Shown: positions 1-64,000 of the stretch, piece by piece
Layout of the letters: the number at the start of each line of letters is the position of its first letter
Numbering within the stretch: position 1 is the stretch's first letter
DNA from: Clostridia bacterium
Lineage (GTDB): Bacteria; Bacillota; Clostridia; Oscillospirales; Acutalibacteraceae
Direction: 5' to 3'
Assembly: GCA_017403185.1 (NCBI GenBank)
Contig: JAFQON010000038.1
Coordinates: 1-64,000, forward strand
Length of the DNA: 64,000 nt
Translations under genes and position numbers: made by a program
The notes under the pieces: generated by a model
The model's database searches: none
Seen by the model: the letters and a program-made list of their open reading frames with translations, nothing else
Told to the model about the DNA's origin: nothing

Positions 1-136
1 AATAAAACAGCCGCTCGGGAGTGGCTGCCAGTGAATGTAATGCGCTGCTAAACCTTCAAAGCCCCTTTCAGGGGCAAAGCCAGTAATCGCCCCTTGAAGG
101 GGCAGTGCAAACCCCCGGCTCAGCCGGGGGTTTTGA
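1..136. repeat. cluster of GC-rich palindromes at left edge, possibly the end of an IS200/IS605-like or REP-type element
   Basis: Four inverted repeats lie in tandem: CAGCC/GGCTG at 8-27, GCCCCT/AGGGGC at 61-75, GCCCCTT/AAGGGGC at 89-103, and a 10-bp stem ACCCCCGGCT/AGCCGGGGGT at 111-131 followed by TTTT. The last could act as a terminator in plus-strand transcripts. On the plus strand a short frame, open from the edge, ends with a stop at 49-51, so the palindromes may be the 3' flank of a gene lying outside the window. Serial palindromes just after a gene are typical of IS200/IS605 ends and of REP-type intergenic repeats, but no transposase is visible, so the class is inferred. Confidence 0.45.
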
Positions 137-1581
137 TTTATTAAAAAAACTGCTTCAAAAAAATCAACTTCAAAGCCATCTTCTTTAAGGTCACTGTAAA
201 CGCCGATGTTGTTGAACCACGCATAAATCGTTCCTATAAATCTGACAAGCGAATCAAACGGCGAAGGAATGATTGTTTCGGGATGACCGCCGTCATTTGA
301 TGTTTTAACAATTTTATAAGAATTAAACGCAGTGTTTTCTCCCGTGTAATATGATGAAACGGTTATTGAATCTTCAGTAAAGTCAAGAACATTGTAAATA
401 ATTCTTTCATCAGGGATATTCGCATAGCCTACCCAATCCTCGTTCAGACCAAGGTCACTGTCATCTCTGGGTCTTGTGATTGAGCCGGAGACCATATAAA
501 CCGTTCCCTCGTTATTCGTCATTTCGGCAGAATACGGAGCAACACATTTGCCGTTATAAAGAACATTTGAAACAGTATAATAATGGCTGTGACCGAGAAG
601 CACAAGATCTATGCAGAATTCATCGGCAATAGGTCCCCAAATCATGCGGAGCAGTTCATTTTCACTTTCCCTGTGGGGAATTCTGCCGCTGTAGAGGTCA
701 TGGTGAGCCATCATAACCTTCCACTTTGCATCGGAATTTTCTTTAACGGCATCCTTCACAAATCTTCTGTGATCCATACCGCTGCCGTTGTTACTGTCCA
801 TAACAAGGAAGAGAACATCGCCCTTTCTGAACCAATAATTTTCACCTATATATGATGATACAAGTGAATTCTTCTGTTCATTGGGCATATTGGTAAATGT
901 TTTATAAGCCACACCCTTGCGGTCATGGTTACCGATTGTTGTGGCTATCGGCATTTTCTTTAGAAGAAGCGGAGAAACCAAACCCTTGTATTCACTTTCA
1001 AGCCCGTCTGATGCCTGATCGCCGGTTGAAAGAAGAATTGAAGGGCTGTGCTTCAGATATGCCTCATTGAGAGTATCATTAAATATTCCCGCCGTTCTCT
1101 TGAGCTCTTCATCATCAAGTTTTTCGTCTTTGATATGAGAAATATGAATATCAGTCATATAAAGGGCGGTAAATTCGTTTTCGTTTTCATCGGTTGAGAA
1201 GCTGTAAAGTGAGGATTCAAAGCCTTCGCTGTAACATTTATAAAAATATGTTTCTCCTGCTTCAAGCCCTGTAATTGTAACTTTGTTTGAAAAATCACCG
1301 TCAGCTGTTTCGACACTGTAACCTTTAAAAGTTTCGGTATCACCTGAAAAAGAAATATTTTCCGAAACAACAACCTTAGGTTCGCTTTCCGTTTTTGAAT
1401 ACCATGAAACATTCATTTCGCTGTTGTCACTGCCCGGAAAAAGCACAACGCCGTTTTCATACTCTTTTTCCCAACTTGCGCTCCAAAGCAAGTCCCCCGC
1501 GGCAAAAGAAGGCACAAAAGCTGTGACAGCAATTAAAGCCGCCAAAACAACCGACAAAAATCTTTTTGATACTGTTTTCAT
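1..1581 (-). CDS. secreted metallophosphoesterase (purple acid phosphatase-like), frame open to the window edge
   Basis: The start at 1581 opens a signal peptide of about 27 residues ending in PSFAA. A fibronectin-like N-terminal domain (about residues 30-135) is followed by a calcineurin-like phosphoesterase domain with the metal ligands visible in order: TDIH (D144, H146), GDQ, GNHD, HHD and GHSH. These predict a dinuclear-metal phosphoesterase working outside the cell; the substrate is unknown. The domain architecture resembles bacterial purple acid phosphatases. The frame carries no stop down to base 1. Residues encoded below about 145 come from the palindrome cluster, so the native C terminus is probably near 142-145 and the stop has been lost: one T fewer in the T7 run (143-149) would restore TAA. 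It belongs to a local group of exported enzymes. Confidence 0.8.
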   Translation of the reverse strand, partial: MKTVSKRFLSVVLAALIAVTAFVPSFAAGDLLWSASWEKEYENGVVLFPGSDNSEMNVSWYSKTESEPKVVVSENISFSGDTETFKGYSVETADGDFSNKVTITGLEAGETYFYKCYSEGFESSLYSFSTDENENEFTALYMTDIHISHIKDEKLDDEELKRTAGIFNDTLNEAYLKHSPSILLSTGDQASDGLESEYKGLVSPLLLKKMPIATTIGNHDRKGVAYKTFTNMPNEQKNSLVSSYIGENYWFRKGDVLFLVMDSNNGSGMDHRRFVKDAVKENSDAKWKVMMAHHDLYSGRIPHRESENELLRMIWGPIADEFCIDLVLLGHSHYYTVSNVLYNGKCVAPYSAEMTNNEGTVYMVSGSITRPRDDSDLGLNEDWVGYANIPDERIIYNVLDFTEDSITVSSYYTGENTAFNSYKIVKTSNDGGHPETIIPSPFDSLVRFIGTIYAWFNNIGVYSDLKEDGFEVDFFEAVFLINQNPRLSRGFALPLQGAITGFAPERGFEGLAAHYIHWQPLPSGCFI

Positions 1582-1628
1582 AAAAACAATCCTTTCTGAA
1601 ACATATTTAAACCGACAACACTTCAGAG

Positions 1629-2246
1629 TCAGCGCCTTTCAGCAGAATAAACAATGATAAGTGTGCCTTTTTTTACATTTATACAGCTCTCTTCGCCGAT
1701 AAATTCATTACTGACGCCCAATGGAAAAGAATTAAATAACTCCGCATTATCAAGAGTATATTTAAGCCCCTTAATTGTTACGCCCTCCGACTTATCCGAG
1801 TGTGAAAAAACAGAAATATATCCCTTACAGCCCGAATCAAACTTTAATGTGCCGTTGCTCACCGCAGTTATAATCATCTCATCGTGAATATATACCTTGA
1901 TTTCTTTTTGGGAGAGCTGAGCTGCAAGTTGGATATTGGCAAGCGTATGGTCAATTCTTCCGCCGCAGGCTCCGTAAAGATGAAACTCGGTATAGCCCCT
2001 CTTTATCCCCTCATCAACAGCGGCATTCATATCGGTAATATCTTTCACGGGATTTAAGATTATCACCTCATCACCCTCAGGAATTCTTCCCAAAGAATCA
2101 AAATCACCGATAATCAAGTCAGCATTCTGACCGAATTTTTCAAGATAAGCACAGCCACCGTCCGCAGCTATAATCAAATCCCCTTTTTCTTTTATAAAAT
2201 CAAGCTTTTTGCACTCGCCTGCACCGATTATACGGCAAACACTCAT
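1629..2246 (-). CDS. thiN: thiamine pyrophosphokinase
   Basis: The 205-residue protein transfers pyrophosphate from ATP to thiamine, giving the cofactor TPP in the cytoplasm. Diagnostic motifs are GDFDS (47-51), KDITD (68-72) and GGRIDHTLAN (95-104), in the normal TPK catalytic-domain order, followed by a C-terminal beta-rich TPK-binding domain. Length matches the Bacillus-type enzyme. In Bacillus this gene sits after prkC-rsgA-rpe; here it has moved about 48 kb from the prkC-rsgA cluster. No TPP riboswitch motif is visible upstream. It has its own consensus promoter (2278-2306) and an AAAGGA ribosome site. Confidence 0.92.
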   Translation of the reverse strand: MSVCRIIGAGECKKLDFIKEKGDLIIAADGGCAYLEKFGQNADLIIGDFDSLGRIPEGDEVIILNPVKDITDMNAAVDEGIKRGYTEFHLYGACGGRIDHTLANIQLAAQLSQKEIKVYIHDEMIITAVSNGTLKFDSGCKGYISVFSHSDKSEGVTIKGLKYTLDNAELFNSFPLGVSNEFIGEESCINVKKGTLIIVYSAERR

Positions 2247-2277
2247 TTAGTATCAATCCTTTTATTTTATCAAAATA

Positions 2278-2306
2278 ATTTTAATAATTATAGAGACGAA
2301 TGTCAA
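2278..2306 (-). promoter_or_regulatory. sigma-A-type promoter for thiN
   Basis: Read on the minus strand: TTGACA, a 17-base spacer, TAAAAT. The -35 box abuts the -35 box of the divergent phosphatase promoter, giving the inverted repeat TGTCAA-GAACA-TTGACA at 2301-2317. Confidence 0.7.
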
Positions 2307-2311
2307 GAACA

Positions 2312-2340
2312 TTGACAAAAAGCAATAAAATAAATATAAT
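2312..2340 (+). promoter_or_regulatory. consensus sigma-A-type promoter for the histidine phosphatase gene
   Basis: TTGACA, exactly 17 bases, TATAAT: a full consensus match, 28 bases before the start codon, with a GGAGG ribosome site between. Confidence 0.8.
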
Positions 2341-2367
2341 TTTAACATCAAATACACGGAGGAAATT

Positions 2368-3054
2368 ATGGAAAATCAAAAACCGATAGTCGAGCTTGAA
2401 CTTTATCTTATCCGTCACGGTCAAAGCATGAGCAACGCAGGTTATAACGGAAGAACAGACCTGACATTGAAAGAGTCAAATGACCCTTTGCTTGCAGAAA
2501 AAGGGCTCAACCAGGCCGACAACGCAGGCAAACACCTCGCTGATATTGATTTTGATTTCATTTATTCAAGCGGACTTATACGGGCTATCAGCACGGCTGA
2601 TGCAATTCTGAGATATCAGGCAAACGAGAAATCTCTTAATATTCTCCCTATTCTTTCCGAAGTCGGCATTTCACCCGAATATGACGGATTAACTGTTGAT
2701 GAAATGAAGGAATTCTGCAAAACCGCCGTGCTTGCAGACGGAGTAAGCGAAAATTCTCCGCGTGTTTATCACAGCACGCTTAAAAATGAAGCTGAAGTTT
2801 TTGACAGAGCAAAGTCTGTTATGGAGCATCTCCACTCACATTATCACAAAGGTGAAAAAATTGCCGTTGTTGCCCACGCAGCATTTCTCACAATTCTTAT
2901 TTTTTATATTATGGGCTTCAGTGAAGCTCCGATTTTTGATATTGCAATTCAGAACACTGCAATCACAAAGATTATTTTTTATAAGAAAGGCACCAATAAA
3001 TACGGCGATATTTCTTTTGAATACATAAACGCCACAAACCATCTTACAGAATGA
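2368..3054 (+). CDS. histidine phosphatase family protein (phosphoglycerate mutase-like)
   Basis: The 228-residue cytoplasmic protein has the branch-2 histidine phosphatase signature LIRHGQS with the phospho-accepting His at residue 17 and the second catalytic His in VVAHAAF (H170). No signal peptide is present. Substrate cannot be told from sequence: members include cofactor-dependent phosphoglycerate mutase, alpha-ribazole phosphatase and broad-specificity phosphatases, and the context does not decide between them. It is a single-gene unit with a consensus promoter and a strong hairpin terminator immediately downstream. Start ATG is supported by GGAGG at about 8 bases. Confidence 0.82.
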   Translation: MENQKPIVELELYLIRHGQSMSNAGYNGRTDLTLKESNDPLLAEKGLNQADNAGKHLADIDFDFIYSSGLIRAISTADAILRYQANEKSLNILPILSEVGISPEYDGLTVDEMKEFCKTAVLADGVSENSPRVYHSTLKNEAEVFDRAKSVMEHLHSHYHKGEKIAVVAHAAFLTILIFYIMGFSEAPIFDIAIQNTAITKIIFYKKGTNKYGDISFEYINATNHLTE

Positions 3055-3058
3055 ATTA

Positions 3059-3094
3059 ACAGCGTATACCATGCAAGGTATACGCTGTATTTTT
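3059..3094. terminator. bidirectional terminator between convergent genes
   Basis: A perfect 12-bp stem ACAGCGTATACC/GGTATACGCTGT with a 6-base loop is followed by ATTTTTT on the plus strand. It sits between the histidine phosphatase stop and the convergent lipase stop at 3094. Confidence 0.85.
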
Positions 3095-4542
3095 TAAAAC
3101 CCGCTGAGTGTCTGTTCCGAACCCGAAACCATAAACTGAGGATACTTTTCATTTGCACCCGCATAAAACTCACCGTCATAAGTCAGAAGCCATACAAGGA
3201 ATTCGCTGTAATCCGTGCCGTATGAACCGGAAACATGAGGTGCCCCTTTAATTATATATGTATATTCCGGGAATAATGCGGTTGACAAGTCGACAACTCT
3301 GTCAGGCGAAAGATATTCGGGATTTTCAGGCACATAACTGTCGCCGAGTGTTTCTCCGTAAGGCGCAACGGTTGCGTAGCCTGACATCTGATATGTTTCA
3401 AGTGTTCCGTCACCGTTGAAATGTGCATTCTTGTAAACAGGAGCAACGGGAGCATCATAATGTGCAACAACCGCAATTTTCACACCGTTGTTTATCATTT
3501 CATTTATAAGGTCAGTCTTGTCTTTCATCATCTTCTGAAGCCTGTCTGTCCTTTCAAGAAAAGCCGCATTTTCCTGCGTTCTGCCGCCGAAAACAAAATC
3601 AATTGCCGCTTCATAATCTTCAGCCTGAACAAGTCCCCAAAGAGCTGGCATTCTGCCAAAAACCGGAATTATTGCATTCTCATACAAATCTTCCTTATAA
3701 TTTTCCAATATAAAATCGGTTATTTTTGTAAGTCCCTTAAAAATACCGACTTTATTCAGCGCATCAATAAGAAATGAAAGCACATCATTGTTGCTGAGGT
3801 TTCTAACAAAATTATAAAGATTATCAGCTGTGATATCAACCTTGCCCGTAAGCAAATCGGATGCAACCTGAGCACCGCAGAAGGTTGATGACATAAAGAG
3901 ACAGCGCTCAACCCTGCCGTAACCGTATTTACTAAGGTAAGCAAGAGTCATCTGACCGCCCATACTGCAACAGACAATGCTGACTTTTTGGTGACCGGTT
4001 TCGCTCACTGCGGCTTCAACTGCGGCATTAATATCATCCGCAACAACAAACGGGTCAAGCCTCCAATCATAATTGACATAATATGTATGACCGTCGCCGA
4101 ATGCTTCAATGCAGGTTCTGACCATGCCGTATTCAAAACCCTCACCGTTTCGGAGGTTTTCGTAATTATCAGCACTTTCAGGGTATTTCGGGGTTGAAAC
4201 ATTGTGAAGTGAATCGCCGTTTTCATCCATTGCAAAGAATCCGAAAATATCACAAACAAGATTTGCGACCTCATCAAATGCACTGTCAAGGCTGAAATTG
4301 ATTATTCCCGAAGCAATAATCTTAAGCACACCGGAAACAATCATTCCCGCATCGGTATTAATTGCTGGCTGCTCAGATTCTGTGCCGCAATCAACATAAA
4401 GTCCGCCGAAATCCATACCTCTTACAATAATTACGGGAGTGTTTTCACACAAATCAGCATTGTGACTGTCTGTTGCAAACGCAGGAGCAGCAAGAGATAG
4501 CATTAATGTAAAAACAAGTAAAAAGCTGACCGCTTTTTTCAT
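3094..4542 (-). CDS. secreted LCAT-like lipase/acyltransferase (alpha/beta hydrolase)
   Basis: 482 residues. A signal peptide (1-23, cleavage after AFA) precedes an alpha/beta hydrolase resembling the lecithin:cholesterol acyltransferase family: PVIIVRGMDFGG near the first strand, YDWRLDP (158-164), and the nucleophile elbow CCSMGG with Ser193. A late GAPHVSG supplies a candidate catalytic His. It probably hydrolyses an ester or phospholipid acyl group outside the cell; the substrate is unknown. The gene lies 99 bases after the propeller-like gene 4642-5514 on the same strand and may be cotranscribed, although a weak stem (TTAAGTG/CACTTAA) lies in the gap. Start ATG has AAAGGGGA upstream. Confidence 0.75.
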   Translation of the reverse strand: MKKAVSFLLVFTLMLSLAAPAFATDSHNADLCENTPVIIVRGMDFGGLYVDCGTESEQPAINTDAGMIVSGVLKIIASGIINFSLDSAFDEVANLVCDIFGFFAMDENGDSLHNVSTPKYPESADNYENLRNGEGFEYGMVRTCIEAFGDGHTYYVNYDWRLDPFVVADDINAAVEAAVSETGHQKVSIVCCSMGGQMTLAYLSKYGYGRVERCLFMSSTFCGAQVASDLLTGKVDITADNLYNFVRNLSNNDVLSFLIDALNKVGIFKGLTKITDFILENYKEDLYENAIIPVFGRMPALWGLVQAEDYEAAIDFVFGGRTQENAAFLERTDRLQKMMKDKTDLINEMINNGVKIAVVAHYDAPVAPVYKNAHFNGDGTLETYQMSGYATVAPYGETLGDSYVPENPEYLSPDRVVDLSTALFPEYTYIIKGAPHVSGSYGTDYSEFLVWLLTYDGEFYAGANEKYPQFMVSGSEQTLSGF

Positions 4543-4641
4543 TCATATTCCCCTTTTCAAATAAACTTAAGTGTTCCGTCTTCTTCACTTAAACAAAACA
4601 TTACGGGTCATTAATAAAGAAGCTTACAGATGAATTACAAA

Positions 4642-5514
4642 TTATTTCTCCGCAAAATCAACTTTGTAATGATGAACAAAAACACCTATAACCTTGTTAT
4701 AATCAAGAACATGCATTACCGAACCATCCTCAGCAGGATAAAATGTCAAGCCCTCAGCTTCAACATTATCTCCGCCAACATCCCTGAGTGCCGCAACTTC
4801 AACCTTGCCGTTTTCAACATCAACGCTCAGAATATTTTTATAATTACCGTTGTCTTCAATATCGTTGGAAAGATAAAGCTTGCCGTTATAAAATTCACCG
4901 CCCTGAATGCGATGAATAGGTGTAATGCCGTTAAGTGTGATTTCTTTCACATAGCTCATTTCATTGTTGGTATCGTAAACATATATTTTTTCGATATCAG
5001 TCCATTTTGAAGCATAGAGATATCCTGTTTCTCCGTCAACAGCACACCATGGCACACCGTCATCATAAATATCTCTCGGAAGGTCATATATTTCACCCGT
5101 AGGTTCAAGTGTTTCGCAGTCAAACACAACAATGCACGGATGAATGTATTCATCGCTGTCCTCAACAGAAGCATATATCTTGCCGTTATAAACACTTATG
5201 CCTCCGATATGGTCATTGCCTCTGTCAGTGCACTTTTCAGGAAGCGGATTAACATGACTGTCAACCATTTCCATATCATCAAATGTAAATTTGGCAAGAG
5301 CGGTAAGATTAAGAGCAGTGATTGCACCGCTTGTGTAATAATACTCACCGTCAGTTGCTATTCCCTGACCCATAAGAAGTGCTTTTTCAAAAACAAAAAC
5401 ATTTTTTGAAACAAGCTCTGCGCTGTCCGTGCTTTGCGCAACAGGACTGGTTAAAATTGTAATCAGCAAAAGAGGAAGCGTGATTATTGACCATATTTTT
5501 CTGATGATAAACAT
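4642..5514 (-). CDS. secreted beta-propeller-like protein of unknown function
   Basis: 290 residues with an N-terminal signal/anchor segment (about residues 5-27). The mature part has repeated short blocks such as NGKIYAS, GYLYASK and NGKLYLSN spaced 40-60 residues apart, the pattern of beta-propeller blades (YncE or glutamine-cyclotransferase-like folds). No catalytic motif could be assigned. It could be a binding or sensor protein or an unrecognised enzyme. AAGGAG supports the start. It lies just upstream of the lipase gene and divergent from the PHP gene, so it belongs to the local set of exported proteins. Confidence 0.6.
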   Translation of the reverse strand: MFIIRKIWSIITLPLLLITILTSPVAQSTDSAELVSKNVFVFEKALLMGQGIATDGEYYYTSGAITALNLTALAKFTFDDMEMVDSHVNPLPEKCTDRGNDHIGGISVYNGKIYASVEDSDEYIHPCIVVFDCETLEPTGEIYDLPRDIYDDGVPWCAVDGETGYLYASKWTDIEKIYVYDTNNEMSYVKEITLNGITPIHRIQGGEFYNGKLYLSNDIEDNGNYKNILSVDVENGKVEVAALRDVGGDNVEAEGLTFYPAEDGSVMHVLDYNKVIGVFVHHYKVDFAEK

Positions 5515-5634
5515 AAAAATTTCTCCTTATATTATTAAATTTTTATTTATCATATCATATCATATTAAGCCAAAAATAGCAAACCAAATAACAAAATCCG
5601 TCTCACAAAAAACGGCATTATTTTTTGTTTACTA

Positions 5635-5663
5635 TTTACAAAAGTTATAAAAACTGTTATAAT
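5635..5663 (+). promoter_or_regulatory. promoter for the PHP-domain gene
   Basis: TTTACA, 17 bases, TATAAT, about 43 bases before the start codon. Confidence 0.7.
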
Positions 5664-5706
5664 ATTATCCATTAAAACACCAAATAATTTTCAGGAGGAA
5701 ACCGGA

Positions 5707-7224
5707 ATGCACAAAAAAATAATTGCTGTTATTATGACAGTTGCAATGCTCATGACCTTTGTACCTTTCACAGTTGCATCAGGCAGCGCTTCAGACGGCT
5801 ACACAATCACTAACCCTTATAAAGATATTGATTGGGCAACTGTTAATCAGTACAAAACAGCTCTTCACACCCACACAAATGCAAGTGACGGCGACGACAC
5901 CCTCGTTCAATCAATCGAACGCCACTACGAAACAGGCTTTGATGTTGTTTCAACAACCGATCACGGTATTTCGGATAAGGGCTGGACTCAGAGCAATGCA
6001 AACATTGTTACAAGTGTTATGTCTCTTATCGGCAAAACCGACGGCGAGCTCGTTTATCTTGAAGAAAACGGTAAATTTGAAAACGGCACGGCTTATCAGA
6101 CAATCATCCGCAACGGTGACGACTATCTTGTAACAGCTGACGGCCGTGAAATTCTCAGAGTACCTTACGGAATTGAAAACAATGCTCTTTCAGTAAATGC
6201 TCATGTTAACAGCTGGTTTGCTCCTTTTGAATATAATCTTCCCAGCGATTATCACGAAGCAATAACAGGTGTTGACAAAGCAGGCGGTGTTTCAGTTATC
6301 AACCATCCCGGAGAGTACACCCAGGCAAGATATGAACTTTATCAGGAAGACGCATATAATCTTGACAATTGGGTATACAGATACTATTTCAACAAATTCT
6401 ACGGCTACATTGACAAATATGACTCTTGCATCGGCATTGACATAAACAGCAAGGGTGACGGTCGAACAAGATATGACAGAAAACTTTGGGATCTTATGCT
6501 TGCTCAAGCAGCAACAGAGGGCTCAACCGTAACGGCAATTGCAACAAGTGATGCTCATCAGCTTGATAAAATTGATACGGGCAGCCTCATCGTTCTTGCA
6601 ACTGATAAGACCTCGGCAAATGTTAAAAATGCTCTTCTTAAAGGTGAAGTTCTTCCTCAGAGCACCTGCATTGCAAATCGTGACGAGCTTGCTCAGATTG
6701 CAGAAGCCATAAAAACATACTACGGAGAAACCGAGCTTTACAAGGAGCTTACAACACTCGTTACAGAATATGATGCAGAAAGAGAAAAAATCATCGCTTC
6801 AAACGACGACGGTCAGGTTGGCGTAAGCTACACTGCGCTTAATGACGAAGGTTACCATTCCACAGGCATCAGACCCGTTATCAACTCAATCACGGTTAAT
6901 GATGACGAGGACACAATCACTATTGATTCAGACAATGCTCTTATAGTCCGCTGGATTTCAGACGGAAAGCTTATCGCAACAACAAAAGCTGACGATGAAG
7001 CATTTGACCTTAACGATTATGAAGATGTAATCAAAGGCTATGTAAGAGCTGAAATTTTCGGCGAAGGCGGCATTGTTTACACCGAAGGCTTTACCCTCAA
7101 TGCTGACGAAGCTGCCGGCGACGGTAACGACACGGTATTCAACCTTGGCTTCTTCGATTTCATCTTTGCGCTTGTTGACAGATACGGCGGTTATCTTGCA
7201 AGAGTTATCGGCAAAGCATTTTAA
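5707..7224 (+). CDS. secreted PHP-domain metal-dependent phosphoesterase-like protein
   Basis: 505 residues. A signal peptide (1-25) precedes a polymerase-and-histidinol-phosphatase (PHP) domain whose metal ligands are visible in LHTHTNASDG, STTDHG, VINHPGEY and ATSDAHQ. These indicate a divalent-metal phosphoesterase exported from the cell. The region after about residue 390 is beta-rich, like the C-terminal sandwich of similar PHP proteins, and the extreme C terminus is hydrophobic and aromatic (GFFDFIFALVDRYGGYLA), a possible membrane association. Substrate is unknown. AGGAGG lies 8 bases before ATG. It is monocistronic, ending at a long hairpin. Confidence 0.78.
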   Translation: MHKKIIAVIMTVAMLMTFVPFTVASGSASDGYTITNPYKDIDWATVNQYKTALHTHTNASDGDDTLVQSIERHYETGFDVVSTTDHGISDKGWTQSNANIVTSVMSLIGKTDGELVYLEENGKFENGTAYQTIIRNGDDYLVTADGREILRVPYGIENNALSVNAHVNSWFAPFEYNLPSDYHEAITGVDKAGGVSVINHPGEYTQARYELYQEDAYNLDNWVYRYYFNKFYGYIDKYDSCIGIDINSKGDGRTRYDRKLWDLMLAQAATEGSTVTAIATSDAHQLDKIDTGSLIVLATDKTSANVKNALLKGEVLPQSTCIANRDELAQIAEAIKTYYGETELYKELTTLVTEYDAEREKIIASNDDGQVGVSYTALNDEGYHSTGIRPVINSITVNDDEDTITIDSDNALIVRWISDGKLIATTKADDEAFDLNDYEDVIKGYVRAEIFGEGGIVYTEGFTLNADEAAGDGNDTVFNLGFFDFIFALVDRYGGYLARVIGKAF

Positions 7225-7241
7225 TCAATGATATAACAATA

Positions 7242-7282
7242 TACCCCATGATTTATACTTAAAACAGATAAATCATGGGGTA
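7242..7282. terminator. hairpin between convergent PHP and cyclophilin genes
   Basis: A perfect 15-bp stem TACCCCATGATTTAT/ATAAATCATGGGGTA with an 11-base loop. Flanks are AT-rich but have no long U run on either strand, so termination is likely but not certain. Confidence 0.65.
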
Positions 7283-7292
7283 AAATAATTTA

Positions 7293-7889
7293 TTAAAGTG
7301 TTTCTACATCAATGCCGAGAATAACAACATCCTCAACGGGTTTATCGGCATAGCCTGTCTTAACTGTTGCAATTGCATCAACAACATCCATACCCTCAAT
7401 AACCTGACCGAAAACCGTGTGCTTGAAATCGAGCCACGGGGTACCGCCGAGTGCCTTGTAATCCTCAACACATTCCGTGGGGAATCCTCTGTCAGAAAGC
7501 TGTTCCATTTGAGAAATAAGTCCGTCATCAACTTCTTTCGCCTGAACTATGAAGAACTGACTGCCGTTTGTGCCCGGTCCTGCATTCGCCATTGAAAGAG
7601 CTCCTCTGATGTTATGATAATCAACGCTGAACTCATCCTCAAAGCTCCTGCCCCAGATGCTTTCACCGCCTCTGCCTGTGCCTGTAGGATCACCGCCCTG
7701 AATCATAAAATCAGGTATTACTCTGTGAAAAATTATTCCATTATAATATCCGTTTGCGGCATGAGTTGTAAAATTTTCAACTGCTTTGGGTGCTGCATCG
7801 GGGAAAAGAAGAATCTTGATTTCTCCGAGAGTTGTTTTCATTACTGCAATTTTATCGCCCGTTTGAGGCGTTCTTGTCTGCTTGCTCAT
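7293..7889 (-). CDS. cyclophilin-type peptidyl-prolyl cis-trans isomerase
   Basis: 198 residues; catalyses proline isomerisation during folding. The cyclophilin core is clear: [19 protein letters not shown] with the catalytic Arg, then [15 protein letters not shown]. An insertion of about 30 residues (around [13 protein letters not shown]) lies between the core strands, as in some clostridial cyclophilins. No signal peptide or lipobox, so cytoplasmic. The ATG at 7889 is chosen because GAAAGGAAA lies 6-8 bases upstream; an in-frame extension to 7931 would overlap the upstream gene. It follows the acyl ligase gene by 16 bases, an apparent two-gene operon. Confidence 0.9.
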
Positions 7890-7905
7890 TTTGCGTTTCC
7901 TTTCA

Positions 7906-9537
7906 TTATCTTTCCTTCGGATCATAGACATCCGAAAGCTTCATAAAATCAATCTTTGACATTTTTGTTCTCGGGAAGCTGTCCATAATCTCAATCTTTC
8001 TCGGCCATGAGAATTTTGCGAGATTCTTTTTGCAATAAGAAAGAATTGTATCGGACACATCATTTTTGTTCATAGGCTCTTTAAGAGTAACGCAAAGCTT
8101 AACGCAGGGCTTATTTTTTATATAACCCTGAACTGCACAAACTTCACTCACAAACGGAAGCTGCATAACAACATTTTCAATATCAATGGGATAGACATTG
8201 TAGCCAGAAATAATTATCATGCGCTTTTTACGACCCGTGAAATAAATAAAACCGTCAGAATCCTTGTAACCGAGGTCACCTGTCATAACCCATCTGTTAC
8301 CGCTGCCGTCAACATAAACGCCTTCATTTTTCACGGTATTATCTCCGTTAAAATAACCGATCATTGCAGTGTCGCCTTTTACAACAATTTCACCTGTTGT
8401 GCCGGCAGGAACCTCCGCTCTTTTTTCGTCCCAAATCTGAACAATTATATCGTCGAGAGGTTTACCTATAGAATCTTCACGACAGTTTGCATAGGTGTTG
8501 ACCGTACAGACTGAAGAAACCTCGGTAAGACCGTAGCCTCTGAAAAGCTTGCCTTTACCGCCGTTCTTTGCAACGGTTTTGTTGAATTCCTTAACCAATC
8601 TTTCAGGCAGCACATCACCGCCGCAGAACACAAGGCGAAGATTTTTGAGATGAGGGCCGTCAAACCCCTTATCCTCCATCATCTTTTTATACATATTCGG
8701 AACACCGAGAAGGAATGTTACATTATGCTTTTTAAGATGTTTGTTTGCTGTTTCGGCATTAAACTGAGGCATGGGAATTGATGTGAAGCCATGGGTCAGC
8801 GGGAAGTGCATTGCAATACCAAGACCGAATGCGTGAAATATGGGCAAAACCATAAGAGAATATTCATCGCCCGCTTTGTGGGGAATATCAAGCGTGTTAA
8901 GCTTTTCTGCAAGATTGTTGAGATTATTGCTTGAAAGCATGATTGTTTTGCTCTTGCCGGTTGTTCCGCCGCCATGCAGATAAACTGCAATCTGAGAGCC
9001 ATCGTGATAATCAACACTCGTTTTTTCAGACCCGATTGAAACAGCCTTGGAATACTTTACCGCATTTTTATATTTTTCAAGACCTTTACCTTTGATTTTT
9101 TCAAATATTCTGAACGCAGGCACGGCAGGAGCCGTAACATAATCCGAATTGGAACAGATTATGCAGGGAATACCAGCTTCATTAAGAATATCAGCATATT
9201 TTGCAGCAAGTATATCAAGAATAAAAATCGCCTTTGACTTTGTTAAATCAATGCTTTCTTTTAATCCGTCAGGTGATGTCAAAGGATGCACAATGTTGGC
9301 AATTACTCCAATTTTGTTAAGAGAATAAAAAGTTGTGAATGCGTGAACAACATTGGGCAAAAAAATTGTAACGGAATCGCCCTTAACAATTCCTATTGAA
9401 TTAAAGTATGCAGCCAAAGCATCAATATCGCTGATAATTCTTGAAAGCTTTATTTTGCTTCCGAAAGCCTGCACAGCGGTAAAATCCCCCGTTTTTTTAG
9501 CGCATACCTTCAGATAATCATAACAAGTTAAGTTCAT
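7906..9537 (-). CDS. AMP-forming acyl-CoA synthetase/ligase family protein
   Basis: 543 residues. ATP-dependent carboxylate activation through an acyl-adenylate. Visible ANL-family motifs are the P-loop-like [29 protein letters not shown] with [15 protein letters not shown] (hinge), and a C-terminal [10 protein letters not shown] carrying the expected catalytic Lys. Full length for a medium/long-chain acyl-CoA ligase. The substrate acid cannot be read from sequence. The neighbouring cyclophilin gives no functional clue. A promoter lies at 9599-9627. Confidence 0.88.
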
Positions 9538-9598
9538 ATCTGTTATACCGTCCGAAATTCAAATAATATTATTCATATTAACTGACCATACAAATTTA

Positions 9599-9627
9599 AT
9601 TTTAACAATTCACTAACATTTTGTCAA
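9599..9627 (-). promoter_or_regulatory. promoter for the acyl ligase/cyclophilin operon
   Basis: On the minus strand: TTGACA, 17 bases, TAAAAT, about 62 bases before the start codon. Confidence 0.75.
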
Positions 9628-9664
9628 TCAATATTATTCTTATTAATAAAACATTAATATTCAG

Positions 9665-10666
9665 TCAGTGTATGTTATTTGTAAGAATTATTTCACCGTC
9701 ATCATTAAAAGATGCTATAATGCCGTTGTTATCATATGTTGCGTAAAACGGCACTTTTGCAGACATGGTGAAATTCCACTTGATGTTAGGATACACCTTG
9801 CCAAGCTGATTGGTAATAATAATCATTTCAGGTGAAAGAGCATCAAGAAAATCACGGGAAGATGAGCCGAAATAACCGTGATGCCCCGCTTTTAAAATAT
9901 CAACATCACCTATTTTATCCATAAGCAAATCCTCAAGCCCGGTTGAAGCCGTGATATCGGCAGCGAGAAAAGCTGATTTTTCTCCTTTAGTTACCTTGAC
10001 ACCTACACTTGAAGCATTTTCGCCTTCGCCTGCAAGCTCTTTGGGCGTTACGGTATTATAAAACTGCAGAGTAAAATCGCCGAATTCAAACGGTTCTTCG
10101 GGCAAATCGCTGATAATCTTAATTCTTCTTGAATTCAGATCATCGATAATCTGATTATATATTTCATCAATCTTCCATCTTTCAATTTCATACCCCTTTG
10201 CAATATCAGGGTCAAACACTTTAAAAAAGGCCTTTCCGATGCCGATTTCATCATCGGAGATCAGCGAATGAAATGAACCGATATGGTCATAGTGGCAATG
10301 TGTGCCAAGAATAAATTCAAGATAAGTTTCGCCGTTTTTATTTTTACAAACCTTTTTTATATATTCAATTACCTCTTTTTCATAACCCTTGTATTCTGTT
10401 TTTCGCCTGGGATTATTATTCCCCTCGCCTGCATCAATCAAAGCAAACCTTCCGTTACTTTCTATAAGAATTGCATCGGAATTTGCCGTGTTGAGAAAAT
10501 GTATGCGATCATCACCGTTGCTGTTATCATACATTTCCTGCGTAACCGTGTAACGGCGACAGTGCTCATTACCGATTGCAACAGTTGCTATGTCAAGCAG
10601 AAAAATAGCCGCCATAAGCGGCACAATAATCCATGTTGCTATTTTTTTTATTCTCGTTTTTTTCAT
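9665..10666 (-). CDS. membrane-anchored metallo-beta-lactamase-fold hydrolase (ComEC C-terminal-like)
   Basis: 333 residues. An N-terminal transmembrane segment (about 9-30) anchors an extracytoplasmic MBL domain with LIDAGEG, the metal motif THCHYDHIGS, LAADIT and KAGHHG. This is the ComEC/Rec2 C-terminal subfamily, here without the ComEC channel. Stand-alone members are thought to be nucleases or phosphodiesterases; the substrate is unknown. ATG at 10666 is preferred over GTG at 10678 because GGAG precedes it by 6 bases. A second, similar protein is encoded at 31720-32658. Confidence 0.8.
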   Translation of the reverse strand: MKKTRIKKIATWIIVPLMAAIFLLDIATVAIGNEHCRRYTVTQEMYDNSNGDDRIHFLNTANSDAILIESNGRFALIDAGEGNNNPRRKTEYKGYEKEVIEYIKKVCKNKNGETYLEFILGTHCHYDHIGSFHSLISDDEIGIGKAFFKVFDPDIAKGYEIERWKIDEIYNQIIDDLNSRRIKIISDLPEEPFEFGDFTLQFYNTVTPKELAGEGENASSVGVKVTKGEKSAFLAADITASTGLEDLLMDKIGDVDILKAGHHGYFGSSSRDFLDALSPEMIIITNQLGKVYPNIKWNFTMSAKVPFYATYDNNGIIASFNDDGEIILTNNIH

Positions 10667-10750
10667 TTGCAGCTCCACAAAATATTTTTTTATATTCTAT
10701 CACATAATTATGTTTTTTACTATAGATAATCAAAAAATTTTTAAAATGTC

Positions 10751-10779
10751 TTGTATAGTTTGAATTTTTAATGTAAACT
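10751..10779 (+). promoter_or_regulatory. promoter for the SulP-like membrane protein gene
   Basis: TTGTAT, 17 bases, TAAACT, about 34 bases before the TTG start codon. Confidence 0.6.
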
Positions 10780-10813
10780 AATATGCAGAGTTTTTCAAGA
10801 GGAGAAATAAAAT

Positions 10814-11968
10814 TTGGAATTAAACAAGAGTTTTTCTGTCAAAGACGCAATATTTATCTTAACTTATACCTTACCCCTGACGCTGAGTATGGCAGTATGC
10901 GCCGGAATGGGAGCGTTTGCGGGAGCAGTTTTCGCCTGCATCGCAGCCTTCATATGCGGTGCTGTTGAAGAAAAGAAACAAATGCCTGTATACGCTTCAT
11001 TTTTAACAATAACATACACGTTCAGAGAATTCGGAGCTTCAACCACCGCACTTGCCGTTGCGGTATGCGGAATTTTGCTCGCATTATCATGGAAATATAA
11101 AGATTCTCAAAAGCTTGATATGCTTAGCAAAAGCCCGATAAACGGTTCGGTTATGCTTTTAAGCGCACTTACCGTCACAATATTATTCACAACGGATTAT
11201 TTCGGCATAGGTGCAAGCGGTAACACAGCGAGAGAAATAATTGCATCCTATCTTTCGCTCGGATTTCATCCTAATTGGCGAGGTGTCCTTTACGGCACAA
11301 TAGTTATGGTTGTTATGATAACTTTTCCGAGAAAATTCAAAAAAGCAACCCAAATTGTAAGTGCAGCATTTATTGCGTTAATTATAACAACAGCACTTAA
11401 CTTTTGGCTCAACCCTTCGGATATGATAACATCAATCCGTGAGATCGGTGTACTTTCTTTTTATGATTATAAAAACAGCATTTTATTTCCCGTTCTCAAT
11501 TCAAAACCCGAAATATTTCATGCTCTGTTCTGCGGAATATCATTGTATCTCATATGTTTATATATGATTTTGCAAAACCCAAACCGCAAAAAATCAGATT
11601 TTATTATCGGCGGAATATCAAATTGTCTTGCAGGCTTCAGCACTTGCATGATAATTCCTAACATCACCAGAAAAAACAAGCTTATAAGCGGAATAATTGC
11701 ATCATTGCTGACGGGGATCATATTCTTCGTTTGCAATGATTTCATTGCAAGAATTCCCGTTCACTCCTGTGCGGTTGTGCTTATAGTCGGTGCATGGCAA
11801 AGCGTTAAGTGGAGTGAGGTAAAGAAAATATTCAGCTCAGCTCTTAACATTGCATTTTTTGTTCTGATTACAATTGTGTGCCTGCTTTTGGGATATATAT
11901 ACACACCGTTAATCGCATTTATTGTGCTCGAAATGTATTCACGCACTTCTCTGAAAATCAAAAAATAA
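10814..11968 (+). CDS. multi-pass membrane protein, possibly SulP-like anion transporter without STAS domain
   Basis: 384 residues with about ten hydrophobic segments and few charged loops, so an integral membrane protein. The segment RIPVHSCAVVLIVGAWQSVK near residue 320 and the following acidic turn resemble the last helices of SulP-family sulfate/bicarbonate permeases. However, the N-terminal SulP signatures are weak and no cytoplasmic STAS domain follows. Substrate unknown. The start is TTG: AAGAGGAG lies 9 bases upstream and no in-frame ATG is close. Monocistronic between a promoter and a hairpin terminator. Confidence 0.6.
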   Translation: MELNKSFSVKDAIFILTYTLPLTLSMAVCAGMGAFAGAVFACIAAFICGAVEEKKQMPVYASFLTITYTFREFGASTTALAVAVCGILLALSWKYKDSQKLDMLSKSPINGSVMLLSALTVTILFTTDYFGIGASGNTAREIIASYLSLGFHPNWRGVLYGTIVMVVMITFPRKFKKATQIVSAAFIALIITTALNFWLNPSDMITSIREIGVLSFYDYKNSILFPVLNSKPEIFHALFCGISLYLICLYMILQNPNRKKSDFIIGGISNCLAGFSTCMIIPNITRKNKLISGIIASLLTGIIFFVCNDFIARIPVHSCAVVLIVGAWQSVKWSEVKKIFSSALNIAFFVLITIVCLLLGYIYTPLIAFIVLEMYSRTSLKIKK

Positions 11969-11975
11969 ACAGTTC

Positions 11976-12003
11976 AGCCTGCGGATATCCCGCAGGCTTT
12001 TCC
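11976..12003 (+). terminator. terminator of the SulP-like gene
   Basis: Stem AGCCTGCGG/CCGCAGGCT with loop ATATC followed by TTTTCC, directly before the convergent pit stop codon. Confidence 0.85.
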
Positions 12004-13010
12004 TATCTAACACACAAAAATAGCTTTGTAATAACCCATCCCAAAGCACCGCAAAACGGGAATGTTATAATCCATGCCGCAAGCATATCCGAAGCAACCT
12101 TCCAATTAAGCGATTTTGAACTCTCGGCAACTCCTACCCCTATAATTGCTGAGGTTTTTGCATGAGTTGTGCTGACAGGCATACCAAGCGCTGTTGAAAT
12201 AATAAGACACAAAGAGCCTGCAATATCAGCCGAAAAGCCCTGATTATTTTTCATTTTCAGCATATCGGAGCCTATTGCTTTTATTATTCTTTCTCCCCCA
12301 AAAACCGTTCCCAAAGATATAAAAAGTGCACACAATATTGTAATCAACAACGGAGGTTTTCCATAAATAAAGCAACCCGAAAAAGAAAGAACCATTGTAA
12401 TTATTCCGCTGAATTTCTGCGAATCCTGAGCACCGTGCATAAACGACATAAGTGCACTCGAAAAAAGTTGAGAATATTTGAATGTTTTATCACTCTTTTC
12501 TTTTGTAAACGGTTTAAAGAAATATGAGGCACTCTTTGAAACTGTATATCCCGCTGCAAAACCCGCAAACAAAGAAATAAACAAACCTTGAACCACCTTT
12601 TTCCAGGCATTCACGCTCACTTGCGATAACCCGCCTTTAACCGCAAGGCTTGCTCCCGATAATGAAGCAATCATTGCGTGACTTTCACTCGTCGGAATGC
12701 CAAACAGCCACGCTGCAACAGCCCAGCCAATAACAACAATCATTGCCGTTGTTAATCCCGCAAGAGCAGACTGTGTATTATTGCCGAAATCCGCTATATT
12801 TACCACTGTTTCTGAAACAGCGGAATTGATAATTCCCATTGTCAAAGACCCTGCAAAATCGCTGACAGATGCAATTATCACAGCTTTTTTTATGCTTATA
12901 CAGCCGGTTGAAACACATGAAACTATCGCATTGGGTGCATCTGTCATTCCGTTAACAAACGCAACTGCAAGAGTTGTCAAAACAGGAAAAACCAAAGAAA
13001 ATGAATTCAT
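12003..13010 (-). CDS. pit: inorganic phosphate transporter, PiT family
   Basis: 335 residues, about ten transmembrane helices, the inverted-repeat PiT fold. The duplicated signature is present: FVNGMTDAPNAI at the N terminus and MHGAQDSQKFSGI in the second half. The protein should import phosphate (as metal-phosphate) using the ion gradient. It is shorter than E. coli PitA (about 500 residues), as is usual in Gram-positive bacteria. AGAGAGG lies just before ATG. A UUCG-capped terminator hairpin directly upstream (13022-13054) suggests insulation from, or attenuation of, transcription from the fumarase side. Confidence 0.9.
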   Translation of the reverse strand: MNSFSLVFPVLTTLAVAFVNGMTDAPNAIVSCVSTGCISIKKAVIIASVSDFAGSLTMGIINSAVSETVVNIADFGNNTQSALAGLTTAMIVVIGWAVAAWLFGIPTSESHAMIASLSGASLAVKGGLSQVSVNAWKKVVQGLFISLFAGFAAGYTVSKSASYFFKPFTKEKSDKTFKYSQLFSSALMSFMHGAQDSQKFSGIITMVLSFSGCFIYGKPPLLITILCALFISLGTVFGGERIIKAIGSDMLKMKNNQGFSADIAGSLCLIISTALGMPVSTTHAKTSAIIGVGVAESSKSLNWKVASDMLAAWIITFPFCGALGWVITKLFLCVR

Positions 13011-13021
13011 TATTACCTCTC

Positions 13022-13054
13022 TAAAAAAACAAACGCCTTCCGAAGAAAGCGTTT
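13022..13054 (-). terminator. UUCG-loop terminator/attenuator immediately before pit
   Basis: On the minus strand AAACGCTTTC, loop TTCG, GAAGGCGTTT, then a run of seven T. It ends 12 bases before the pit start codon, so it either stops readthrough from the fumarase gene or regulates pit. Confidence 0.75.
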
Positions 13055-13066
13055 TGAATACATACT

Positions 13067-13104
13067 TTGATTAACAAAGACGCATAAGTCTTGCTGTTAA
13101 TCAA
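13067..13104 (-). other. long hairpin downstream of the fumarase beta gene
   Basis: Stem TTGATTAACA/TGTTAATCAA continued by AAGAC/GTCTT with a GC bulge. No U run follows. It may protect the 3' end of the upstream mRNA or work with the neighbouring terminator. Confidence 0.55.
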
Positions 13105-13112
13105 AATATATT

Positions 13113-13640
13113 TTATTTAAACAAATTGCCGCCTTGATCATCAATTCCGACAATAACAGGAAACTCTTCAAGTTCAAGCCTTTTTACACTCTCGCAACCT
13201 AAATCCTTGAAATCAATTTCCTCACATTTTTTTATCTGCCTTGCATAAAGTGCGCCTGCGCCGCCGATTGCGCAAAAATACACCGCTTTGTTCCTAACTA
13301 TTGCTTCACAGACCGCCTGATTTCTTTCGCCCTTGCCAATCATTGCGGCAAGACCGAGGTCGAGAAGCCTTGGCGAATAAACATCCATTCTTCCGGAGGT
13401 TGTCGGTCCGCAGCTCCCTATAACCATATCATCAGGCGTGGGAGTAGGTCCCGCAAAATAAATGCACGCACCTTTTATTTCATACGGCAATCTGCCTCCA
13501 CTGTCAAGAAGCTCAAATATACGCTTGTGTGCCGCATCCCTTGAAGTATAAACAACTCCGCTGAGAAGCACTCTGTCCCCTGCCTTAAGCACAGATGCGT
13601 AGTCCTTTATTTGATTAATGTTTATGTTATATTCTGCCAT
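13113..13640 (-). CDS. fumarate hydratase class I beta subunit / FumA C-terminal-type, orphan
   Basis: 175 residues matching the C-terminal (beta) half of iron-sulfur fumarases and L-tartrate dehydratases: LKAGDRVLLSGVVYTSRDAAHKR, CIYFAGPTPTP, and the signature GSCGPTTSGRMD. The beta subunit contributes to the active site but needs the alpha subunit, which carries the [4Fe-4S] cluster. No alpha-subunit gene lies next to it: the gene upstream is a DivIVA-like protein whose stop is one base away, and pit follows. ATG at 13640 is chosen because an upstream extension would only overlap that gene. Confidence 0.88.
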   Translation of the reverse strand: MAEYNININQIKDYASVLKAGDRVLLSGVVYTSRDAAHKRIFELLDSGGRLPYEIKGACIYFAGPTPTPDDMVIGSCGPTTSGRMDVYSPRLLDLGLAAMIGKGERNQAVCEAIVRNKAVYFCAIGGAGALYARQIKKCEEIDFKDLGCESVKRLELEEFPVIVGIDDQGGNLFK

Positions 13641-13641
13641 T

Positions 13642-14262
13642 TTATGCTTCCTCTGCCGAAAATTCAAGCTTATCAGCGGCTTGTTCAAGAGCTTCCATAA
13701 GACTGTCTGCACTTGATTTTAGCGATGCTGCAGCACTTTCAAAATTAACACAAGCTGTTTTGATTCTGTCGTTTGCACAGGCAACATCTGCTTTCGCACT
13801 TTCTACACCTGCTTTGGCATCGCTTTTTACGCTTGAAGCTGTTGCCTTTGCCTGTGCTACTATTTTTTCCGCTTCCCTGATTTTTGAAAAATTGTTTTCG
13901 CTCTCAGCCAAATCTCGCTCAAGCTTGGCAGCTTTTTCTTCACTCTCACTAAGCTTTCTTTCGCAATCCTCAACGCACACCTGCATTTCTTCGGCTTTAA
14001 GGTTAAGTGATGCGTTCATCTCGATAAGCTCTGAATTCTTTGCTCTGAGGGATGAATTTTCTTCACGCTGAGAAGCAAGCTCTTTTTCTGCCTTTTCTTT
14101 TTCATTCTTCATTAACTCAAAATCACGCTTATACGCATTGCATTCTCCGAGTTCTCTTTTAAGATTTACAATTTCCTGCTGAAGCTGCTCAACATAATTG
14201 ATGACATCTTCCTTTTTAAACCCGCCGAATACAGATTTTTTCAAAACATTCTTACTGCCCAT
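13642..14262 (-). CDS. DivIVA-domain coiled-coil protein
   Basis: 206 residues. The N terminus (VFGGFKKEDVINYVEQLQQE) is a DivIVA/GpsB lipid-binding head, followed by a long heptad coiled coil rich in Glu, Lys and Ala (about 30-150) and an Ala-rich tail. Such proteins mark curved membrane at septa and poles and recruit partners. ATG at 14262 is chosen because AAAGGGA lies 6 bases upstream. The gene is tightly linked to the fumarase beta gene downstream (one-base gap) and to the membrane-anchored protein gene upstream. A second DivIVA-type gene is at 20300-21469. Confidence 0.8.
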   Translation of the reverse strand: MGSKNVLKKSVFGGFKKEDVINYVEQLQQEIVNLKRELGECNAYKRDFELMKNEKEKAEKELASQREENSSLRAKNSELIEMNASLNLKAEEMQVCVEDCERKLSESEEKAAKLERDLAESENNFSKIREAEKIVAQAKATASSVKSDAKAGVESAKADVACANDRIKTACVNFESAAASLKSSADSLMEALEQAADKLEFSAEEA

Positions 14263-14277
14263 ATTCAATCCCTTTCT

Positions 14278-16113
14278 TTAACAAAAAAGCAGAATTTCCG
14301 TTACTTCGTCATCAACCGAAACGGATTTTTCTCCACCAAAAATATTAATCTCACCGCTCTGTGATATATATGCAGCATAACCGCTGTCGGCATATTTAAA
14401 ACTGTCAACAAGTATGTCGCTGTTGATAAGCGTTTCTTCGCCGTCACGGACAACATAATAATCCGCTGTCTGACCAGATATATCAGATTTATGATTTTTC
14501 AGAATAATTACATCTTTATTGGCTTCAACCGTAAATGCGTTGGCTGAATTGGATATTTTAACACTTTCCGCACCGTTATAATTGAACACATCTCCCGACA
14601 GCTTGTTTCGGTCTGATTTCAGGTAAATAACAGATTCACCCGAAAAACTATAGCTTGAAACGCCTGTGTCAACACCTATGCTTTCATTCAAATCAAGTTT
14701 CTCGCTTATTCCGTTTGTGTAAACATTCAGCCTCTCACCCTGTGACTCTCTGACAAAAGCAAAAAGTCTTTCGCCGTTTTTTGAGAATGAAAACAAGGTT
14801 TTGCTCTTATCATATCCATCAATCAAAGACGATACCGCACCTTTTTCGCCGTATGCAGCGTACGCCATACCCTCAGATTTAACACTTTCCTCAACAATTG
14901 ATTTTGCATATTCAATAACTTCTCTCATTTCGCTTCGCTGAGCTATCTCAACAAGAGTACCCATATCTGTATCAGAAGGTAATACCTCGGTGCTTTCAAA
15001 AATAATTTTTGGTGCTCCGAAAGCAGATACGGCGTAAACGTTTTTAGGGTCAATATCTTCGGCTATCATATAGGTTCCTTTTTCGCTGTATGAAAAAGCA
15101 TTGAATACCGGGACTGAGAAATCGCCGTTTTCAACCGATTCATTGAGAGCGGCTCTTATTTCATCCCTGATAAGCTTATCCTGATAAGCCTTGAACGCTT
15201 CGTTATACTCTGCCGAAATCCCGAGAATAGACAAAAAATCATTTCTTACGGGCTTTTCGATCAAAGGATCGGTTTCTGAATATTGGTCAGCTATAACATA
15301 GCTCCATGATACGCTCTCGGTTGACGATGTGAAATAATAAAGATTACCGCCGGGTGCATAATCGTCATACATCACATAATATGTGTTATCGCAAATCATT
15401 ACAGGTTCGTTAGCGGGATAAGCAATAAAAAGCTCAGTCATTCCGCTGTTGATGCTTGATCTTTTCTCGTAAATCACATGAGGGCTTTCACAATCGCCGT
15501 ATCGCATTATATTTGAAAGCTCTCTGCAGACCTCGGTTGTTTCAACCCCGTCATATCTGTAAAGAACCCTGTTGCTGCCGTGCATTTTTGTAAAATATAC
15601 TGTCTGAGCATCAAGTGCAAAAATATTCTCCACATTGCCTGAAAATGTTTCTATTTTATTTTTTTCAATGTCACAAACACAGCCTTCAAACGCACCTGCA
15701 CTCACATTCTTTTTCAAATAATAAACCTTACCCTCAACAACATCATAGTCATTGCGGACTCCGATATCAATTATTTTTGGTTCAGAAATTTCACTTCTGT
15801 TTTTTTCAATAAAATACAGGTCAAACAAGCTGTCTGAATATGATGATTCAACAACATAGAATACCCTGCCCGACTCCTTGTCGCATTTAAAATCTGCGGC
15901 TGTCAGGTCAGATATGCTTTTTTTCGTATCTCCTATGCGAACAACAGTTTCTACACCCTTTTTATAAACAGTGATGCTGTTGTTCTCTGCCTTAAAGATA
16001 CCCGCAAGCTGAATTACTATAAGAACAACTGCAGTAATTGCTATTATTCCTACAGAAACAAAAATAGCTTTTTTTACCTTAACCGGCACTTTTTCTCCCT
16101 GAATTTTATTCAA
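14278..16113 (-). CDS. membrane-anchored extracytoplasmic protein of unknown function
   Basis: 611 residues. One transmembrane helix at about residues 16-38 (AIFVSVGIIAITAVVLIVIQ) with a basic cytoplasmic start puts the remainder outside. The rest has many short Tyr/Val-rich strands (GRVFYVVESS, GKVYYLKKN, NLYYFTSST) spaced like propeller blades, and an acidic middle region. No enzyme motif recognised. The start is TTG, with AAGGTG upstream; no nearby in-frame ATG precedes the membrane helix. It is 15 bases ahead of the DivIVA-like gene, suggesting co-expression and perhaps an envelope or division-site role (inference). Confidence 0.6.
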   Translation of the reverse strand: MNKIQGEKVPVKVKKAIFVSVGIIAITAVVLIVIQLAGIFKAENNSITVYKKGVETVVRIGDTKKSISDLTAADFKCDKESGRVFYVVESSYSDSLFDLYFIEKNRSEISEPKIIDIGVRNDYDVVEGKVYYLKKNVSAGAFEGCVCDIEKNKIETFSGNVENIFALDAQTVYFTKMHGSNRVLYRYDGVETTEVCRELSNIMRYGDCESPHVIYEKRSSINSGMTELFIAYPANEPVMICDNTYYVMYDDYAPGGNLYYFTSSTESVSWSYVIADQYSETDPLIEKPVRNDFLSILGISAEYNEAFKAYQDKLIRDEIRAALNESVENGDFSVPVFNAFSYSEKGTYMIAEDIDPKNVYAVSAFGAPKIIFESTEVLPSDTDMGTLVEIAQRSEMREVIEYAKSIVEESVKSEGMAYAAYGEKGAVSSLIDGYDKSKTLFSFSKNGERLFAFVRESQGERLNVYTNGISEKLDLNESIGVDTGVSSYSFSGESVIYLKSDRNKLSGDVFNYNGAESVKISNSANAFTVEANKDVIILKNHKSDISGQTADYYVVRDGEETLINSDILVDSFKYADSGYAAYISQSGEINIFGGEKSVSVDDEVTEILLFC

Positions 16114-16138
16114 AAAAACACCTTACCCTCAATTGTCT

Positions 16139-16176
16139 CAAACAGGCGGTTGCTCCGAAAACGGAACAGCCGCCCA
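16139..16176 (-). terminator. hairpin after the transketolase genes
   Basis: GGCGGCTGTTCCG/CGGAGCAACCGCC with loop TTTT on the minus strand, followed by TGTTTGAG, a weak U tract. Confidence 0.55.
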
Positions 16177-16185
16177 GTTTGCTTT

Positions 16186-17133
16186 TTATTTCATTGAGAT
16201 AGCCTGCTTCGCCTTCTCAACTATATTCTGTGCATCCAAACCGTAAATATGAAGAAGTTCTACGGCAGGGCCGGATTTTCCGAAAACATCATTAACACCG
16301 AGCCTTACAACAGGAACAGGTTTGCCGCCTTCGCAAACAGCCTCTGCCACAGCACTGCCGAGGCCGCCGATTATATTGTGCTCCTCAGCGGTTACGATTG
16401 CGCCCGTTTTTGCTGCAGAAGCAAGGATTGTTTCAGCATCGAGAGGCTTGATGGTATGAACATTTATGATTTCGGCGCTGACGCCCTGCTCTGCAAGGAT
16501 TTTCTTTGCCTCAATTGCTTCGCCTACCATAAGACCCGTTGCGCATATTGTAACATCTGTGCCTTCATTAAGCACAACAGCCTTGCCCCACTCAAATTTA
16601 TAGCTTTCATCAAAAATTCTGGGCACTGCAAGGCGACCGAATCTCATATAAACGGGACCTTCGTAATCGGCAGCAGCAAGAACGGCAGCTCTTGTTTCAA
16701 TATCATCGGCAGGGTTAATAATTGTCATACCGGGAATTGCTCTCATAAGAGCTATATCCTCACAGCACTGATGGCTTGCACCGTCTTCACCGACAGAAAT
16801 ACCCGCATGAGTTGCACCGATTTTAACATTAAGATGAGGGTATGCAATTGAGTTTCTGACCTGCTCATATGCTCTGCCTGCAGCAAACATTGCAAATGTG
16901 CTTGCAAAAACAGTGTACCCCGATGCAGCAAGACCTGCCGCAACACCCATCATGTTCCCTTCTGCAATACCGCAGTCAAAGAATTTTTCGGGGTGAGCCT
17001 TTTTAAACATTCCTGTTTTTGTTGCCGCAGCAAGGTCGGCATCAAGAACCACTACTTTATTGTTTTTATCTCCAAGCTCAACAAGAGCCTTTCCGTAAGC
17101 ATCACGGGTTGCTGTTTTAATAATATCAGCCAT
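16186..17133 (-). CDS. transketolase, C-terminal (pyrimidine-binding) subunit
   Basis: 315 residues; the second half of a split transketolase. It carries the Pyr domain (DCGIAEGNMMGVAAGLAASG with the ThDP-activating Glu) and the C-terminal domain (KTGAIVTAEEHNIIGGLGSA). With the N-terminal subunit it transfers two-carbon ketol units in the non-oxidative pentose phosphate pathway. Two-gene transketolases are common in clostridia. It follows the other subunit by 19 bases. ATG at 17133 is chosen as the first start that matches the family N terminus; a longer frame would overlap the upstream gene. Confidence 0.92.
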   Translation of the reverse strand: MADIIKTATRDAYGKALVELGDKNNKVVVLDADLAAATKTGMFKKAHPEKFFDCGIAEGNMMGVAAGLAASGYTVFASTFAMFAAGRAYEQVRNSIAYPHLNVKIGATHAGISVGEDGASHQCCEDIALMRAIPGMTIINPADDIETRAAVLAAADYEGPVYMRFGRLAVPRIFDESYKFEWGKAVVLNEGTDVTICATGLMVGEAIEAKKILAEQGVSAEIINVHTIKPLDAETILASAAKTGAIVTAEEHNIIGGLGSAVAEAVCEGGKPVPVVRLGVNDVFGKSGPAVELLHIYGLDAQNIVEKAKQAISMK

Positions 17134-17152
17134 TTCTTTCACCGTTCCTTTC

Positions 17153-17995
17153 TTATGCCTCAAGCTCTGCAAGAGCCTGTGTAAGTTCGCTCATAGCCTG
17201 CTCATACTGCTCGGCGTTGGGAGCGGTGCCGTGCCATGAAACCTGATCCTCCATAAATGAAACGCCCTTACCTTTTACGCTGTTTGCAACAATAACAGAG
17301 GGCTTGCCTTTGAATTCTGCAGCAGCATTGAATGCGGCATCAATTTCATCAAAGCTGTGTGCACTGATTTCGATAACATTCCAGCCAAATGACTTAAATT
17401 TCTCTGCAATCGGATAAGGTGAATTAACCTCTGAAATTTTACCGTCAATCTGAAGTCCGTTATTATCAACAACAGCCACAAGATTGTCAAGCCCCTTAGC
17501 TGAAGCAAACATTGCGGCCTCCCAGACCTGACCTTCCTGAATTTCACCGTCGCCGAGAATTGTATAAACTCTGTTGCTCTTACCGTCAAGCTTTGCAGCA
17601 AGTGCCATACCGCAAGCGGTTGAAATGCCCTGACCGAGTGAGCCTGTGCACATATCAACGCCTGCCGTATATTTCATGCTGGGATGACCTTGAAGCATGG
17701 AATCGCTCTTTCTGAGTGTTTTAAGTTCTTCAACAGGGAAGAAGCCTCTGTGTGCAAGAACAGAATAAAGAGCGGGAGCAGCATGACCCTTTGAAAGGAC
17801 AAATCTGTCTCTGTCTTCCATCTGAGGATTCTGAGGGTCAATATTCATATGATGAAAATAAAGATAGGTCACAATATCGACGCAAGAAAGCGAGCCGCCC
17901 GGATGACCCGATTTGGCATTGAAAACCCCTTCGATAATTCCCATTCTTGCTTTACAAGCTTTGATTTTTAACTGTTTTCTGATAACTGCATCCAT
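17153..17995 (-). CDS. transketolase, N-terminal (ThDP diphosphate-binding) subunit
   Basis: 280 residues with the ThDP motif GDGEIQEGQVWEAAMFA and NNGLQIDG, and the catalytic loop histidines in SKGHAAPALY and GHPSMK. It binds the diphosphate end of thiamine diphosphate and pairs with the product of 16186-17133. ATG at 17995 is chosen because TAGGAGG lies 8 bases upstream, better placed than the GTG at 18004. Confidence 0.92.
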   Translation of the reverse strand: MDAVIRKQLKIKACKARMGIIEGVFNAKSGHPGGSLSCVDIVTYLYFHHMNIDPQNPQMEDRDRFVLSKGHAAPALYSVLAHRGFFPVEELKTLRKSDSMLQGHPSMKYTAGVDMCTGSLGQGISTACGMALAAKLDGKSNRVYTILGDGEIQEGQVWEAAMFASAKGLDNLVAVVDNNGLQIDGKISEVNSPYPIAEKFKSFGWNVIEISAHSFDEIDAAFNAAAEFKGKPSVIVANSVKGKGVSFMEDQVSWHGTAPNAEQYEQAMSELTQALAELEA

Positions 17996-18035
17996 TGCAG
18001 CCACCTCCTATTTTAATTTGGTTAAAAGCTTTGTT

Positions 18036-18863
18036 TTACTTTTCCAAAGCTTCAATATATTCAAGGAAATCCGCAACCGCACCATTATTGCAATGACATG
18101 AAACGAAGTGAGAAATCTCCTTCAGTTCCTTGGGCGCCTGACCGCAGCAGGCCGGAACTCCGACCGTTTTCAGCATATCGTAGTCATTGAAATAATCGCC
18201 GATTGCTCCCGTGTGAGAAGGGTCAATGCCAAGCATTTCGGCAAGCTTCATCACTGCGGTTCCTTTATGCGTGTTTTTAGCAAGCAACTCAAAGCTTGCA
18301 ATTGATGATGACATAAGTGTTAAATCGGGATCAGTCATTGATTCAAAATGTTTTTTTATCTTTGAAATCGTAAACGGCACACCCGAAAAAATGACCTTGC
18401 CCCAATTCTCCTTGGGGACATCATCAATATTCCTGATATGTTTATGAGTAAGATTATCTGCTGAAACAAAAAGCTTTCCGAACCAACCGGTGCCTGTTAT
18501 ATAGATTATATCCTTTGCAACAACAATTACATCAACGGTCGGGAATTTTTTTGCCGCCTCTATGGCAAGGGCCATCCCTTCGCTGCTCATTGCGCTGAAA
18601 TAAACCATCTCTTTCTTTTGAAAATCGTAAAGCCCTGCACCGTTAATAACTACGGCAGGCGTGCCTGCAATCTGCAAGCGTTTGAAGTGCTTTTCCATAG
18701 ATTGCGGATTTCTGCCCGATGCAAGAGTGAATCTTCCGCCCGATTCAACAAAGCGTTTGATGGCTTCTTCGTTTCTTTTCGGCAAACGCCTGAACTTATT
18801 ATTCAGCGTACCATCAATATCTGATGCTACAAGCCAGTTTGAAAGAGACTTTTTGTTTTCCAT
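18036..18863 (-). CDS. Cof-type HAD-superfamily phosphatase
   Basis: 275 residues. HAD motif I is ASDIDGTLN, motif II lies in FTLASGRNPQS, the catalytic Lys is around KGTAVMKL, and motif IV is IGDYFNDYDML. A C2B cap domain fills the middle, typical of Cof/YidA-type sugar-phosphate or flavin phosphatases. Substrate unknown. The start codon overlaps the rluD stop (TAATG), implying translational coupling, with AGGAG upstream. Confidence 0.88.
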   Translation of the reverse strand: MENKKSLSNWLVASDIDGTLNNKFRRLPKRNEEAIKRFVESGGRFTLASGRNPQSMEKHFKRLQIAGTPAVVINGAGLYDFQKKEMVYFSAMSSEGMALAIEAAKKFPTVDVIVVAKDIIYITGTGWFGKLFVSADNLTHKHIRNIDDVPKENWGKVIFSGVPFTISKIKKHFESMTDPDLTLMSSSIASFELLAKNTHKGTAVMKLAEMLGIDPSHTGAIGDYFNDYDMLKTVGVPACCGQAPKELKEISHFVSCHCNNGAVADFLEYIEALEK

Positions 18864-19807
18864 TATTTATTAATTCTCCTGAGAAATTCTGTAAAATAAG
18901 ACGGAAGAGGCGCTTCAATAATAATGTGTTCATTTGTTGACGGATGGATAAACCCTAACACGGCAGCATGAAGGCACTGACCGTTAAGCGCAGACACACC
19001 GTTTTTCGGACCGTACACCGGATCACCCGCAACAGGATGACCGATATGGGCCATATGAACCCTTATTTGATGAGTACGACCCGTTTCAAGCTTAAGGCGT
19101 AAAAAGGAGAAGTCTTTGTATTCCTCAAGAACCTCATAATGAGTTACGGCATTTTTGGAGTTTCTGGTTGTGACACACATTTTTTTTCTGTCATTGGGAT
19201 TTCTTCCTATTGGTGCATCAATAACACCCGCAGGCTCCTTGAGATGCCCGTGTATAACCGCTCTGTACTCACGGTCAAGAGAATGTGCACTTATCTGCTG
19301 CGATAAAGAAATATGAGCAAAATCATTTTTTGCAACAAGCAGCAGACCGCTTGTATCTTTATCAATTCTGTGAACAATACCGGGACGGATAACCCCGTTT
19401 ATACCGGAAAGGTTGCCCTGACAATGCCACAAAAGCGCATTAACAAGAGTTGAACCGTAATTGCCCGGTGCCGGATGAACAACCATTCCTCTGGGTTTAT
19501 TGACAACGAGCAAGTCGTTATCCTCATACATAATATCAAGCGGAATATTTTCAGGTTCAAGAGAAATTTCCTTCGGCTCGGGCACGGTGAATTCAATAAC
19601 ATCACCGCATTTGGGCTTGAAGCTTTTGGTAACAGCTTTCCCTCTGCACAGCACCAGACCGCCCGAAAACAACCCTTGAACAAAAGAGCGTGAATAATCG
19701 CACAGCACTGCTGAAAGAATTTTATCGAGCCTTTCCCCTGCCGATTCTTCATCAACGGTTATGCTGACAGACTCATTATATTCAATTAAATTAACAGGTT
19801 CAATCAT
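18863..19807 (-). CDS. rluD: RluD-type 23S rRNA/tRNA pseudouridine synthase
   Basis: 314 residues: an S4 RNA-binding domain (about 20-75) followed by a RluA-family catalytic domain with HRIDKDTSGLLLVAK, where D149 is the expected catalytic Asp. It isomerises uridine to pseudouridine in 23S rRNA (RluD/YlyB group). Start at 19807 overlaps the last 8 bases of lspA (ATGATTGA), the same lspA-rluD linkage found in Bacillus (lspA-ylyB). Exact target sites are inferred from the family. Confidence 0.88.
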   Translation of the reverse strand: MIEPVNLIEYNESVSITVDEESAGERLDKILSAVLCDYSRSFVQGLFSGGLVLCRGKAVTKSFKPKCGDVIEFTVPEPKEISLEPENIPLDIMYEDNDLLVVNKPRGMVVHPAPGNYGSTLVNALLWHCQGNLSGINGVIRPGIVHRIDKDTSGLLLVAKNDFAHISLSQQISAHSLDREYRAVIHGHLKEPAGVIDAPIGRNPNDRKKMCVTTRNSKNAVTHYEVLEEYKDFSFLRLKLETGRTHQIRVHMAHIGHPVAGDPVYGPKNGVSALNGQCLHAAVLGFIHPSTNEHIIIEAPLPSYFTEFLRRINK

Positions 19808-20282
19808 TTTTCTTTGATTTATTCTTCTGCTCACGGACAAGTTCATAAATCTGATAAGCAATCATCAGCAATGCTCCGACGGTTATGCAGCAGTCGGCAA
19901 AATTAAAAACAGCAAAATCAATAAATAACGGCTCAATAAAATCAACAACAAAGCCATTGACGATTCTGTCAATAACATTACCCAAACCACCTGAAATAAC
20001 AAGCAAAAGACATACATTCATAAATTTTGATTTGATTTTTTTGCTCAGAAGCAAAATAAGACACCCTGCAAGAATTATGACAGTTGCAACGGTCAAAGCG
20101 GTAGTATTATTTGAGAATGAGCTGAACGCCGCTCCCGTATTTTCAACATATCTGAATTGAAACAGACCAAAAAGAAATTCTTCAGGACCGTTAACCTTAA
20201 CCGTCATAACAGCCGCATACTTTGTAAGCTGATCAATAACGGTTAAAAGTATGATAATTGCAAGGGATACTGCCTGAAACAT
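19800..20282 (-). CDS. lspA: lipoprotein signal peptidase (signal peptidase II)
   Basis: 160 residues, four transmembrane helices. The signatures YVENTGAAFS, GGLGNVIDRI and FNFAD are present with the catalytic aspartates D114 and D130. It removes the signal peptide of diacylglyceryl-modified prolipoproteins in the membrane. It lies 17 bases after divIVA and overlaps rluD by 8 bases. Confidence 0.95.
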   Translation of the reverse strand: MFQAVSLAIIILLTVIDQLTKYAAVMTVKVNGPEEFLFGLFQFRYVENTGAAFSSFSNNTTALTVATVIILAGCLILLLSKKIKSKFMNVCLLLVISGGLGNVIDRIVNGFVVDFIEPLFIDFAVFNFADCCITVGALLMIAYQIYELVREQKNKSKKND

Positions 20283-20299
20283 AAAAACCTCTCAATCAA

Positions 20300-21469
20300 T
20301 TATTCGTCAAACATGGAATCGAAAAGTGATGTGATATCGTCCTCGTCATCATCGTCGCCGCCGTCATCAAGGCCGAGTGAATCGAGGTCAATTTTAAAGC
20401 CGTCAAACACATCATCTTCAGCTTCATCAGCCTGAACTTCGTTTTCAACCTCAACAGTTTCTTCTGCTTCGGGAGAAGCAACAAGCTCATCAAGGCTTTC
20501 GGGTATTGAATCGGTATCAATTTCCAAATCAATATCATCTATCAGGCTGAATATATCTTCAATATCCTCATCAGCTTCGGGCTCAATTTCACGGATTTCG
20601 CCGTCAAGCTCTTCAGCTTCCTCTGCAGGCTCGTTATCTGCCTCGGGAATATCGCTGTAATCTGCATCAGCTTCTTCAGCAGCATTTTCAATGGCTGCAA
20701 TCTCTTCGTCAAGCTCTGCAATGATCTCTTCGGATTCTACCGAAATTTCTTCCGCTTCATCCAAATCGGCTGTTACTTCAACCTCATCCGCAACAGAGCT
20801 TTCATACGCAAGAGGAGCAACAATTGTTTCGGGAACGGATTCAATAAGTGCAAGCTGCTCATTGCAAACAGCTGTCATTGCAGCCTTAAACTCGATGGAT
20901 GCAGCCTGAATACGTGCAAGCTCTGCAGTGTAGAAATCATATGCTTCCTTGCTTGAGCCGACAATTCTTTTGGCTTCATTTTCGGCATCTGAAACGATTG
21001 ATGCTGCCTTTGCCTTTGCCGAAGCAATGGCGGCATCGCTTTCACTTTGAGCTCTTTCTGTGAGAGATGCAACAGCAGTCTTTGCGTTTTCAACAATTTC
21101 CTTTGCCTGTTCTTTTGCCTCTTCAATTGATTTTGCAGACTGTCTGTTGGCACCGTCAACAATAAGCTGAGCTCTTGTTTCTGCATCGCCTATAAGTGTT
21201 TCGGACTTTATTGTTGCATTTTTGCCGATTGTTTCAGCCATTCTGTGAGCATCAAGGAGAGAAAGCTTGATCGCTTCCTCGTCGCTGCGATAGCTTTCGA
21301 TTTTATCGGCAAGAATGCTCATTTTCTTTATAAGTTCATTCTTCTCAACCGTAAGCGATTCATAAGACTGAGCTACAACTTTAAGGAAAGCATCAACCTC
21401 CTCCGCATTGTATGTGCCCTTGCTTACGGGAGTAAATTTCACATTGAGAATCTGTTCTGTTTTAAGCAT
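20300..21469 (-). CDS. divIVA: DivIVA-domain cell division/polarity protein with long acidic tail
   Basis: 389 residues. The N-terminal head (ILNVKFTPVSKGTYNAEEVD, giving way to a coiled coil to about residue 215) is DivIVA-like. A very acidic, Glu/Asp/Ala-rich low-complexity C-terminal half (about 225-389) follows, unusual in length: Bacillus DivIVA is about 164 residues. It sits where divIVA is expected, after yggS-sepF and before lspA, so it is the probable true DivIVA. The usual ylmG and ylmH between sepF and divIVA are absent. ATG at 21469 is chosen because AGGTG precedes it; a GTG nine bases upstream is the alternative. Confidence 0.85.
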   Translation of the reverse strand: MLKTEQILNVKFTPVSKGTYNAEEVDAFLKVVAQSYESLTVEKNELIKKMSILADKIESYRSDEEAIKLSLLDAHRMAETIGKNATIKSETLIGDAETRAQLIVDGANRQSAKSIEEAKEQAKEIVENAKTAVASLTERAQSESDAAIASAKAKAASIVSDAENEAKRIVGSSKEAYDFYTAELARIQAASIEFKAAMTAVCNEQLALIESVPETIVAPLAYESSVADEVEVTADLDEAEEISVESEEIIAELDEEIAAIENAAEEADADYSDIPEADNEPAEEAEELDGEIREIEPEADEDIEDIFSLIDDIDLEIDTDSIPESLDELVASPEAEETVEVENEVQADEAEDDVFDGFKIDLDSLGLDDGGDDDDEDDITSLFDSMFDE

Positions 21470-21500
21470 TATATTCACCTGTCTCTTTCACATGATATTA

Positions 21501-21995
21501 TTACTGCTGACCGTCGCCCATTCCGCTGAGCTCATCAAGAAGCTCACCCGAAACAGGAACATTGTAAGGTGTGATTATGTATGCTCTGCCTGCAACCTTT
21601 TTGAAGTCACCATGGTTTGCATATGCAACACCGTAAAGGAAATCAATAATTCTTTGCGAAACATCATTGGGGCAGGTTTCAAGGTTGAGAATTACAATTC
21701 TTTTTTCGTTAAGAATATCAGCGACCTCGCCAACCTCTTCAAATCTGTCAATCTTCTGAAAGACAACATGGGGCTTGGGCTGACCGGCATTCTGCTTGGA
21801 TGAGTTGATATTTACAACATTGTTTGAAGCACCGGTTGTTCTTTCGGTTCTTGCCTGCTGAGCCTGACGGGTCGCAGGAGCCTGAGGCTGTGCGGGAGAA
21901 TAATCAAAATCATCCTCATATGCAGTATCTGCGCCATCGATATAATCGTCATCCGATACGTTGATAAATTGCTTAAGCTTGTCTTTGAATCCCAT
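21501..21995 (-). CDS. sepF: cell division protein SepF
   Basis: 164 residues. An amphipathic N-terminal helix (MGFKDKLKQFINV), a disordered Gln/Ala-rich linker, and a SepF core with RIVILNLETCPNDVSQRIIDF and RAYIITPYN. SepF polymerises into rings that align FtsZ filaments and tether them to the membrane. AAGGAGG gives the start. It lies 17 bases after yggS, the standard Gram-positive arrangement. Confidence 0.95.
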   Translation of the reverse strand: MGFKDKLKQFINVSDDDYIDGADTAYEDDFDYSPAQPQAPATRQAQQARTERTTGASNNVVNINSSKQNAGQPKPHVVFQKIDRFEEVGEVADILNEKRIVILNLETCPNDVSQRIIDFLYGVAYANHGDFKKVAGRAYIITPYNVPVSGELLDELSGMGDGQQ

Positions 21996-22012
21996 TTGGT
22001 ATTCCTCCTTCA

Positions 22013-22738
22013 TTATCTGTAAATCCTTGCGCCGAAAATTGCAGAGCCTACTCTGACAAGGTTCGCACCCTCAAGAATTGCCTGTTTGTAATCTCCCGAC
22101 ATTCCCATTGAGAGAACGCTCATATTTATATTATCTATTTTTTTTGCGCCAATGTCAATAAACATACGGTGCATATTTGAAAAAATTGCTCGAATTTCGG
22201 CTTCTTTTTCACAAATAGGCGCAACACACATCAAACCGTTGATGCTTATTCCCCCTGTTTCGGCAATTTCACAAGCTCTTTCAAACAGCTCATCGGCTGA
22301 AAAACCGAACTTGCTCTCTTCATTGCCGACATTGACTTCAAGCAAAACATTTGTTGTAACCCCCGCTTCAAGCGAGCGCTTGCCGATTTCTTTGGCTATC
22401 GAGACCGAATCAACAGATTGAATTGTATCAACATTGCCTACAATTTTCTTAACCTTGTTTGACTGAAGATGACCGATAAGATGCGCCTTGCATCCTTCAA
22501 GATTCAACTCATCTTTTTTCAAAAGAAACTCCTGAACCTTATTTTCGCCTATCAGCTTTATACCGTTCCCTATTGCATGATTTATAAATCTGCTTTCAAC
22601 AGTTTTGGTAACTGCCATAAGACTGACATCATTCTCTGTTCTGCCCGACTTAACTGCCGCCTGTGCAATTTCATCATTAATGATTTTCAAATTCTCTTCA
22701 ATTGCTGAGAATCGTTCATCGTCCGATAACCATACCAT
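22013..22738 (-). CDS. YggS/PLPBP-family pyridoxal phosphate homeostasis protein
   Basis: 241 residues. PLP-binding fold-type III barrel with AVTKTVE (PLP-lysine), IGENKVQEF, HLIGHLQSNKV and LSMGMSGDYKQAI. The protein binds PLP without known enzymatic activity and buffers B6 and amino-acid metabolism. Its start overlaps the end of the HlyD-like gene by 23 bases. Confidence 0.93.
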   Translation of the reverse strand: MVWLSDDERFSAIEENLKIINDEIAQAAVKSGRTENDVSLMAVTKTVESRFINHAIGNGIKLIGENKVQEFLLKKDELNLEGCKAHLIGHLQSNKVKKIVGNVDTIQSVDSVSIAKEIGKRSLEAGVTTNVLLEVNVGNEESKFGFSADELFERACEIAETGGISINGLMCVAPICEKEAEIRAIFSNMHRMFIDIGAKKIDNINMSVLSMGMSGDYKQAILEGANLVRVGSAIFGARIYR

Positions 22739-23960
22739 CCTTAAGTTCCTTTCCTGAGATAATTACCTCATCATAAAGCTTTGCATGAGTATAAGGCAGT
22801 TTTATATCACTGTTTTCAGAAGGCTTTGAAGCGATAACAAAATCCTCTTCGGAATAGAGTATATTCAGGCTTCTGAAATTAACAATATTTCCTCTGCGAA
22901 CAAAAACACCGGAGTTGCCTTCTTCATCAAGACGAACGGCATCCCTGCTGACCTTAAGACCCGTATAATCGTTTATAACAATTTTTCCGTCGACCATTCT
23001 CAATCCGGTAAGGCTTTCATTCATGAGATTGCACCTGAAAACCACAAGGGAATTCTCAGAATCAACCGCTTTAACCGAATGAATATATGTTGTAACCGTA
23101 TCTTCACCGTTTTCGCTGAAAATCAGGTCAACTGTTTTACCGTCAGAAATCTCCGAAACCCTTGCTGATTCAATAACAGCTGCCACATACCAATTATATC
23201 CGTCAATTATCTTGCCTATGGAGCCTGCCGGGGCTTTTGATTTTTCAGCCTCAAAGGCTTCATCAAGCCTTTCTTTTGTAAGAGAATCCACATCAGCAAC
23301 GGTAAGCACATTTTCGTATCCGTCAACCTTGCTTACATAATATCCCGCCGCTTCAGCTGTGATAATCTCACTTGGTGATGAGCCTGAATTCAAAGCAGAA
23401 ATTTCGTTCTGAAGCTCAGATATCTGAGCGGAACAATCAACATCCCTGTTAAGAGAAATCTGCTTTCTGGAGAGCTTTTCAGCAAAAGAAAGTTTGTAAT
23501 CTGCAAGATTTGAATAATCGTTGCAATATGCGGAATCAAGCATGGAAATAAAATCCTTACCGATCTCATCGTTCAGCTTATTAACATCAACATTGTCGTA
23601 TTTAAGTTGGCTTGATATTTTTTGATACGATTCAAGCTTTTTGCTCAACGATTTAGCATTGACATAGTTTTCAGCCGACGCTTCAGAGGGAAAAACAGCT
23701 GCAATTGTGCTGCCTTTGCTGACTCTCTCTCCGTTTTCAGCAAGCGGCACCGTAACCCCCGAGCTTGTTGTGCTGAGAAGTGTTTCATCTCGGATAACAT
23801 ACATCTTCGCATCGATTGTTTCGAGCACTGTCTGTTCATAAATCGTCTCCGAGGTGTATGTTCTGCTTGTAAGGCTGTACATCTCAGCCGCAAAATAAAT
23901 CACAATAATTACCGCTGCAGCAGCAGCAAGAATTTTAAGCAGTCTTTCATTCCCTTTCAA
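22716..23960 (-). CDS. HlyD-family-like membrane adaptor protein
   Basis: 414 residues. One N-terminal transmembrane helix (LLKILAAAAAVIIVIYFAAE), then a lipoyl/barrel-sandwich half-motif (VTVPLAENGERVSKGSTIAA), a coiled-coil hairpin (about 100-200), and further beta-rich domains, the layout of HlyD/membrane-fusion proteins. No transporter gene is adjacent; a similar gene beside yggS-sepF appears in other clostridial genomes as I recall. Function probably envelope-related. The TTG at 23960 is preferred because AGGAGAGGTGA lies just upstream at proper spacing; GTG at 23966 is too close to it. Overlaps miaA by 14 bases. Confidence 0.7.
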   Translation of the reverse strand: MKGNERLLKILAAAAAVIIVIYFAAEMYSLTSRTYTSETIYEQTVLETIDAKMYVIRDETLLSTTSSGVTVPLAENGERVSKGSTIAAVFPSEASAENYVNAKSLSKKLESYQKISSQLKYDNVDVNKLNDEIGKDFISMLDSAYCNDYSNLADYKLSFAEKLSRKQISLNRDVDCSAQISELQNEISALNSGSSPSEIITAEAAGYYVSKVDGYENVLTVADVDSLTKERLDEAFEAEKSKAPAGSIGKIIDGYNWYVAAVIESARVSEISDGKTVDLIFSENGEDTVTTYIHSVKAVDSENSLVVFRCNLMNESLTGLRMVDGKIVINDYTGLKVSRDAVRLDEEGNSGVFVRRGNIVNFRSLNILYSEEDFVIASKPSENSDIKLPYTHAKLYDEVIISGKELKDGMVIGR

Positions 23961-24903
23961 AATCACCTCTCCTTTCTATAATATCACAGGCAGCATCCGC
24001 AAGTTCGATGCCGTTTGCATAATCATCAATATAAAGATAATTAATATTATCAATTCTTCTGAACCAAGTAAGCTGCCTTTTGGCATATCGTCTTGTCTGC
24101 ATTTTTAAATTTTCAATGCACTCATCAAGCGATTTTTCACCCCTGAAATACGGATCAAGCTCCTTGTAGCCGATCGCCTGCTTTGCCGTTCTGCCAAGCG
24201 GAGAAGAAAGAAATTCTCTTGCTTCATCGAGCAATCCTGTTTCAAGCATAAGGTCAACTCTGCGGTTTATTCTGTCATAAAGCACCTGCCTGTCCCTTGA
24301 GTCAAGACAGATTGTTACAGTTTCAAACGGTGAAGGCGTCTGCTTTGAACACTCATTCTGAGCAGTTATGGTTTTACCTGTTGTATGATGAATCTCAAGA
24401 GCTCTTATTATTCTGCCGAGATTATTGATATGAAGCTTTGCAGCAGCCTCGGGGTCAATTGCCGAAAGCTCATCAAGCAAAACCTGAGAGCCCTCGGTTT
24501 CTGCTCTTTTTCTGAGCAGTTCACGGTATTCGAAATCTGTTTCTTCAGGAAGAAATTCAATGTTTTCAGTAAGCGAGCTGTAATAAAGCCCGGTACCTCC
24601 TACCAATACGATCTTTTTATTTCTGCCGTGTATATCAAATATTTTATTTTTTGCCAATTCACAATATTTAGCAACGCTGAACGGCTCATCGGGGTTAACA
24701 AAACCTATCAGATGATGCGGAATACCCTTCATTTCATCTTCAGTTGGTTTAGCGGTCGCAATATCCATACCTTTGTAAATCTGCATGGAGTCGCACGAAA
24801 CCGCCTCTGCACCGTATCGCTTGCAAATTTCAACAGCAAGCGAGGTTTTACCCGACGCAGTCGGACCGACTATTGCTATCAACGGTATTTTAGACTCTGC
24901 CAA
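23947..24903 (-). CDS. miaA: tRNA dimethylallyltransferase
   Basis: 318 residues. P-loop GPTASGKTSLA, DSMQIYKGMDIATAKPT, and the C-terminal KRQLTWFRR are standard MiaA motifs. It adds a dimethylallyl group to A37 of tRNAs reading UNN codons; MiaB (29962-31383) then methylthiolates that base. The start is TTG, preceded by GGAG at 7 bases, and overlaps the mutL stop by 14 bases, as expected for translational coupling. Confidence 0.95.
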   Translation of the reverse strand: MAESKIPLIAIVGPTASGKTSLAVEICKRYGAEAVSCDSMQIYKGMDIATAKPTEDEMKGIPHHLIGFVNPDEPFSVAKYCELAKNKIFDIHGRNKKIVLVGGTGLYYSSLTENIEFLPEETDFEYRELLRKRAETEGSQVLLDELSAIDPEAAAKLHINNLGRIIRALEIHHTTGKTITAQNECSKQTPSPFETVTICLDSRDRQVLYDRINRRVDLMLETGLLDEAREFLSSPLGRTAKQAIGYKELDPYFRGEKSLDECIENLKMQTRRYAKRQLTWFRRIDNINYLYIDDYANGIELADAACDIIERRGDFERE

Positions 24904-26806
24904 AATTCTTCTCCAGCTCTCTTTGTGTCATTTCAATGAGTACGGGTCTGCCGTGGGGACAGTAACGGATATCGGGCATTGAAAGAAGCTGCTTTGCAAA
25001 TCTTTCCATCTCAAGGCGTGATGTAAAATTGCCCGCCTTGATTGCACTTCTGCACGCAACTGAATGAAAAATCCAATCAAGCTTTTCAAACATGACATCC
25101 TGTTTTTTTTCAACAAACCGACCCGCAATTTCACAGATAACATCCTGAACATCATCTGCTGAAATTTCCATGGGGCATTCTCTTACAATCACGCAGCCGT
25201 TACCGAAATCCTCGGCATCAAAGCCCGCACTGTTAATAAGTTCAAGATTTTCAAGAACTGCAGAATACTCTTCTTTTGAAAGCGTTACGGTTACGGGCAG
25301 CAGCAAAAGCTGCGGTGTTCTTTCGGAATTATCTCTTTTTAATCTTTCGTATATTATGCGCTCATGGGCTGCGTGCTTATCAATGATAACCATTTTACCC
25401 TTGTACTCGCAAATTATATATGTTTTAAATGCTTCGCCTACAAGATTGAACTCTTCCTCTTCAAAAGCAGGCTTTATTTCTTTGACCTCGATTACAGGCT
25501 CGGATTCAACCGCTTGAGAAGATGAAACCGGAAGAATGTCTTCAGTTTTTTCTTCTTTTTGAGGTGTATCCGAAGGCACACTTGCGGTAACGGTCGGTTT
25601 AACCTCATGTGTCACTTCAGGTGCATCAACCCTCGGCTCAACAAAATTGATTTTCACCGCAGGAGCCTCAGTTATCTTTGCAGGCTCTTCCTTTTTCGGA
25701 ATATGCTGCCAGAAATCAGCAACAGGGGTGGGTTTCTGAACAATTTTCATCTGCTCGGGCACTTTTTCGGTAGCCTTATAATAATCCTTTGCAATTTCTT
25801 TCACCTGCTTTGGCGAATCACCTTTTGCAAGTGCATTTTTGCAGGCATAGAACACTGCGTTGAAAATAACTCTTTCATCAGAAAATCTGACCTCTGTTTT
25901 TGCGGGATGAACATTAACATCAACAAGTGAAGGATTGATTTTTATATTCAGAACACAAGACGGGAATTTGCCGACCATAACGGAATTTTTATAACCCTCA
26001 CTGAGTGCAGCACTGCCCGTACCTGTTTTGATAAGTCTGTTATTCAGAAAGAAAAACTGCATATTGCGATTGGGTCTTGACGCAGAGGGCTTTGAAACAT
26101 AACCGCTCACTTCAACACCGTTACCCGAATACTCGGCATAAATAAGCTCCGACGAAAAATCCTTGCCGAAAACTTCACGAATACAGGTAAGCAAATCACC
26201 GTTGCCGCTTGTGATAAGCACCTGCTTTCCTTCTCTTATGAAACGGATTGAAACCTCGGGATGTGAAAGAGCGATTCTGTCCACAACGCCCGCAACGGCG
26301 TTGGCTTCCGTTACATCCTTCTTAAGAAATTTCATTCTTGCCGGAGTTTTGCAGAACAAATCCCTGACCATAATCGTCGTGCCGTTTGGAGAGCCCGCAT
26401 CATCAAGCAAAATTTCTTCACCGTTTTCAATAACATACCTTGTGCCTATTTCATCCTCGGCGGTCCTTGTCATAACCTCAACCCTTGCAACCGCACTTAC
26501 ACTCGCAAGTGCCTCGCCTCTGAAGCCGAGAGTAAGAATGCTTTCAAGGTCATCGCTCGTGGCTATTTTGCTTGTTGCATGGCTTACAAACGCATTGCGG
26601 ATATCATCCCTTGAAATTCCGCAGCCGTTATCGGTAATTCTGATGTAGGAAATACCGCCGTTTCTGATTTCAACGGTTATATTGTCTGCCCCGGCATCTA
26701 TTGAATTTTCAAGAAGCTCCTTAACAACCGAAGCGGGGCGTTCAACAACCTCTCCCGCTGCAATAAGCTCAGCAAGATGCTTGGGAAGAACATTGATTTT
26801 CGGCAT
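24890..26806 (-). CDS. mutL: DNA mismatch repair protein MutL
   Basis: 638 residues. GHKL ATPase head: ENSIDAGADNI, RITDNGCGI, GFRGEALASVSAVA. A disordered Pro/Glu-rich linker (about 350-450) leads to the C-terminal dimerisation/endonuclease domain with DKHAAHERIIYE (the DQHAX2EX4E metal motif with Lys for Gln) and CPHGRP. So it is a nicking-type MutL, as in bacteria lacking MutH. AAAGGAGG lies before ATG; the gap to mutS is 18 bases. Confidence 0.95.
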   Translation of the reverse strand: MPKINVLPKHLAELIAAGEVVERPASVVKELLENSIDAGADNITVEIRNGGISYIRITDNGCGISRDDIRNAFVSHATSKIATSDDLESILTLGFRGEALASVSAVARVEVMTRTAEDEIGTRYVIENGEEILLDDAGSPNGTTIMVRDLFCKTPARMKFLKKDVTEANAVAGVVDRIALSHPEVSIRFIREGKQVLITSGNGDLLTCIREVFGKDFSSELIYAEYSGNGVEVSGYVSKPSASRPNRNMQFFFLNNRLIKTGTGSAALSEGYKNSVMVGKFPSCVLNIKINPSLVDVNVHPAKTEVRFSDERVIFNAVFYACKNALAKGDSPKQVKEIAKDYYKATEKVPEQMKIVQKPTPVADFWQHIPKKEEPAKITEAPAVKINFVEPRVDAPEVTHEVKPTVTASVPSDTPQKEEKTEDILPVSSSQAVESEPVIEVKEIKPAFEEEEFNLVGEAFKTYIICEYKGKMVIIDKHAAHERIIYERLKRDNSERTPQLLLLPVTVTLSKEEYSAVLENLELINSAGFDAEDFGNGCVIVRECPMEISADDVQDVICEIAGRFVEKKQDVMFEKLDWIFHSVACRSAIKAGNFTSRLEMERFAKQLLSMPDIRYCPHGRPVLIEMTQRELEKNFGRV

Positions 26807-26824
26807 ATAAGAAACCTCCTTTTA

Positions 26825-29431
26825 TCAGTTATTGTTTGCTTGCTTTACAAAATCATAAAGCACGCTCATCGCTTCGATGGGGGTAAGCGTATTCACATCA
26901 AGCTTTTTAAGCTTTTCAACAATATCATTTGCATTTGATGAACCGAAGGACATCTGCAAATCGTTTTCATCGTTTTCAAATCTCTGAGCAGGAACTTTAA
27001 GTCCTTCACCTTCAAGCTCTTTGAGAACCACCTTAGCACGCTCAACAACACTGTTGGGCACGCCCGCAAGCTTTGCAACCTCAATACCGTAGCTGCCGTC
27101 TGCGCAGCCTGCAACAATTCTGCGAAGGAAGGTAATGTCATCTCCCCTCTTTTTAACAGCTATGTTGTAGTTCTTAACGCCTGTAACACAGTCCTCAAGC
27201 TCGGTAAGCTCATGATAATGTGTTGCAAAAAGTGTTTTCGCACCGAGGCGGCGTTTATCTGCCGAAAATTCAAGCACTGCTCTTGCAATGCTCATTCCGT
27301 CAAATGTTGAGGTGCCTCTGCCGATTTCATCAAAAATTATAAGGCTTTTTGATGTAGCATTTTTAAGAATATCGGCAACCTCATTCATCTCAACCATAAA
27401 TGTTGAGGAACCCGATGCAAGGTCATCCGATGCACCGATTCGGGTGAATATGCCGTCAACCACGCAAAGCTCTGCTGCCATTGCAGGAACGAAGCTGCCG
27501 GCCTGAGCCATAAGACAAATCAGCGCAACCTGACGCATATAAGTTGATTTACCCGCCATATTCGGACCTGTAATGATTGCACAACGGTTATCGCCGCAAT
27601 CAAGCACAGTATCATTAGGCACAAAAGGAAAATCTATCATCTTTTCAACAACAGGATGTCTGCCGTTTGTTATCGTAACTATGTCGCCCGCATTCATCGA
27701 GGGACAGCAATAATTGTTTTCACTTGCAACTCTTGCATATGAACAAATAACATCAAGAGCAGCAACCGCAGCAGCCGTTTTCTGAATTTCAAAAAGATGC
27801 TCAGCGGCTTTTTTTCTGACGGAATCAAAAACTTCATACTCAAGCTTTACGATTCTCTCCTGAGCTCCGAGAACCTTTGATTCAAGCTCTTTGAGCTCCT
27901 GAGTAATAAATCTTTCACAGTTCGTAAGAGTCTGCTTGCGTATATAATCTTCGGGAACAAGCTCTTTGAATGAATTCGAAACCTCTATGTAATATCCGAA
28001 CACACGGTTGTAGCCGATTTTGAGCTTTTTAATACCTGTTCTTTCTTGCTCACGAAGCTGAATATCAGCAATGTAACCTTTGCCGTTATTAACGATATCA
28101 CGAAGCGAATCAAGCTCCTCGTTGAAGCCGTCTTTTATCATTCCGCCTTCACGCACGGAAAACGGAGGCTCGTCCACAATTGCATTGTCAATAATTTCCG
28201 CAAGATCATCAAGAGGGCGTATTTCATTTCTTAATTCGCAAAGCATTGCACTTTTACAGGATGCGATAAGCTCCTTAATAAGCGGAAGCCTGCAAAGAGT
28301 TGATGAAAGACCTTTGAGCTCCCTTGCATTTGCAGTTGAATAAGCTATTCGGGTTATGAGCCTTTCCATATCCTGACAGCCGGTCATTGCATCAACAATA
28401 TCATCTCTCAAGGAAGGATTGTCAACAAGTTCTTCCACTGCATTATGACGCTTTGTGATTTTGGCAATATTAAGCAACGGCTGTTCAAGCCAACTGCGAA
28501 GCATTCGCTTGCCCATTGAGGTTTTTGTTTTATCAAGTACCCAGAGAAGAGAACCTCTCTTTTCTCTGTTGCGCATCGTTTCGGTTATTTCGAGATTACG
28601 AAGCGTTGAAACATCAAGACGCATAAAGCTGCTTTCGCCGTAATAATCAATGTTCCTGATATTTTCAAGCTCCGATTTCTGAACTTCTCTGAGATAATCC
28701 ATTGCCGCACCAACGGCACAAACAGCACCGTTTGCATTCTCAAGAGAAATTTCCGACAAAGAAGCGATTTTAAAATGCTTCATAAGGGTTCCGGAAGCTT
28801 TTGAAAGGTCAAAGCAATCAGCATCAAGCAAATCACAGGATGAGCGGAGCCTTGTTTTTACAAAATCCGTCACCTGAGTAAGCTCAAGCGTATCACTGTT
28901 AATTATAATTTCACTCGGATAGAATCTGCCGAGCTCATTAATGATTCTGCGCTGTGAATTCTTTCTTTCAAACTGTGTTGCATGAACACTGCCTGTGGAA
29001 ATATCGGCAAAGCAAAGACCCACGCAATCCTTCAATGCACAGATGCAGGCAAGGAAGTTATTTTTACCTTCATCAAGCATTGTGCTTTCAATAACCGTAC
29101 CCGGAGTGAGAACTCTTGTGACATCACGCTTTACTATTCCCTTTGCAAGAGCGGGATCTTCAAGCTGCTCACAAATGGCAACCTTGTAGCCCTTGGCAAC
29201 AAGGCGGGCAATATAAGAATCCGCACTGTGGAAGGGAACGCCGCACATAGGTGCTCTCTCCTCCTGACCGCAATCCCTGCCCGTGAGCACAAGATCAAGC
29301 TCAGCGGAAACCTTCTTTGCATCCTCAAAGAACATTTCATAGAAATCACCGAGACGGAACATGAGAATTGTATCGGGATAATTCTCCTTAATCTGAAAAT
29401 ACTGTTTCATCATAGGGGTAAGCTCTGCCAT
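26825..29431 (-). CDS. mutS: DNA mismatch repair protein MutS
   Basis: 868 residues. The N-terminal mismatch-recognition domain has the Phe-X-Glu motif in FRLGDFYEMF; ATPase motifs are GPNMAGKSTYMRQ (Walker A) and DEIGRGTSTFDG (Walker B). It recognises mismatches and small loops and recruits MutL. The frame is open upstream to 29893, but those residues overlap the ymcA-like gene in another frame and do not resemble MutS; MAELTPMMKQYFQIK at 29431 matches the family N terminus. A terminator-like hairpin stands between ymcA and mutS. Confidence 0.95.
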   Translation of the reverse strand: MAELTPMMKQYFQIKENYPDTILMFRLGDFYEMFFEDAKKVSAELDLVLTGRDCGQEERAPMCGVPFHSADSYIARLVAKGYKVAICEQLEDPALAKGIVKRDVTRVLTPGTVIESTMLDEGKNNFLACICALKDCVGLCFADISTGSVHATQFERKNSQRRIINELGRFYPSEIIINSDTLELTQVTDFVKTRLRSSCDLLDADCFDLSKASGTLMKHFKIASLSEISLENANGAVCAVGAAMDYLREVQKSELENIRNIDYYGESSFMRLDVSTLRNLEITETMRNREKRGSLLWVLDKTKTSMGKRMLRSWLEQPLLNIAKITKRHNAVEELVDNPSLRDDIVDAMTGCQDMERLITRIAYSTANARELKGLSSTLCRLPLIKELIASCKSAMLCELRNEIRPLDDLAEIIDNAIVDEPPFSVREGGMIKDGFNEELDSLRDIVNNGKGYIADIQLREQERTGIKKLKIGYNRVFGYYIEVSNSFKELVPEDYIRKQTLTNCERFITQELKELESKVLGAQERIVKLEYEVFDSVRKKAAEHLFEIQKTAAAVAALDVICSYARVASENNYCCPSMNAGDIVTITNGRHPVVEKMIDFPFVPNDTVLDCGDNRCAIITGPNMAGKSTYMRQVALICLMAQAGSFVPAMAAELCVVDGIFTRIGASDDLASGSSTFMVEMNEVADILKNATSKSLIIFDEIGRGTSTFDGMSIARAVLEFSADKRRLGAKTLFATHYHELTELEDCVTGVKNYNIAVKKRGDDITFLRRIVAGCADGSYGIEVAKLAGVPNSVVERAKVVLKELEGEGLKVPAQRFENDENDLQMSFGSSNANDIVEKLKKLDVNTLTPIEAMSVLYDFVKQANNN

Positions 29432-29449
29432 GAATTTACCATACCTTTC

Positions 29450-29481
29450 AAAAAATCCCGGGGCTGCGGGATTGCAGCCCC
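29450..29481 (-). terminator. terminator-like hairpin between the ymcA-like gene and mutS
   Basis: On the minus strand GGGGCTGC, 6-base loop, GCAGCCCC, then GGGATTTTTT. It lies 19 bases before the mutS start, so it may lower readthrough into mutSL. Confidence 0.7.
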
Positions 29482-29492
29482 CCTTTAAACTC

Positions 29493-29903
29493 TTAGTGAC
29501 AGCCGCTGCATGAGCTGCACTCGCCGCCGCAGTTATGCTCCTGAGGAGGCTCGCAGGTTGCAGGGTCTTCACCCTGAAGGCAAAGTGCAAAAATGCTGTT
29601 GATATACTGCATAAGCTTATCAATTTCTGCTCTTGCAGCTTCATAAGCCTGCATATTGGGGTTAGCCATAATCTGAGTGTAGATTTCGCCGAATTCCTTA
29701 TCGTAAGCTTCAAGCTTCTGCTCATTCTTGTCTTCCTTTGAAGCTTCATGCTGGAATGACATCTGAACAAGCTGAATTCTTGCGATGAGCTCGTTGAGAG
29801 CAGCATCCTCTTCATTAGCCTTCTGTGCTTCCATGAGCTTTGTGTAACGCTCATCCTGCTGAAGGAGTGCGCCAAGCTCTCTTGCTTTTGCAATTACATC
29901 CAT
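29493..29903 (-). CDS. YlbF/YmcA-family protein with Cys-rich C terminus
   Basis: 136 residues, mainly helical (1-110), like the YlbF/YmcA family whose members form the Y-complex with YaaT that promotes mRNA processing by RNase Y and affects sporulation and biofilm control in Bacillus. Position between miaB and mutS matches ymcA (ricA) of Bacillus. The tail from about residue 112 holds seven cysteines, the last five in CGGECSSCSGC after an earlier CEPPQEHN; the Y-complex is known to bind Fe-S clusters through cysteines, so cluster binding is plausible. TAGGAG supports the start. Confidence 0.8.
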   Translation of the reverse strand: MDVIAKARELGALLQQDERYTKLMEAQKANEEDAALNELIARIQLVQMSFQHEASKEDKNEQKLEAYDKEFGEIYTQIMANPNMQAYEAARAEIDKLMQYINSIFALCLQGEDPATCEPPQEHNCGGECSSCSGCH

Positions 29904-29961
29904 TTTTGTTTCTCCTAACTGTGATAAAATTTATTATAATACGCCGAAGCATCGTATTAAC

Positions 29962-31383
29962 TTATTGAATTTCGCCTCTTAATATCCATGTAAGCGATTC
30001 AGTAACCTTAACTTCTCTGAAAGAGCCTATAACCGAGGTATCGGCAGGAAATTCAATAATAATATTACCCTGCGTTCTGCCCTCAATCAAGCCGCCCTTG
30101 CTTACACTTTCGCAAAGCACACGGTAGGTTTTGCCCACCATTGAAGCAGTGCGCACAGCGGCAATCTTTTCTTGAGTGTCAAGCAATTCTTTGAACCATT
30201 TGCCTTTTTCTTCTCTTGAAACAGGGTCAGGCATTTTTGATGCAACCGTGCCTTCTCTTGACGAAAAAATGAAGGTATACATTGAAGTAAACTCAGCTTC
30301 TTCAACAAGTGTCACTGTTTCTCTGAATTCATCATAGGTTTCCCCGGGAAAACCGACTATTACATCGCTTGTGACTGAAAGTTCGGGCATAACGGAATAA
30401 GCATAGTTGAGAAGTTCAAGATATTTTTCTCTTGTATATCTTCTGTTCATTGCATCGAGCACTCTGTTGCTTCCGCTCTGGAACGGAAGATGCAGATGCT
30501 TTGCAACCTTATCGCAAGCTGCCATAGTGTCAAGCAATTCGTAGGTGCAGTCCTTGGGATGAGAAGTCATAAAGCGAATTATGAAATCGCCCTCGATTGC
30601 ATTCAGCCTTCTTAGAAGCTCCGAAAAATTACATCCGTAATCGGGATTCTTGCCGTATGAATTGACATTCTGACCGAGAAGAGTAATTTCTTTGTAGCCC
30701 TGAGCAACAAGCTGCTTTGCTTCTTCAATTATTTTTTCCGGGTCTCTGCTGCGCTCCCTGCCTCTGACATACGGCACGATACAATAGCTGCAGAAGTTAT
30801 TACAGCCATACATTACGGGCAGCCACGCTTTAAAGCTGCTGTCACGGTGAACAGGCAGCTCTTCTGAAATAACACCTTCATCATTGGGAAGCTCATAAAT
30901 CTTTTTGCCCTTGCTGAGGGTTGTATAAAGGAACTCAGGAAGCTTATGAATAACATGAGTACCGAAAACAACATCAACAAACGGGTAGCTTTTTTTGATT
31001 TTGTGAGCAATATGCTCTTGCTGCATCATGCAGCCGCAAAGAAGAATTTTCATATCCCTGTTGGCGGTTTTCATGCTTTTGAGCGCACCTACATTACCGA
31101 AAACCCTGTCCTCTGCGTGTTCACGGATTGCACAGGTATTGTAAAGCACCAAATCGGCACCGCACAGCTCAGATGTAAGCTCATAGCCCATCTCTTCAAG
31201 CATACCCTCCAGCCTTTCGCCGTCTGAAACATTACCCTGACAGCCATAAGTATGGACATACGCTTTGGGACTGGCCGCAAAACGGCTTTCAACAAGCGTG
31301 CGTACAAGCTGCATATATTCTTTTTGCTTTTGAATTTCTTCCGCAGGAACGGAAACGGATTTTTTTTCTGAAACTGCCGACAA
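29962..31383 (-). CDS. miaB: tRNA-2-methylthio-N6-dimethylallyladenosine synthase
   Basis: About 473 residues. UPF0004 N-terminal domain with cluster cysteines in TYGCQGN, NTCAIREHAEDR and LLCGCMMQ; radical SAM triad CNNFCSYC; C-terminal TRAM domain. It methylthiolates i6A37 in tRNA, the step after MiaA. The frame extends to 31407, but GGAGG at 31392-31396 lies 8 bases before an in-frame TTG at 31383, which is the best-supported start; ATG at 31398 has no ribosome site of its own. Own promoter at 31417-31445. Confidence 0.92.
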   Translation of the reverse strand: MSAVSEKKSVSVPAEEIQKQKEYMQLVRTLVESRFAASPKAYVHTYGCQGNVSDGERLEGMLEEMGYELTSELCGADLVLYNTCAIREHAEDRVFGNVGALKSMKTANRDMKILLCGCMMQQEHIAHKIKKSYPFVDVVFGTHVIHKLPEFLYTTLSKGKKIYELPNDEGVISEELPVHRDSSFKAWLPVMYGCNNFCSYCIVPYVRGRERSRDPEKIIEEAKQLVAQGYKEITLLGQNVNSYGKNPDYGCNFSELLRRLNAIEGDFIIRFMTSHPKDCTYELLDTMAACDKVAKHLHLPFQSGSNRVLDAMNRRYTREKYLELLNYAYSVMPELSVTSDVIVGFPGETYDEFRETVTLVEEAEFTSMYTFIFSSREGTVASKMPDPVSREEKGKWFKELLDTQEKIAAVRTASMVGKTYRVLCESVSKGGLIEGRTQGNIIIEFPADTSVIGSFREVKVTESLTWILRGEIQ

Positions 31384-31416
31384 GCCGAATTCCTCCATAT
31401 TGAGCATATATTTGTT

Positions 31417-31445
31417 ATTATATAATAAAAGACGAGATTATTCAA
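31417..31445 (-). promoter_or_regulatory. miaB promoter embedded in the preceding terminator
   Basis: On the minus strand TTGAAT, 17 bases, TATAAT. The -35 box lies in the 3' arm of the upstream hairpin (31424-31475). Confidence 0.7.
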
Positions 31446-31475
31446 GTATAAAATGAACAATCCCGTCTTTAATTT
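31424..31475 (-). terminator. hairpin downstream of DUF3006 gene
   Basis: On the minus strand AAAGACGGGATTGTTCA pairs with TTGAATAATCTCGTCTTT around a short AT-rich loop, followed by TATTATA. A-rich before and T-rich after, it could also work in the opposite direction. Confidence 0.65.
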
Positions 31476-31490
31476 TTGAAAATTTACCGT

Positions 31491-31709
31491 TTATTCATCA
31501 AATAAGCTTTCAGCAAGCTCAAAATTCTCACTTCTGCGCTTTATTTCTTCTTCTTCATCAACAGTGTAATAGCCTTCATCATTTTCACGGATTATGCTTC
31601 CTTCGCAATAGCTGCCTATGATTTGGTCAACTGAAAGAAGAAGAATTTCTTCATCATCACCTATGCAAACAGCAACTTCTTCTTCAAGTCTGTCAATGCT
31701 GTAAAACAT
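31491..31709 (-). CDS. DUF3006 family protein
   Basis: 72 residues, strongly acidic, with short beta strands (YSIDRLEEEVAVCIG, ILLLSVDQI) matching small DUF3006 proteins, which are regularly encoded next to ComEC-like metallo-beta-lactamase proteins. Function unknown. GAGGTG at good distance fixes ATG 31709; a longer frame to 31733 would overlap its neighbour. It follows the MBL gene by 10 bases. Confidence 0.75.
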   Translation of the reverse strand: MFYSIDRLEEEVAVCIGDDEEILLLSVDQIIGSYCEGSIIRENDEGYYTVDEEEEIKRRSENFELAESLFDE

Positions 31710-31719
31710 TTTTATCACC

Positions 31720-32658
31720 TCATTGATTTTCATAGCTTATATCAAGATTTTTGCCATCACTTTCAATGATAATACTGCCGCATATATCGGTTCTGTAAAT
31801 TTTATCCGTATGTTTTTTGATTCTTTTGAGCGCCTTATCATGCGGATGACCGTAATCATTGTCAGCACCGCAAGAAATGATACAGATTTCGGGGGTTACG
31901 GCATTTAAAAGCTCATTACCTGACGATGTGTAAGAGCCGTGATGGCCTGCTTTATAAACATCACAGTCAAGGTCAGCACCGGTTGCAACAACCTCATCCT
32001 CTTCATCAAATTCAGCATCACCGGTAAACAAAAAGGTGTTTTCCCCGTAGGTAACCTTGGTAACTACAGACATACTGTTGATATCCTCGGCATCATCCGT
32101 AACCGGTCCGTATATATCAAACACTGCGCTGCCAAGAGTATATGATGCACCGACCTTTGAAGCAATAACCTTCGCATCGGAATTCTTTATCGCCTCAAGG
32201 AATGCTTTATATGTGCTGTTGGTAGGTGTCTGCTCTTTGGTGAGTCTGGGCATAATTATATTATCCGTGCCGAATTCTTCGATAACCTCAGGCAAACCGC
32301 CTATATGGTCAGAATGCTGATGCGTTGCGATAATATAATCGAGCCTTTCTATTCCGAGCGAATGAAGATAATTGATAACCTCTGTTTCATGGCCGTTTTC
32401 ACCCGCATCAATAAGCAGGGTTTCACCGTCGCACACAACAAGAGAGCAGTCACCCTGACCGACATCAATATAATGAACCTGAAAACTGCTCTGATATTCG
32501 GTAGATTCCGTTTCTTTCAAAGGCTCATCAGAAAAAAACTTATCAGAATTCCCGATTCCGAATGCAGAACAAATTGCAATAACCAGAATAACGATTAAAT
32601 ATACAATTCTCTTATTTATACTTTTTCTTCCTGCCACTGTATTGATTTCCCCTTTCAT
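31720..32658 (-). CDS. membrane-anchored ComEC-like metallo-beta-lactamase-fold hydrolase
   Basis: 312 residues. A transmembrane helix at about 18-36 ([19 protein letters not shown]) anchors an external MBL domain: [45 protein letters not shown] and KAGHHGSY. Same subfamily as 9665-10666; likely a secreted nuclease or phosphodiesterase, substrate unknown. ATG at 32658 overlaps the ygiQ end by 47 bases; a GTG at 32637 is an alternative start with AAAGGGG farther upstream. Paired with DUF3006. Confidence 0.82.
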
Positions 32659-34486
32659 TTTTTGGCGAAGCCGACTGCTTTTTTGGAGCTATCAGACACT
32701 TGTCACCGTAGCCGATAAGATCATGCCTGCCTGCTTTTCGCAATGCTTCACGAACAAGATCTGCATTTTTCGGATTAAAATACTGTAAAAGTGCCCTCTG
32801 CATGGCTTTTTCGTGAGGGTCTTTGGCAACATAAACCTCTTTCATTGTATACGGGTCAAGACCGGTGTAAAACATACAGGTAGAAACAGTGCCCGGAGTA
32901 GGATAGAAATCCTGAACCTGTTCGGGTCTGATTCCGATTTTTTTGAGAAAAAGAGCAAGTTCAACAGCCTCTTTGAGTGTGCTGCCTGGGTGCGAAGACA
33001 TAAGATAAGGCACAAGATACTGCTCCTTGCCTTCCTTTTTTGTATATCTGAAATATCGTTTTGAAAATTCAAGATACGCCTCTATATGCGGTTTGCCCAT
33101 TTTATCAAGCACCGCTGCCGAACAATGCTCCGGAGCAACCTTAAGCTGACCGCTTACATGATGGGCAACAAGCTCTCTGAAAAAAGCATCATTCTTATCC
33201 GCAAGCATATAGTCATATCTTATACCTGAACGGATAAACACCTTTTTAACCTTAGGCAACGCCCGCACGGCACGAAGAATATCCAGGTATTCTTCATGAT
33301 TTGATTTAAGGTTGGGACACACAGTGGGTGCAAGACATTTTTTGCCCTTACACAGTCCCCTCTTCTCCTGACCGTCACATGAAGGTCGGCGGAAATTGGC
33401 GGTAGGTCCGCCTATATCGTGTATATACCCCTTGAAATCGGGAAGCTGAGTCAAAAGCTTCGCTTCTTTAATAATTGATTCCTTGCTTCTTGCCGTTATG
33501 TATCTGCCCTGATGAAATGCAAGAGAACAGAAATTGCAGCCACCGAAGCAGCCTCTGTTATGCGCAATTGAAAAGCGCACTTCTTCTATTCCGGGCACTC
33601 CGCCGTCATTCTCATACATCGGATGATAAGTACGCATAAACGGCAAATCATAGACTGCATCAAGCTCTTCCTGAGAAAGCGGCAATGCAGGCTGATTCTG
33701 AACAAGCATTCTGCTGCCGTGACGCTGTCTTACAGCTCTGCCTCTGAAAAAATCCTGCTCATCCTGCTGAATACGGCAGGATACGGCATATTCCTTTTTT
33801 GAGTTACAGACATTCTCAAACGAAGGACATTCCGTGCCGTAATAGGGAGTTTCACGAACATCAACGCTGTAGCAGGTTCCTCTTATATCACGGATATCGG
33901 CAACATTTTCGCCCGCATCAAGTCTTTGTGCTATTTCAAGAACAGAACGCTCACCCATGCCGAATGAGAGCAAATCAGCCTGAGAATCAAGCAAAATTGA
34001 ACGGCGGATTTTATCATCCCAATAATCATAATGAGCAAAGCGCCTGAGAGAAGCTTCAAGACCACCGATAACAACAGGAATATCGCCGTAGGCTTCTCTT
34101 ATTTTGTTACAATAAACTATAACTGCTCTGTCAGGTCTCAATCCGAATTGACCGCCCGGACTGTAATAATCCGAGCTTCTTTTTTTCTTTGCTGCAGTGT
34201 AATGAGCAACCATGGAATCTATGTTGCCGCTGCTCACAAGAAAGCCGAGACGAGGCCTGCCGAAGCACATGAAATCAGCAGTTGAGCGCCAATCCGGTTG
34301 AGCCAGAAAAGCAACCTTGAAACCTGCATTTTCAAGCACTCTTGTAATAATAGCCGCACCGAAAGCGGGATGGTCAACATAAGCATCGCCGCTGACATAT
34401 ATAAAGTCGGGCTGCTCCCATCCCCTTGAGGTCATTTCTTCTTTTGTAACGGGCAAAAAGCCGTTTGAATTATACAAAGTCATCAT
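32612..34486 (-). CDS. YgiQ-family radical SAM protein
   Basis: About 624 residues. UPF0313 family: an N-terminal cobalamin-binding-like region ([19 protein letters not shown]), the radical SAM triad in [17 protein letters not shown], and an additional Cys-rich block [15 protein letters not shown]. The reaction is unknown. The basic C-terminal tail ([19 protein letters not shown]) is typical. The frame continues upstream to 34612 inside ftsK, but [12 protein letters not shown] at 34483/34486 matches the family start; it overlaps the ftsK end by about 15 bases. Confidence 0.88.
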
Positions 34487-37058
34487 CCGATCCCGAATAA
34501 TCGTCATCATCCGCAAACACATCATCAATGCTCGGTGCGCCCGCACCGTCAGCAAGTGCCTGCATCTCATACCACTGCTGCTTTGTGATAAGAACAGTTC
34601 TGGGCTTTGCACCCTCCGAAGGACCGACTATGCCCTTTTCTTCAAGCTGATCCATAACCCTCGATGCTCGTGCATAGCCGAGTTTGAGCTTCTTTTGAAG
34701 CATCGTTGTTGAAGCACCGCCTGCATTGACAACAACCTCAATGGCATCATTAAGCATGGGATCATATTCTTCATCGTCATCCTCATCAACTGCTTTTTTC
34801 TTGGCGTTTTCAGCCGCTGCGGCTTTTGCCTCAATTTCATGAATGGTATCCTCATTATATGTGGTCTGAGCCTGAGATTTAATGTGATTTACAACTCTTT
34901 CAACCTCTGCGTCCGAAATAAAGCAACCCTGAACACGGGTGGGTTTTGAAGCACCGACGGGATTGAAGAGCATATCGCCGTTACCGAGAAGCTTTTCCGC
35001 ACCGACAGCGTCAAGAATTGTTCTTGAATCAATCTGCGATGAAACGGAAAGTGCAATTCGGCTGGGAATGTTTGCTTTAATTATACCCGTGATAACATCA
35101 ACAGAAGGTCTCTGCGTTGCGATAACAAGGTGAATACCCGCAGCTCTTGCCATCTGTGCAAGGCGGCAAATCGAGTCTTCAACCTCTTTGGGCGATACCA
35201 TCATAAGGTCGGAAAGCTCATCAATAAATATAACAATATGGTGCATTTTAACAAGGTCATCCCTTGTTTCGCAAAGCTTGTTGAAGCCCTTGATATCTCT
35301 TACGCTGTTCTCGGAAAACTGCTTATAGCGTTTTTCCATTTCGCCGACCGCCCAGCCGAGCGCACCGGCAGCTTTTCTTGGATTTGAAACAACGGGTACT
35401 TCAAGGTGAGCAATGCCGTTATAAATGGTAAATTCAACCATTTTGGGGTCAATCATGAGCAGCTTGACCTCTTCGGGTGACGCATTATAGAGTATGCTTA
35501 CAATCATTGAGTTAAGGCATACGGATTTGCCCGAACCTGTTGTTCCCGCAACGAGAAGATGGGGCATTTTTGCAAGGTCTGCGCAGATAATATTGCCTGT
35601 GATATCCTTACCAAGCGCAACATTGAGCTTGCTCTTGGCATCCCTGAAATCGGGAGTATCAATGATTTCACGCATTGAAACCATAGATTTTGCACTGTTG
35701 GGTATCTCGATACCGATAGCAGCTTTACCCGGAATGGGAGCTTCAATACGAACGCTTGTTGCAGCAAGGCGCAGAGCAATATCATCGGCAAGACCCGTAA
35801 TTTTGTTGATTCTTACGCCTGCCTCAGGCACAAGCTCATACCTTGTAACAGAAGGACCTCTGCAGATATTTGTAACCTCTGCATTGATTTTAAAGCTTTC
35901 AAGCGTTGAAACAAGCTTCTTTGCGCCTATCTGCATTTCAGTCATGCTGTCGGTAGAGCCTTCTCTTTCAACAAGATTAAGAAGCTCGATTGAGGGGAAA
36001 ATATAATCAGGCTTCTCGGGTTCGATCTCGGGAAGCACTTCAAACGGAATATCTTCTTCGTCACCGTCAACATCATCATATATATCTTCATCAGGCGCAT
36101 CCGACGGCATTGAGGGAGTGACAAATTTTGTTCTGGGCTTCTTTTTCTCCTCTTTGATAGCCGACTCTATGATTTCATCAACAATATCATTATGAGTAGG
36201 ATCGGGAAGCGTTACAACGGGAATATCAGGGATAACAGGCTCCTCATCAACGGGAGCAAAAGTGGTTTCATCGGTTATGAAATTATCCTCAAAGCTGTCA
36301 GCTGAAGCGGTTGGCTTCACAGGGGGACTGAAGCGTTTTTTCTCTTTCTCTTTCTCTTTCTCCGCCTCTTCTCTTTCAAGCTCCTCCTGCTCACGGCGAA
36401 GTGCATTCTGCTCAAGCTTTTCGTTCGTTATATCGCTCACCTTTTTAACGGGCTTTTTGATTGCATTGAAAAGCCCGCCGAGAGTGGTGCCGGTAAGAAG
36501 CATAATAATAACAACGGTCAAAAGAACAAAAGTAATTGCCGCACCGACCTTGCCGAAAAGTTTTGCAACGAGTCCGCCGAAAATTGCGCCGAAAATACCG
36601 CCGCTTGCATGTGAAGGTCTTTCTCCCCACACGCCGGTGAACTGTTCGGCCATTGTTTTATGAAGAAATTCGTCACTGTTTGCAAAAATATGTACCGCTC
36701 CGCTGAGCAGAGCAACGGCGGCAACGGTAATCGCAACATTAGCCGCAACGCTTTTTACGGTTTTATCCTTGGCAAGAACAATCGCAAGATATATCAGCAC
36801 TGCAGGAACAACAAAAGCGCAGAATCCAAACAAGCCGAACATACCGTCGTGCATGGCAAGCCATACGCTTTCACCCGGAATAAGCACAACAGCAGCGATG
36901 AAAACAGCAACAGCCATAAGGATTATTGCAGACTTCTGCCTTTTAACCGCCGACGAAACCTCAGCTGATGCCGCAGGCTTTTTATTTGAAGCGGATTTTG
37001 AATTCGACGGTACCTTCTTTTTGTTACCTGATGATTTTTTGTTTTGAGTATTTGCCAT
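34470..37058 (-). CDS. ftsK: FtsK/SpoIIIE-type DNA translocase
   Basis: 862 residues. A Lys-rich N terminus, about four transmembrane helices (45-200), a charged linker (210-360), the alpha/beta motor with Walker [13 protein letters not shown] near residue 505, and a C-terminal winged-helix gamma domain ([19 protein letters not shown]) that reads KOPS/SRS sequences. It pumps chromosomal DNA through the septum at division, or into the forespore if it acts as SpoIIIE. AAAGGATG precedes ATG; the tepA stop is 5 bases upstream. Confidence 0.94.
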
Positions 37059-37063
37059 TTATT

Positions 37064-37855
37064 TCATCCTTTCGGAGTATTATTTTCAGATTTATCGACT
37101 AAATTCTCCGTGTTATTTTCAATCATTTCGTAAAGGCAGTTAAGCGCATCGGAAAGGCTGCCCATTGAGTCAATAAGTCCTTCATTAACAGCTGCCTCGC
37201 CGCTGAGCACCGTGCCCACATCCATAACAAGCTCACCCGTTGCAAGCATCATCTCACGGAATCTGTCGGGCGAAATCCCCGAATTATCCGACACAAAGCG
37301 AACAATCCTCTCCTGCATCTGTTCAAAATACGAAAGTGTCTGCGGCACACCAAGCACAAGTCCGTTCATTCTGACAGGATGAATTGTCATGGTTGCCGAC
37401 GGAGTTATAAATGATTTATCGGTTGAAACCGCAAGCGGAACACCGATTGAATGACCTCCGCCGAGAACAAGAGAAACAGTCGGAGTGGTCATGCCCGATA
37501 CAAGCTCAGCAATCGCAAGCCCCGCTTCAATATCGCCGCCGACAGTGTTCAATATCATAATAAGCCCGTCAACCTCATCACTTTCTTCAATTGCAACAAG
37601 CTGAGGAATAACATGCTCGTATTTTGTCGTTTTGTTTTGTGCAGGCAGAATATAGTGCCCTTCAATCTGACCGATAACGGTAAGGCAATGAATAAGATGA
37701 TCGCCTTTTCTGACGGTTATTGAGCCTGATTCGATTATGCTGCTCAGAGCGGAAGAATCATCTCCCCCGCCGCCGTTTCCGCTGCTTAAATCAGGAGATT
37801 GCCAAGGCGGTGACGGCAGAAAAAAATTATCTCTTTTGTTTTTGTTATTTTTCAT
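37064..37855 (-). CDS. tepA: ClpP-like serine protease, TepA family
   Basis: 263 residues with a ClpP/crotonase fold: [17 protein letters not shown], the Ser loop [12 protein letters not shown] and the His strand [10 protein letters not shown]. An N-terminal Gly/Ser/Pro-rich stretch replaces the ClpP propeptide. Bacillus tepA (ymfB) is likewise next to spoIIIE; it was linked to translocation and spore functions. ATP-independent cytoplasmic or membrane-side proteolysis is assumed. Its promoter is overlapped by a long palindrome. Confidence 0.85.
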
Positions 37856-37937
37856 TCAATATACACCCCTTCAGAAAATAAAACAAAATTATTATTCCTC
37901 AAAGAGCAGATATTAAACGCAAATATACACGATAAAG

Positions 37938-37966
37938 ATTATACCATTATTCAAGCACCATTGCAA
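37938..37966 (-). promoter_or_regulatory. tepA-ftsK promoter
   Basis: On the minus strand TTGCAA, 17 bases, TATAAT. The -35 box is one arm of the inverted repeat at 37961-37991. Confidence 0.65.
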
Positions 37967-37991
37967 CAAAAAACTCAATATTTTGTTGCAA
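37961..37991. promoter_or_regulatory. candidate operator: 11-bp inverted repeat overlapping the tepA -35 box
   Basis: TTGCAACAAAA and TTTTGTTGCAA flank a 9-base centre. Perfect arms, position on the -35 element of tepA and 47 bases upstream of the divergent sirtuin -35 box suggest a dimeric repressor site. The cognate regulator is unknown. Confidence 0.5.
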
Positions 37992-38037
37992 AAAATTTAA
38001 TTTATATAATATTTTGTATTTGTTATTACATTATATA

Positions 38038-38066
38038 TTGAATTGTTACGGCAAAAGCTGTATAAT
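38038..38066 (+). promoter_or_regulatory. candidate sirtuin promoter
   Basis: TTGAAT, 17 bases, TATAAT. Predicted transcription start about 38073 would leave only about 12 bases of leader containing GAGGTG, so the true start point may be upstream. Confidence 0.55.
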
Positions 38067-38084
38067 ATAACTGAGGTGACGGCA

Positions 38085-38807
38085 ATGATTTCGCAGACAT
38101 CTGTTCAAAGATTAAAAGAAATGATAAGCAGCAGCAATAACATAGTATTTTTTGGCGGAGCAGGAGTTTTAACCGAAAGCGGTATTAAAGACTTCCGCTC
38201 AGCTGACGGCATATATATGATGGACTATAAATATCCGCCCGAAAGTGTGCTCAGCCACACATTTTATACAAAACACACCGAAGAATTTTTTGATTTTTAC
38301 AGAAAATATCTCTGCTTTCCCGATGCAAAGCCGAACTCCGCTCATTACAAGCTTGCCGAGCTTGAAAAGCAAGGCAAATTGAAGGCTGTTATAACACAGA
38401 ATGTTGACGGTTTGCATCAGCGTGCAGGCAGCAAGTGTGTTTACGAATTGCATGGGTCTGCACTTAGAAACTACTGCGTAAAATGCGGAAAATTTCATGA
38501 TTTTGACTTTGTTTACCGTTCTCAGGGTATACCCGAATGCGAATGCGGCGGCACGGTAAAGCCCGATGTCGTGCTTTATGAGGAAAGCCTTGACAGCGAT
38601 GTGATTGAAGGGGCTGTGAACGCCATTGCAAATGCCGATATGCTCATTGTTGCAGGCACATCGCTTACCGTTTACCCTGCTGCGGGATTTATAAGATATT
38701 ATTCGGGCAATAACCTTGTGTTGATTAATAAAGACTCAACCGAAAAAGATGACGATTTCGGTCTTGTGATTCACGGCAAGGTTGGGGAAATATTATCAAA
38801 AACATAA
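38085..38807 (+). CDS. NAD-dependent protein deacylase, sirtuin family
   Basis: 240 residues. Sir2 Rossmann fold with GAGVLTESGIKDFRSADG, QNVDGLHQRAG (catalytic His), ELHGS, a Cys4 zinc site (CVKCG...CECGG), KPDVVLYEE and AGTSLTVYPAAG. It removes acyl groups from lysine using NAD. The usual GAGxS..SGIPDFR motif reads L for the first Ser and K for Pro, an uncommon variant. ATG at 38085 is supported by GAGGTG; an in-frame TTG at 38043 lies in the promoter. Confidence 0.88.
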   Translation: MISQTSVQRLKEMISSSNNIVFFGGAGVLTESGIKDFRSADGIYMMDYKYPPESVLSHTFYTKHTEEFFDFYRKYLCFPDAKPNSAHYKLAELEKQGKLKAVITQNVDGLHQRAGSKCVYELHGSALRNYCVKCGKFHDFDFVYRSQGIPECECGGTVKPDVVLYEESLDSDVIEGAVNAIANADMLIVAGTSLTVYPAAGFIRYYSGNNLVLINKDSTEKDDDFGLVIHGKVGEILSKT

Positions 38808-38810
38808 AAA

Positions 38811-38846
38811 TTAACCGCTCGGGTTCAAATGAACTCGGGCGGTTAA
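38811..38846. terminator. bidirectional terminator between sirtuin and fhs
   Basis: A 16-bp stem starting TTAACCGC and closing GCGGTTAA, with two G-U wobbles and loop AAAT, between convergent genes. TGATTTTATT follows on the plus strand. Confidence 0.75.
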
Positions 38847-38859
38847 TGATTTTATTCAA

Positions 38860-40527
38860 TCAGAAAAGTCCGCTGATTTTGCCGTTTTCGTCAACATCAA
38901 TCTTTTCAGCGGCAGGAACCTTGGGGAGACCTGGCATGGTCATAATGTCGCCCGTGAGAACAACAATAAAGCCTGCACCTGCGGAAATTTTAACATTCTT
39001 TATTGTTACCGTAAAGCCTTCGGGTGCACCGAGCTTTGCGGGGTCATCCGAAAAGCTGTACTGTGTTTTTGCCATACATACAGGCAGGTTGCCGTAACCC
39101 ATAGCTTCAAGGGTCGCAATCTGCTTTTTGGCTGCGGGAAGCACGCTGATTCCATCGCCGCCGTATACTTTCTTAACAACAGCTTCAATCTTATCTTCAA
39201 TTGTGCCGTCAAGCTCATATGAGAAAGTGAAGTCATTGGGCTGCTCGCAAAGTCTTACAACTTCTTCGGCAAGTTCAACTCCGCCTGCGCCGCCTTCAGC
39301 CCATACATTTGAGAGAACAACATTTACGCCGAGCTCTTTACATTTTTCAATTATAAGATCAACTTCGGCATCTGTATCAGTGGGAAATCTGTTGACCGCA
39401 ACAACAGAAGGAAGCTTATAAACATTCTTGATATTTGAAACATGGCGAAGAAGGTTGGGAATACCCTTTTCAAGTGCCTCAAGATTTTCACCCGAAAGTT
39501 CTGTCTTGGGCACACCGCCGTGCATTTTAAGCGCTCTGATTGTTGCAACAACAACAACCGCAGCCGGAGTAAGACCTGCATAACGGCACTTGATATCAAG
39601 GAATTTTTCAGCTCCGAGGTCAGCCCCGAAGCCTGCCTCGGTAACGGCATAGTCACCAAGCTTCATTGCAAGCTTTGTAGCCATGACTGAGTTACAGCCA
39701 TGTGCAATATTTGCAAAAGGTCCGCCGTGAACAAGCGCGGGAGTGCCTTCAAGCGTCTGAACAAGGTTAGGCTTGAGTGCATCCTTAAGAAGAGCAGTCA
39801 TAGCACCGGCAGCTTTGAGTTCACCCGCTGTAACAGGCTTTTCATCATAAGTATAGCCGACAATAATTCTTGAAAGACGCTCTTTGAGGTCTGTAATTGA
39901 TGTTGCAAGGCAAAGAACAGCCATAATTTCAGATGCAACAGTGATATCATAGCCATCTTCTCTAGGCACACCGTTAACTCTGCCACCAAGACCGTCGGTT
40001 ACAAAACGGAGCTGCCTGTCATTCATATCAACACAGCGCTTCCATGTGATTCTTCTGGGGTCGATATTGAGAGCATTGCCCTGATAGATATGGTTATCAA
40101 GCATTGCTGCAAGAAGATTATTTGCAGCACCGATTGCATGGAAGTCACCGGTAAAATGAAGGTTGATATCCTCCATAGGAACAACCTGAGCATATCCGCC
40201 GCCTGCTGCACCGCCCTTAACGCCGAAAACGGGACCAAGTGAGGGCTCTCTTAATGCTACCATAACATTTTTGCCGATTCTTTTCATACCGTCAGCAAGA
40301 CCGATTGTGGTTGTTGTTTTGCCTTCACCTGCAGGTGTCGGGGTTATAGCGGTAACGAGAATAAGCTTACCTTCTTTTTTCTCATTTTCACTGAGAATTG
40401 AAAGGTCAACCTTTGCTTTGTAATTACCGTACTGCTCAAGGTATTTTCTCTCAATGCCCGCCGTATCAGCAATTTCGGTTATGGGCTTCATTTCAACTGA
40501 CTGAGCTATTTCGATATCTGTCATCAT
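38860..40527 (-). CDS. fhs: formate--tetrahydrofolate ligase
   Basis: 555 residues, full length. P-loop [16 protein letters not shown] (62-77), [49 protein letters not shown]. It makes 10-formyl-THF from formate, ATP and THF, feeding purine synthesis, initiator fMet-tRNA formylation (fmt is in this window) or, in acetogens, the methyl branch of the Wood-Ljungdahl pathway; no other acetogenesis gene is seen here. Monocistronic, AGAGGA upstream of two successive ATG codons. Confidence 0.96.
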
Positions 40528-40564
40528 ATTTTTCAGCTTCCTCTCAAATGAAATTATACATTAT

Positions 40565-40593
40565 ATTGTGCATCAAAAATTAATTTTTGTCAA
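40565..40593 (-). promoter_or_regulatory. possible fhs promoter
   Basis: On the minus strand a perfect TTGACA, 17 bases, CACAAT (weak -10). TATAAT-like sequence also follows a few bases on, so the exact -10 is uncertain. Confidence 0.4.
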
Positions 40594-40704
40594 TATTTAC
40601 TTGTCTATTTTCAGAATTTTGCAAATTGAGAAAAATAACGCATTTTTCTAATCTTTACATAACAAAAAAATACGACAAACAAGGCCGTTTGCCCAAAATA
40701 ATTG

Positions 40705-40733
40705 TTGTATTAATTGTATCTGTATGATATAAT
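40705..40733 (+). promoter_or_regulatory. promoter of the GlpA-like operon
   Basis: TTGTAT, 17 bases, TATAAT, about 40 bases before the start. An inverted repeat AGAAAAAT/ATTTTTCT at 40629-40649 lies upstream and could be an operator. Confidence 0.65.
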
Positions 40734-40772
40734 ATTCGACGGAAAAATATATAAAATACGGAGGTCTTGTTC

Positions 40773-42203
40773 ATGAATTATGATGTTGCCGTTGTAGGTG
40801 CAGGCGTTATCGGCTCACTGATTGCCCGTGAGCTCAGCCGTTTCAACCTCAAAATTGCTCTTGTTGAAAAATGCAACGACATGGCAATGGGCACTTCAAA
40901 AGCAAACAGTGCAATCGTTCACGCAGGTTTTGATGCAAAGCCCGGCTCACTTAAGGCAAAGCTTAATGTCGAAGGCACATCCCTTATGCCTGAGCTGTGC
41001 AAAACGCTCGGTGTTCCTTTCAAGCCCATCGGCTCACTGGTTGTCGCTTTTTCGGATGAAGAGGTTGAAACTCTCAACGAGCTTCTTGAAAGAGGCAATA
41101 CAAACGGTGTACCCGGTCTTGAAATATATGACAGAGCCAACCTTAAAGAAGCGGAACCTTATATCAGCGACGAAGCAAAAGCAGCTCTTTGGGCACCTTC
41201 TGCAGGCATTGTATGCCCCTATGAGCTCACAATTGCCGCTGCAGAAAATGCAGTTGTGAACGGAGTTGAATTTATCCGCAATTTTGAGGTAAAGAAAATT
41301 GATTTTGACGGCAATAGTTTTACGGTTTCAGACGGTGACACAACTATTTCGGCAAAATATATCATTAATGCCGCAGGTGTTTATTGCGATGAGATTGCGG
41401 CACTCATAGGCGACACATCAATTCATACAACTCCCCGTAAGGGTGAATATATGCTTTGTGACAAATCAATCGGTCACCTTGCAAACCACACCATTTTCCA
41501 GTGCCCGTCAAAAATGGGTAAAGGAATTCTTGTTACTCCTACCGTTGACGGCAACCTTCTTCTCGGTCCGAGCGCAATAGATATTGAAGATAAAAACGAT
41601 ATTACAACCTGCGCTGACACTCTTTCCGATGTTCTTGAAATTGCCAAAAAGTCAGTCCCCTGCCTTACAACAAGAGAAGTAATAACCTCATTTGCTGGTC
41701 TTAGAGCACACTGCGACAGAAATGATTTTATTATTGAACCCAGTGAAAAGAACGCTCAGTTTATTAATGTTGCAGGAATTGAATCTCCCGGTCTTTCATC
41801 TGCGCCCGCAATCGCTCTATATGTTAAGGATATAATTCTTAAGTCAACCCCTGCTGAAGAAAAAAACGATTTTAACCCCGTAAGAGAAGAACCTGTTCGT
41901 TTCAGACACATGAGCAATGAGGAACGCAAAGCTCTTATTGAGAAAAATCCCGCATACGGCAGAATAATCTGCCGCTGTGAAACAATCACCGAGGGTGAGA
42001 TTCTTGATGCAATCAATGCACCCGCAGGGGCAAGGGATGTTGACGGCGTTAAAAGAAGAACAAGGGCAGGCATGGGACGCTGTCAGGGCGGCTTCTGCGG
42101 CTCAAAGGTTGTTGAGCTTCTTGCTCAGGAGCTTGGCGTTGAGATAAATGAAATAACCAAATTCGGCGGCAATTCCAAAATTCTTTATGACAGAACAAAG
42201 TGA
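40773..42203 (+). CDS. FAD-dependent oxidoreductase with BFD-like [2Fe-2S] domain, GlpA-like
   Basis: 476 residues. An FAD-binding DAO domain begins with VAVVGAGVIGSLIAREL; the C terminus has a BFD-like Fe-S domain with ligands in RIICRCET and GMGRCQGGFCG. This architecture is that of anaerobic glycerol-3-phosphate dehydrogenase subunit A and of some 2-hydroxy acid dehydrogenases. With the two downstream genes it forms a compact operon usually annotated for anaerobic glycerol-3-phosphate oxidation. No GlpC or glycerol kinase gene is adjacent, so the substrate is inferred. ATG at 40773 is fixed by GGAGG at 8 bases. Confidence 0.83.
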   Translation: MNYDVAVVGAGVIGSLIARELSRFNLKIALVEKCNDMAMGTSKANSAIVHAGFDAKPGSLKAKLNVEGTSLMPELCKTLGVPFKPIGSLVVAFSDEEVETLNELLERGNTNGVPGLEIYDRANLKEAEPYISDEAKAALWAPSAGIVCPYELTIAAAENAVVNGVEFIRNFEVKKIDFDGNSFTVSDGDTTISAKYIINAAGVYCDEIAALIGDTSIHTTPRKGEYMLCDKSIGHLANHTIFQCPSKMGKGILVTPTVDGNLLLGPSAIDIEDKNDITTCADTLSDVLEIAKKSVPCLTTREVITSFAGLRAHCDRNDFIIEPSEKNAQFINVAGIESPGLSSAPAIALYVKDIILKSTPAEEKNDFNPVREEPVRFRHMSNEERKALIEKNPAYGRIICRCETITEGEILDAINAPAGARDVDGVKRRTRAGMGRCQGGFCGSKVVELLAQELGVEINEITKFGGNSKILYDRTK

Positions 42204-42213
42204 GGCGTAAAAA

Positions 42214-43467
42214 ATGCTTAATTATGATATAGTTGTTATCGGCGGCGGTCCTGCGGGCATGGCGGCAGCACTCAAAGCAAAAGAATGCGGAGTTGACAGC
42301 ATACTCATTCTTGAAAGAGCAGAAACTCTCGGCGGCATTCTTGAGCAGTGCATTCACACCGGCTTTGGTCTTCACTACTTCGGTGAAGAGCTTTCGGGTC
42401 CCGAATATGCAGACAGATTTATTCAGCTTGTTGACGAGCAGAAAATTGAATACAAAACAGATACAATGGCACTTGAAATAACAGAAAACAATATTGTTTA
42501 TGCCATTAACAAAACCGACGGTCTTCTTGAAATTCAGGCAAAGGCAATAATTCTTGCCATGGGCTGCCGTGAAAGGCCAAGAGGCGCACTCAACATTGCA
42601 GGCTCAAGAGCATCAGGCGTTATGAGTGCGGGTACAGCCCAGAAATATGTTAATATTGACGGCTATATGCCCGGCAAAAAGGTTGTTATTCTCGGCTCAG
42701 GCGACATCGGTCTTATTATGGCACGCCGCATGACCCTTGAAGGCGCGCAGGTCAAATGCGTATGTGAGCTTATGCCTTATTCAAGCGGTCTTACAAGAAA
42801 CATAGTTCAGTGCCTTGACGATTTCAATATTCCCCTTCATCTGAGCTGCACGGTTGTTAACATTCACGGCAAAGAAAGGGTTGAAGGCGTTACAATTGCA
42901 AAGGTTGACGAAAACCGCAGACCTATTCCCGGCACTGAAGAATATATTGAATGCGACACCCTTCTTCTCTCTGTCGGTCTTATCCCCGAAAACGAGCTTA
43001 CAAGAGCTGTAGGCATCAATCTTGACCCCGTCACAAGTGGTGCGGTTGTTGATGAATACAGAGAAACAAGCCACAAAGGTGTTTTTGCCTGCGGAAATGT
43101 TCTCCATGTTCATGACCTTGTTGACTATGTTACACTTGAAAGCCAGACTGCGGGTGAAGGCGCCGCAAGATATGTGCTCGGCAAAACAGAAGCTGCCGAA
43201 TACATCACCACTAAAGGAGTTAACGGAGTAAGATACATCGTTCCGCAGAAGGTAAATATCAGGAACAGCGGTGATGTCAAGCTCTACTTCAGAGTCGGTC
43301 AGGTTTATAAAAATGCCAAAACAGTTGTAAAATACAACGGTGAAGAAATCATCAGCAAAAAAAGACCGCGCCTTGCTCCCGGCGAAATGGAGAATGTTAT
43401 CATAAAAAATGATATGCTCAAAAATTTCGCTGAAGGCGGCGTAATTGAAATTTCGGTGGAGGTGTGA
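42214..43467 (+). CDS. FAD/NAD(P)-binding pyridine nucleotide-disulfide-type oxidoreductase
   Basis: 417 residues. IVVIGGGPAGMAAALKA binds FAD, KVVILGSGDIGLIMARRM binds a second nucleotide, and GVFACGNVLHVHDLVDYV is the C-terminal FAD motif. The redox-active CxxC of true disulfide reductases is not seen at the usual N-terminal site. Its fixed partnership with the GlpA-like and DUF1667 proteins suggests that it relays electrons between the dehydrogenase and NAD or another carrier (inference). Starts 10 bases after its neighbour, with GAGGCG upstream. Confidence 0.82.
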   Translation: MLNYDIVVIGGGPAGMAAALKAKECGVDSILILERAETLGGILEQCIHTGFGLHYFGEELSGPEYADRFIQLVDEQKIEYKTDTMALEITENNIVYAINKTDGLLEIQAKAIILAMGCRERPRGALNIAGSRASGVMSAGTAQKYVNIDGYMPGKKVVILGSGDIGLIMARRMTLEGAQVKCVCELMPYSSGLTRNIVQCLDDFNIPLHLSCTVVNIHGKERVEGVTIAKVDENRRPIPGTEEYIECDTLLLSVGLIPENELTRAVGINLDPVTSGAVVDEYRETSHKGVFACGNVLHVHDLVDYVTLESQTAGEGAARYVLGKTEAAEYITTKGVNGVRYIVPQKVNIRNSGDVKLYFRVGQVYKNAKTVVKYNGEEIISKKRPRLAPGEMENVIIKNDMLKNFAEGGVIEISVEV

Positions 43468-43470
43468 TTT

Positions 43471-43836
43471 ATGCAAAAAAATATTATTTGCGTAGCCTGC
43501 CCCATGGGCTGTGCGGTAACGGTTGAAATTGCCGAAAACGGCGATATTCTGTCCGTAACGGGCAACACCTGCAAAAGAGGCGACGCATATGCGAGAGCGG
43601 AATGCACAAATCCCGTAAGAAGCCTTGCCACAACCGTTAAAGTAAACGGCGGTATTCATAATGTTGTGCCCTGCAAATCAGCAGGTTCACTCCCTAAAGA
43701 TAAAATCATGGAGTGCATGAAAATAATCAATGCTGCTCAGGCTGAGGCCCCCGTTTCACTCGGCGATGTGCTTGTCAGCAATATACTTGATACGGGCGTT
43801 GATATTGTTGCTACAAACCACTGCCCTGCAAAATAA
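43471..43836 (+). CDS. DUF1667 domain protein
   Basis: 121 residues, Cys-rich: ICVACPMGCAVTVE at the N terminus, GNTCKRGDAYARAECTNPVR next, then LATTVKVNGG. The cysteines in CxxCxxxC plus later Cys residues look like a metal or Fe-S site, and the motif resembles the Fe-S region of molybdopterin oxidoreductases. DUF1667 proteins regularly accompany GlpA-like/FAD oxidoreductase pairs; role in the complex unknown. GGAGGTG and a 3-base gap indicate translational coupling. Operon ends at a hairpin. Confidence 0.82.
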   Translation: MQKNIICVACPMGCAVTVEIAENGDILSVTGNTCKRGDAYARAECTNPVRSLATTVKVNGGIHNVVPCKSAGSLPKDKIMECMKIINAAQAEAPVSLGDVLVSNILDTGVDIVATNHCPAK

Positions 43837-43842
43837 AAATAC

Positions 43843-43876
43843 AAACGGAGAAGTTTTGCCGCTTCTCCGTTTTCGT
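43843..43876 (+). terminator. terminator of the GlpA-like operon
   Basis: Stem AAACGGAGAAG/CTTCTCCGTTT with an 8-base loop, ending in TTTTCG. Confidence 0.88.
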
Positions 43877-43930
43877 TATTTTAATAAATTTTTTCGCCTT
43901 ATTTTTGCTGAATATGTAACAACTTATATA

Positions 43931-43959
43931 TTGATTTATTCAGGCGGATATTGTAGAAT
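43931..43959 (+). promoter_or_regulatory. promoter of the 32-codon gene
   Basis: TTGATT, 17 bases, TAGAAT; predicted start of transcription about 43966, 15 bases before a GGAGG. Confidence 0.6.
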
Positions 43960-43994
43960 ACTTTACGATAAAATTAATACGGAGGAATTGATTG

Positions 43995-44093
43995 ATGCTT
44001 ATTTCAGCAAACAAAACATCTGCCTGCATCTGCTGCGATATAATCGCAACGGACCTTTCCTCTGTCTTTTCATTTGAAATATTGTCTTTTTAA
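43995..44093 (+). CDS. candidate 32-residue small protein, stand-alone unit
   Basis: ATG 9 bases after a perfect GGAGG (43981-43985) opens a 32-codon frame ending in TAA at the base of a terminator hairpin. The peptide has a Cys cluster (SACICCD, residues 9-15) and a hydrophobic, aromatic C terminus (SSVFSFEILSF). It is not recognised. It stands between the DUF1667 terminator and the argF promoter, so it is a separate unit. It contains no Arg codon, which argues against an arginine attenuation leader. Alternatives are a small RNA with a chance frame, or a regulatory leader whose terminator reads into argF. Confidence 0.5.
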   Translation: MLISANKTSACICCDIIATDLSSVFSFEILSF

Positions 44094-44121
44094 CCGCCGT
44101 CATTTTGATTGGCGGTTTTTT
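44093..44121 (+). terminator. terminator of the 32-codon gene
   Basis: ACCGCC/GGCGGT stem with a 12-base loop followed by six T. It begins at the stop codon of the small frame. Confidence 0.75.
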
Positions 44122-44144
44122 CTTAACTTTTTTGTAAAAATATA

Positions 44145-44173
44145 TTTAAAAATCTGTAAATATATGTTATACT
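44145..44173 (+). promoter_or_regulatory. possible argF-carB promoter
   Basis: TTTAAA, 17 bases, TATACT preceded by TGT. The -35 is weak; predicted start about 44180, 32 bases before the argF ATG. Confidence 0.5.
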
Positions 44174-44211
44174 GTACTGAATATGTTAATAATTGATTTT
44201 TGGAGGCATAT

Positions 44212-45117
44212 ATGAAGCACTTACTTAAGCTTATGGATTTGAGCACAAACGAAATCAATGAGATTCTCAATCTCGCAGATCAGCTCAAATACGAAAAAAG
44301 AAACGGAATTGAGCATCACCACCTCAAAGGCAAAACTCTCGGCATGATTTTTGCAAAATCATCCACAAGAACAAGAGTTTCATTTGAAGTAGGTATGTAT
44401 GACCTCGGCGGTATGGCACTTTTCCTCAGTTCGCATGACATTCAGCTCGGCAGAGGTGAGCCTGTTAATGATACTGCAAGAGTTCTTTCGGGCTACCTTG
44501 ACGGTATTATGATAAGAACCTTCGATCAAAGCGATGTTGAAACCCTCGCTGAGTACGGTTCAATCCCCATAATCAACGGTCTTACAGATTATTGCCACCC
44601 CTGCCAGGTGCTTGCAGACCTCATGACAATCCGTGAATTCAAGGGCGGCATAAAAGGCAACAAGCTTTGCTACATCGGTGACGGCAACAACATGGCTAAC
44701 TCACTCATCGTCGGCGGCATCAAGATGGGAATGGCAGTCAGCATCGGTTGCCCGGAAGGCTACAAGCCCGATGCGGAGATTATAAAATGGGCAAGCAAAA
44801 ACGGCGACTTTACCTGCACAACAGATGTTCTTGAAGCTGCGAAGGATGCTGATGTGCTTTACACTGATGTTTGGGCATCAATGGGTCAGGAAGCTGAAGC
44901 CGAAGAAAGAAAGAAAATATTCAATGGCTACCAGATCAATGACGAGGTTATGGCAGTTGCAAAGAGTGATGCAATGGTTCTTCACTGCCTGCCCGCTCAC
45001 CGTGAAGAGGAAATCACAAACAAAGTTTTTGAAGCCCACGCAAAGGAAATTTTTGAAGAAGCCGAAAACAGACTTCACGCTCAGAAAGCTGTTCTCGTTA
45101 AGCTTATGAAAGACTAA
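44212..45117 (+). CDS. argF: ornithine carbamoyltransferase
   Basis: 301 residues. SSTRTRVSFEVGMYDLGG binds carbamoyl phosphate, and HCLPAHR is the ornithine-loop signature. It makes citrulline from ornithine and carbamoyl phosphate in arginine synthesis (the catabolic role, ArcB, is possible but no arc genes are near). The next gene encodes the enzyme that makes carbamoyl phosphate, 21 bases downstream, so supply and use are co-expressed. ATG at 44212 follows GGAGG by 5 bases. Confidence 0.94.
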   Translation: MKHLLKLMDLSTNEINEILNLADQLKYEKRNGIEHHHLKGKTLGMIFAKSSTRTRVSFEVGMYDLGGMALFLSSHDIQLGRGEPVNDTARVLSGYLDGIMIRTFDQSDVETLAEYGSIPIINGLTDYCHPCQVLADLMTIREFKGGIKGNKLCYIGDGNNMANSLIVGGIKMGMAVSIGCPEGYKPDAEIIKWASKNGDFTCTTDVLEAAKDADVLYTDVWASMGQEAEAEERKKIFNGYQINDEVMAVAKSDAMVLHCLPAHREEEITNKVFEAHAKEIFEEAENRLHAQKAVLVKLMKD

Positions 45118-45138
45118 TCACACAGGGGGTTTTTAAAT

Positions 45139-48100
45139 ATGCCAATCAATAAAAATATCAAAAAGGTAATGGTTATCGGTTCGGGCCCCATCGTAATCGG
45201 TCAGGCTGCCGAATTTGACTACGCCGGCACACAGGCCTGCCGTGTGCTCAAAGACGCAGGTCTTGATGTTGTTCTTGTTAACTCAAACCCTGCAACCATT
45301 ATGACTGACAAGGCTCTTGCTGATGAAATTTATCTTGAACCTCTCACTGCAGAAACCGTTAAAAGAATTATTGAAAAAGAAAAGCCCGACAGCCTTCTTG
45401 CCGGCCTCGGCGGTCAGACAGGTCTGACTATCGCAATGCAGCTGAGCAAGGACGGTTATCTTGACAGAATGGGCGTTAAGCTTCTCGGAACAAACGCAGA
45501 AGCTATTGATAAGGCTGAGGACAGAAAGATGTTCCGTGACACAATGGAATCAATCAATCAGCCCGTCATTCCCTCAGAAATTGCAAATGATGTTGAAACC
45601 GCTCTCGAAATTGCGGAGAAAATCGGTTATCCCATCATCATCCGTCCTGCATTCACCCTCGGCGGTGGCGGCGGCGGCGTTGCAAACAATGCAGACGAGC
45701 TTAAGGTTATTGCAAAAACAGGTCTTGACTTATCCCCCATCACTCAGGTGCTTGTTGAAAAGTATATTTTCGGCTGGAAAGAGATTGAATTCGAAACAAT
45801 GCGTGACAGTGCAGGCAACTGCGTAGCGGTCTGCAGCATGGAAAACTTCGACCCCGTAGGTATCCACACGGGCGACAGCATTGTTGCCGCTCCCGCTCTT
45901 TCACTCAAGCCCGAAGAGCTTGAAATGCTTCGCAAGGCATCGCTTGATATTGTTGAGGCTCTCGGCATTATCGGCGGCTGTAACTGCCAGTTTGCTCTTG
46001 ACCCGAACAGCATGGATTATGCCGTTATCGAGGTTAACCCCAGAGTTTCACGCTCATCGGCACTTGCAAGTAAAGCAACCGGCTACCCCATTGCAAAGGT
46101 TACTGCAATGCTCGCTCTCGGTCTTACTCTTGATGAAATAAAAAACGACGAAACAGGTCTCAACTGCGCAAAGTTTGAGCCCGATGTTAAATATATCGTT
46201 GTCAAGCTTCCGAAATGGCCTTTTGATAAGTTTGTTAACGCAAGCAGAAAGCTCGGCACACAGATGAAGGCAACAGGCGAAGTTATGTCAATCGGCCCTA
46301 CATTTGAAATGGCTATTATGAAAGCCGTAAGAGGTGCTGAGATTTCGCTTGACACTCTCAATGCCGCACCAAAATCGGATAAGCCTCTCAAAGAACGCCT
46401 TGCAGAAACAGACGATATGCGCTTGTTTGCTGTGTTTGAGGCAATCAAGAGCGGTATGTCAATTGAAGAAATTCATGATATAACAAAGATTACCGAATGG
46501 TTCCTTCTCAAGCTCAAGAATCTCGCAGATTTTGAAAAGTCAATTGAAAACGGCAATCTTGACGAAGAAAAATATATTCAGGGTAAACATTACGGCTATA
46601 CAGACGCAGCTCTCAAGCGCCTTTCAGGAGTGGACAAGCTCCCCGAGCACAAAGAGGCAGTCTATAAAATCGTTGATACCTGCTCAAGAAACTTCAACAC
46701 TGCAGCTCCTTACTTTTACTCAACATACGACATTGAATGCGAAGCAAGACCTCTTGCCGCAAAGAGCGATAAAGAAAAAATTATCGTTCTCGGCTCAGGC
46801 CCCATCAGAATCGGTCAGGGTATTGAATTTGACTATTCCTCAGTTCACTGCGTATGGACTCTTAAGGAACTCGGCTACGAAGTTGCAATTATCAACAACA
46901 ACCCTGAAACCGTTTCAACAGACTATGATACTGCAGACAGACTTTACTTTGAACCCCTTACTCCCGAAGATGTTATGAACATCATCAAAGTTGAAAATCC
47001 CATCGGCGTTGTTGTTGCCTTTGGCGGTCAGACAGCTATCAAGCTCACAAAGTATCTTGATGAAAACGGTATCAGAATTCTCGGCACATCGGCTGACGGC
47101 ATTGACACCGCCGAGGACAGAGAACGCTTTGACGCACTTCTCGAAAAGTTTGCAATCCGCAGACCCAAGGGTATGGGCGTTATGACAAAGCAGGAAGCTC
47201 TCAACGCCGCAAACACCCTCGGCTACCCCGTGCTTCTCCGTCCCTCATATGTTATCGGCGGTCAGAACATGACTATTGCTCATGAGGACAGCGATGTTGA
47301 AAGATACATGGATATCATCCTCTCGGGTGAAATCGAAAATCCCGTTCTTGTTGATAAATACATGATGGGTACAGAGCTTGAGGTTGATGTTATCTCTGAC
47401 GGCAAGGATGTTCTTATCCCGGGTATTATGGAGCATGTTGAGCGTGCAGGCGTACACAGCGGCGACTCAATAGCTGTTTATCCGCCCTACAACCTCAGCG
47501 ACAAGATGCGCGAAAACATCATTGATGTATCCGAAAAGCTCGCTCTTTCGCTCGGCACAAAGGGTCTTGTTAACATTCAGTATCTTATCTATCACAACCA
47601 GCTTTATGTTATTGAGGTTAACCCCAGAGCTTCAAGAACAATTCCTTATATCAGCAAGGTAACGGGCGTACCCATGGTTGACATTGCTTCAAAAGTAATG
47701 ATCGGTCAGTCGCTCAAAGACCTCGGCTACGGCACGGGACTTTATAAAACTCCCCCCTACTTCACTGTTAAGGTTCCCGTATTCTCATTCGAAAAACTTT
47801 CAGATGTTAACTCAATCCTCGGCCCTGAAATGAAGTCAACCGGTGAAGTTCTCGGTATTGGCAAAACCACTGCTGAAGCACTCTATAAAGGTCTTACCTC
47901 GGCAGGTTTCAAAATTCAGCTTCCCACGGCAGAGAAAAACATCGGCATTCTTCTCAGCGTTGACAGTCATGACCTTCTTGATGCCGTATCTCTTGCAAAG
48001 AAGCTTGATGACCTCAAGATAAATATTTACGCTACCAAAGAAACCGCAGATGCAATTTCACAGCTCGGTATTGATGTTGAATGTGTTCAGAGCAGAAATG

Positions 48101-49176
48101 ATGACTCGGAAATCTACAAGCTTCTTGAAAGCGGCAAGATTGACTATGTTGTTTATACAGGTGCTCTTCACGATTCAACAATGGGCGATTACATCGCTCT
48201 CCACAGAAGAGCAATCCAGCTTTCAATCGCCTGCATCACATCTCTTGACACCGCAAATGCTCTTGCAGATATTATTGCAAGCCGCTTCAATCAGCAGAAC
48301 ACAGAGCTTGTTGATATCAACAATATGCGTTCAGAAAGACAGACACTTAAGTTTGTGAAGATGGATGCTTCAGGCAATGACCACATCGTTATTGAAAACT
48401 TTGATAATTCAATCACCTGCCCCGAAAGCCTCTGCGTAAGCCTTTGCGACAGAAATCACGGCGTTGGCAGCGACGGCGTAATTCTTGTTGAAAAATCAGA
48501 TATCGCAGATGTCAAGATGAGAGTGTTCAACCTTGACGGCAGCGAAGGCAGAATGGGCGGCAACGCAATGCGCTCGGTTGCAAAATACGCTTATGACAAG
48601 GGCTATGTTACAAGCGAAACAATGACTATCGAAACAGCAAGCGGCGTTAAGAGCGTTGAGCTTTACACAATGGACGGTAAGGTAAGCTCGGTTTGTGCAA
48701 ATATGGGCAAGGCAGACCTCGAAAATGCCGTTACAAGCACCATAGGTACAAACAAGTTTATCAATTATCCCGTAACCATCGCTGGTGAAGAACATAACAT
48801 CACCTGTGTATCAATGGGCAATCCTCACTGTGTTGTTTTTGTACCCAGACTTGATACAATCGAAATAGAAAAGATTGGTCCCAAATTTGAAAAGGCTGAT
48901 ATTTTCGCTCATAGAGTCAACACCGAATTTGTAAGAGTTGTTAATGAAACCACACTCAAGATGCGAGTTTGGGAAAGAGGCAACGGAGAAACTCTTGCCT
49001 GCGGCACCGGCGCTTGTGCAGCGGTTGTTGCAGCGGTTGAAAACGGATTCTGCAAAAAGAATACCGATATCACCGTTAAGGTAAGAGGCGGCGACCTTAT
49101 TGTAAACTACGGCGATGACGGTGTGCTGCTCACGGGTGCAATTAAGCGTGTGTTTGAAGGCACGGTTGAATATTAA
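45139..49176 (+). CDS. carB: carbamoyl-phosphate synthase large subunit fused to a diaminopimelate epimerase-like domain
   Basis: 1345 residues in one frame. CarB part: two ATP-grasp halves (VMVIGSGPIVIGQAAEFDY at the N terminus and its repeat VLGSGPIRIGQGIEFDYSS near 550) and an MGS allosteric domain at about 934-1050. CarB alone is about 1070 residues. From about 1069 the chain becomes DapF: LKFVKMDASGNDHIVI, GVGSDGVIL, FNLDGSEGRMGGN, SMGNPHCVVF, ERGNGETLACGTGACAA. Substrate contacts and the second Cys (C1288) are kept, but the first catalytic Cys (MCGN) is Gly1140. No carA nearby: argF lies upstream. AGGGGG supports the start; an internal ATG at 48325 lacks a ribosome site. Ends at a strong terminator. 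Confidence 0.93.
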   Translation: MPINKNIKKVMVIGSGPIVIGQAAEFDYAGTQACRVLKDAGLDVVLVNSNPATIMTDKALADEIYLEPLTAETVKRIIEKEKPDSLLAGLGGQTGLTIAMQLSKDGYLDRMGVKLLGTNAEAIDKAEDRKMFRDTMESINQPVIPSEIANDVETALEIAEKIGYPIIIRPAFTLGGGGGGVANNADELKVIAKTGLDLSPITQVLVEKYIFGWKEIEFETMRDSAGNCVAVCSMENFDPVGIHTGDSIVAAPALSLKPEELEMLRKASLDIVEALGIIGGCNCQFALDPNSMDYAVIEVNPRVSRSSALASKATGYPIAKVTAMLALGLTLDEIKNDETGLNCAKFEPDVKYIVVKLPKWPFDKFVNASRKLGTQMKATGEVMSIGPTFEMAIMKAVRGAEISLDTLNAAPKSDKPLKERLAETDDMRLFAVFEAIKSGMSIEEIHDITKITEWFLLKLKNLADFEKSIENGNLDEEKYIQGKHYGYTDAALKRLSGVDKLPEHKEAVYKIVDTCSRNFNTAAPYFYSTYDIECEARPLAAKSDKEKIIVLGSGPIRIGQGIEFDYSSVHCVWTLKELGYEVAIINNNPETVSTDYDTADRLYFEPLTPEDVMNIIKVENPIGVVVAFGGQTAIKLTKYLDENGIRILGTSADGIDTAEDRERFDALLEKFAIRRPKGMGVMTKQEALNAANTLGYPVLLRPSYVIGGQNMTIAHEDSDVERYMDIILSGEIENPVLVDKYMMGTELEVDVISDGKDVLIPGIMEHVERAGVHSGDSIAVYPPYNLSDKMRENIIDVSEKLALSLGTKGLVNIQYLIYHNQLYVIEVNPRASRTIPYISKVTGVPMVDIASKVMIGQSLKDLGYGTGLYKTPPYFTVKVPVFSFEKLSDVNSILGPEMKSTGEVLGIGKTTAEALYKGLTSAGFKIQLPTAEKNIGILLSVDSHDLLDAVSLAKKLDDLKINIYATKETADAISQLGIDVECVQSRNDDSEIYKLLESGKIDYVVYTGALHDSTMGDYIALHRRAIQLSIACITSLDTANALADIIASRFNQQNTELVDINNMRSERQTLKFVKMDASGNDHIVIENFDNSITCPESLCVSLCDRNHGVGSDGVILVEKSDIADVKMRVFNLDGSEGRMGGNAMRSVAKYAYDKGYVTSETMTIETASGVKSVELYTMDGKVSSVCANMGKADLENAVTSTIGTNKFINYPVTIAGEEHNITCVSMGNPHCVVFVPRLDTIEIEKIGPKFEKADIFAHRVNTEFVRVVNETTLKMRVWERGNGETLACGTGACAAVVAAVENGFCKKNTDITVKVRGGDLIVNYGDDGVLLTGAIKRVFEGTVEY

Positions 49177-49180
49177 AAGC

Positions 49181-49222
49181 AAAAGAGATGTAAAAAACTT
49201 GCGTTTTTTACATCTCTTTTTT
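49181..49222. terminator. bidirectional terminator of carB and the ECF S gene
   Basis: Perfect 18-bp stem with outer arm AAAAGAGATG and a 4-base loop, followed by TTTTTTC on the plus strand and U-rich on the minus strand. It separates convergent genes. Confidence 0.9.
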
Positions 49223-49746
49223 CATTTTCTCATAAGTTTTGTTTTCTTAAGCGCCATAACTATCAGCGGAATAATAATGAGGTGACAGATTATGCCGGGT
49301 ATTGCGTTTGTAAATGCGCCTGCGATAAAAGCGGTCATTCCGAATTCTGAGCCTGAGAGACCCGCCATTATATATCTCGCTATGCCCCATACAACACGCC
49401 CGCCAAGCATTGAAATAATTAACGACGGATAAATATAAATATTCTTTTTGGGTAATATATTATACATTATACCGCTCAGCAAACCGTAAGCTGCAAGCTC
49501 AAACGCCATTGCGGCAGCCATAGGATACATTACAGGCATTCCGAAAATCATACTCCTCATTATCGGTGCAATAAAACCTACCGCCAATCCGTATTGCCAA
49601 CCGCAAACAAAACCGCAAATCAGAACCGGAATGTGCATTGGTGCAAGAGCATTGCCAATCTGCTGTATGTTGCCCGTAATAATCGGCAAAACCAAACACA
49701 AAGCCAAACATAATGATGAAAAAGATAAATTTCTTATTGTTTTCAT
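49222..49746 (-). CDS. ECF transporter S component
   Basis: 174 residues, about six transmembrane helices; the substrate-binding membrane subunit of an energy-coupling-factor vitamin importer, working with shared EcfA/A'/T subunits encoded elsewhere. LAPMHIPVLICGFVCGWQYG and SMIFGMPVMYPMAAAMAFEL are typical of one PF12822 subgroup. I recall similar proteins annotated for pantothenate, but the vitamin is not certain. ATG at 49746 follows AAAGGAG; a TTG at 49764 is the longer alternative. A leader with terminator precedes it. Confidence 0.8.
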   Translation of the reverse strand: MKTIRNLSFSSLCLALCLVLPIITGNIQQIGNALAPMHIPVLICGFVCGWQYGLAVGFIAPIMRSMIFGMPVMYPMAAAMAFELAAYGLLSGIMYNILPKKNIYIYPSLIISMLGGRVVWGIARYIMAGLSGSEFGMTAFIAGAFTNAIPGIICHLIIIPLIVMALKKTKLMRK

Positions 49747-49762
49747 TTTTCTCTCCTTTTGC

Positions 49763-49800
49763 AAACAAAAGGCATCGGCCCCCTTGCGGAAGCTGATGCC
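49763..49800 (-). terminator. terminator hairpin in the leader of the ECF S gene
   Basis: On the minus strand GGCATC...GATGCC with an inner CC/GG stem and a GCAA tetraloop, then TTTTGTTT, ending 16 bases before the ATG. Confidence 0.75.
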
Positions 49801-49881
49801 TTCTTAGCACTATATGTTTATTAAATTTAATATATAAAGCTTATGCTTTTTTTGCACCTTGTGATGCAATGTGTTGATTGC
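49765..49881 (-). promoter_or_regulatory. candidate riboswitch or attenuator leader of the ECF S gene
   Basis: About 117 bases from the predicted transcript start to the ribosome site. A proximal hairpin (TTGCATC/GGTGCAA, 49853-49870 region) and an AT-rich middle precede the terminator hairpin. ECF S genes are often riboswitch-controlled. TPP, FMN, cobalamin, THF and preQ1-I/II consensus motifs were not recognised. Confidence 0.5.
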
Positions 49882-49910
49882 ATTTTATCACACAAAATAC
49901 GATTTGTCAA
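49882..49910 (-). promoter_or_regulatory. promoter of the ECF S gene
   Basis: On the minus strand TTGACA, 17 bases, TAAAAT, directly after the stop of the DUF3842 gene. Confidence 0.8.
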
Positions 49911-50318
49911 TCACTCGGAAAGCTCTTTTATTTTTTTGACGGCACTTTCAATCATCTCAGAAACAGTAACATTCTCTATGCCCATTATATAGCTGTCACA
50001 TTTATTGACGGGAATAAGCACTCTGGCCGCATTGCTTGAACCGACGGCACTTGCCATTGAAGGAGAAATTTCTCCCATAAGCGCATCTGAAATAACAATG
50101 CCTATAGGGCCAACTATTATATCTGCTTTTCTGCAAGCAACAACAAGCGCATTTTCACCTGTTGCAGCCGCATCAGCTCCGCCCTTAAGCATCGCCTGCG
50201 TCGCAGTGCTGTTGGTGCCGATTGCAATTATTTCTGCATCTTTGATTTCCGCCGATATTCTTTCTACAAGCTGTCTGCCAAGCTTACCGCCCTGACCGTC
50301 AACCACAACTATTTTCAT
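49911..50318 (-). CDS. DUF3842 family protein
   Basis: 135 residues. Begins with a Rossmann-like nucleotide-binding turn (VVVDGQGGKLGRQLVERI) and contains GGADAAATGENALVVACRKAD and GPIGIVISDALMGEI. It belongs to a small clostridial family of unknown function; NAD(P) binding is suggested by the fold. GAGAGG supports ATG. It follows spoVM by 23 bases and may be part of the same transcript. Confidence 0.75.
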   Translation of the reverse strand: MKIVVVDGQGGKLGRQLVERISAEIKDAEIIAIGTNSTATQAMLKGGADAAATGENALVVACRKADIIVGPIGIVISDALMGEISPSMASAVGSSNAARVLIPVNKCDSYIMGIENVTVSEMIESAVKKIKELSE

Positions 50319-50341
50319 TATGTTACCTCTCAGTTAATATG

Positions 50342-50431
50342 CTAAACAGTGTTTTCCTGCTGCTTTATTCCGAAAATCAATTTCAGTAAACCTCGCAGTG
50401 CCTTAGGGCTGCGTACAACCACAATCTTCAT
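50342..50431 (-). CDS. spoVM: stage V sporulation protein M
   Basis: 29-residue peptide preceded by AGGGG at 8 bases. Residues K2, the basic residue 7, P9, K10, L12, G14 and G21 align with Bacillus SpoVM, and the profile is a basic amphipathic helix. SpoVM senses the convex outer forespore membrane and anchors SpoIVA to build the spore coat base. Its position downstream of prpC-prkC-rsgA matches Bacillus, where spoVM follows rsgA-rpe-thiN. Its presence suggests a spore-forming lineage. Confidence 0.82.
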   Translation of the reverse strand: MKIVVVRSPKALRGLLKLIFGIKQQENTV

Positions 50432-50449
50432 AAGTCTGTCCCCTTTCAT

Positions 50450-50590
50450 TTAATATCTGCAAAGGCTCAGACCTGCAAGAATCAAGACTGCAGCAATTAC
50501 CATAACAGCAAATGTATAGGGAAACAACGCTGAAACAATCATTCCGATTGCAAAAGCAATAATCGTGTTTCCGCTGAAAATACACCTCAA
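50450..50590 (-). CDS. 46-residue hydrophobic peptide, TTG start
   Basis: TTG at 50590 lies 7 bases after AGGCGGTGA, one mismatch from the full anti-SD complement. The peptide has two closely spaced hydrophobic stretches (TIIAFAIGMIVSALF and FAVMVIAAVLILAGLSL) with a Tyr/Pro turn, so one long or two short membrane helices, and ends LCRY. Not recognised. It is 70 bases after rsgA and 18 bases before spoVM, suggesting co-expression and maybe a sporulation or membrane role (inference). No ATG start in frame near the N terminus. Confidence 0.55.
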   Translation of the reverse strand: MRCIFSGNTIIAFAIGMIVSALFPYTFAVMVIAAVLILAGLSLCRY

Positions 50591-50660
50591 AAAATCACCG
50601 CCTGAATATACAGTTTAAGTCTTTGCTTCATTACAGTATAATCAGGTTCCGTCTTTTTCG

Positions 50661-51554
50661 TTACTTGTTCTTTTTGAGCTCCCACTCTTTAATATTCTTA
50701 GCCTGCTCCATCATCGAGCAGTAGCTTTCGTGGCGGCTTGACGGAATATCTCCGTCTTTAACAGCCTGAATAATACGGCATCCCTTATCTTTCACATGAA
50801 GACAAGAGCTGAACTTACACTGACCGAAATAAGGCTCAAATTCCTTGAAGGCATACGGCAGATCATCCTTCAAAATAAGCTCGGTTTCGTCAGTTTCAAA
50901 TGAAGAAAAGCCCGGAGTATCCGCAACATATCCTCCCTCAACTTTAAAAAGCTCGCTATGGCGGGTCGTGTGTCTTCCCCTTCCGAGTTTGTCGCTTATT
51001 TCACCTGTTTTAAGTGATAAATCCGGATCAATTGCATTAAGAAGAGATGATTTGCCGACACCTGAATTGCCGCAAAAGGCACTTATATGACCCTTAAGCT
51101 CAGCTTTAATCAGATTCACCCCTTCGCCGTTAACGCAGGAAACCGAAAAAGCTTTGATTCCTGCTTTTTTATAAATCTCAACATAACTTTCAGCATCGTC
51201 AAGATCATTTTTTGTGAACACAACCACAGGCTCTATACCCTGATTCACAGCGAGAGCCGTCAGTCTGTCAATTATAAGAAGCACGGGCTTTGGCTCACAA
51301 ACGGAAGAAACAATAAACAAGCGGTCAACATTTGCAACGGGAGGTCTAACAAGAACGCTTTTTCTCTCGTGTATTTGATCAATCGTATTTTCAGCATTTT
51401 CATTAATGCTTATCGTCACAAAATCACCTGCAAGTGGCTTTATTCCCGATTTGCGAAAAAGCCCCCTTGCCTTACATTCAAATATTTCCCCGGCGGCTTC
51501 AACATAGTAGAAGCCGCCTATTCCTTTAATTATAATTCCTTCAGCTATCGTCAT
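50661..51554 (-). CDS. rsgA: ribosome small subunit-dependent GTPase A
   Basis: 297 residues. OB fold at the N terminus, circularly permuted GTPase with FTKNDLDD (G4), GNSGVGKSSLLNAI (G1) and DTPGFSSFE (G3), then a zinc motif CKFSSCLHVKDKGC. It checks maturation of the 30S subunit. The ATG overlaps the prkC stop (TGATG), so translation is coupled; AAGG lies upstream. Confidence 0.95.
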   Translation of the reverse strand: MTIAEGIIIKGIGGFYYVEAAGEIFECKARGLFRKSGIKPLAGDFVTISINENAENTIDQIHERKSVLVRPPVANVDRLFIVSSVCEPKPVLLIIDRLTALAVNQGIEPVVVFTKNDLDDAESYVEIYKKAGIKAFSVSCVNGEGVNLIKAELKGHISAFCGNSGVGKSSLLNAIDPDLSLKTGEISDKLGRGRHTTRHSELFKVEGGYVADTPGFSSFETDETELILKDDLPYAFKEFEPYFGQCKFSSCLHVKDKGCRIIQAVKDGDIPSSRHESYCSMMEQAKNIKEWELKKNK

Positions 51555-53794
51555 CAAACGCCTTCCTTTACGCCTACAACAAGTGTAATTTCTGTTGTAA
51601 CGGGATATGTCTGTGTAATACCAATAATTGCATTTGATGACGGATTCTGCTCAAGAACAACGCCGTTCTCCGCATCACTGAAAACAATTCTGTTTTCAAT
51701 TTTATAATTTTTAAATCCGTGCGCTTCAAGCTGAGCAATCGCACTCTCTGAAGAAAGATTTACAACATTCGGAATTGCCTTTCTTGTGCTCAGAGAGGAT
51801 GAATAATTCTCGTTTGAAACAACAGCCGGAGTCTGAGTGAAGTCGACTGTGCAGGAATAATATTCTCTGTTGTCAATAAACACCTTAACGCTTGCTGCCG
51901 AACCGCTTCCCTCAACGGTGAAAGCATAGCTTGTGCCGTCCATGAGAAGCACCTTGCTGTCATAAGACTCGTTATTGACAAAGACTTCAAAGTTGCCTCT
52001 TGTTGAGCCTGATGCAGGAAGGATGATTTCAAGCTCAGCTTCGCTTGATGCCGGAATACCGTTGCTTACCGTTATCTGCACCTTGCTGCCCGGCATAACC
52101 TTTTCACCTGCTTCAGGTGACTGAGCTATAACCGTGCCTGCAGGCTCATTGCTGTTCTCTTCAAGGATTTCAGGATCCATTACAAGCTGTACCGACTCAA
52201 TGAAATCCTGAGCCATTTCAACATTCCAGCCGTCTTTTGATACATCGGGAACTTCAACAAAAGCCTCATCACTCGCAAAATAAACAATAATAATTGTATC
52301 GCTGTCTACCTCTTCGCCTTCTTTGGGCTCAATCTGTATAACATCGCCGTATTTTTCCGTGCTTATCATCGGGGTAAGCTTGATATTCTTGAAGCCTTTG
52401 CTTTCAAGAGTTTTTTGTGCAAGCTCATAGCTCTGACCGATAACCTCGGGAATTACAATCTTTTTGGGATTGGATACAACCGAAATAACAATTTGATTTT
52501 CATCCTTTTCAACCTTGGTGCCGGGCGACGGCTGCTGATTCAATATATAACCGTCATTATAAGCACTGTTTGAAATTTCCTGAATTTCAATTTTAAACTC
52601 ATCATATTTGTCGTTATCCCTTACATCCTCTTCGTAGTTAAGGCCGATAAACTTCGGAACACTCAAATTATCGCCGTCAAACAAGTCGGTGAACATATAA
52701 CAGAAGCCGACAATAGCAATGGCAAGAACAGCAAGGCCGATTGCAACACCTATTATAATCTGCTTAACCTTATCGTTAGGTTTACGGTCGCCGTTGTTGC
52801 CGTCGGTTTCCTCATCGGAATAAACAGGCTGCTGTACGGGAGGTGTAACAACAGGGGGCTTTGTGGGTGGAACCTGAGTAACAGACGGAGGTGCAACGGG
52901 TTTTCTTGCAGGAACATATTTTGTAGGGTCATTATCCACAAAATAATCTCTCTGGAATCTGATAGTAGGATTCCTCTTGAATTCTTCAATATCAAGGAGC
53001 ATCTCCGCAGCAGACTGATATCTGTTTTTTGTGTTTTTCTGCATTGCGTGCATAACAATCTGCTCAAGACCGACAGGAATGCTGCTGTTTAGCTCTCTCG
53101 GTCTTTTGGGATCACTCTGAAGCTGCATGAGAGCAACAGAAACGGAGTTATCCGACTGGAACGGGAGCTGACCGGTAAGCATCTCATAAAGAACAACGCC
53201 TACAGAATAAATATCCGCTCTGTCGTCTGTTGTATCTCCTCTTGCCTGCTCAGGGCTTATATAATGAACCGAACCGATTGCACTGTCGGTCATTGTTTTG
53301 GTGTCACTGTAGCTGAATCTTGCAATACCGAAATCAGTAACCTTTATGTTACCGTTTGAGAGAAGCATTATGTTCTGCGGCTTAATGTCTCTGTGAACAA
53401 TACCCTTATCATGGGCGTGCTGAAGAGCTCTTAAAATCTGCATTGTGAAATGCACGGTTTCTTTTATGCCGAGCTTACCCTGCTGCTCAATATACTCCTT
53501 GAGAGTAATTCCTTCAACGTACTCCATAACAATATACTGAAGCCTGTCACCATAGCTGACATTGAAAACTTTAACAATGTTGGGATGAGACAGCACGGCA
53601 ATTGCCTTTGATTCATTTTTGAATCTGCGGCGGAACTCCTCATTTGCAAGAAACTCTTCTTTAAGAATTTTAACAGCTACCGTTCTGTCATCTATATTGT
53701 CATATGCTTTATAAACAACAGCCATACCGCCGACGCCGATTACTTCCTGAATTTCATACCGTCCGTCAAGTCTTTTACCTGTATAATTATCCAT
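51554..53794 (-). CDS. prkC: PASTA-domain serine/threonine protein kinase
   Basis: 746 residues. Kinase domain 10-270: Gly loop GVGGMAVVYKA, K42, HRDIKPQN (catalytic D136), DFG 154-156. A Pro-rich juxtamembrane linker, one transmembrane helix (about 346-368), then three PASTA domains, an Ig-like insert and a fourth PASTA at the C terminus. PrkC senses muropeptides or lipid II and controls wall growth, dormancy exit and translation factors. ATG at 53794 follows AGAAAGGA by 8 bases. It pairs with the phosphatase gene just upstream. Confidence 0.95.
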   Translation of the reverse strand: MDNYTGKRLDGRYEIQEVIGVGGMAVVYKAYDNIDDRTVAVKILKEEFLANEEFRRRFKNESKAIAVLSHPNIVKVFNVSYGDRLQYIVMEYVEGITLKEYIEQQGKLGIKETVHFTMQILRALQHAHDKGIVHRDIKPQNIMLLSNGNIKVTDFGIARFSYSDTKTMTDSAIGSVHYISPEQARGDTTDDRADIYSVGVVLYEMLTGQLPFQSDNSVSVALMQLQSDPKRPRELNSSIPVGLEQIVMHAMQKNTKNRYQSAAEMLLDIEEFKRNPTIRFQRDYFVDNDPTKYVPARKPVAPPSVTQVPPTKPPVVTPPVQQPVYSDEETDGNNGDRKPNDKVKQIIIGVAIGLAVLAIAIVGFCYMFTDLFDGDNLSVPKFIGLNYEEDVRDNDKYDEFKIEIQEISNSAYNDGYILNQQPSPGTKVEKDENQIVISVVSNPKKIVIPEVIGQSYELAQKTLESKGFKNIKLTPMISTEKYGDVIQIEPKEGEEVDSDTIIIVYFASDEAFVEVPDVSKDGWNVEMAQDFIESVQLVMDPEILEENSNEPAGTVIAQSPEAGEKVMPGSKVQITVSNGIPASSEAELEIILPASGSTRGNFEVFVNNESYDSKVLLMDGTSYAFTVEGSGSAASVKVFIDNREYYSCTVDFTQTPAVVSNENYSSSLSTRKAIPNVVNLSSESAIAQLEAHGFKNYKIENRIVFSDAENGVVLEQNPSSNAIIGITQTYPVTTEITLVVGVKEGV

Positions 53795-53826
53795 AATAAC
53801 ATTCCTTTCTGACACAAATCAGATAA

Positions 53827-54555
53827 TCAGTATGTAACAGCAACAACCGTTATGTTGTCCGCACCGCCGTTCTGATTGGCAAGATTAACAAGTTTATCAG
53901 CAATTTTATAAAAACCTTCGTTCTCCGAAGAAGCGATAATATCATCATCGCCTACAAAATTACTCAACCCGTCTGAGCACAAAAGAAGCGTGTCGCCCTC
54001 TTCAAGGTTTTCCTGACAAAAATCCGCTCTGATTTCACTGTCAACTCCCAGAGCACGGGTAATGATGTGCTTGCTCGGGTGGTCTTTAACTTCATCGGCG
54101 GTTATCTCGCCGTTTTCAAGCATCCGCTGAACAACCGAATGGTCACGGGTAAGCTGAAGAAGCTTTCCGCCGGTTATTTTATATGCCCTGCTGTCACCTG
54201 CATGAACAACATAAACATACGGCTCCGACACAATTGCAGCAACAACCGTCGTACCCATCCCTTCATATTTACTGTCTGTAAGGGACAAATCATAGATGTG
54301 TCTGTTGGCGTTTTCGACGGCAGATATCATCAGACTTTTAAGTGAAATATCGCTCATTCCCGCATAATATCTATCGGAAATTCTGTCTTTGATAACCCTG
54401 ACAGCCTGAGCACTTGCAAATGCGCCTTCAGCCGCACCGCCCATTCCGTCACAGACAACAGCAAGCACCGCACCGCCATCAAGCTCACATACTGAATATG
54501 AATCCTGATTATTGTCACGAAGCAGACCGATATCTGTTCTTGCAACTGTTTTCAT
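53827..54555 (-). CDS. prpC: PP2C-family Ser/Thr phosphatase
   Basis: 242 residues. PPM motifs RDNNQDSY, VCDGMGGAAEG, VHAGDSRAYK, LLLCSDGLSNFV and GADNITVVAV contain the metal-binding aspartates. It dephosphorylates PrkC and PrkC targets. ATG at 54555 is chosen because AAAGGGGG lies 9 bases before it; the upstream ATG at 54564 is too close to that site. Follows rlmN without a gap. Confidence 0.94.
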   Translation of the reverse strand: MKTVARTDIGLLRDNNQDSYSVCELDGGAVLAVVCDGMGGAAEGAFASAQAVRVIKDRISDRYYAGMSDISLKSLMISAVENANRHIYDLSLTDSKYEGMGTTVVAAIVSEPYVYVVHAGDSRAYKITGGKLLQLTRDHSVVQRMLENGEITADEVKDHPSKHIITRALGVDSEIRADFCQENLEEGDTLLLCSDGLSNFVGDDDIIASSENEGFYKIADKLVNLANQNGGADNITVVAVTY

Positions 54556-54556
54556 G

Positions 54557-55606
54557 TTATTCATCCCCCTTTTCCCGATTTTTATTTTCTTTCAGACGAA
54601 GCTGGCCGCATGATGCGTCTATATCTGAACCGAGCTTTCGCCTTACCGTTGCATTTATTCCGTTTGAAGAAAGTATGGAAACAAATCTTTCAACCCGCTC
54701 CGGAGAGCTTGGTTTGAACGGACTTTCCGCAACTTCATTAACGGGAATAAGATTTACATGGCAAAGCATTCCTTTAAGCTTTGAAGCAAGAAGCCTTGCA
54801 CACTCATCTGAATCATTGATGCCGGAAAGCATCGCATATTCAAAAGAAATTCTTCGTGATGTTTCGGCTGCATATTTTCTGCACGCAGCAAGCAGCTTAT
54901 CAACATCATATTTTTTGTTGATGGGCATTATTCTGCTTCTGAGCTCATTGCTCGGAGCGTGAAGCGAAATCGAAAGGGTAAGCTGCATTTTTCTTTTAAG
55001 TAATTCTTCAATCTTCGGCACAATTCCGCAGGTTGACAAAGAAATATTTCTCATTGATATGTTGAGACCCTTTTCATCCGTCACAAGAGCAAGAAACCTC
55101 ATTACATTATCATAATTATCAAGCGGCTCGCCCATTCCCATAAGCACAATGTGAGAAATCCTCTCGCCTATATCCTTTTGTGCCCGATAAAGCTGAGAAA
55201 GAATTTCACCTGCATAAAGACTTCTTTTAAAGCCGCCAAGTGTTGATGCACAAAAAGCACAGCCCATTTTGCAACCGACCTGCGAAGAAACGCATATCGT
55301 GTAGCCATACTTGTATTTCATAACCACGCTTTCAACAAAGTCACCGTCATGAAGCCTGAAAAGATATTTCACTGTTGAATCAAGCTTTGAAACCTGCTTT
55401 CTCTCAATTTCACAGTTATAAAGCGGAAACTTTTCGCTGAGCTCATCCCGAAGCGACTTGGGTATATTGGTCATCTCACTGTAATCACAGGCAAGGTGGC
55501 GGTGAAGCCATTCATAAATCTGCCCGGCACGAAATTTTTGAATTCCCAAATCAGCAAACGCCTGCGTCATTTCTTCAAGTGTCATCGAAAGTATATCTCT
55601 GCTCAT
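54557..55606 (-). CDS. rlmN: dual-specificity 23S rRNA/tRNA m2A methyltransferase RlmN
   Basis: 349 residues. Radical SAM triad CKMGCAFC, MGMGEPLDNYDNV, SLHAPSNELR and a late SCGQLR holding the methyl-carrying Cys. It methylates A2503 of 23S rRNA and A37 of some tRNAs. It overlaps the rsmB stop by ATGA, with GGAGGTG as ribosome site. Confidence 0.95.
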   Translation of the reverse strand: MSRDILSMTLEEMTQAFADLGIQKFRAGQIYEWLHRHLACDYSEMTNIPKSLRDELSEKFPLYNCEIERKQVSKLDSTVKYLFRLHDGDFVESVVMKYKYGYTICVSSQVGCKMGCAFCASTLGGFKRSLYAGEILSQLYRAQKDIGERISHIVLMGMGEPLDNYDNVMRFLALVTDEKGLNISMRNISLSTCGIVPKIEELLKRKMQLTLSISLHAPSNELRSRIMPINKKYDVDKLLAACRKYAAETSRRISFEYAMLSGINDSDECARLLASKLKGMLCHVNLIPVNEVAESPFKPSSPERVERFVSILSSNGINATVRRKLGSDIDASCGQLRLKENKNREKGDE

Positions 55607-56937
55607 TGCGCACCTCCGTTCTTAACGAATGCGGCTATAAAAAAGCCATCCGTAGAATGAATATGGGGCATAAGCGTCAGGTATTTATCACCTTCACCGT
55701 ATCTCGGCAAATCTGTATGAACACTTACAGGCGTGAACTCAGGATGTTCTTTAACAAACCTGTCGCATACCTCCGAATTCTCCTTGGGGTTAAGCGTACA
55801 GGTTGAATAAACAAGCCTGCCGCCATCTTTAAGATATTTTGTGGCATTGCAAAGTATTCTGTACTGCAGTTCAGGCAACCCGTCAATTTCCGATTTGTTT
55901 TTGAATCGTATTTCAGGCTTACGCCTTATTATTCCGAGACCTGAGCAAGGAACATCACACAAAACCTTATCTGCAAAGCCGTAATTTTCGTTAAAAATCG
56001 ATGCGTCTGAAAGATATGAATATACATTGCCGAGACCGAGCCTTTCCGCTCCGCTTTTAATCAGTTCAACCCTTGACTGGTAAACATCAAACGACCTGAC
56101 AACACCTGTGTTATTCATATGCTCGGCAATTGTGAAGGTTTTTCCGCCCGGTGCTGCACAAAGGTCAAATACCGTTTCACCTTCCTTTGCATTAAGTGCC
56201 ATACAGCAAAGCTGCGATGCAATATCCTGAGCATGAAAAAGACCTTGTTTATATGAGTCAAGCTCTTCAACGGAACCCGTATTGCTTATAACAAGCGCCT
56301 CAGGCACCGAATCAATCTTTTCTGAAACAACACCTTCCTCCGTAAGCTTCCATATCAGCTCTTCAGAAGTAGTTTTTGTTGTATTGACACGAATAACAAC
56401 CGGAGCAGCCTCAAGCGCCTTTTCGGCAAGTGCGATTGCATTATCAATGCCATAGGAATCAATCCAAAGCTTAATAATCCATTCGGGACAGGAATACTTT
56501 ACCGCAAGATAAGCCGGGTCTGTTTCACTGCCCTCGGGCAGCCTTATACCATTATCCGACACCCTTCTCAGCACAGCATTGACAAGCGAGGCAGCAAAGG
56601 ATGATTTGTTGAATTTTGCAAGATTAACGCTCTCATTAACCGCTGCTCTCGAAGGCACCTTATCCATAAACAAAAGCTGATATGTACCCATTCTGAGAAT
56701 GGTATGAAGCTCAGGCTTGAGCTTTCTTACGGGTTGGTTGAGATACAAACCGAGATTGTAGTCAATGAGAATAAGCCTGTCAAGCGTACCGTAAACAAGG
56801 TTGCAGACAAAGGCTTTATCTCTGTCATCAAGCTCCTTGTTCTCTTTTAAAAGGCTGTCAACAACAAGGTTTGAATACGCCCCGTCACGGTGCACCTTAA
56901 GAAGAGCCTCAAATGCGACCTGCCTCGCACTTTTCAT
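55603..56937 (-). CDS. rsmB: 16S rRNA (cytosine(967)-C5)-methyltransferase
   Basis: 444 residues: NusB-like N-terminal domain (1-130), then a SAM methyltransferase with FDLCAAPGGKTF and the catalytic cysteines in DVPCSGLG and YSTCTLNP. It modifies C967 of 16S rRNA. Position between fmt and rlmN is the usual Firmicutes order. Confidence 0.94.
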   Translation of the reverse strand: MKSARQVAFEALLKVHRDGAYSNLVVDSLLKENKELDDRDKAFVCNLVYGTLDRLILIDYNLGLYLNQPVRKLKPELHTILRMGTYQLLFMDKVPSRAAVNESVNLAKFNKSSFAASLVNAVLRRVSDNGIRLPEGSETDPAYLAVKYSCPEWIIKLWIDSYGIDNAIALAEKALEAAPVVIRVNTTKTTSEELIWKLTEEGVVSEKIDSVPEALVISNTGSVEELDSYKQGLFHAQDIASQLCCMALNAKEGETVFDLCAAPGGKTFTIAEHMNNTGVVRSFDVYQSRVELIKSGAERLGLGNVYSYLSDASIFNENYGFADKVLCDVPCSGLGIIRRKPEIRFKNKSEIDGLPELQYRILCNATKYLKDGGRLVYSTCTLNPKENSEVCDRFVKEHPEFTPVSVHTDLPRYGEGDKYLTLMPHIHSTDGFFIAAFVKNGGAQ

Positions 56938-56962
56938 AAATCAATACATCCTTTCAGAAACA

Positions 56963-57664
56963 TCAGTTTCTTCTTCTGTTAAATCTGAGTATGAGTCTGA
57001 GAAGGTTTGCAAGAGCAACAAGCATAGATGCAACATATGTCATCGCTGCAGCTGAAAGAACCTTTTTTGCTCCGCTTACTTCATCTTCATAAAGCAAATT
57101 CGTTTCTTCTATAACCTTTATAGCTCTGCGGCTTGCGTTGAACTCAACCGGAAGCGTTGCGAGCTGAAATGCAAAAATTGTGCCGTAAAGAACAAGACCG
57201 ACTACTATAAGTGGTTCAAATCCCAAAAACAAACCGATAAGCGCAAGAGGAATACCGAGATGAGAGCCTATGTTGCAAACAGGCACAAGCGCAGTTCTGA
57301 TTTTGATGGGCACATAATTCTCTGCGTGCTGAGCTGCATGACCAGCCTCATGGCAGGCAATACCTACGGCAGAAATTGAACAAGCACTGTAAACACCCTG
57401 AGAAAGCCTTATAACCTTTGCCTTAGGGTCGTAGTGGTCACTGAGCTTGCCCGAAACCTGCTCGATTCTGACATCGGTAATTCCGTAGTAGCTGAGCACC
57501 GCCTGAGCCGCATATGCACCCGTAATACACCTTGAATTGAGAACCTTAGAGAATTTGTTATAAGATGAATTAACCTTATGCTGAGCTATACCCGCAATAA
57601 TCAAAGCGGGAACAACAAGGATTATATACCAATAATCTATAAAATAACCGTAATAGAAAGGCAT
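56963..57664 (-). CDS. membrane zinc metallopeptidase, YugP-like
   Basis: 233 residues with three to four transmembrane helices and the zinc motif GIACHEAGHAAQHAE. A conserved DHYDPKAKVIRLS block and a later LPVEFNASRRA are typical of the neutral zinc metallopeptidase family PF04298. Substrate unknown; the active site probably faces the membrane. AAAAGGAG precedes ATG. Inserted between fmt and rsmB. Confidence 0.88.
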   Translation of the reverse strand: MPFYYGYFIDYWYIILVVPALIIAGIAQHKVNSSYNKFSKVLNSRCITGAYAAQAVLSYYGITDVRIEQVSGKLSDHYDPKAKVIRLSQGVYSACSISAVGIACHEAGHAAQHAENYVPIKIRTALVPVCNIGSHLGIPLALIGLFLGFEPLIVVGLVLYGTIFAFQLATLPVEFNASRRAIKVIEETNLLYEDEVSGAKKVLSAAAMTYVASMLVALANLLRLILRFNRRRN

Positions 57665-57678
57665 TATATATTCTCCTT

Positions 57679-58605
57679 TTATTCAAATTTTTCCCCTGCA
57701 TTCAAAGGATTGCCTCTGAGAAAATCTGCGGCAGACATTGCTTTTTTTCCCTCTGCCTGAAGATTAAGAATTTCAATGCAGTTCAGATCTCCGCAAGCAA
57801 CAACAAGTCTTTTGCCTGCTTCAACAATCTCTCCCGCAGCGTTACCTTTGGCATCTGCGAGAACACTTTTATGAATCTTTACCGTTTTACCGTTCAATTT
57901 CGCATTTGCTGACGGCCACGGTGAAAGCCCTCTGATTTTATTATGCACCTGACGGGCACTCATAGTCCAGTCAATCGGTGAAAGCTCTTTGGAAAGCATG
58001 GAAGCGTAGGTAAATTCATCATGGTTCTGCTTTTCAGGGCTGAGCTCACCTTTTTCAAGCGCAATTATTGTTTTTTCAAGAATATCGGCACCGAGTGCGG
58101 AGAGCCTGTCATGCAGCTCGCCTGCTGTTTCGTTTTCACCGATTTCAACTTCTCCTTTTATAAGCATATCACCTGTATCAAGACCTTCATCCATCTGCAT
58201 TGAGGTTACACCCGTTTTTTCAAAGCCGTTTATAACAGACCACTGAATGGGTGCTGCACCTCTGAGCTTCGGGAGAAGTGAAGCATGAATATTGATGCAG
58301 CCATATTTGGGATATTCAAGAATTTCTTTGGGAAGAATTTTACCGTATGCAACAACAATGCAAAGCTCGGGGTTGGCTTCTTTGAGCATTTCAAGAGCCG
58401 TGCCATCCTTCATTTTAACGGGCTGATACACCTTAATTCCGTTTGCCGCCGCAAGCTCTTTAACCGGAGGCGGGGTTAAAATCATCTTCCTGCCCTGAGG
58501 TTTATCGGGCTGTGTAAAAACGCCCGTCACTTCGTGACCGCAATCAATAAGCTTTTGAAGGCACGGCACCGCAAACTCGGGGGTGCCCATAAAAACTATT
58601 CTCAT
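57679..58605 (-). CDS. fmt: methionyl-tRNA formyltransferase
   Basis: 308 residues. MGTPEFAVPCL, the catalytic block NIHASLLPKLRGAAPIQW, and MDEGLDTGDM are diagnostic. It formylates initiator tRNA using 10-formyl-THF (the product of fhs in this window). The start overlaps the def stop (ATGA), with GGAG upstream. Confidence 0.96.
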   Translation of the reverse strand: MRIVFMGTPEFAVPCLQKLIDCGHEVTGVFTQPDKPQGRKMILTPPPVKELAAANGIKVYQPVKMKDGTALEMLKEANPELCIVVAYGKILPKEILEYPKYGCINIHASLLPKLRGAAPIQWSVINGFEKTGVTSMQMDEGLDTGDMLIKGEVEIGENETAGELHDRLSALGADILEKTIIALEKGELSPEKQNHDEFTYASMLSKELSPIDWTMSARQVHNKIRGLSPWPSANAKLNGKTVKIHKSVLADAKGNAAGEIVEAGKRLVVACGDLNCIEILNLQAEGKKAMSAADFLRGNPLNAGEKFE

Positions 58606-59057
58606 TCGGAAATCTCCTTTTTAACAACTCTCTGTGTAAACACAATGCCGTCAAGATGGTCAAGCTCATGGCAGAAGCAGCGAGCCTTAAGCTCTTCGCC
58701 TTTGTAGACACACCATTTACCGTTTCTGTCCTGCGCTTTTACCCTCACAACTGCAGGTCTCGAAGTAATTCCGCTCTCACCGGGAAGCGAAAGGCAGCCC
58801 TCTTCTTCAAACTGCGAGCCCTCGCTGCTTATTATTTCGGGGTTAACAAGCTCAATATATCCGTCGCCGCAATCAATTACGACAACTCTTCTTAAAATGC
58901 CTACCTGCACCGCAGCAAGACCAACGCCGTTTGCGGCATACATGGTCTCTTTCATGTCATCAAGAAGCTGCCAGAGACGGGCATCAAAATTTTCTACTTT
59001 TCGTGATGTTTTTGCCAAAATCGGGTCTCCGATTTTTACTATGTTTCTGATTGCCAT
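58602..59057 (-). CDS. def: peptide deformylase
   Basis: 151 residues. Motif 1 GVGLAAVQVGI has Val where most enzymes have Pro; motif 2 EEGCLSLPG and motif 3 CHELDHLDG supply the metal ligands. It removes formyl from nascent protein N termini. Overlaps fmt by 4 bases. Confidence 0.95.
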   Translation of the reverse strand: MAIRNIVKIGDPILAKTSRKVENFDARLWQLLDDMKETMYAANGVGLAAVQVGILRRVVVIDCGDGYIELVNPEIISSEGSQFEEEGCLSLPGESGITSRPAVVRVKAQDRNGKWCVYKGEELKARCFCHELDHLDGIVFTQRVVKKEISE

Positions 59058-59083
59058 ATTAAATCAGACCTTTCAAAGGAATA

Positions 59084-61525
59084 CTATATTGCCGTATCGG
59101 GATTTATATCCGCATATACGGTTATTTTGGAAAACCGTGAATCTTTTCCGATTATTTTCAGAATATCTGAAATCATACGCCTGAATTTAGGCGAATTTCT
59201 GCATTTAACGATAAGACGATGCCTGTATTTTTCGCTTATTTTGGCTACTCTTGCAGGCATAGGGCCGAGCACAATTATCTTTTCGCCCTTGTATTCACCC
59301 GCAACGCAGTCCTTAAGCATATTCAACGCTTCGTTTGCGGCAAGCTTAACAACGGTTTCGTTTTCACCCGTAAAGCCTATGACACACAGATCACAGTAAG
59401 GGGGATAAACAAGCCCTTTGCGAAGCTTTATTTCCGTTTTAAAAAACTCATCATAATCCTGTTTTGCCGCAAGACGGATTATTTCATTTTCGGGGGTTAA
59501 AGTCTGAATAATCGCACTGCCTTCATACTCACCTCTGCCGGACCTGCCGACAACCTGAGTGAGCAGAGAAAAGGTTTTTTCAAGGCTGCGAAAATCATCG
59601 TTATAAAGCTGTTGATCAACAGATACAACACCAACAAGAGTTACATCGGGAAAATTTAATCCTTTTGCAACCATCTGAGTGCCTATCATTATATCATACT
59701 CACCCTTCGCAAAGCTATCCAGCAGCCTTTCGTGTGAATTCCTGCCTGAAGTGGAGTCAGTATCCATTCTCACGATTTTTGCATCGGGTAAAAGATTTGC
59801 AAGCTCATCTTCAATCTTTTGGGTGCCAAAGCCCGAGTATCTAACAGCATCCTCTCCGCATTCGGGGCAAACGCTTGAAAACGGAACTGAATAGCCGCAA
59901 TAATGGCACATAAGCCTATTGTTTGCCGAATGATAAGTCATTGAGATGCTGCAATGCGGGCAGCAAATGACCTCACCGCATGAAGTGCAGGCTGAAAAGG
60001 TATGAAAGCCTCGTCTGTTGATAAGGAGAATAGACTGCTTACCGTTTTCAAGGTTGCTTTTCAAGCCTTCATAAAGAGTCTGACTTATCGCTTTGCTGCC
60101 GTTTGCCTTTTCAGCTGTGCGCATATCAACGGTTACAACCTCGGGCAAAACAGCATTGCCGTATCTGTGAGTAAGTGTGCACAGCTCATATCTGCCGCTC
60201 TGCGCCGCTGCATAACTCTCAACACTCGGAGTTGCCGAAGCAAGCAAAAGCAGGCAGTTATTGTGCGCCGCTCTGTACTTAGCAACATCAATTGCATTAT
60301 ATCTCGGAGTTTGCTCGGATTTATAAGTGTGCTCCTGCTCCTCGTCAATTATTATCAGGCCAATGTTTTCGGCAGGTGCAAACACGGCACTGCGTGTGCC
60401 TATTATAATTTTTGCACGGCCTTTTTTTACATTTTTCCATTGGTCAAGCCTTTCCCTGACGGAAAGTGCACTGTGAAAAACTGCTATATCGCCGCCGTAT
60501 CTTTCACAAAACAGCGAAATCGTCTGAGGAGTAAGACCGATTTCGGGCACCATTACAATTACGGATTTGCCTGACTCAAGCACCTTATCAATAACGCTCA
60601 TATAAACAGAGGTTTTTCCGCTGCCTGTTACGCCGTATAAAAGAGAAACACACGCTTTGCCTGCCGTTGCAAGCGAAGCAAGCTTTTTGTAAGCTCTGCT
60701 TTGCTCGTCGGTAAGCGATATTTCTGTTTTGCATCCCCTTTTGCCCGTAAAATCCGGTAGCTTCATCACTTCCTGCTCATAGAGCTCGGCGGCGCCGTTT
60801 TTGACAAGGGCATTTGCAACAGCGGGTGTAAGCCCCGTAAAATAGCAAAGCTCTTTTACGCTTGCAAAGCCGATGTCATTGAGCACATCCATCATTTCTT
60901 TTTGCTTTTTGGTAAGCTTTATATCGCCGAAATCCGAAACGGGGCGAAGCATTTTAACGGTTAAATCGCCGATGTTACGCACCGCATCGTGGCTGCATAT
61001 AAGAACACCTTTTCTGACCATGGAATCAAGCATTGAAGCCCGATTTTCCATTGCAAGTGCCTTGAATATTGCATCAGCCTTAACAAAAACCGCACGCTTG
61101 TAAAGATAATCAAGTATTTCTTTTTCGGATTCATCAAGAGCTTCAATTGCTCCGTCCGGTATTTCAGAGCTTACTGCATAAGATGCAACAATGCGATGAT
61201 TAATGCCCGTGGGCAACATAGCCTTTGCAGCCTCATAAAGTGTGCAGAAAGTTCTGTCCTTTATCCATTCGGCAAGCCCGAGCATTTCATTGCTTAGCAA
61301 GGGCTCTTCGTCAAGAACATCAATAACTTTCTTTATTCTTTTGCTTTCGGTTTTATCGGTGATGTCAAAGATAATGCCAATGCGCTTTTTGTTACCGTTG
61401 CCGAACGGAACGGTAACTCTGCAGCCTTTTTGTGCAGTTGATTCAAGCTCAGCAGGGATTTCATAATCAAATGCCTTATCGAAGGTAAAAACGGTTGATT
61501 CAACCGCAACCTTTGCATATTTCAT
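59084..61525 (-). CDS. priA: primosomal protein N', replication restart helicase
   Basis: 813 residues. N-terminal 3'-DNA-binding domain, Walker A GVTGSGKTSVY near residue 298, Walker B IIDEEQEH, and zinc-binding cysteines in CTSCGEVICCPHC and CHYCG...CPECG. It reloads the replisome at stalled forks. GGGGAGGG lies before ATG. The coaBC gene often found between rpoZ and priA is missing. Confidence 0.95.
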   Translation of the reverse strand: MKYAKVAVESTVFTFDKAFDYEIPAELESTAQKGCRVTVPFGNGNKKRIGIIFDITDKTESKRIKKVIDVLDEEPLLSNEMLGLAEWIKDRTFCTLYEAAKAMLPTGINHRIVASYAVSSEIPDGAIEALDESEKEILDYLYKRAVFVKADAIFKALAMENRASMLDSMVRKGVLICSHDAVRNIGDLTVKMLRPVSDFGDIKLTKKQKEMMDVLNDIGFASVKELCYFTGLTPAVANALVKNGAAELYEQEVMKLPDFTGKRGCKTEISLTDEQSRAYKKLASLATAGKACVSLLYGVTGSGKTSVYMSVIDKVLESGKSVIVMVPEIGLTPQTISLFCERYGGDIAVFHSALSVRERLDQWKNVKKGRAKIIIGTRSAVFAPAENIGLIIIDEEQEHTYKSEQTPRYNAIDVAKYRAAHNNCLLLLASATPSVESYAAAQSGRYELCTLTHRYGNAVLPEVVTVDMRTAEKANGSKAISQTLYEGLKSNLENGKQSILLINRRGFHTFSACTSCGEVICCPHCSISMTYHSANNRLMCHYCGYSVPFSSVCPECGEDAVRYSGFGTQKIEDELANLLPDAKIVRMDTDSTSGRNSHERLLDSFAKGEYDIMIGTQMVAKGLNFPDVTLVGVVSVDQQLYNDDFRSLEKTFSLLTQVVGRSGRGEYEGSAIIQTLTPENEIIRLAAKQDYDEFFKTEIKLRKGLVYPPYCDLCVIGFTGENETVVKLAANEALNMLKDCVAGEYKGEKIIVLGPMPARVAKISEKYRHRLIVKCRNSPKFRRMISDILKIIGKDSRFSKITVYADINPDTAI

Positions 61526-61560
61526 TTGATTCCCTCCCCTGCAACGATTTTGAGTTATAA

Positions 61561-61770
61561 TCAGATGTTTCTGATTTCCTCGGGTTCAACGATAACATAA
61601 TCGCCGTCAAGAATTTCTTCAAGAGCCATGCTGACAGGCTTTTCTGTTATGATAATCTTATTTTCTTCTGCATTTTCGGCAATTTCTCTTGCTCTTTTTG
61701 CTGTAGCTGTTACAAGCGAGTAACGGCTGAGATGGTTTTTGAGAACACCTCTTAAATCGGGATTAAACAT
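61561..61770 (-). CDS. rpoZ: RNA polymerase omega subunit
   Basis: 69 residues with SRYSLVTATAKRAREIA and an acidic tail, matching the omega fold that helps assemble beta'. GAGGTAAT lies before ATG; the start overlaps the gmk end by 8 bases. Confidence 0.92.
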   Translation of the reverse strand: MFNPDLRGVLKNHLSRYSLVTATAKRAREIAENAEENKIIITEKPVSMALEEILDGDYVIVEPEEIRNI

Positions 61771-62374
61771 TGTTTATTACCTCACTTATAATTTTTTTAT
61801 TTCTTGATGCTTTAAGCCTCTCGGCATCAATTATCATGCTGAATTTCTCAACACTGTTTTCTACTGTATCATTGACAACGATATAATCATAATCCGATGA
61901 TTTGCGTATTTCTTCTCTTGCTATTACAAGACGGTGATTTATCGTTTCTTCATCCTCGGTTTTGCGGCCTCTGAGCCTTTCTTCAAGCACTCTCAGTGAC
62001 GGCGGCATAAGAAAAACGCTGACCACATCGGGATACTTCTGTTTTATTTTTTCCGCACCCTGAACCTCTATTTCAAGAATAACAACCTTGCCTGCCTTAA
62101 GTGCTTCATCAACAGGCTCTTTGGGTGTGCCGTAAAGATTGCCCGCATATTCCGCATATTCAAGCATTCCGTCAGATGAAATCTTCTTTTCAAAAAAATC
62201 ACGGTCAACAAAATAATAGTGCACACCGTCTTTTTCGCCTTCTCTGACTTCACGGGTTGTCATCGAAATTGAAATTTTGGTATCATCTCTTTTTTTGATA
62301 AGCTCATTAAGCACGGTATCTTTACCTGAGCCTGACGGACCTGAAAATGTTATGAGAATTCCTTTGTCAGTCAT
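61763..62374 (-). CDS. gmk: guanylate kinase
   Basis: 203 residues. P-loop [35 protein letters not shown] and [11 protein letters not shown] are the GMP- and ATP-binding motifs. Converts GMP to GDP. ATG at 62374 overlaps the remA stop (ATGACTGA); the longer frame to 62515 is out of family and overlaps remA. Confidence 0.95.
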
Positions 62375-62639
62375 TTTCTTCCTCCTCTTCTTCAAGCTCG
62401 TCCATATCGTCATTAAGCCTGTTGGCCACAGTTTCACTCTGCAGATATGTGAGAATAACATGGTCGCTGTCCGTAATAATAACGGCTCTTGTGCGTCTGC
62501 CGTGAGTTGCGTCAATAAGAGTTCCCTTCTCCTTGCACTCCTGAATTATTCTCTTTATCGGAGCAGATTCGGGGCTGACAATAGCCACAAGACGGCTTGC
62601 ATTTATCATATTGCCGAAACCAATATTTATCAGCTTCAT
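62367..62639 (-). CDS. remA: RemA family DNA-binding regulator (DUF370)
   Basis: 90 residues. [19 protein letters not shown] and [16 protein letters not shown] are the DUF370 signature. In Bacillus RemA activates matrix genes and binds DNA as an oligomer. The tail here is unusually acidic (nine Glu/Asp at the end). AAGGTGAT precedes ATG. Confidence 0.9.
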
Positions 62640-62648
62640 TGCATCACC

Positions 62649-63527
62649 TTATTCTATATTTTGTATTTGTTCTCGGATCTTTTCAATTTCTGCTTTTATT
62701 GCAACAACCCTGCGGGCAATCTCAACATCCTGCGCCTTTGAGCCGATGGTATTTGCCTCTCGGTTGAGCTCCTGAATAAGAAAATCCATTTTTTTGCCTA
62801 CCGCATCACTCTGTTCAAGGAATGAACGGAGCTGCGAAATATGGCTGCGAAGCCTTACCGTTTCCTCCGCAACGGCAATCTTATCGGCAAAAATTGCGGC
62901 TTCGGTAAGAATTCTCTGCTCATCAATGTGGGTATCACCGAGAAGCTCTCTGAGCCTGCCGAGAAGCTTTTCGTTATATTCAGCAACGGTCTGCGGAGAG
63001 CGTTCCTCAATAAACTCAACATTGCTTATTATCTCATCAAGCCTTGAAAGAACATCCGCCCTGAGCCTTGCTCCCTCACGCTCTCTCATTGCAACAAAGC
63101 CTTCAAGAGCTGACTGTGCAACAGTTTGAACCGCTGCCCATATTCTGTCCTCATCAGCAGCCTGCTTTCGAACAGTAAAAATATCGCTGACCCTTGAAAT
63201 ATCGGAAACTTTGATATTGTTCTCAAGACCATAAGTTTCAGAAAGCTCTTTATAAGCATCAAGATAGCCCTTTACGAGCGTATGGTTAAGACTGATAACA
63301 GTATCCGGTTCTTCAACCGCTTCAATCTGAACATAGCATTCCATTTTGCCTCTTGTAAGCTTTCCGTTAAAGAAACTCTTGAGCTTCTCATCAAGAAAGC
63401 CGTAGCTTCTGGGAAGCTTTGAGGAAAATTCAAAATATCTGTGATTAACGCTTTTGATTTCAACTGTTATATTCATACCGTCTGCGAGCTGCTGCGATCT
63501 GCCGTAGCCGGTCATACTTTTTATCAT
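62649..63527 (-). CDS. YicC/YloC-family endoribonuclease
   Basis: 292 residues. Starts MIKSMTGYGR, with EIKSVNHRYFE and a C-terminal LIQELNREANTIGSKAQD, the conserved YicC family blocks. Members are reported to be endoribonucleases acting on small RNAs or mRNA. Linked to remA and gmk as in Bacillus. Confidence 0.9.
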   Translation of the reverse strand: MIKSMTGYGRSQQLADGMNITVEIKSVNHRYFEFSSKLPRSYGFLDEKLKSFFNGKLTRGKMECYVQIEAVEEPDTVISLNHTLVKGYLDAYKELSETYGLENNIKVSDISRVSDIFTVRKQAADEDRIWAAVQTVAQSALEGFVAMREREGARLRADVLSRLDEIISNVEFIEERSPQTVAEYNEKLLGRLRELLGDTHIDEQRILTEAAIFADKIAVAEETVRLRSHISQLRSFLEQSDAVGKKMDFLIQELNREANTIGSKAQDVEIARRVVAIKAEIEKIREQIQNIE

Positions 63528-63545
63528 TTAATAAAACATCTCCCG

Positions 63546-63875
63546 TTATTGATTGGAATGGCTGCAGGTACAACCTGAAGCAAGCGCCTCCGGGATTTCT
63601 GCAGTCAGAACATCTTCACCCGAAAAACCGAGACGCAAGAAAGCATTGCACGAAAGCTCTTTTTTTATGCTTGCAATATAAGCGTTTCTGTTTGCTGCAT
63701 AGTTCATCGCAGCCCTCGCAAGACCCTCTGTGATAATGTCATCGGAGCATTCAACGCTTACAAATGTCATATTATAGCCTTCAAGCGTAAATTCGCATCT
63801 GCCTATTTCCTGCTCACCGTCAAGAGCGGTCATACCCGCCAAAATGCCGTTTTCAAAAGGAATAAATCTTATCAT
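63546..63875 (-). CDS. small GNAT-like N-acetyltransferase-related protein
   Basis: 109 residues. An N-terminal strand-rich part (GRCEFTLEGYNMTFVSVE), then EGLARAAMNYAANRNAYIAS and CNAFLRLGFSGEDVL, which look like the acetyl-CoA loop and last strands of a shortened GNAT domain. The usual RGxGxA/G loop is absent, so activity is doubtful. C terminus GCTCSHSNQ. ATG overlaps the previous stop (ATGA); GGAGG supports it. Confidence 0.6.
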   Translation of the reverse strand: MIRFIPFENGILAGMTALDGEQEIGRCEFTLEGYNMTFVSVECSDDIITEGLARAAMNYAANRNAYIASIKKELSCNAFLRLGFSGEDVLTAEIPEALASGCTCSHSNQ

Positions 63876-64000
63876 TTTGTGCCTCCGTTTGATTTTGCTC
63901 CCGCCGCCTTGAACAGACTTTCAACCTCTGTGGGAGTAAGGTCTCTCCATTCGCCGGTCTGAAGCATTCCGAGTTTAACGGAACCGACAGCGATTCTGCG
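63872..64000 (-). CDS. pseudouridine synthase (RsuA/RluB-like), C-terminal end only
   Basis: The last 42 codons of a gene continuing beyond the right edge. RRIAVGSVKLGMLQTGEWRD and LTPTEVESLF match the extreme C terminus of RsuA/RluB-type enzymes. Overlaps the GNAT-like start by ATGA. Catalytic domain not in the window, so the exact target is unknown. Confidence 0.65.
   Translation of the reverse strand, partial: RRIAVGSVKLGMLQTGEWRDLTPTEVESLFKAAGAKSNGGTK

Follow-up and report, generated by a model that had tools for sequence, protein, structure and literature searches.

What does a DAP epimerase domain do at the end of a carbamoyl-phosphate synthase? The question is raised by a gene of a gut bacterium (Clostridia bacterium, family Acutalibacteraceae), found in a window of 64,000 nucleotides that covers positions 1 to 64,000 of contig JAFQON010000038.1 (assembly GCA_017403185.1, here draft genome G000, 80% complete). 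The initial annotation described a CarB-DapF fusion with a linker of a few residues and no separate start, and supposed that the tail could respond to a cell-wall precursor or an amino acid.

One reading frame encodes CarB and DapF

A single ATG-started, stop-free frame of 1345 aa, identified by ORF analysis at 45139..49176 (+), encodes both parts, and the same fusion is present in relatives. Profile searches place CarB first. NCBIfam PRK05294 matches residues 1-1049 (1403.7 bits against a cut-off of 599), and TIGR01369 matches residues 4-1044 at full length (1359.4 bits against 1027). DapF follows: TIGR00652, which identifies both family and fold, covers residues 1071-1343 (259.9 bits against 114.65), and PF01678 matches in two stretches. 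The CarB::DapF fusion is thus confirmed as real and contained in one frame, with its domains in the order first proposed.

From Pfam and NCBIfam matches and an alignment to E. coli CarB, the CarB half spans residues 1-1034 (45139..48240, +) and consists of two ATP-grasp synthetase units and a C-terminal MGS allosteric domain (residues 949-1034; 47983-48240, +). The DapF-fold domain occupies residues 1072-1345 (48352..49173, +). Between the two parts, comparison of fused proteins delimits a linker of 10 residues, Asn1062-Lys1071 (48322..48351, +), which is as short as had been reported; its length, measurable in 162 of 164 fused proteins, is the same in 161 of them. In the predicted structure of the window protein, pLDDT is low just before the linker and into it.

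The junction offers no recognisable separate start either. By eye, no ribosome-site-like sequence was seen in the printed DNA before the in-frame ATG at 48325 (Met1063). Across 164 distinct fused domains (identical ones were merged, from 186 to 164 fused and from 35 to 28 stand-alone), this position is Met in 135, Leu in 27, Arg in one and Lys in one. Since it varies, the fusions do not share a conserved ATG for separate initiation.

Many gut Clostridia carry the fusion

We searched other genomes for the same junction. The fusion is found in 24 of 45 genomes of the window's genus, with one copy broken, and in at least 83 of 250 sampled genomes of the family (84 with a 351-aa frame included). 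The family matches were limited by score against a profile of DapF domains devoid of the first catalytic cysteine (hereafter Cys-less), and 70 of the 84 fused places were examined. All 80 loci kept from a scan of named genomes, among them that of the isolate Evtepia gabavorous KLE1738 (L130), encode CarB and DapF in a single frame. These loci were picked by likeness to the same Cys-less profile (79 are Cys-less and one, L143, is intact), so it is the family sample that gives a fair ratio of the two forms.

Even with a source assembly that is a draft, 80% complete, a misassembly or frame error joining two genes has next to no chance of explaining the locus: junction, frame and linker are identical in many independent assemblies, including that of the Evtepia isolate, and we reject this reading because the fusion recurs across the genus, the family and the named loci. 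A literature search for the fusion and for a Cys-less DapF, with most subscription papers outside its reach, found no published description of a CarB-DapF fusion.

The DapF domain lacks one catalytic cysteine and keeps its DAP contacts

The initial annotation was right about the fusion, the domain order, the linker and the start; it overlooked the spread described above, a missing catalytic cysteine, and, as detailed below, the very likely bifunctional enzyme of at least 13 genomes with both cysteines, the presence of Ddh with no DapL found, and the lack of any CarA match. In the alignment, codon GGC at 48556..48558 (+) puts Gly1140 at the first catalytic cysteine site (CgDapF Cys83, HiDapF Cys73), so that the domain does not have both cysteines; codon TGC at 49000..49002 (+) keeps the second one, Cys1288 (CgDapF Cys221). 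The equivalent CgDapF mutant, C83A, almost completely lost its activity, according to excerpts of PMC5296763. All tested DAP-binding residues, mapped to the CgDapF-DAP contacts given in the same excerpts, are kept: N1080, N1131, G1141, N1142, N1228, N1261, E1279, R1280, G1289 and T1290 (48376..49008, +).

The same pattern holds among the 164 distinct fused domains. At the first site, 33 have C, 101 A, 25 G, 3 S and 2 Y, which makes 131 domains with Ala, Gly, Ser or Tyr; at the second, 161 have C and 3 have S. No domain with the first cysteine and without the second was found among the 164. The DAP contacts (CgDapF numbering) are conserved among the 131 Cys-less domains as follows: N74, G84 and N85 in 129 each, N159 in 128, N194 in 131, E212 and R213 in 129 each, G222 in 131 and T223 in 128. 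N15 is looser (98 N, 30 D and 3 others), and two genomes, G176 and G264, have lost much of the DAP pocket as well.

The Cys-less DapF domain is under purifying selection. A value could be computed for 13 of 15 pairs: dN/dS lies between 0.006 and 0.21 and stays below 0.1 in 11 of these 13. Compared with the CarB half it is similar, or higher by a factor of up to about 2.6. With a catalytic residue lost, the binding site kept and selection acting upon it, the window domain would classify as a pseudoenzyme. The loss of one catalytic residue from a kept pocket suggests a former enzyme turned built-in regulator; pocket conservation by itself names no ligand.

Intact and Cys-less fusions differ in pathway and gene context

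The tallied family genomes divide into 32 of 68 with an intact-cysteine fusion and 36 of 68 with a Cys-less one; owing to the merging of identical domains, the tally is without G250 (domain identical to that of L114, Ala) and without G000. On a CarB tree of 69 genomes the cysteine state changes eight times, and on a thinner tree seven times (the identity limit for thinning was 80% or 86%). The DapF tree gives nine changes, one of them false: L050 (G023), mislabelled as stand-alone, forms the final part of a broken fusion. We infer that the first cysteine changed about eight times, by losses rather than gains.

The intact-cysteine fusions of related Clostridia share with the window the fusion point and, G075 apart, the 10-residue linker. 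They differ from it in keeping both cysteines and in their neighbours: they sit after carA and often before pyrG. Upstream, argF precedes 0 of 31 intact fusions versus 51 of 75 Cys-less loci. Downstream, pyrG follows 19 of 30 intact fusions versus 1 of 88 Cys-less loci, and dapL 5 of 30 versus 0 of 88. In many relatives carA separates argF from the fusion. A protein of about 470-500 aa that looked like a further CarA in L217, L230, L233 and L235 proved to be PurF when the query protein was checked.

Neither another DapF nor Ddh is present in 13 of the 32 genomes with intact fusions, so that in these, at least, it is very likely that the fusion works as a true bifunctional enzyme. Of the same 32, nine carry Ddh but lack a separate DapF, and ten more do have a separate DapF, so a spare route alone does not cause the loss. 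The DapL test covered 48 of the 69 genomes: every one lacking a separate DapF other than G004, which had a test of its own, and eight more. Among genomes without a separate DapF, it is found in 20 of 22 with an intact fusion versus 3 of 19 with a Cys-less one. By plain counts the association of cysteine state with pathway is strong (Fisher p about 1e-6); across the 7 independent pairs it is not significant (median p 0.25). The cysteine losses could follow mere redundancy.

Genus g47 (G090, G208, G285) stands apart as an exception to the equation of Cys-less with inactive. It has a Cys-less fusion together with DapL, and searches of its three genomes turned up no Ddh and no other DapF; the Cys-less domain would have to epimerise there, or an unseen enzyme does. 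Inspection of the g47 fused domains by eye identified no substitute catalytic residue.

DAP route and glutaminase subunit in the window genome

In the window genome the fusion is the sole DapF match and CarB is present in a single copy. Ddh is there (E 3.6e-134), and a profile search of the 80% complete draft gave no DapL above the cut-off (best E 3e-8). With Ddh present and no DapL found, the usual job of an epimerase is absent from this genome on the DapL route, the LL-DAP route that the search covered. Compared with DapF (TIGR00652), the window domain thus shares fold, length, second catalytic cysteine and DAP-contact residues, and differs by its Gly at the first cysteine, its fusion to CarB and a genome with no DapL above the cut-off.

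The gene for ornithine carbamoyltransferase, argF (44200..45117, +; an ORF matching TIGR00658 with 426.5 bits against a cut-off of 280.85), ends 21 bp before the fused gene starts, with no carA between. Searches of the 80% complete draft for CarA with TIGR01368 at E<=1e-80 and with PF00988 at E<=0.01 found none, and both gave the same result in 10 sister genomes that also carry the fusion; both matched in 14 of 14 control genomes, and the CarA count is confined to the genus. As the draft is 80% complete, single gene absences are weak evidence. Since no glutaminase subunit was found, the window synthase is probably an ammonia-using CPS beside argF.

Mitochondrial CPS1, which binds N-acetylglutamate, still has a glutaminase-like part, though an inactive one, whereas CarA was not found at all in the window genome. 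The likeness to this ammonia-type enzyme (PDB 5dou, 6uel) would lie in the lack of a working glutaminase feed. With CarB (TIGR01369) the window protein has in common its full length, both ATP-grasp halves, the MGS domain and E. coli residues S948, T977 and T1042 (aligned positions counted by hand). It departs from CarB in its C-terminal DapF domain, in the CarA that was not found, and in a Ser, also counted by hand, in place of E. coli Lys993, which has a role in UMP binding according to excerpts of PMC6245113.

A possible built-in regulator of carbamoyl-phosphate synthase

We propose that neighbouring carB and dapF genes fused in an ancestor, giving what would have been a bifunctional carbamoyl-phosphate synthase and DAP epimerase. 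In the window lineage the DapF domain would no longer epimerise DAP. The Cys-less domain would bind a diamino acid without turnover, meso-DAP being the likeliest candidate and an amino acid of the arginine pathway a less likely one. Once bound, it would act through the adjacent MGS domain to set the activity or the oligomeric state of the synthase, which in the window clade would take free ammonia.

That the window domain is such a dead, ligand-competent pseudo-epimerase regulating the attached CPS we hold to have an even chance of being right, regulation and ligand being its conjectural parts. The broader proposal is more tentative, falling somewhat short of even: the same cysteine would have been lost about eight times, each time leaving a pseudo-epimerase sensor of meso-DAP or an arginine-family amino acid that gates carbamoyl-phosphate, and the window clade would also have dropped the glutaminase and taken to ammonia. 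The findings agree with the initial suggestion of a tail that responds to a cell-wall precursor or amino acid. There is a precedent for a dead DapF that regulates a partner: RppH is still bound and stimulated by the C73A/C217A mutant of E. coli DapF, so that a DapF-fold protein regulates another enzyme independently of epimerase activity (excerpts of PMC4227774). There, DapF is a separate protein with an unrelated partner; in the window, the connection is covalent and the cysteine was lost naturally.

The domain could instead be a structural tail, with no enzymatic job and no sensing, kept for the folding or assembly of CarB. In our sample, whose unfused CarBs come from the genus only, the main fused clade contains no unfused CarB, which may mean that the tail is not easily lost. 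Being dimeric (excerpts of PMC5296763), DapF could hold CarB oligomers together, and G176 and G264 keep the domain despite their lost pocket residues. However, a purely structural role predicts neither the near-invariant DAP contacts (128-131 of 131 Cys-less domains, N15 apart) nor a loss confined to the first cysteine, and we consider it unlikely.

Structural neighbours of the domain include 3-hydroxyproline dehydratases and PhzF, and some of this group act with a changed second residue. The second cysteine, kept in 161 of 164 domains, might serve as the sole base of a new enzyme, which would carry out another reaction on a DAP-like amino acid, such as elimination or dehydration. We find this quite improbable: the replacements of the first cysteine are mostly Ala or Gly, incapable as acid or base, the pocket residues are still those for DAP binding, and no conserved neighbour indicating a new pathway was found with six query proteins and, by eye, at 11 loci.

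It is very doubtful that the domain is still a DAP epimerase, with another residue or a water in place of the first cysteine. Its score is far above the DapF cut-off, and g47, with DapL and neither Ddh nor another DapF found, needs a source of meso-DAP; yet g47 could use a PLP-type racemase, like the DapF2 proposed in excerpts of PMC9026213. The near-inactive CgDapF C83A (excerpts of PMC5296763) speaks against such activity, as does the window genome, where Ddh and the lack of a DapL above the cut-off leave no need for an epimerase on that route.

Should the tail indeed sense DAP as a pseudo-epimerase, it would provide gut Clostridia with a direct allosteric link between the cell-wall and lysine pool and the supply of arginine and pyrimidines. 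The natural Cys-to-Ala/Gly/Ser variants, which keep their DAP contacts and are attached to a branch-point enzyme, are test cases for the passage from enzyme to sensor, with the intact-cysteine sister fusions as built-in controls. For annotation, the label "DAP epimerase" predicts an activity that 36 of 68 genomes in the family sample, roughly half, probably lack.

A single frame joining CarB to a DapF-fold domain

The fused gene (45139-49176, + strand) is one frame of 1345 residues. CarB models match residues 1-1049 (1403.7 and 1359.4 bits; cut-offs 599 and 1027) and the DapF model residues 1071-1343 (259.9 bits; cut-off 114.65), bearing out the single CarB-DapF frame of the initial annotation. 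The linker is 10 residues long, as in 161 of the 162 fused relatives (of 164 in total) to which our sequence pattern for measuring it was applicable. Inside it lies an in-frame ATG (48325), at which the relatives have Met (135), Leu (27), Arg (1) or Lys (1). By eye, no ribosome-site-like sequence precedes this ATG, in agreement with the earlier claim that the junction has no separate start with a ribosome site.

Each half belongs to a known family, and automatic annotation may already name CarB-DapF fusions; our literature search found no paper on such a fusion or on a Cys-less DapF. The window protein is a CarB whose C-terminal DapF-fold domain lacks one of the features that define DapF.

Replacement of the first catalytic cysteine

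Catalysis by DapF relies on two cysteines, Cys83 and Cys221 in CgDapF and Cys73 and Cys217 in HiDapF. In the window protein the first is replaced by Gly1140 (GGC) and the second is kept as Cys1288 (TGC). Across the 164 distinct fused domains, 33 have Cys at the first position and the rest Ala (101), Gly (25), Ser (3) or Tyr (2); at the second, 161 have Cys and 3 have Ser. No domain has the first cysteine without the second. Both cysteines are present in all 25 stand-alone DapF rows that cover both positions, the remaining three of the 28 being fragments, two of them from a broken fusion (L050). Two fused domains (L241 in G264, L242 in G176) have Tyr in place of the first cysteine and Ser in place of the second; several of their pocket residues are gone as well, yet the domain itself is retained.

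The CgDapF variants C83A and C221A are described as almost completely inactive (PMC5296763), and the Cys-less DapF domain is, judging from its sequence, very probably devoid of epimerase activity. The same report describes a disulfide switch between the two cysteines, which by analogy would also be removed by loss of the first.

Spread of the fusion

A listing of genomes with the same fusion, called for by the initial annotation, reveals its recurrence in the genus, the family and named genomes. Of 45 genomes of the genus, 37 have PF01678 matches. Judged by open frames and extracted sequences, 24 contain the fusion, including one broken by an in-frame TGA (G023), and each of the 24 fused rows in the alignment is Cys-less. 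In the family, sampled as 250 genomes drawn evenly and counted by hand as lower bounds, at least 82 have a match starting in the CarB end within a frame of >600 aa; a 1398-aa fused frame in G075 raises this to at least 83, and a 351-aa frame in G286, if included, to at least 84.

A scan of named genomes gave 589 confirmed candidates, and in each of the best 80, the loci examined, CarB and DapF share one frame. They come from draft genomes of gut Clostridia (Oscillospiraceae, Candidatus Avoscillospira, Borkfalkia, Pullichristensenella and others, some of them under odd record names) and from the isolate Evtepia gabavorous KLE1738. Since these loci were picked by likeness to a Cys-less profile, the fairer ratio of the two forms comes from the family sample: 32 intact versus 36 Cys-less (68 genomes tallied). 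Full-length fusions of 58-60% identity also occur in two records of a phage collection named "Bacteriophage sp." and derived from human faeces (MT837649.1, marked UNVERIFIED, and MT838905.1); these are probably pieces of bacterial DNA misfiled as phage.

Repeated change of cysteine state

The DapF-domain tree (121 rows) contains a large, almost wholly Cys-less clade of 79 rows (support 100), whose single odd row is the mislabelled L050; further Cys-less rows lie separately. It implies 9 changes of cysteine state, one due to L050. CarB-only trees, which exclude the trait itself, give 7 changes (thinned tree) and 8 (69 genomes). These counts do not distinguish loss from gain; the presence of the cysteine in stand-alone DapF leads us to read the changes as losses.

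With one exception, the fused CarBs fall into a single clade with no unfused CarB within, unfused sequences being sampled without bias in the genus only. The outlier (L246 on contig C14 of G075) has a 30-residue linker and both cysteines. Its CarB is not part of the main fused clade and its DapF clusters with stand-alone DapFs; it is probably a second, independent fusion. In four genomes the unfused genes are ordered carA-carB-dapF-dapL (L058, L059, L061 and L069 in G019, G011, G012 and G035), possibly a picture of the arrangement that gave rise to the fusion.

Neighbouring genes

Where 2.5 kb or more of upstream sequence is available, carA lies before 30/31 intact and 66/75 Cys-less fusions, and argF (36% identity or higher to either of two queries) before 0/31 versus 51/75. 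Where 1.5 kb or more is available downstream, the fusion is followed by pyrG at 19/30 intact versus 1/88 Cys-less loci, and by dapL at 5/30 versus 0/88; more distant dapL genes are missed at intact loci, such as that of G193 (fusion, pyrG, dapL), as most span only 1.5-2.5 kb downstream. The queries scanned against NCBIfam, namely CTP synthase, CarA, PurF, DapL and the first of the two for ornithine carbamoyltransferase (the second being from L178), all exceed the cut-offs, which confirms their identity. Thus the intact fusion stands mostly with pyrimidine and DAP genes and the Cys-less form largely with arginine genes (argJ-argB-argD-argF-carB::dapF at L157). Some of the smaller separate losses deviate: Cys-less L233 (G138) still precedes a pyrG-like gene, and L225, L220, L229, L239 and L238 have carA ahead and no argF. 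In three genomes a stand-alone dapF frame lies downstream of the fusion (L231 in G178, L235 in G265, L245 in G168), ~90-130 bp away in two and ~2 kb in the third.

Need for the epimerase

We checked 69 genomes (32 intact, 37 Cys-less) for Ddh, which provides meso-DAP without an epimerase, and for a separate DapF. Treating related genomes as independent, both are missing in 13/32 intact versus 3/37 Cys-less genomes (Fisher p 0.0017; in Cys-less G181 a partial Ddh at the edge of a contig was scored as present), and DapL, whose route needs DapF, occurs in 20/22 intact versus 3/19 Cys-less genomes lacking a separate DapF (p about 1e-6). Over seven independent pairs, a mean of 2.6 go as expected, 0.0 go the opposite way and 4.3 show no difference (median p 0.25). 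The trend is thus the expected one, but a link between cysteine state and pathway is not proven.

DapL is present in all 13 intact-fusion genomes without Ddh or separate DapF. As the fusion is the sole DapF found there for the DapL route, it is very likely a true bifunctional enzyme. All eight Cys-less genomes in which a separate DapF is present but Ddh is missing also have DapL, in one of them split over two pieces. The three Cys-less exceptions belong to one genus, g47 (L172 in G285, L173 in G090, L174 in G208): the fusion is Cys-less, DapL is present, and neither Ddh nor another DapF was found in these three genomes.

A possible role for the Cys-less tail

Fusion, loss of the first cysteine, a retained pocket, purifying selection and genomic context are established for the tail. 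A purely structural tail needs no DAP contacts; moreover, the first cysteine goes, never the second alone, and the domain follows the allosteric MGS domain. These features make it about an even chance that the Cys-less domain is a ligand-binding regulatory module, which would bind a ligand and regulate the attached CPS. The simplest guess for this ligand would be meso-DAP, because its contacts are kept, and the second ornithine or arginine, given the arginine gene context. A precedent is E. coli DapF, which, as described in PMC4227774, can regulate another enzyme in a catalytically dead form.

Probable use of free ammonia in the window's genome

The window (contig C33) comes from a draft genome, 80% complete, whose only DapF is the fusion; Ddh is present (E 3.6e-134) and no DapL scores above cut-off (best 3e-8). 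The fusion is also its only CarB, two further matches being weak and partial. ArgF adjoins it, and a second OTC-fold match elsewhere is presumably PyrB. No CarA was found in this draft, nor between argF and the fused carB (45118-45138), nor in ten sister genomes that share the fusion (G003, G004, G013, G017, G020, G021, G023, G025, G030 and G031); completeness is 93-97% for G004, G013 and G017. G011, G012 and G019, with the same fusion form, have CarA beside a second, unfused carB. Judging from the single CarB and the missing CarA, the only CPS of the window's genome probably takes free ammonia and supplies the arginine as well as the pyrimidine pathway; in the ten sisters, too, the CPS may run on free ammonia.

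Two other genomes of the genus (G002 and G033, 96-98% complete) likewise gave no CarA match, and their CarB is unfused. Two loci (L094:3401-7936, L095:3413-7936) encode a three-part CarA-N/CarB/DapF protein, in which the CarA N-terminal CPSase domain (PF00988) stands ahead of CarB::DapF and no glutaminase part is present; this may be a further way to a CPS that lacks glutaminase. Of the E. coli effector residues, with positions counted by hand, the window's CarB half has Ser in place of Lys993 (UMP) and keeps Ser948, Thr977 and Thr1042.
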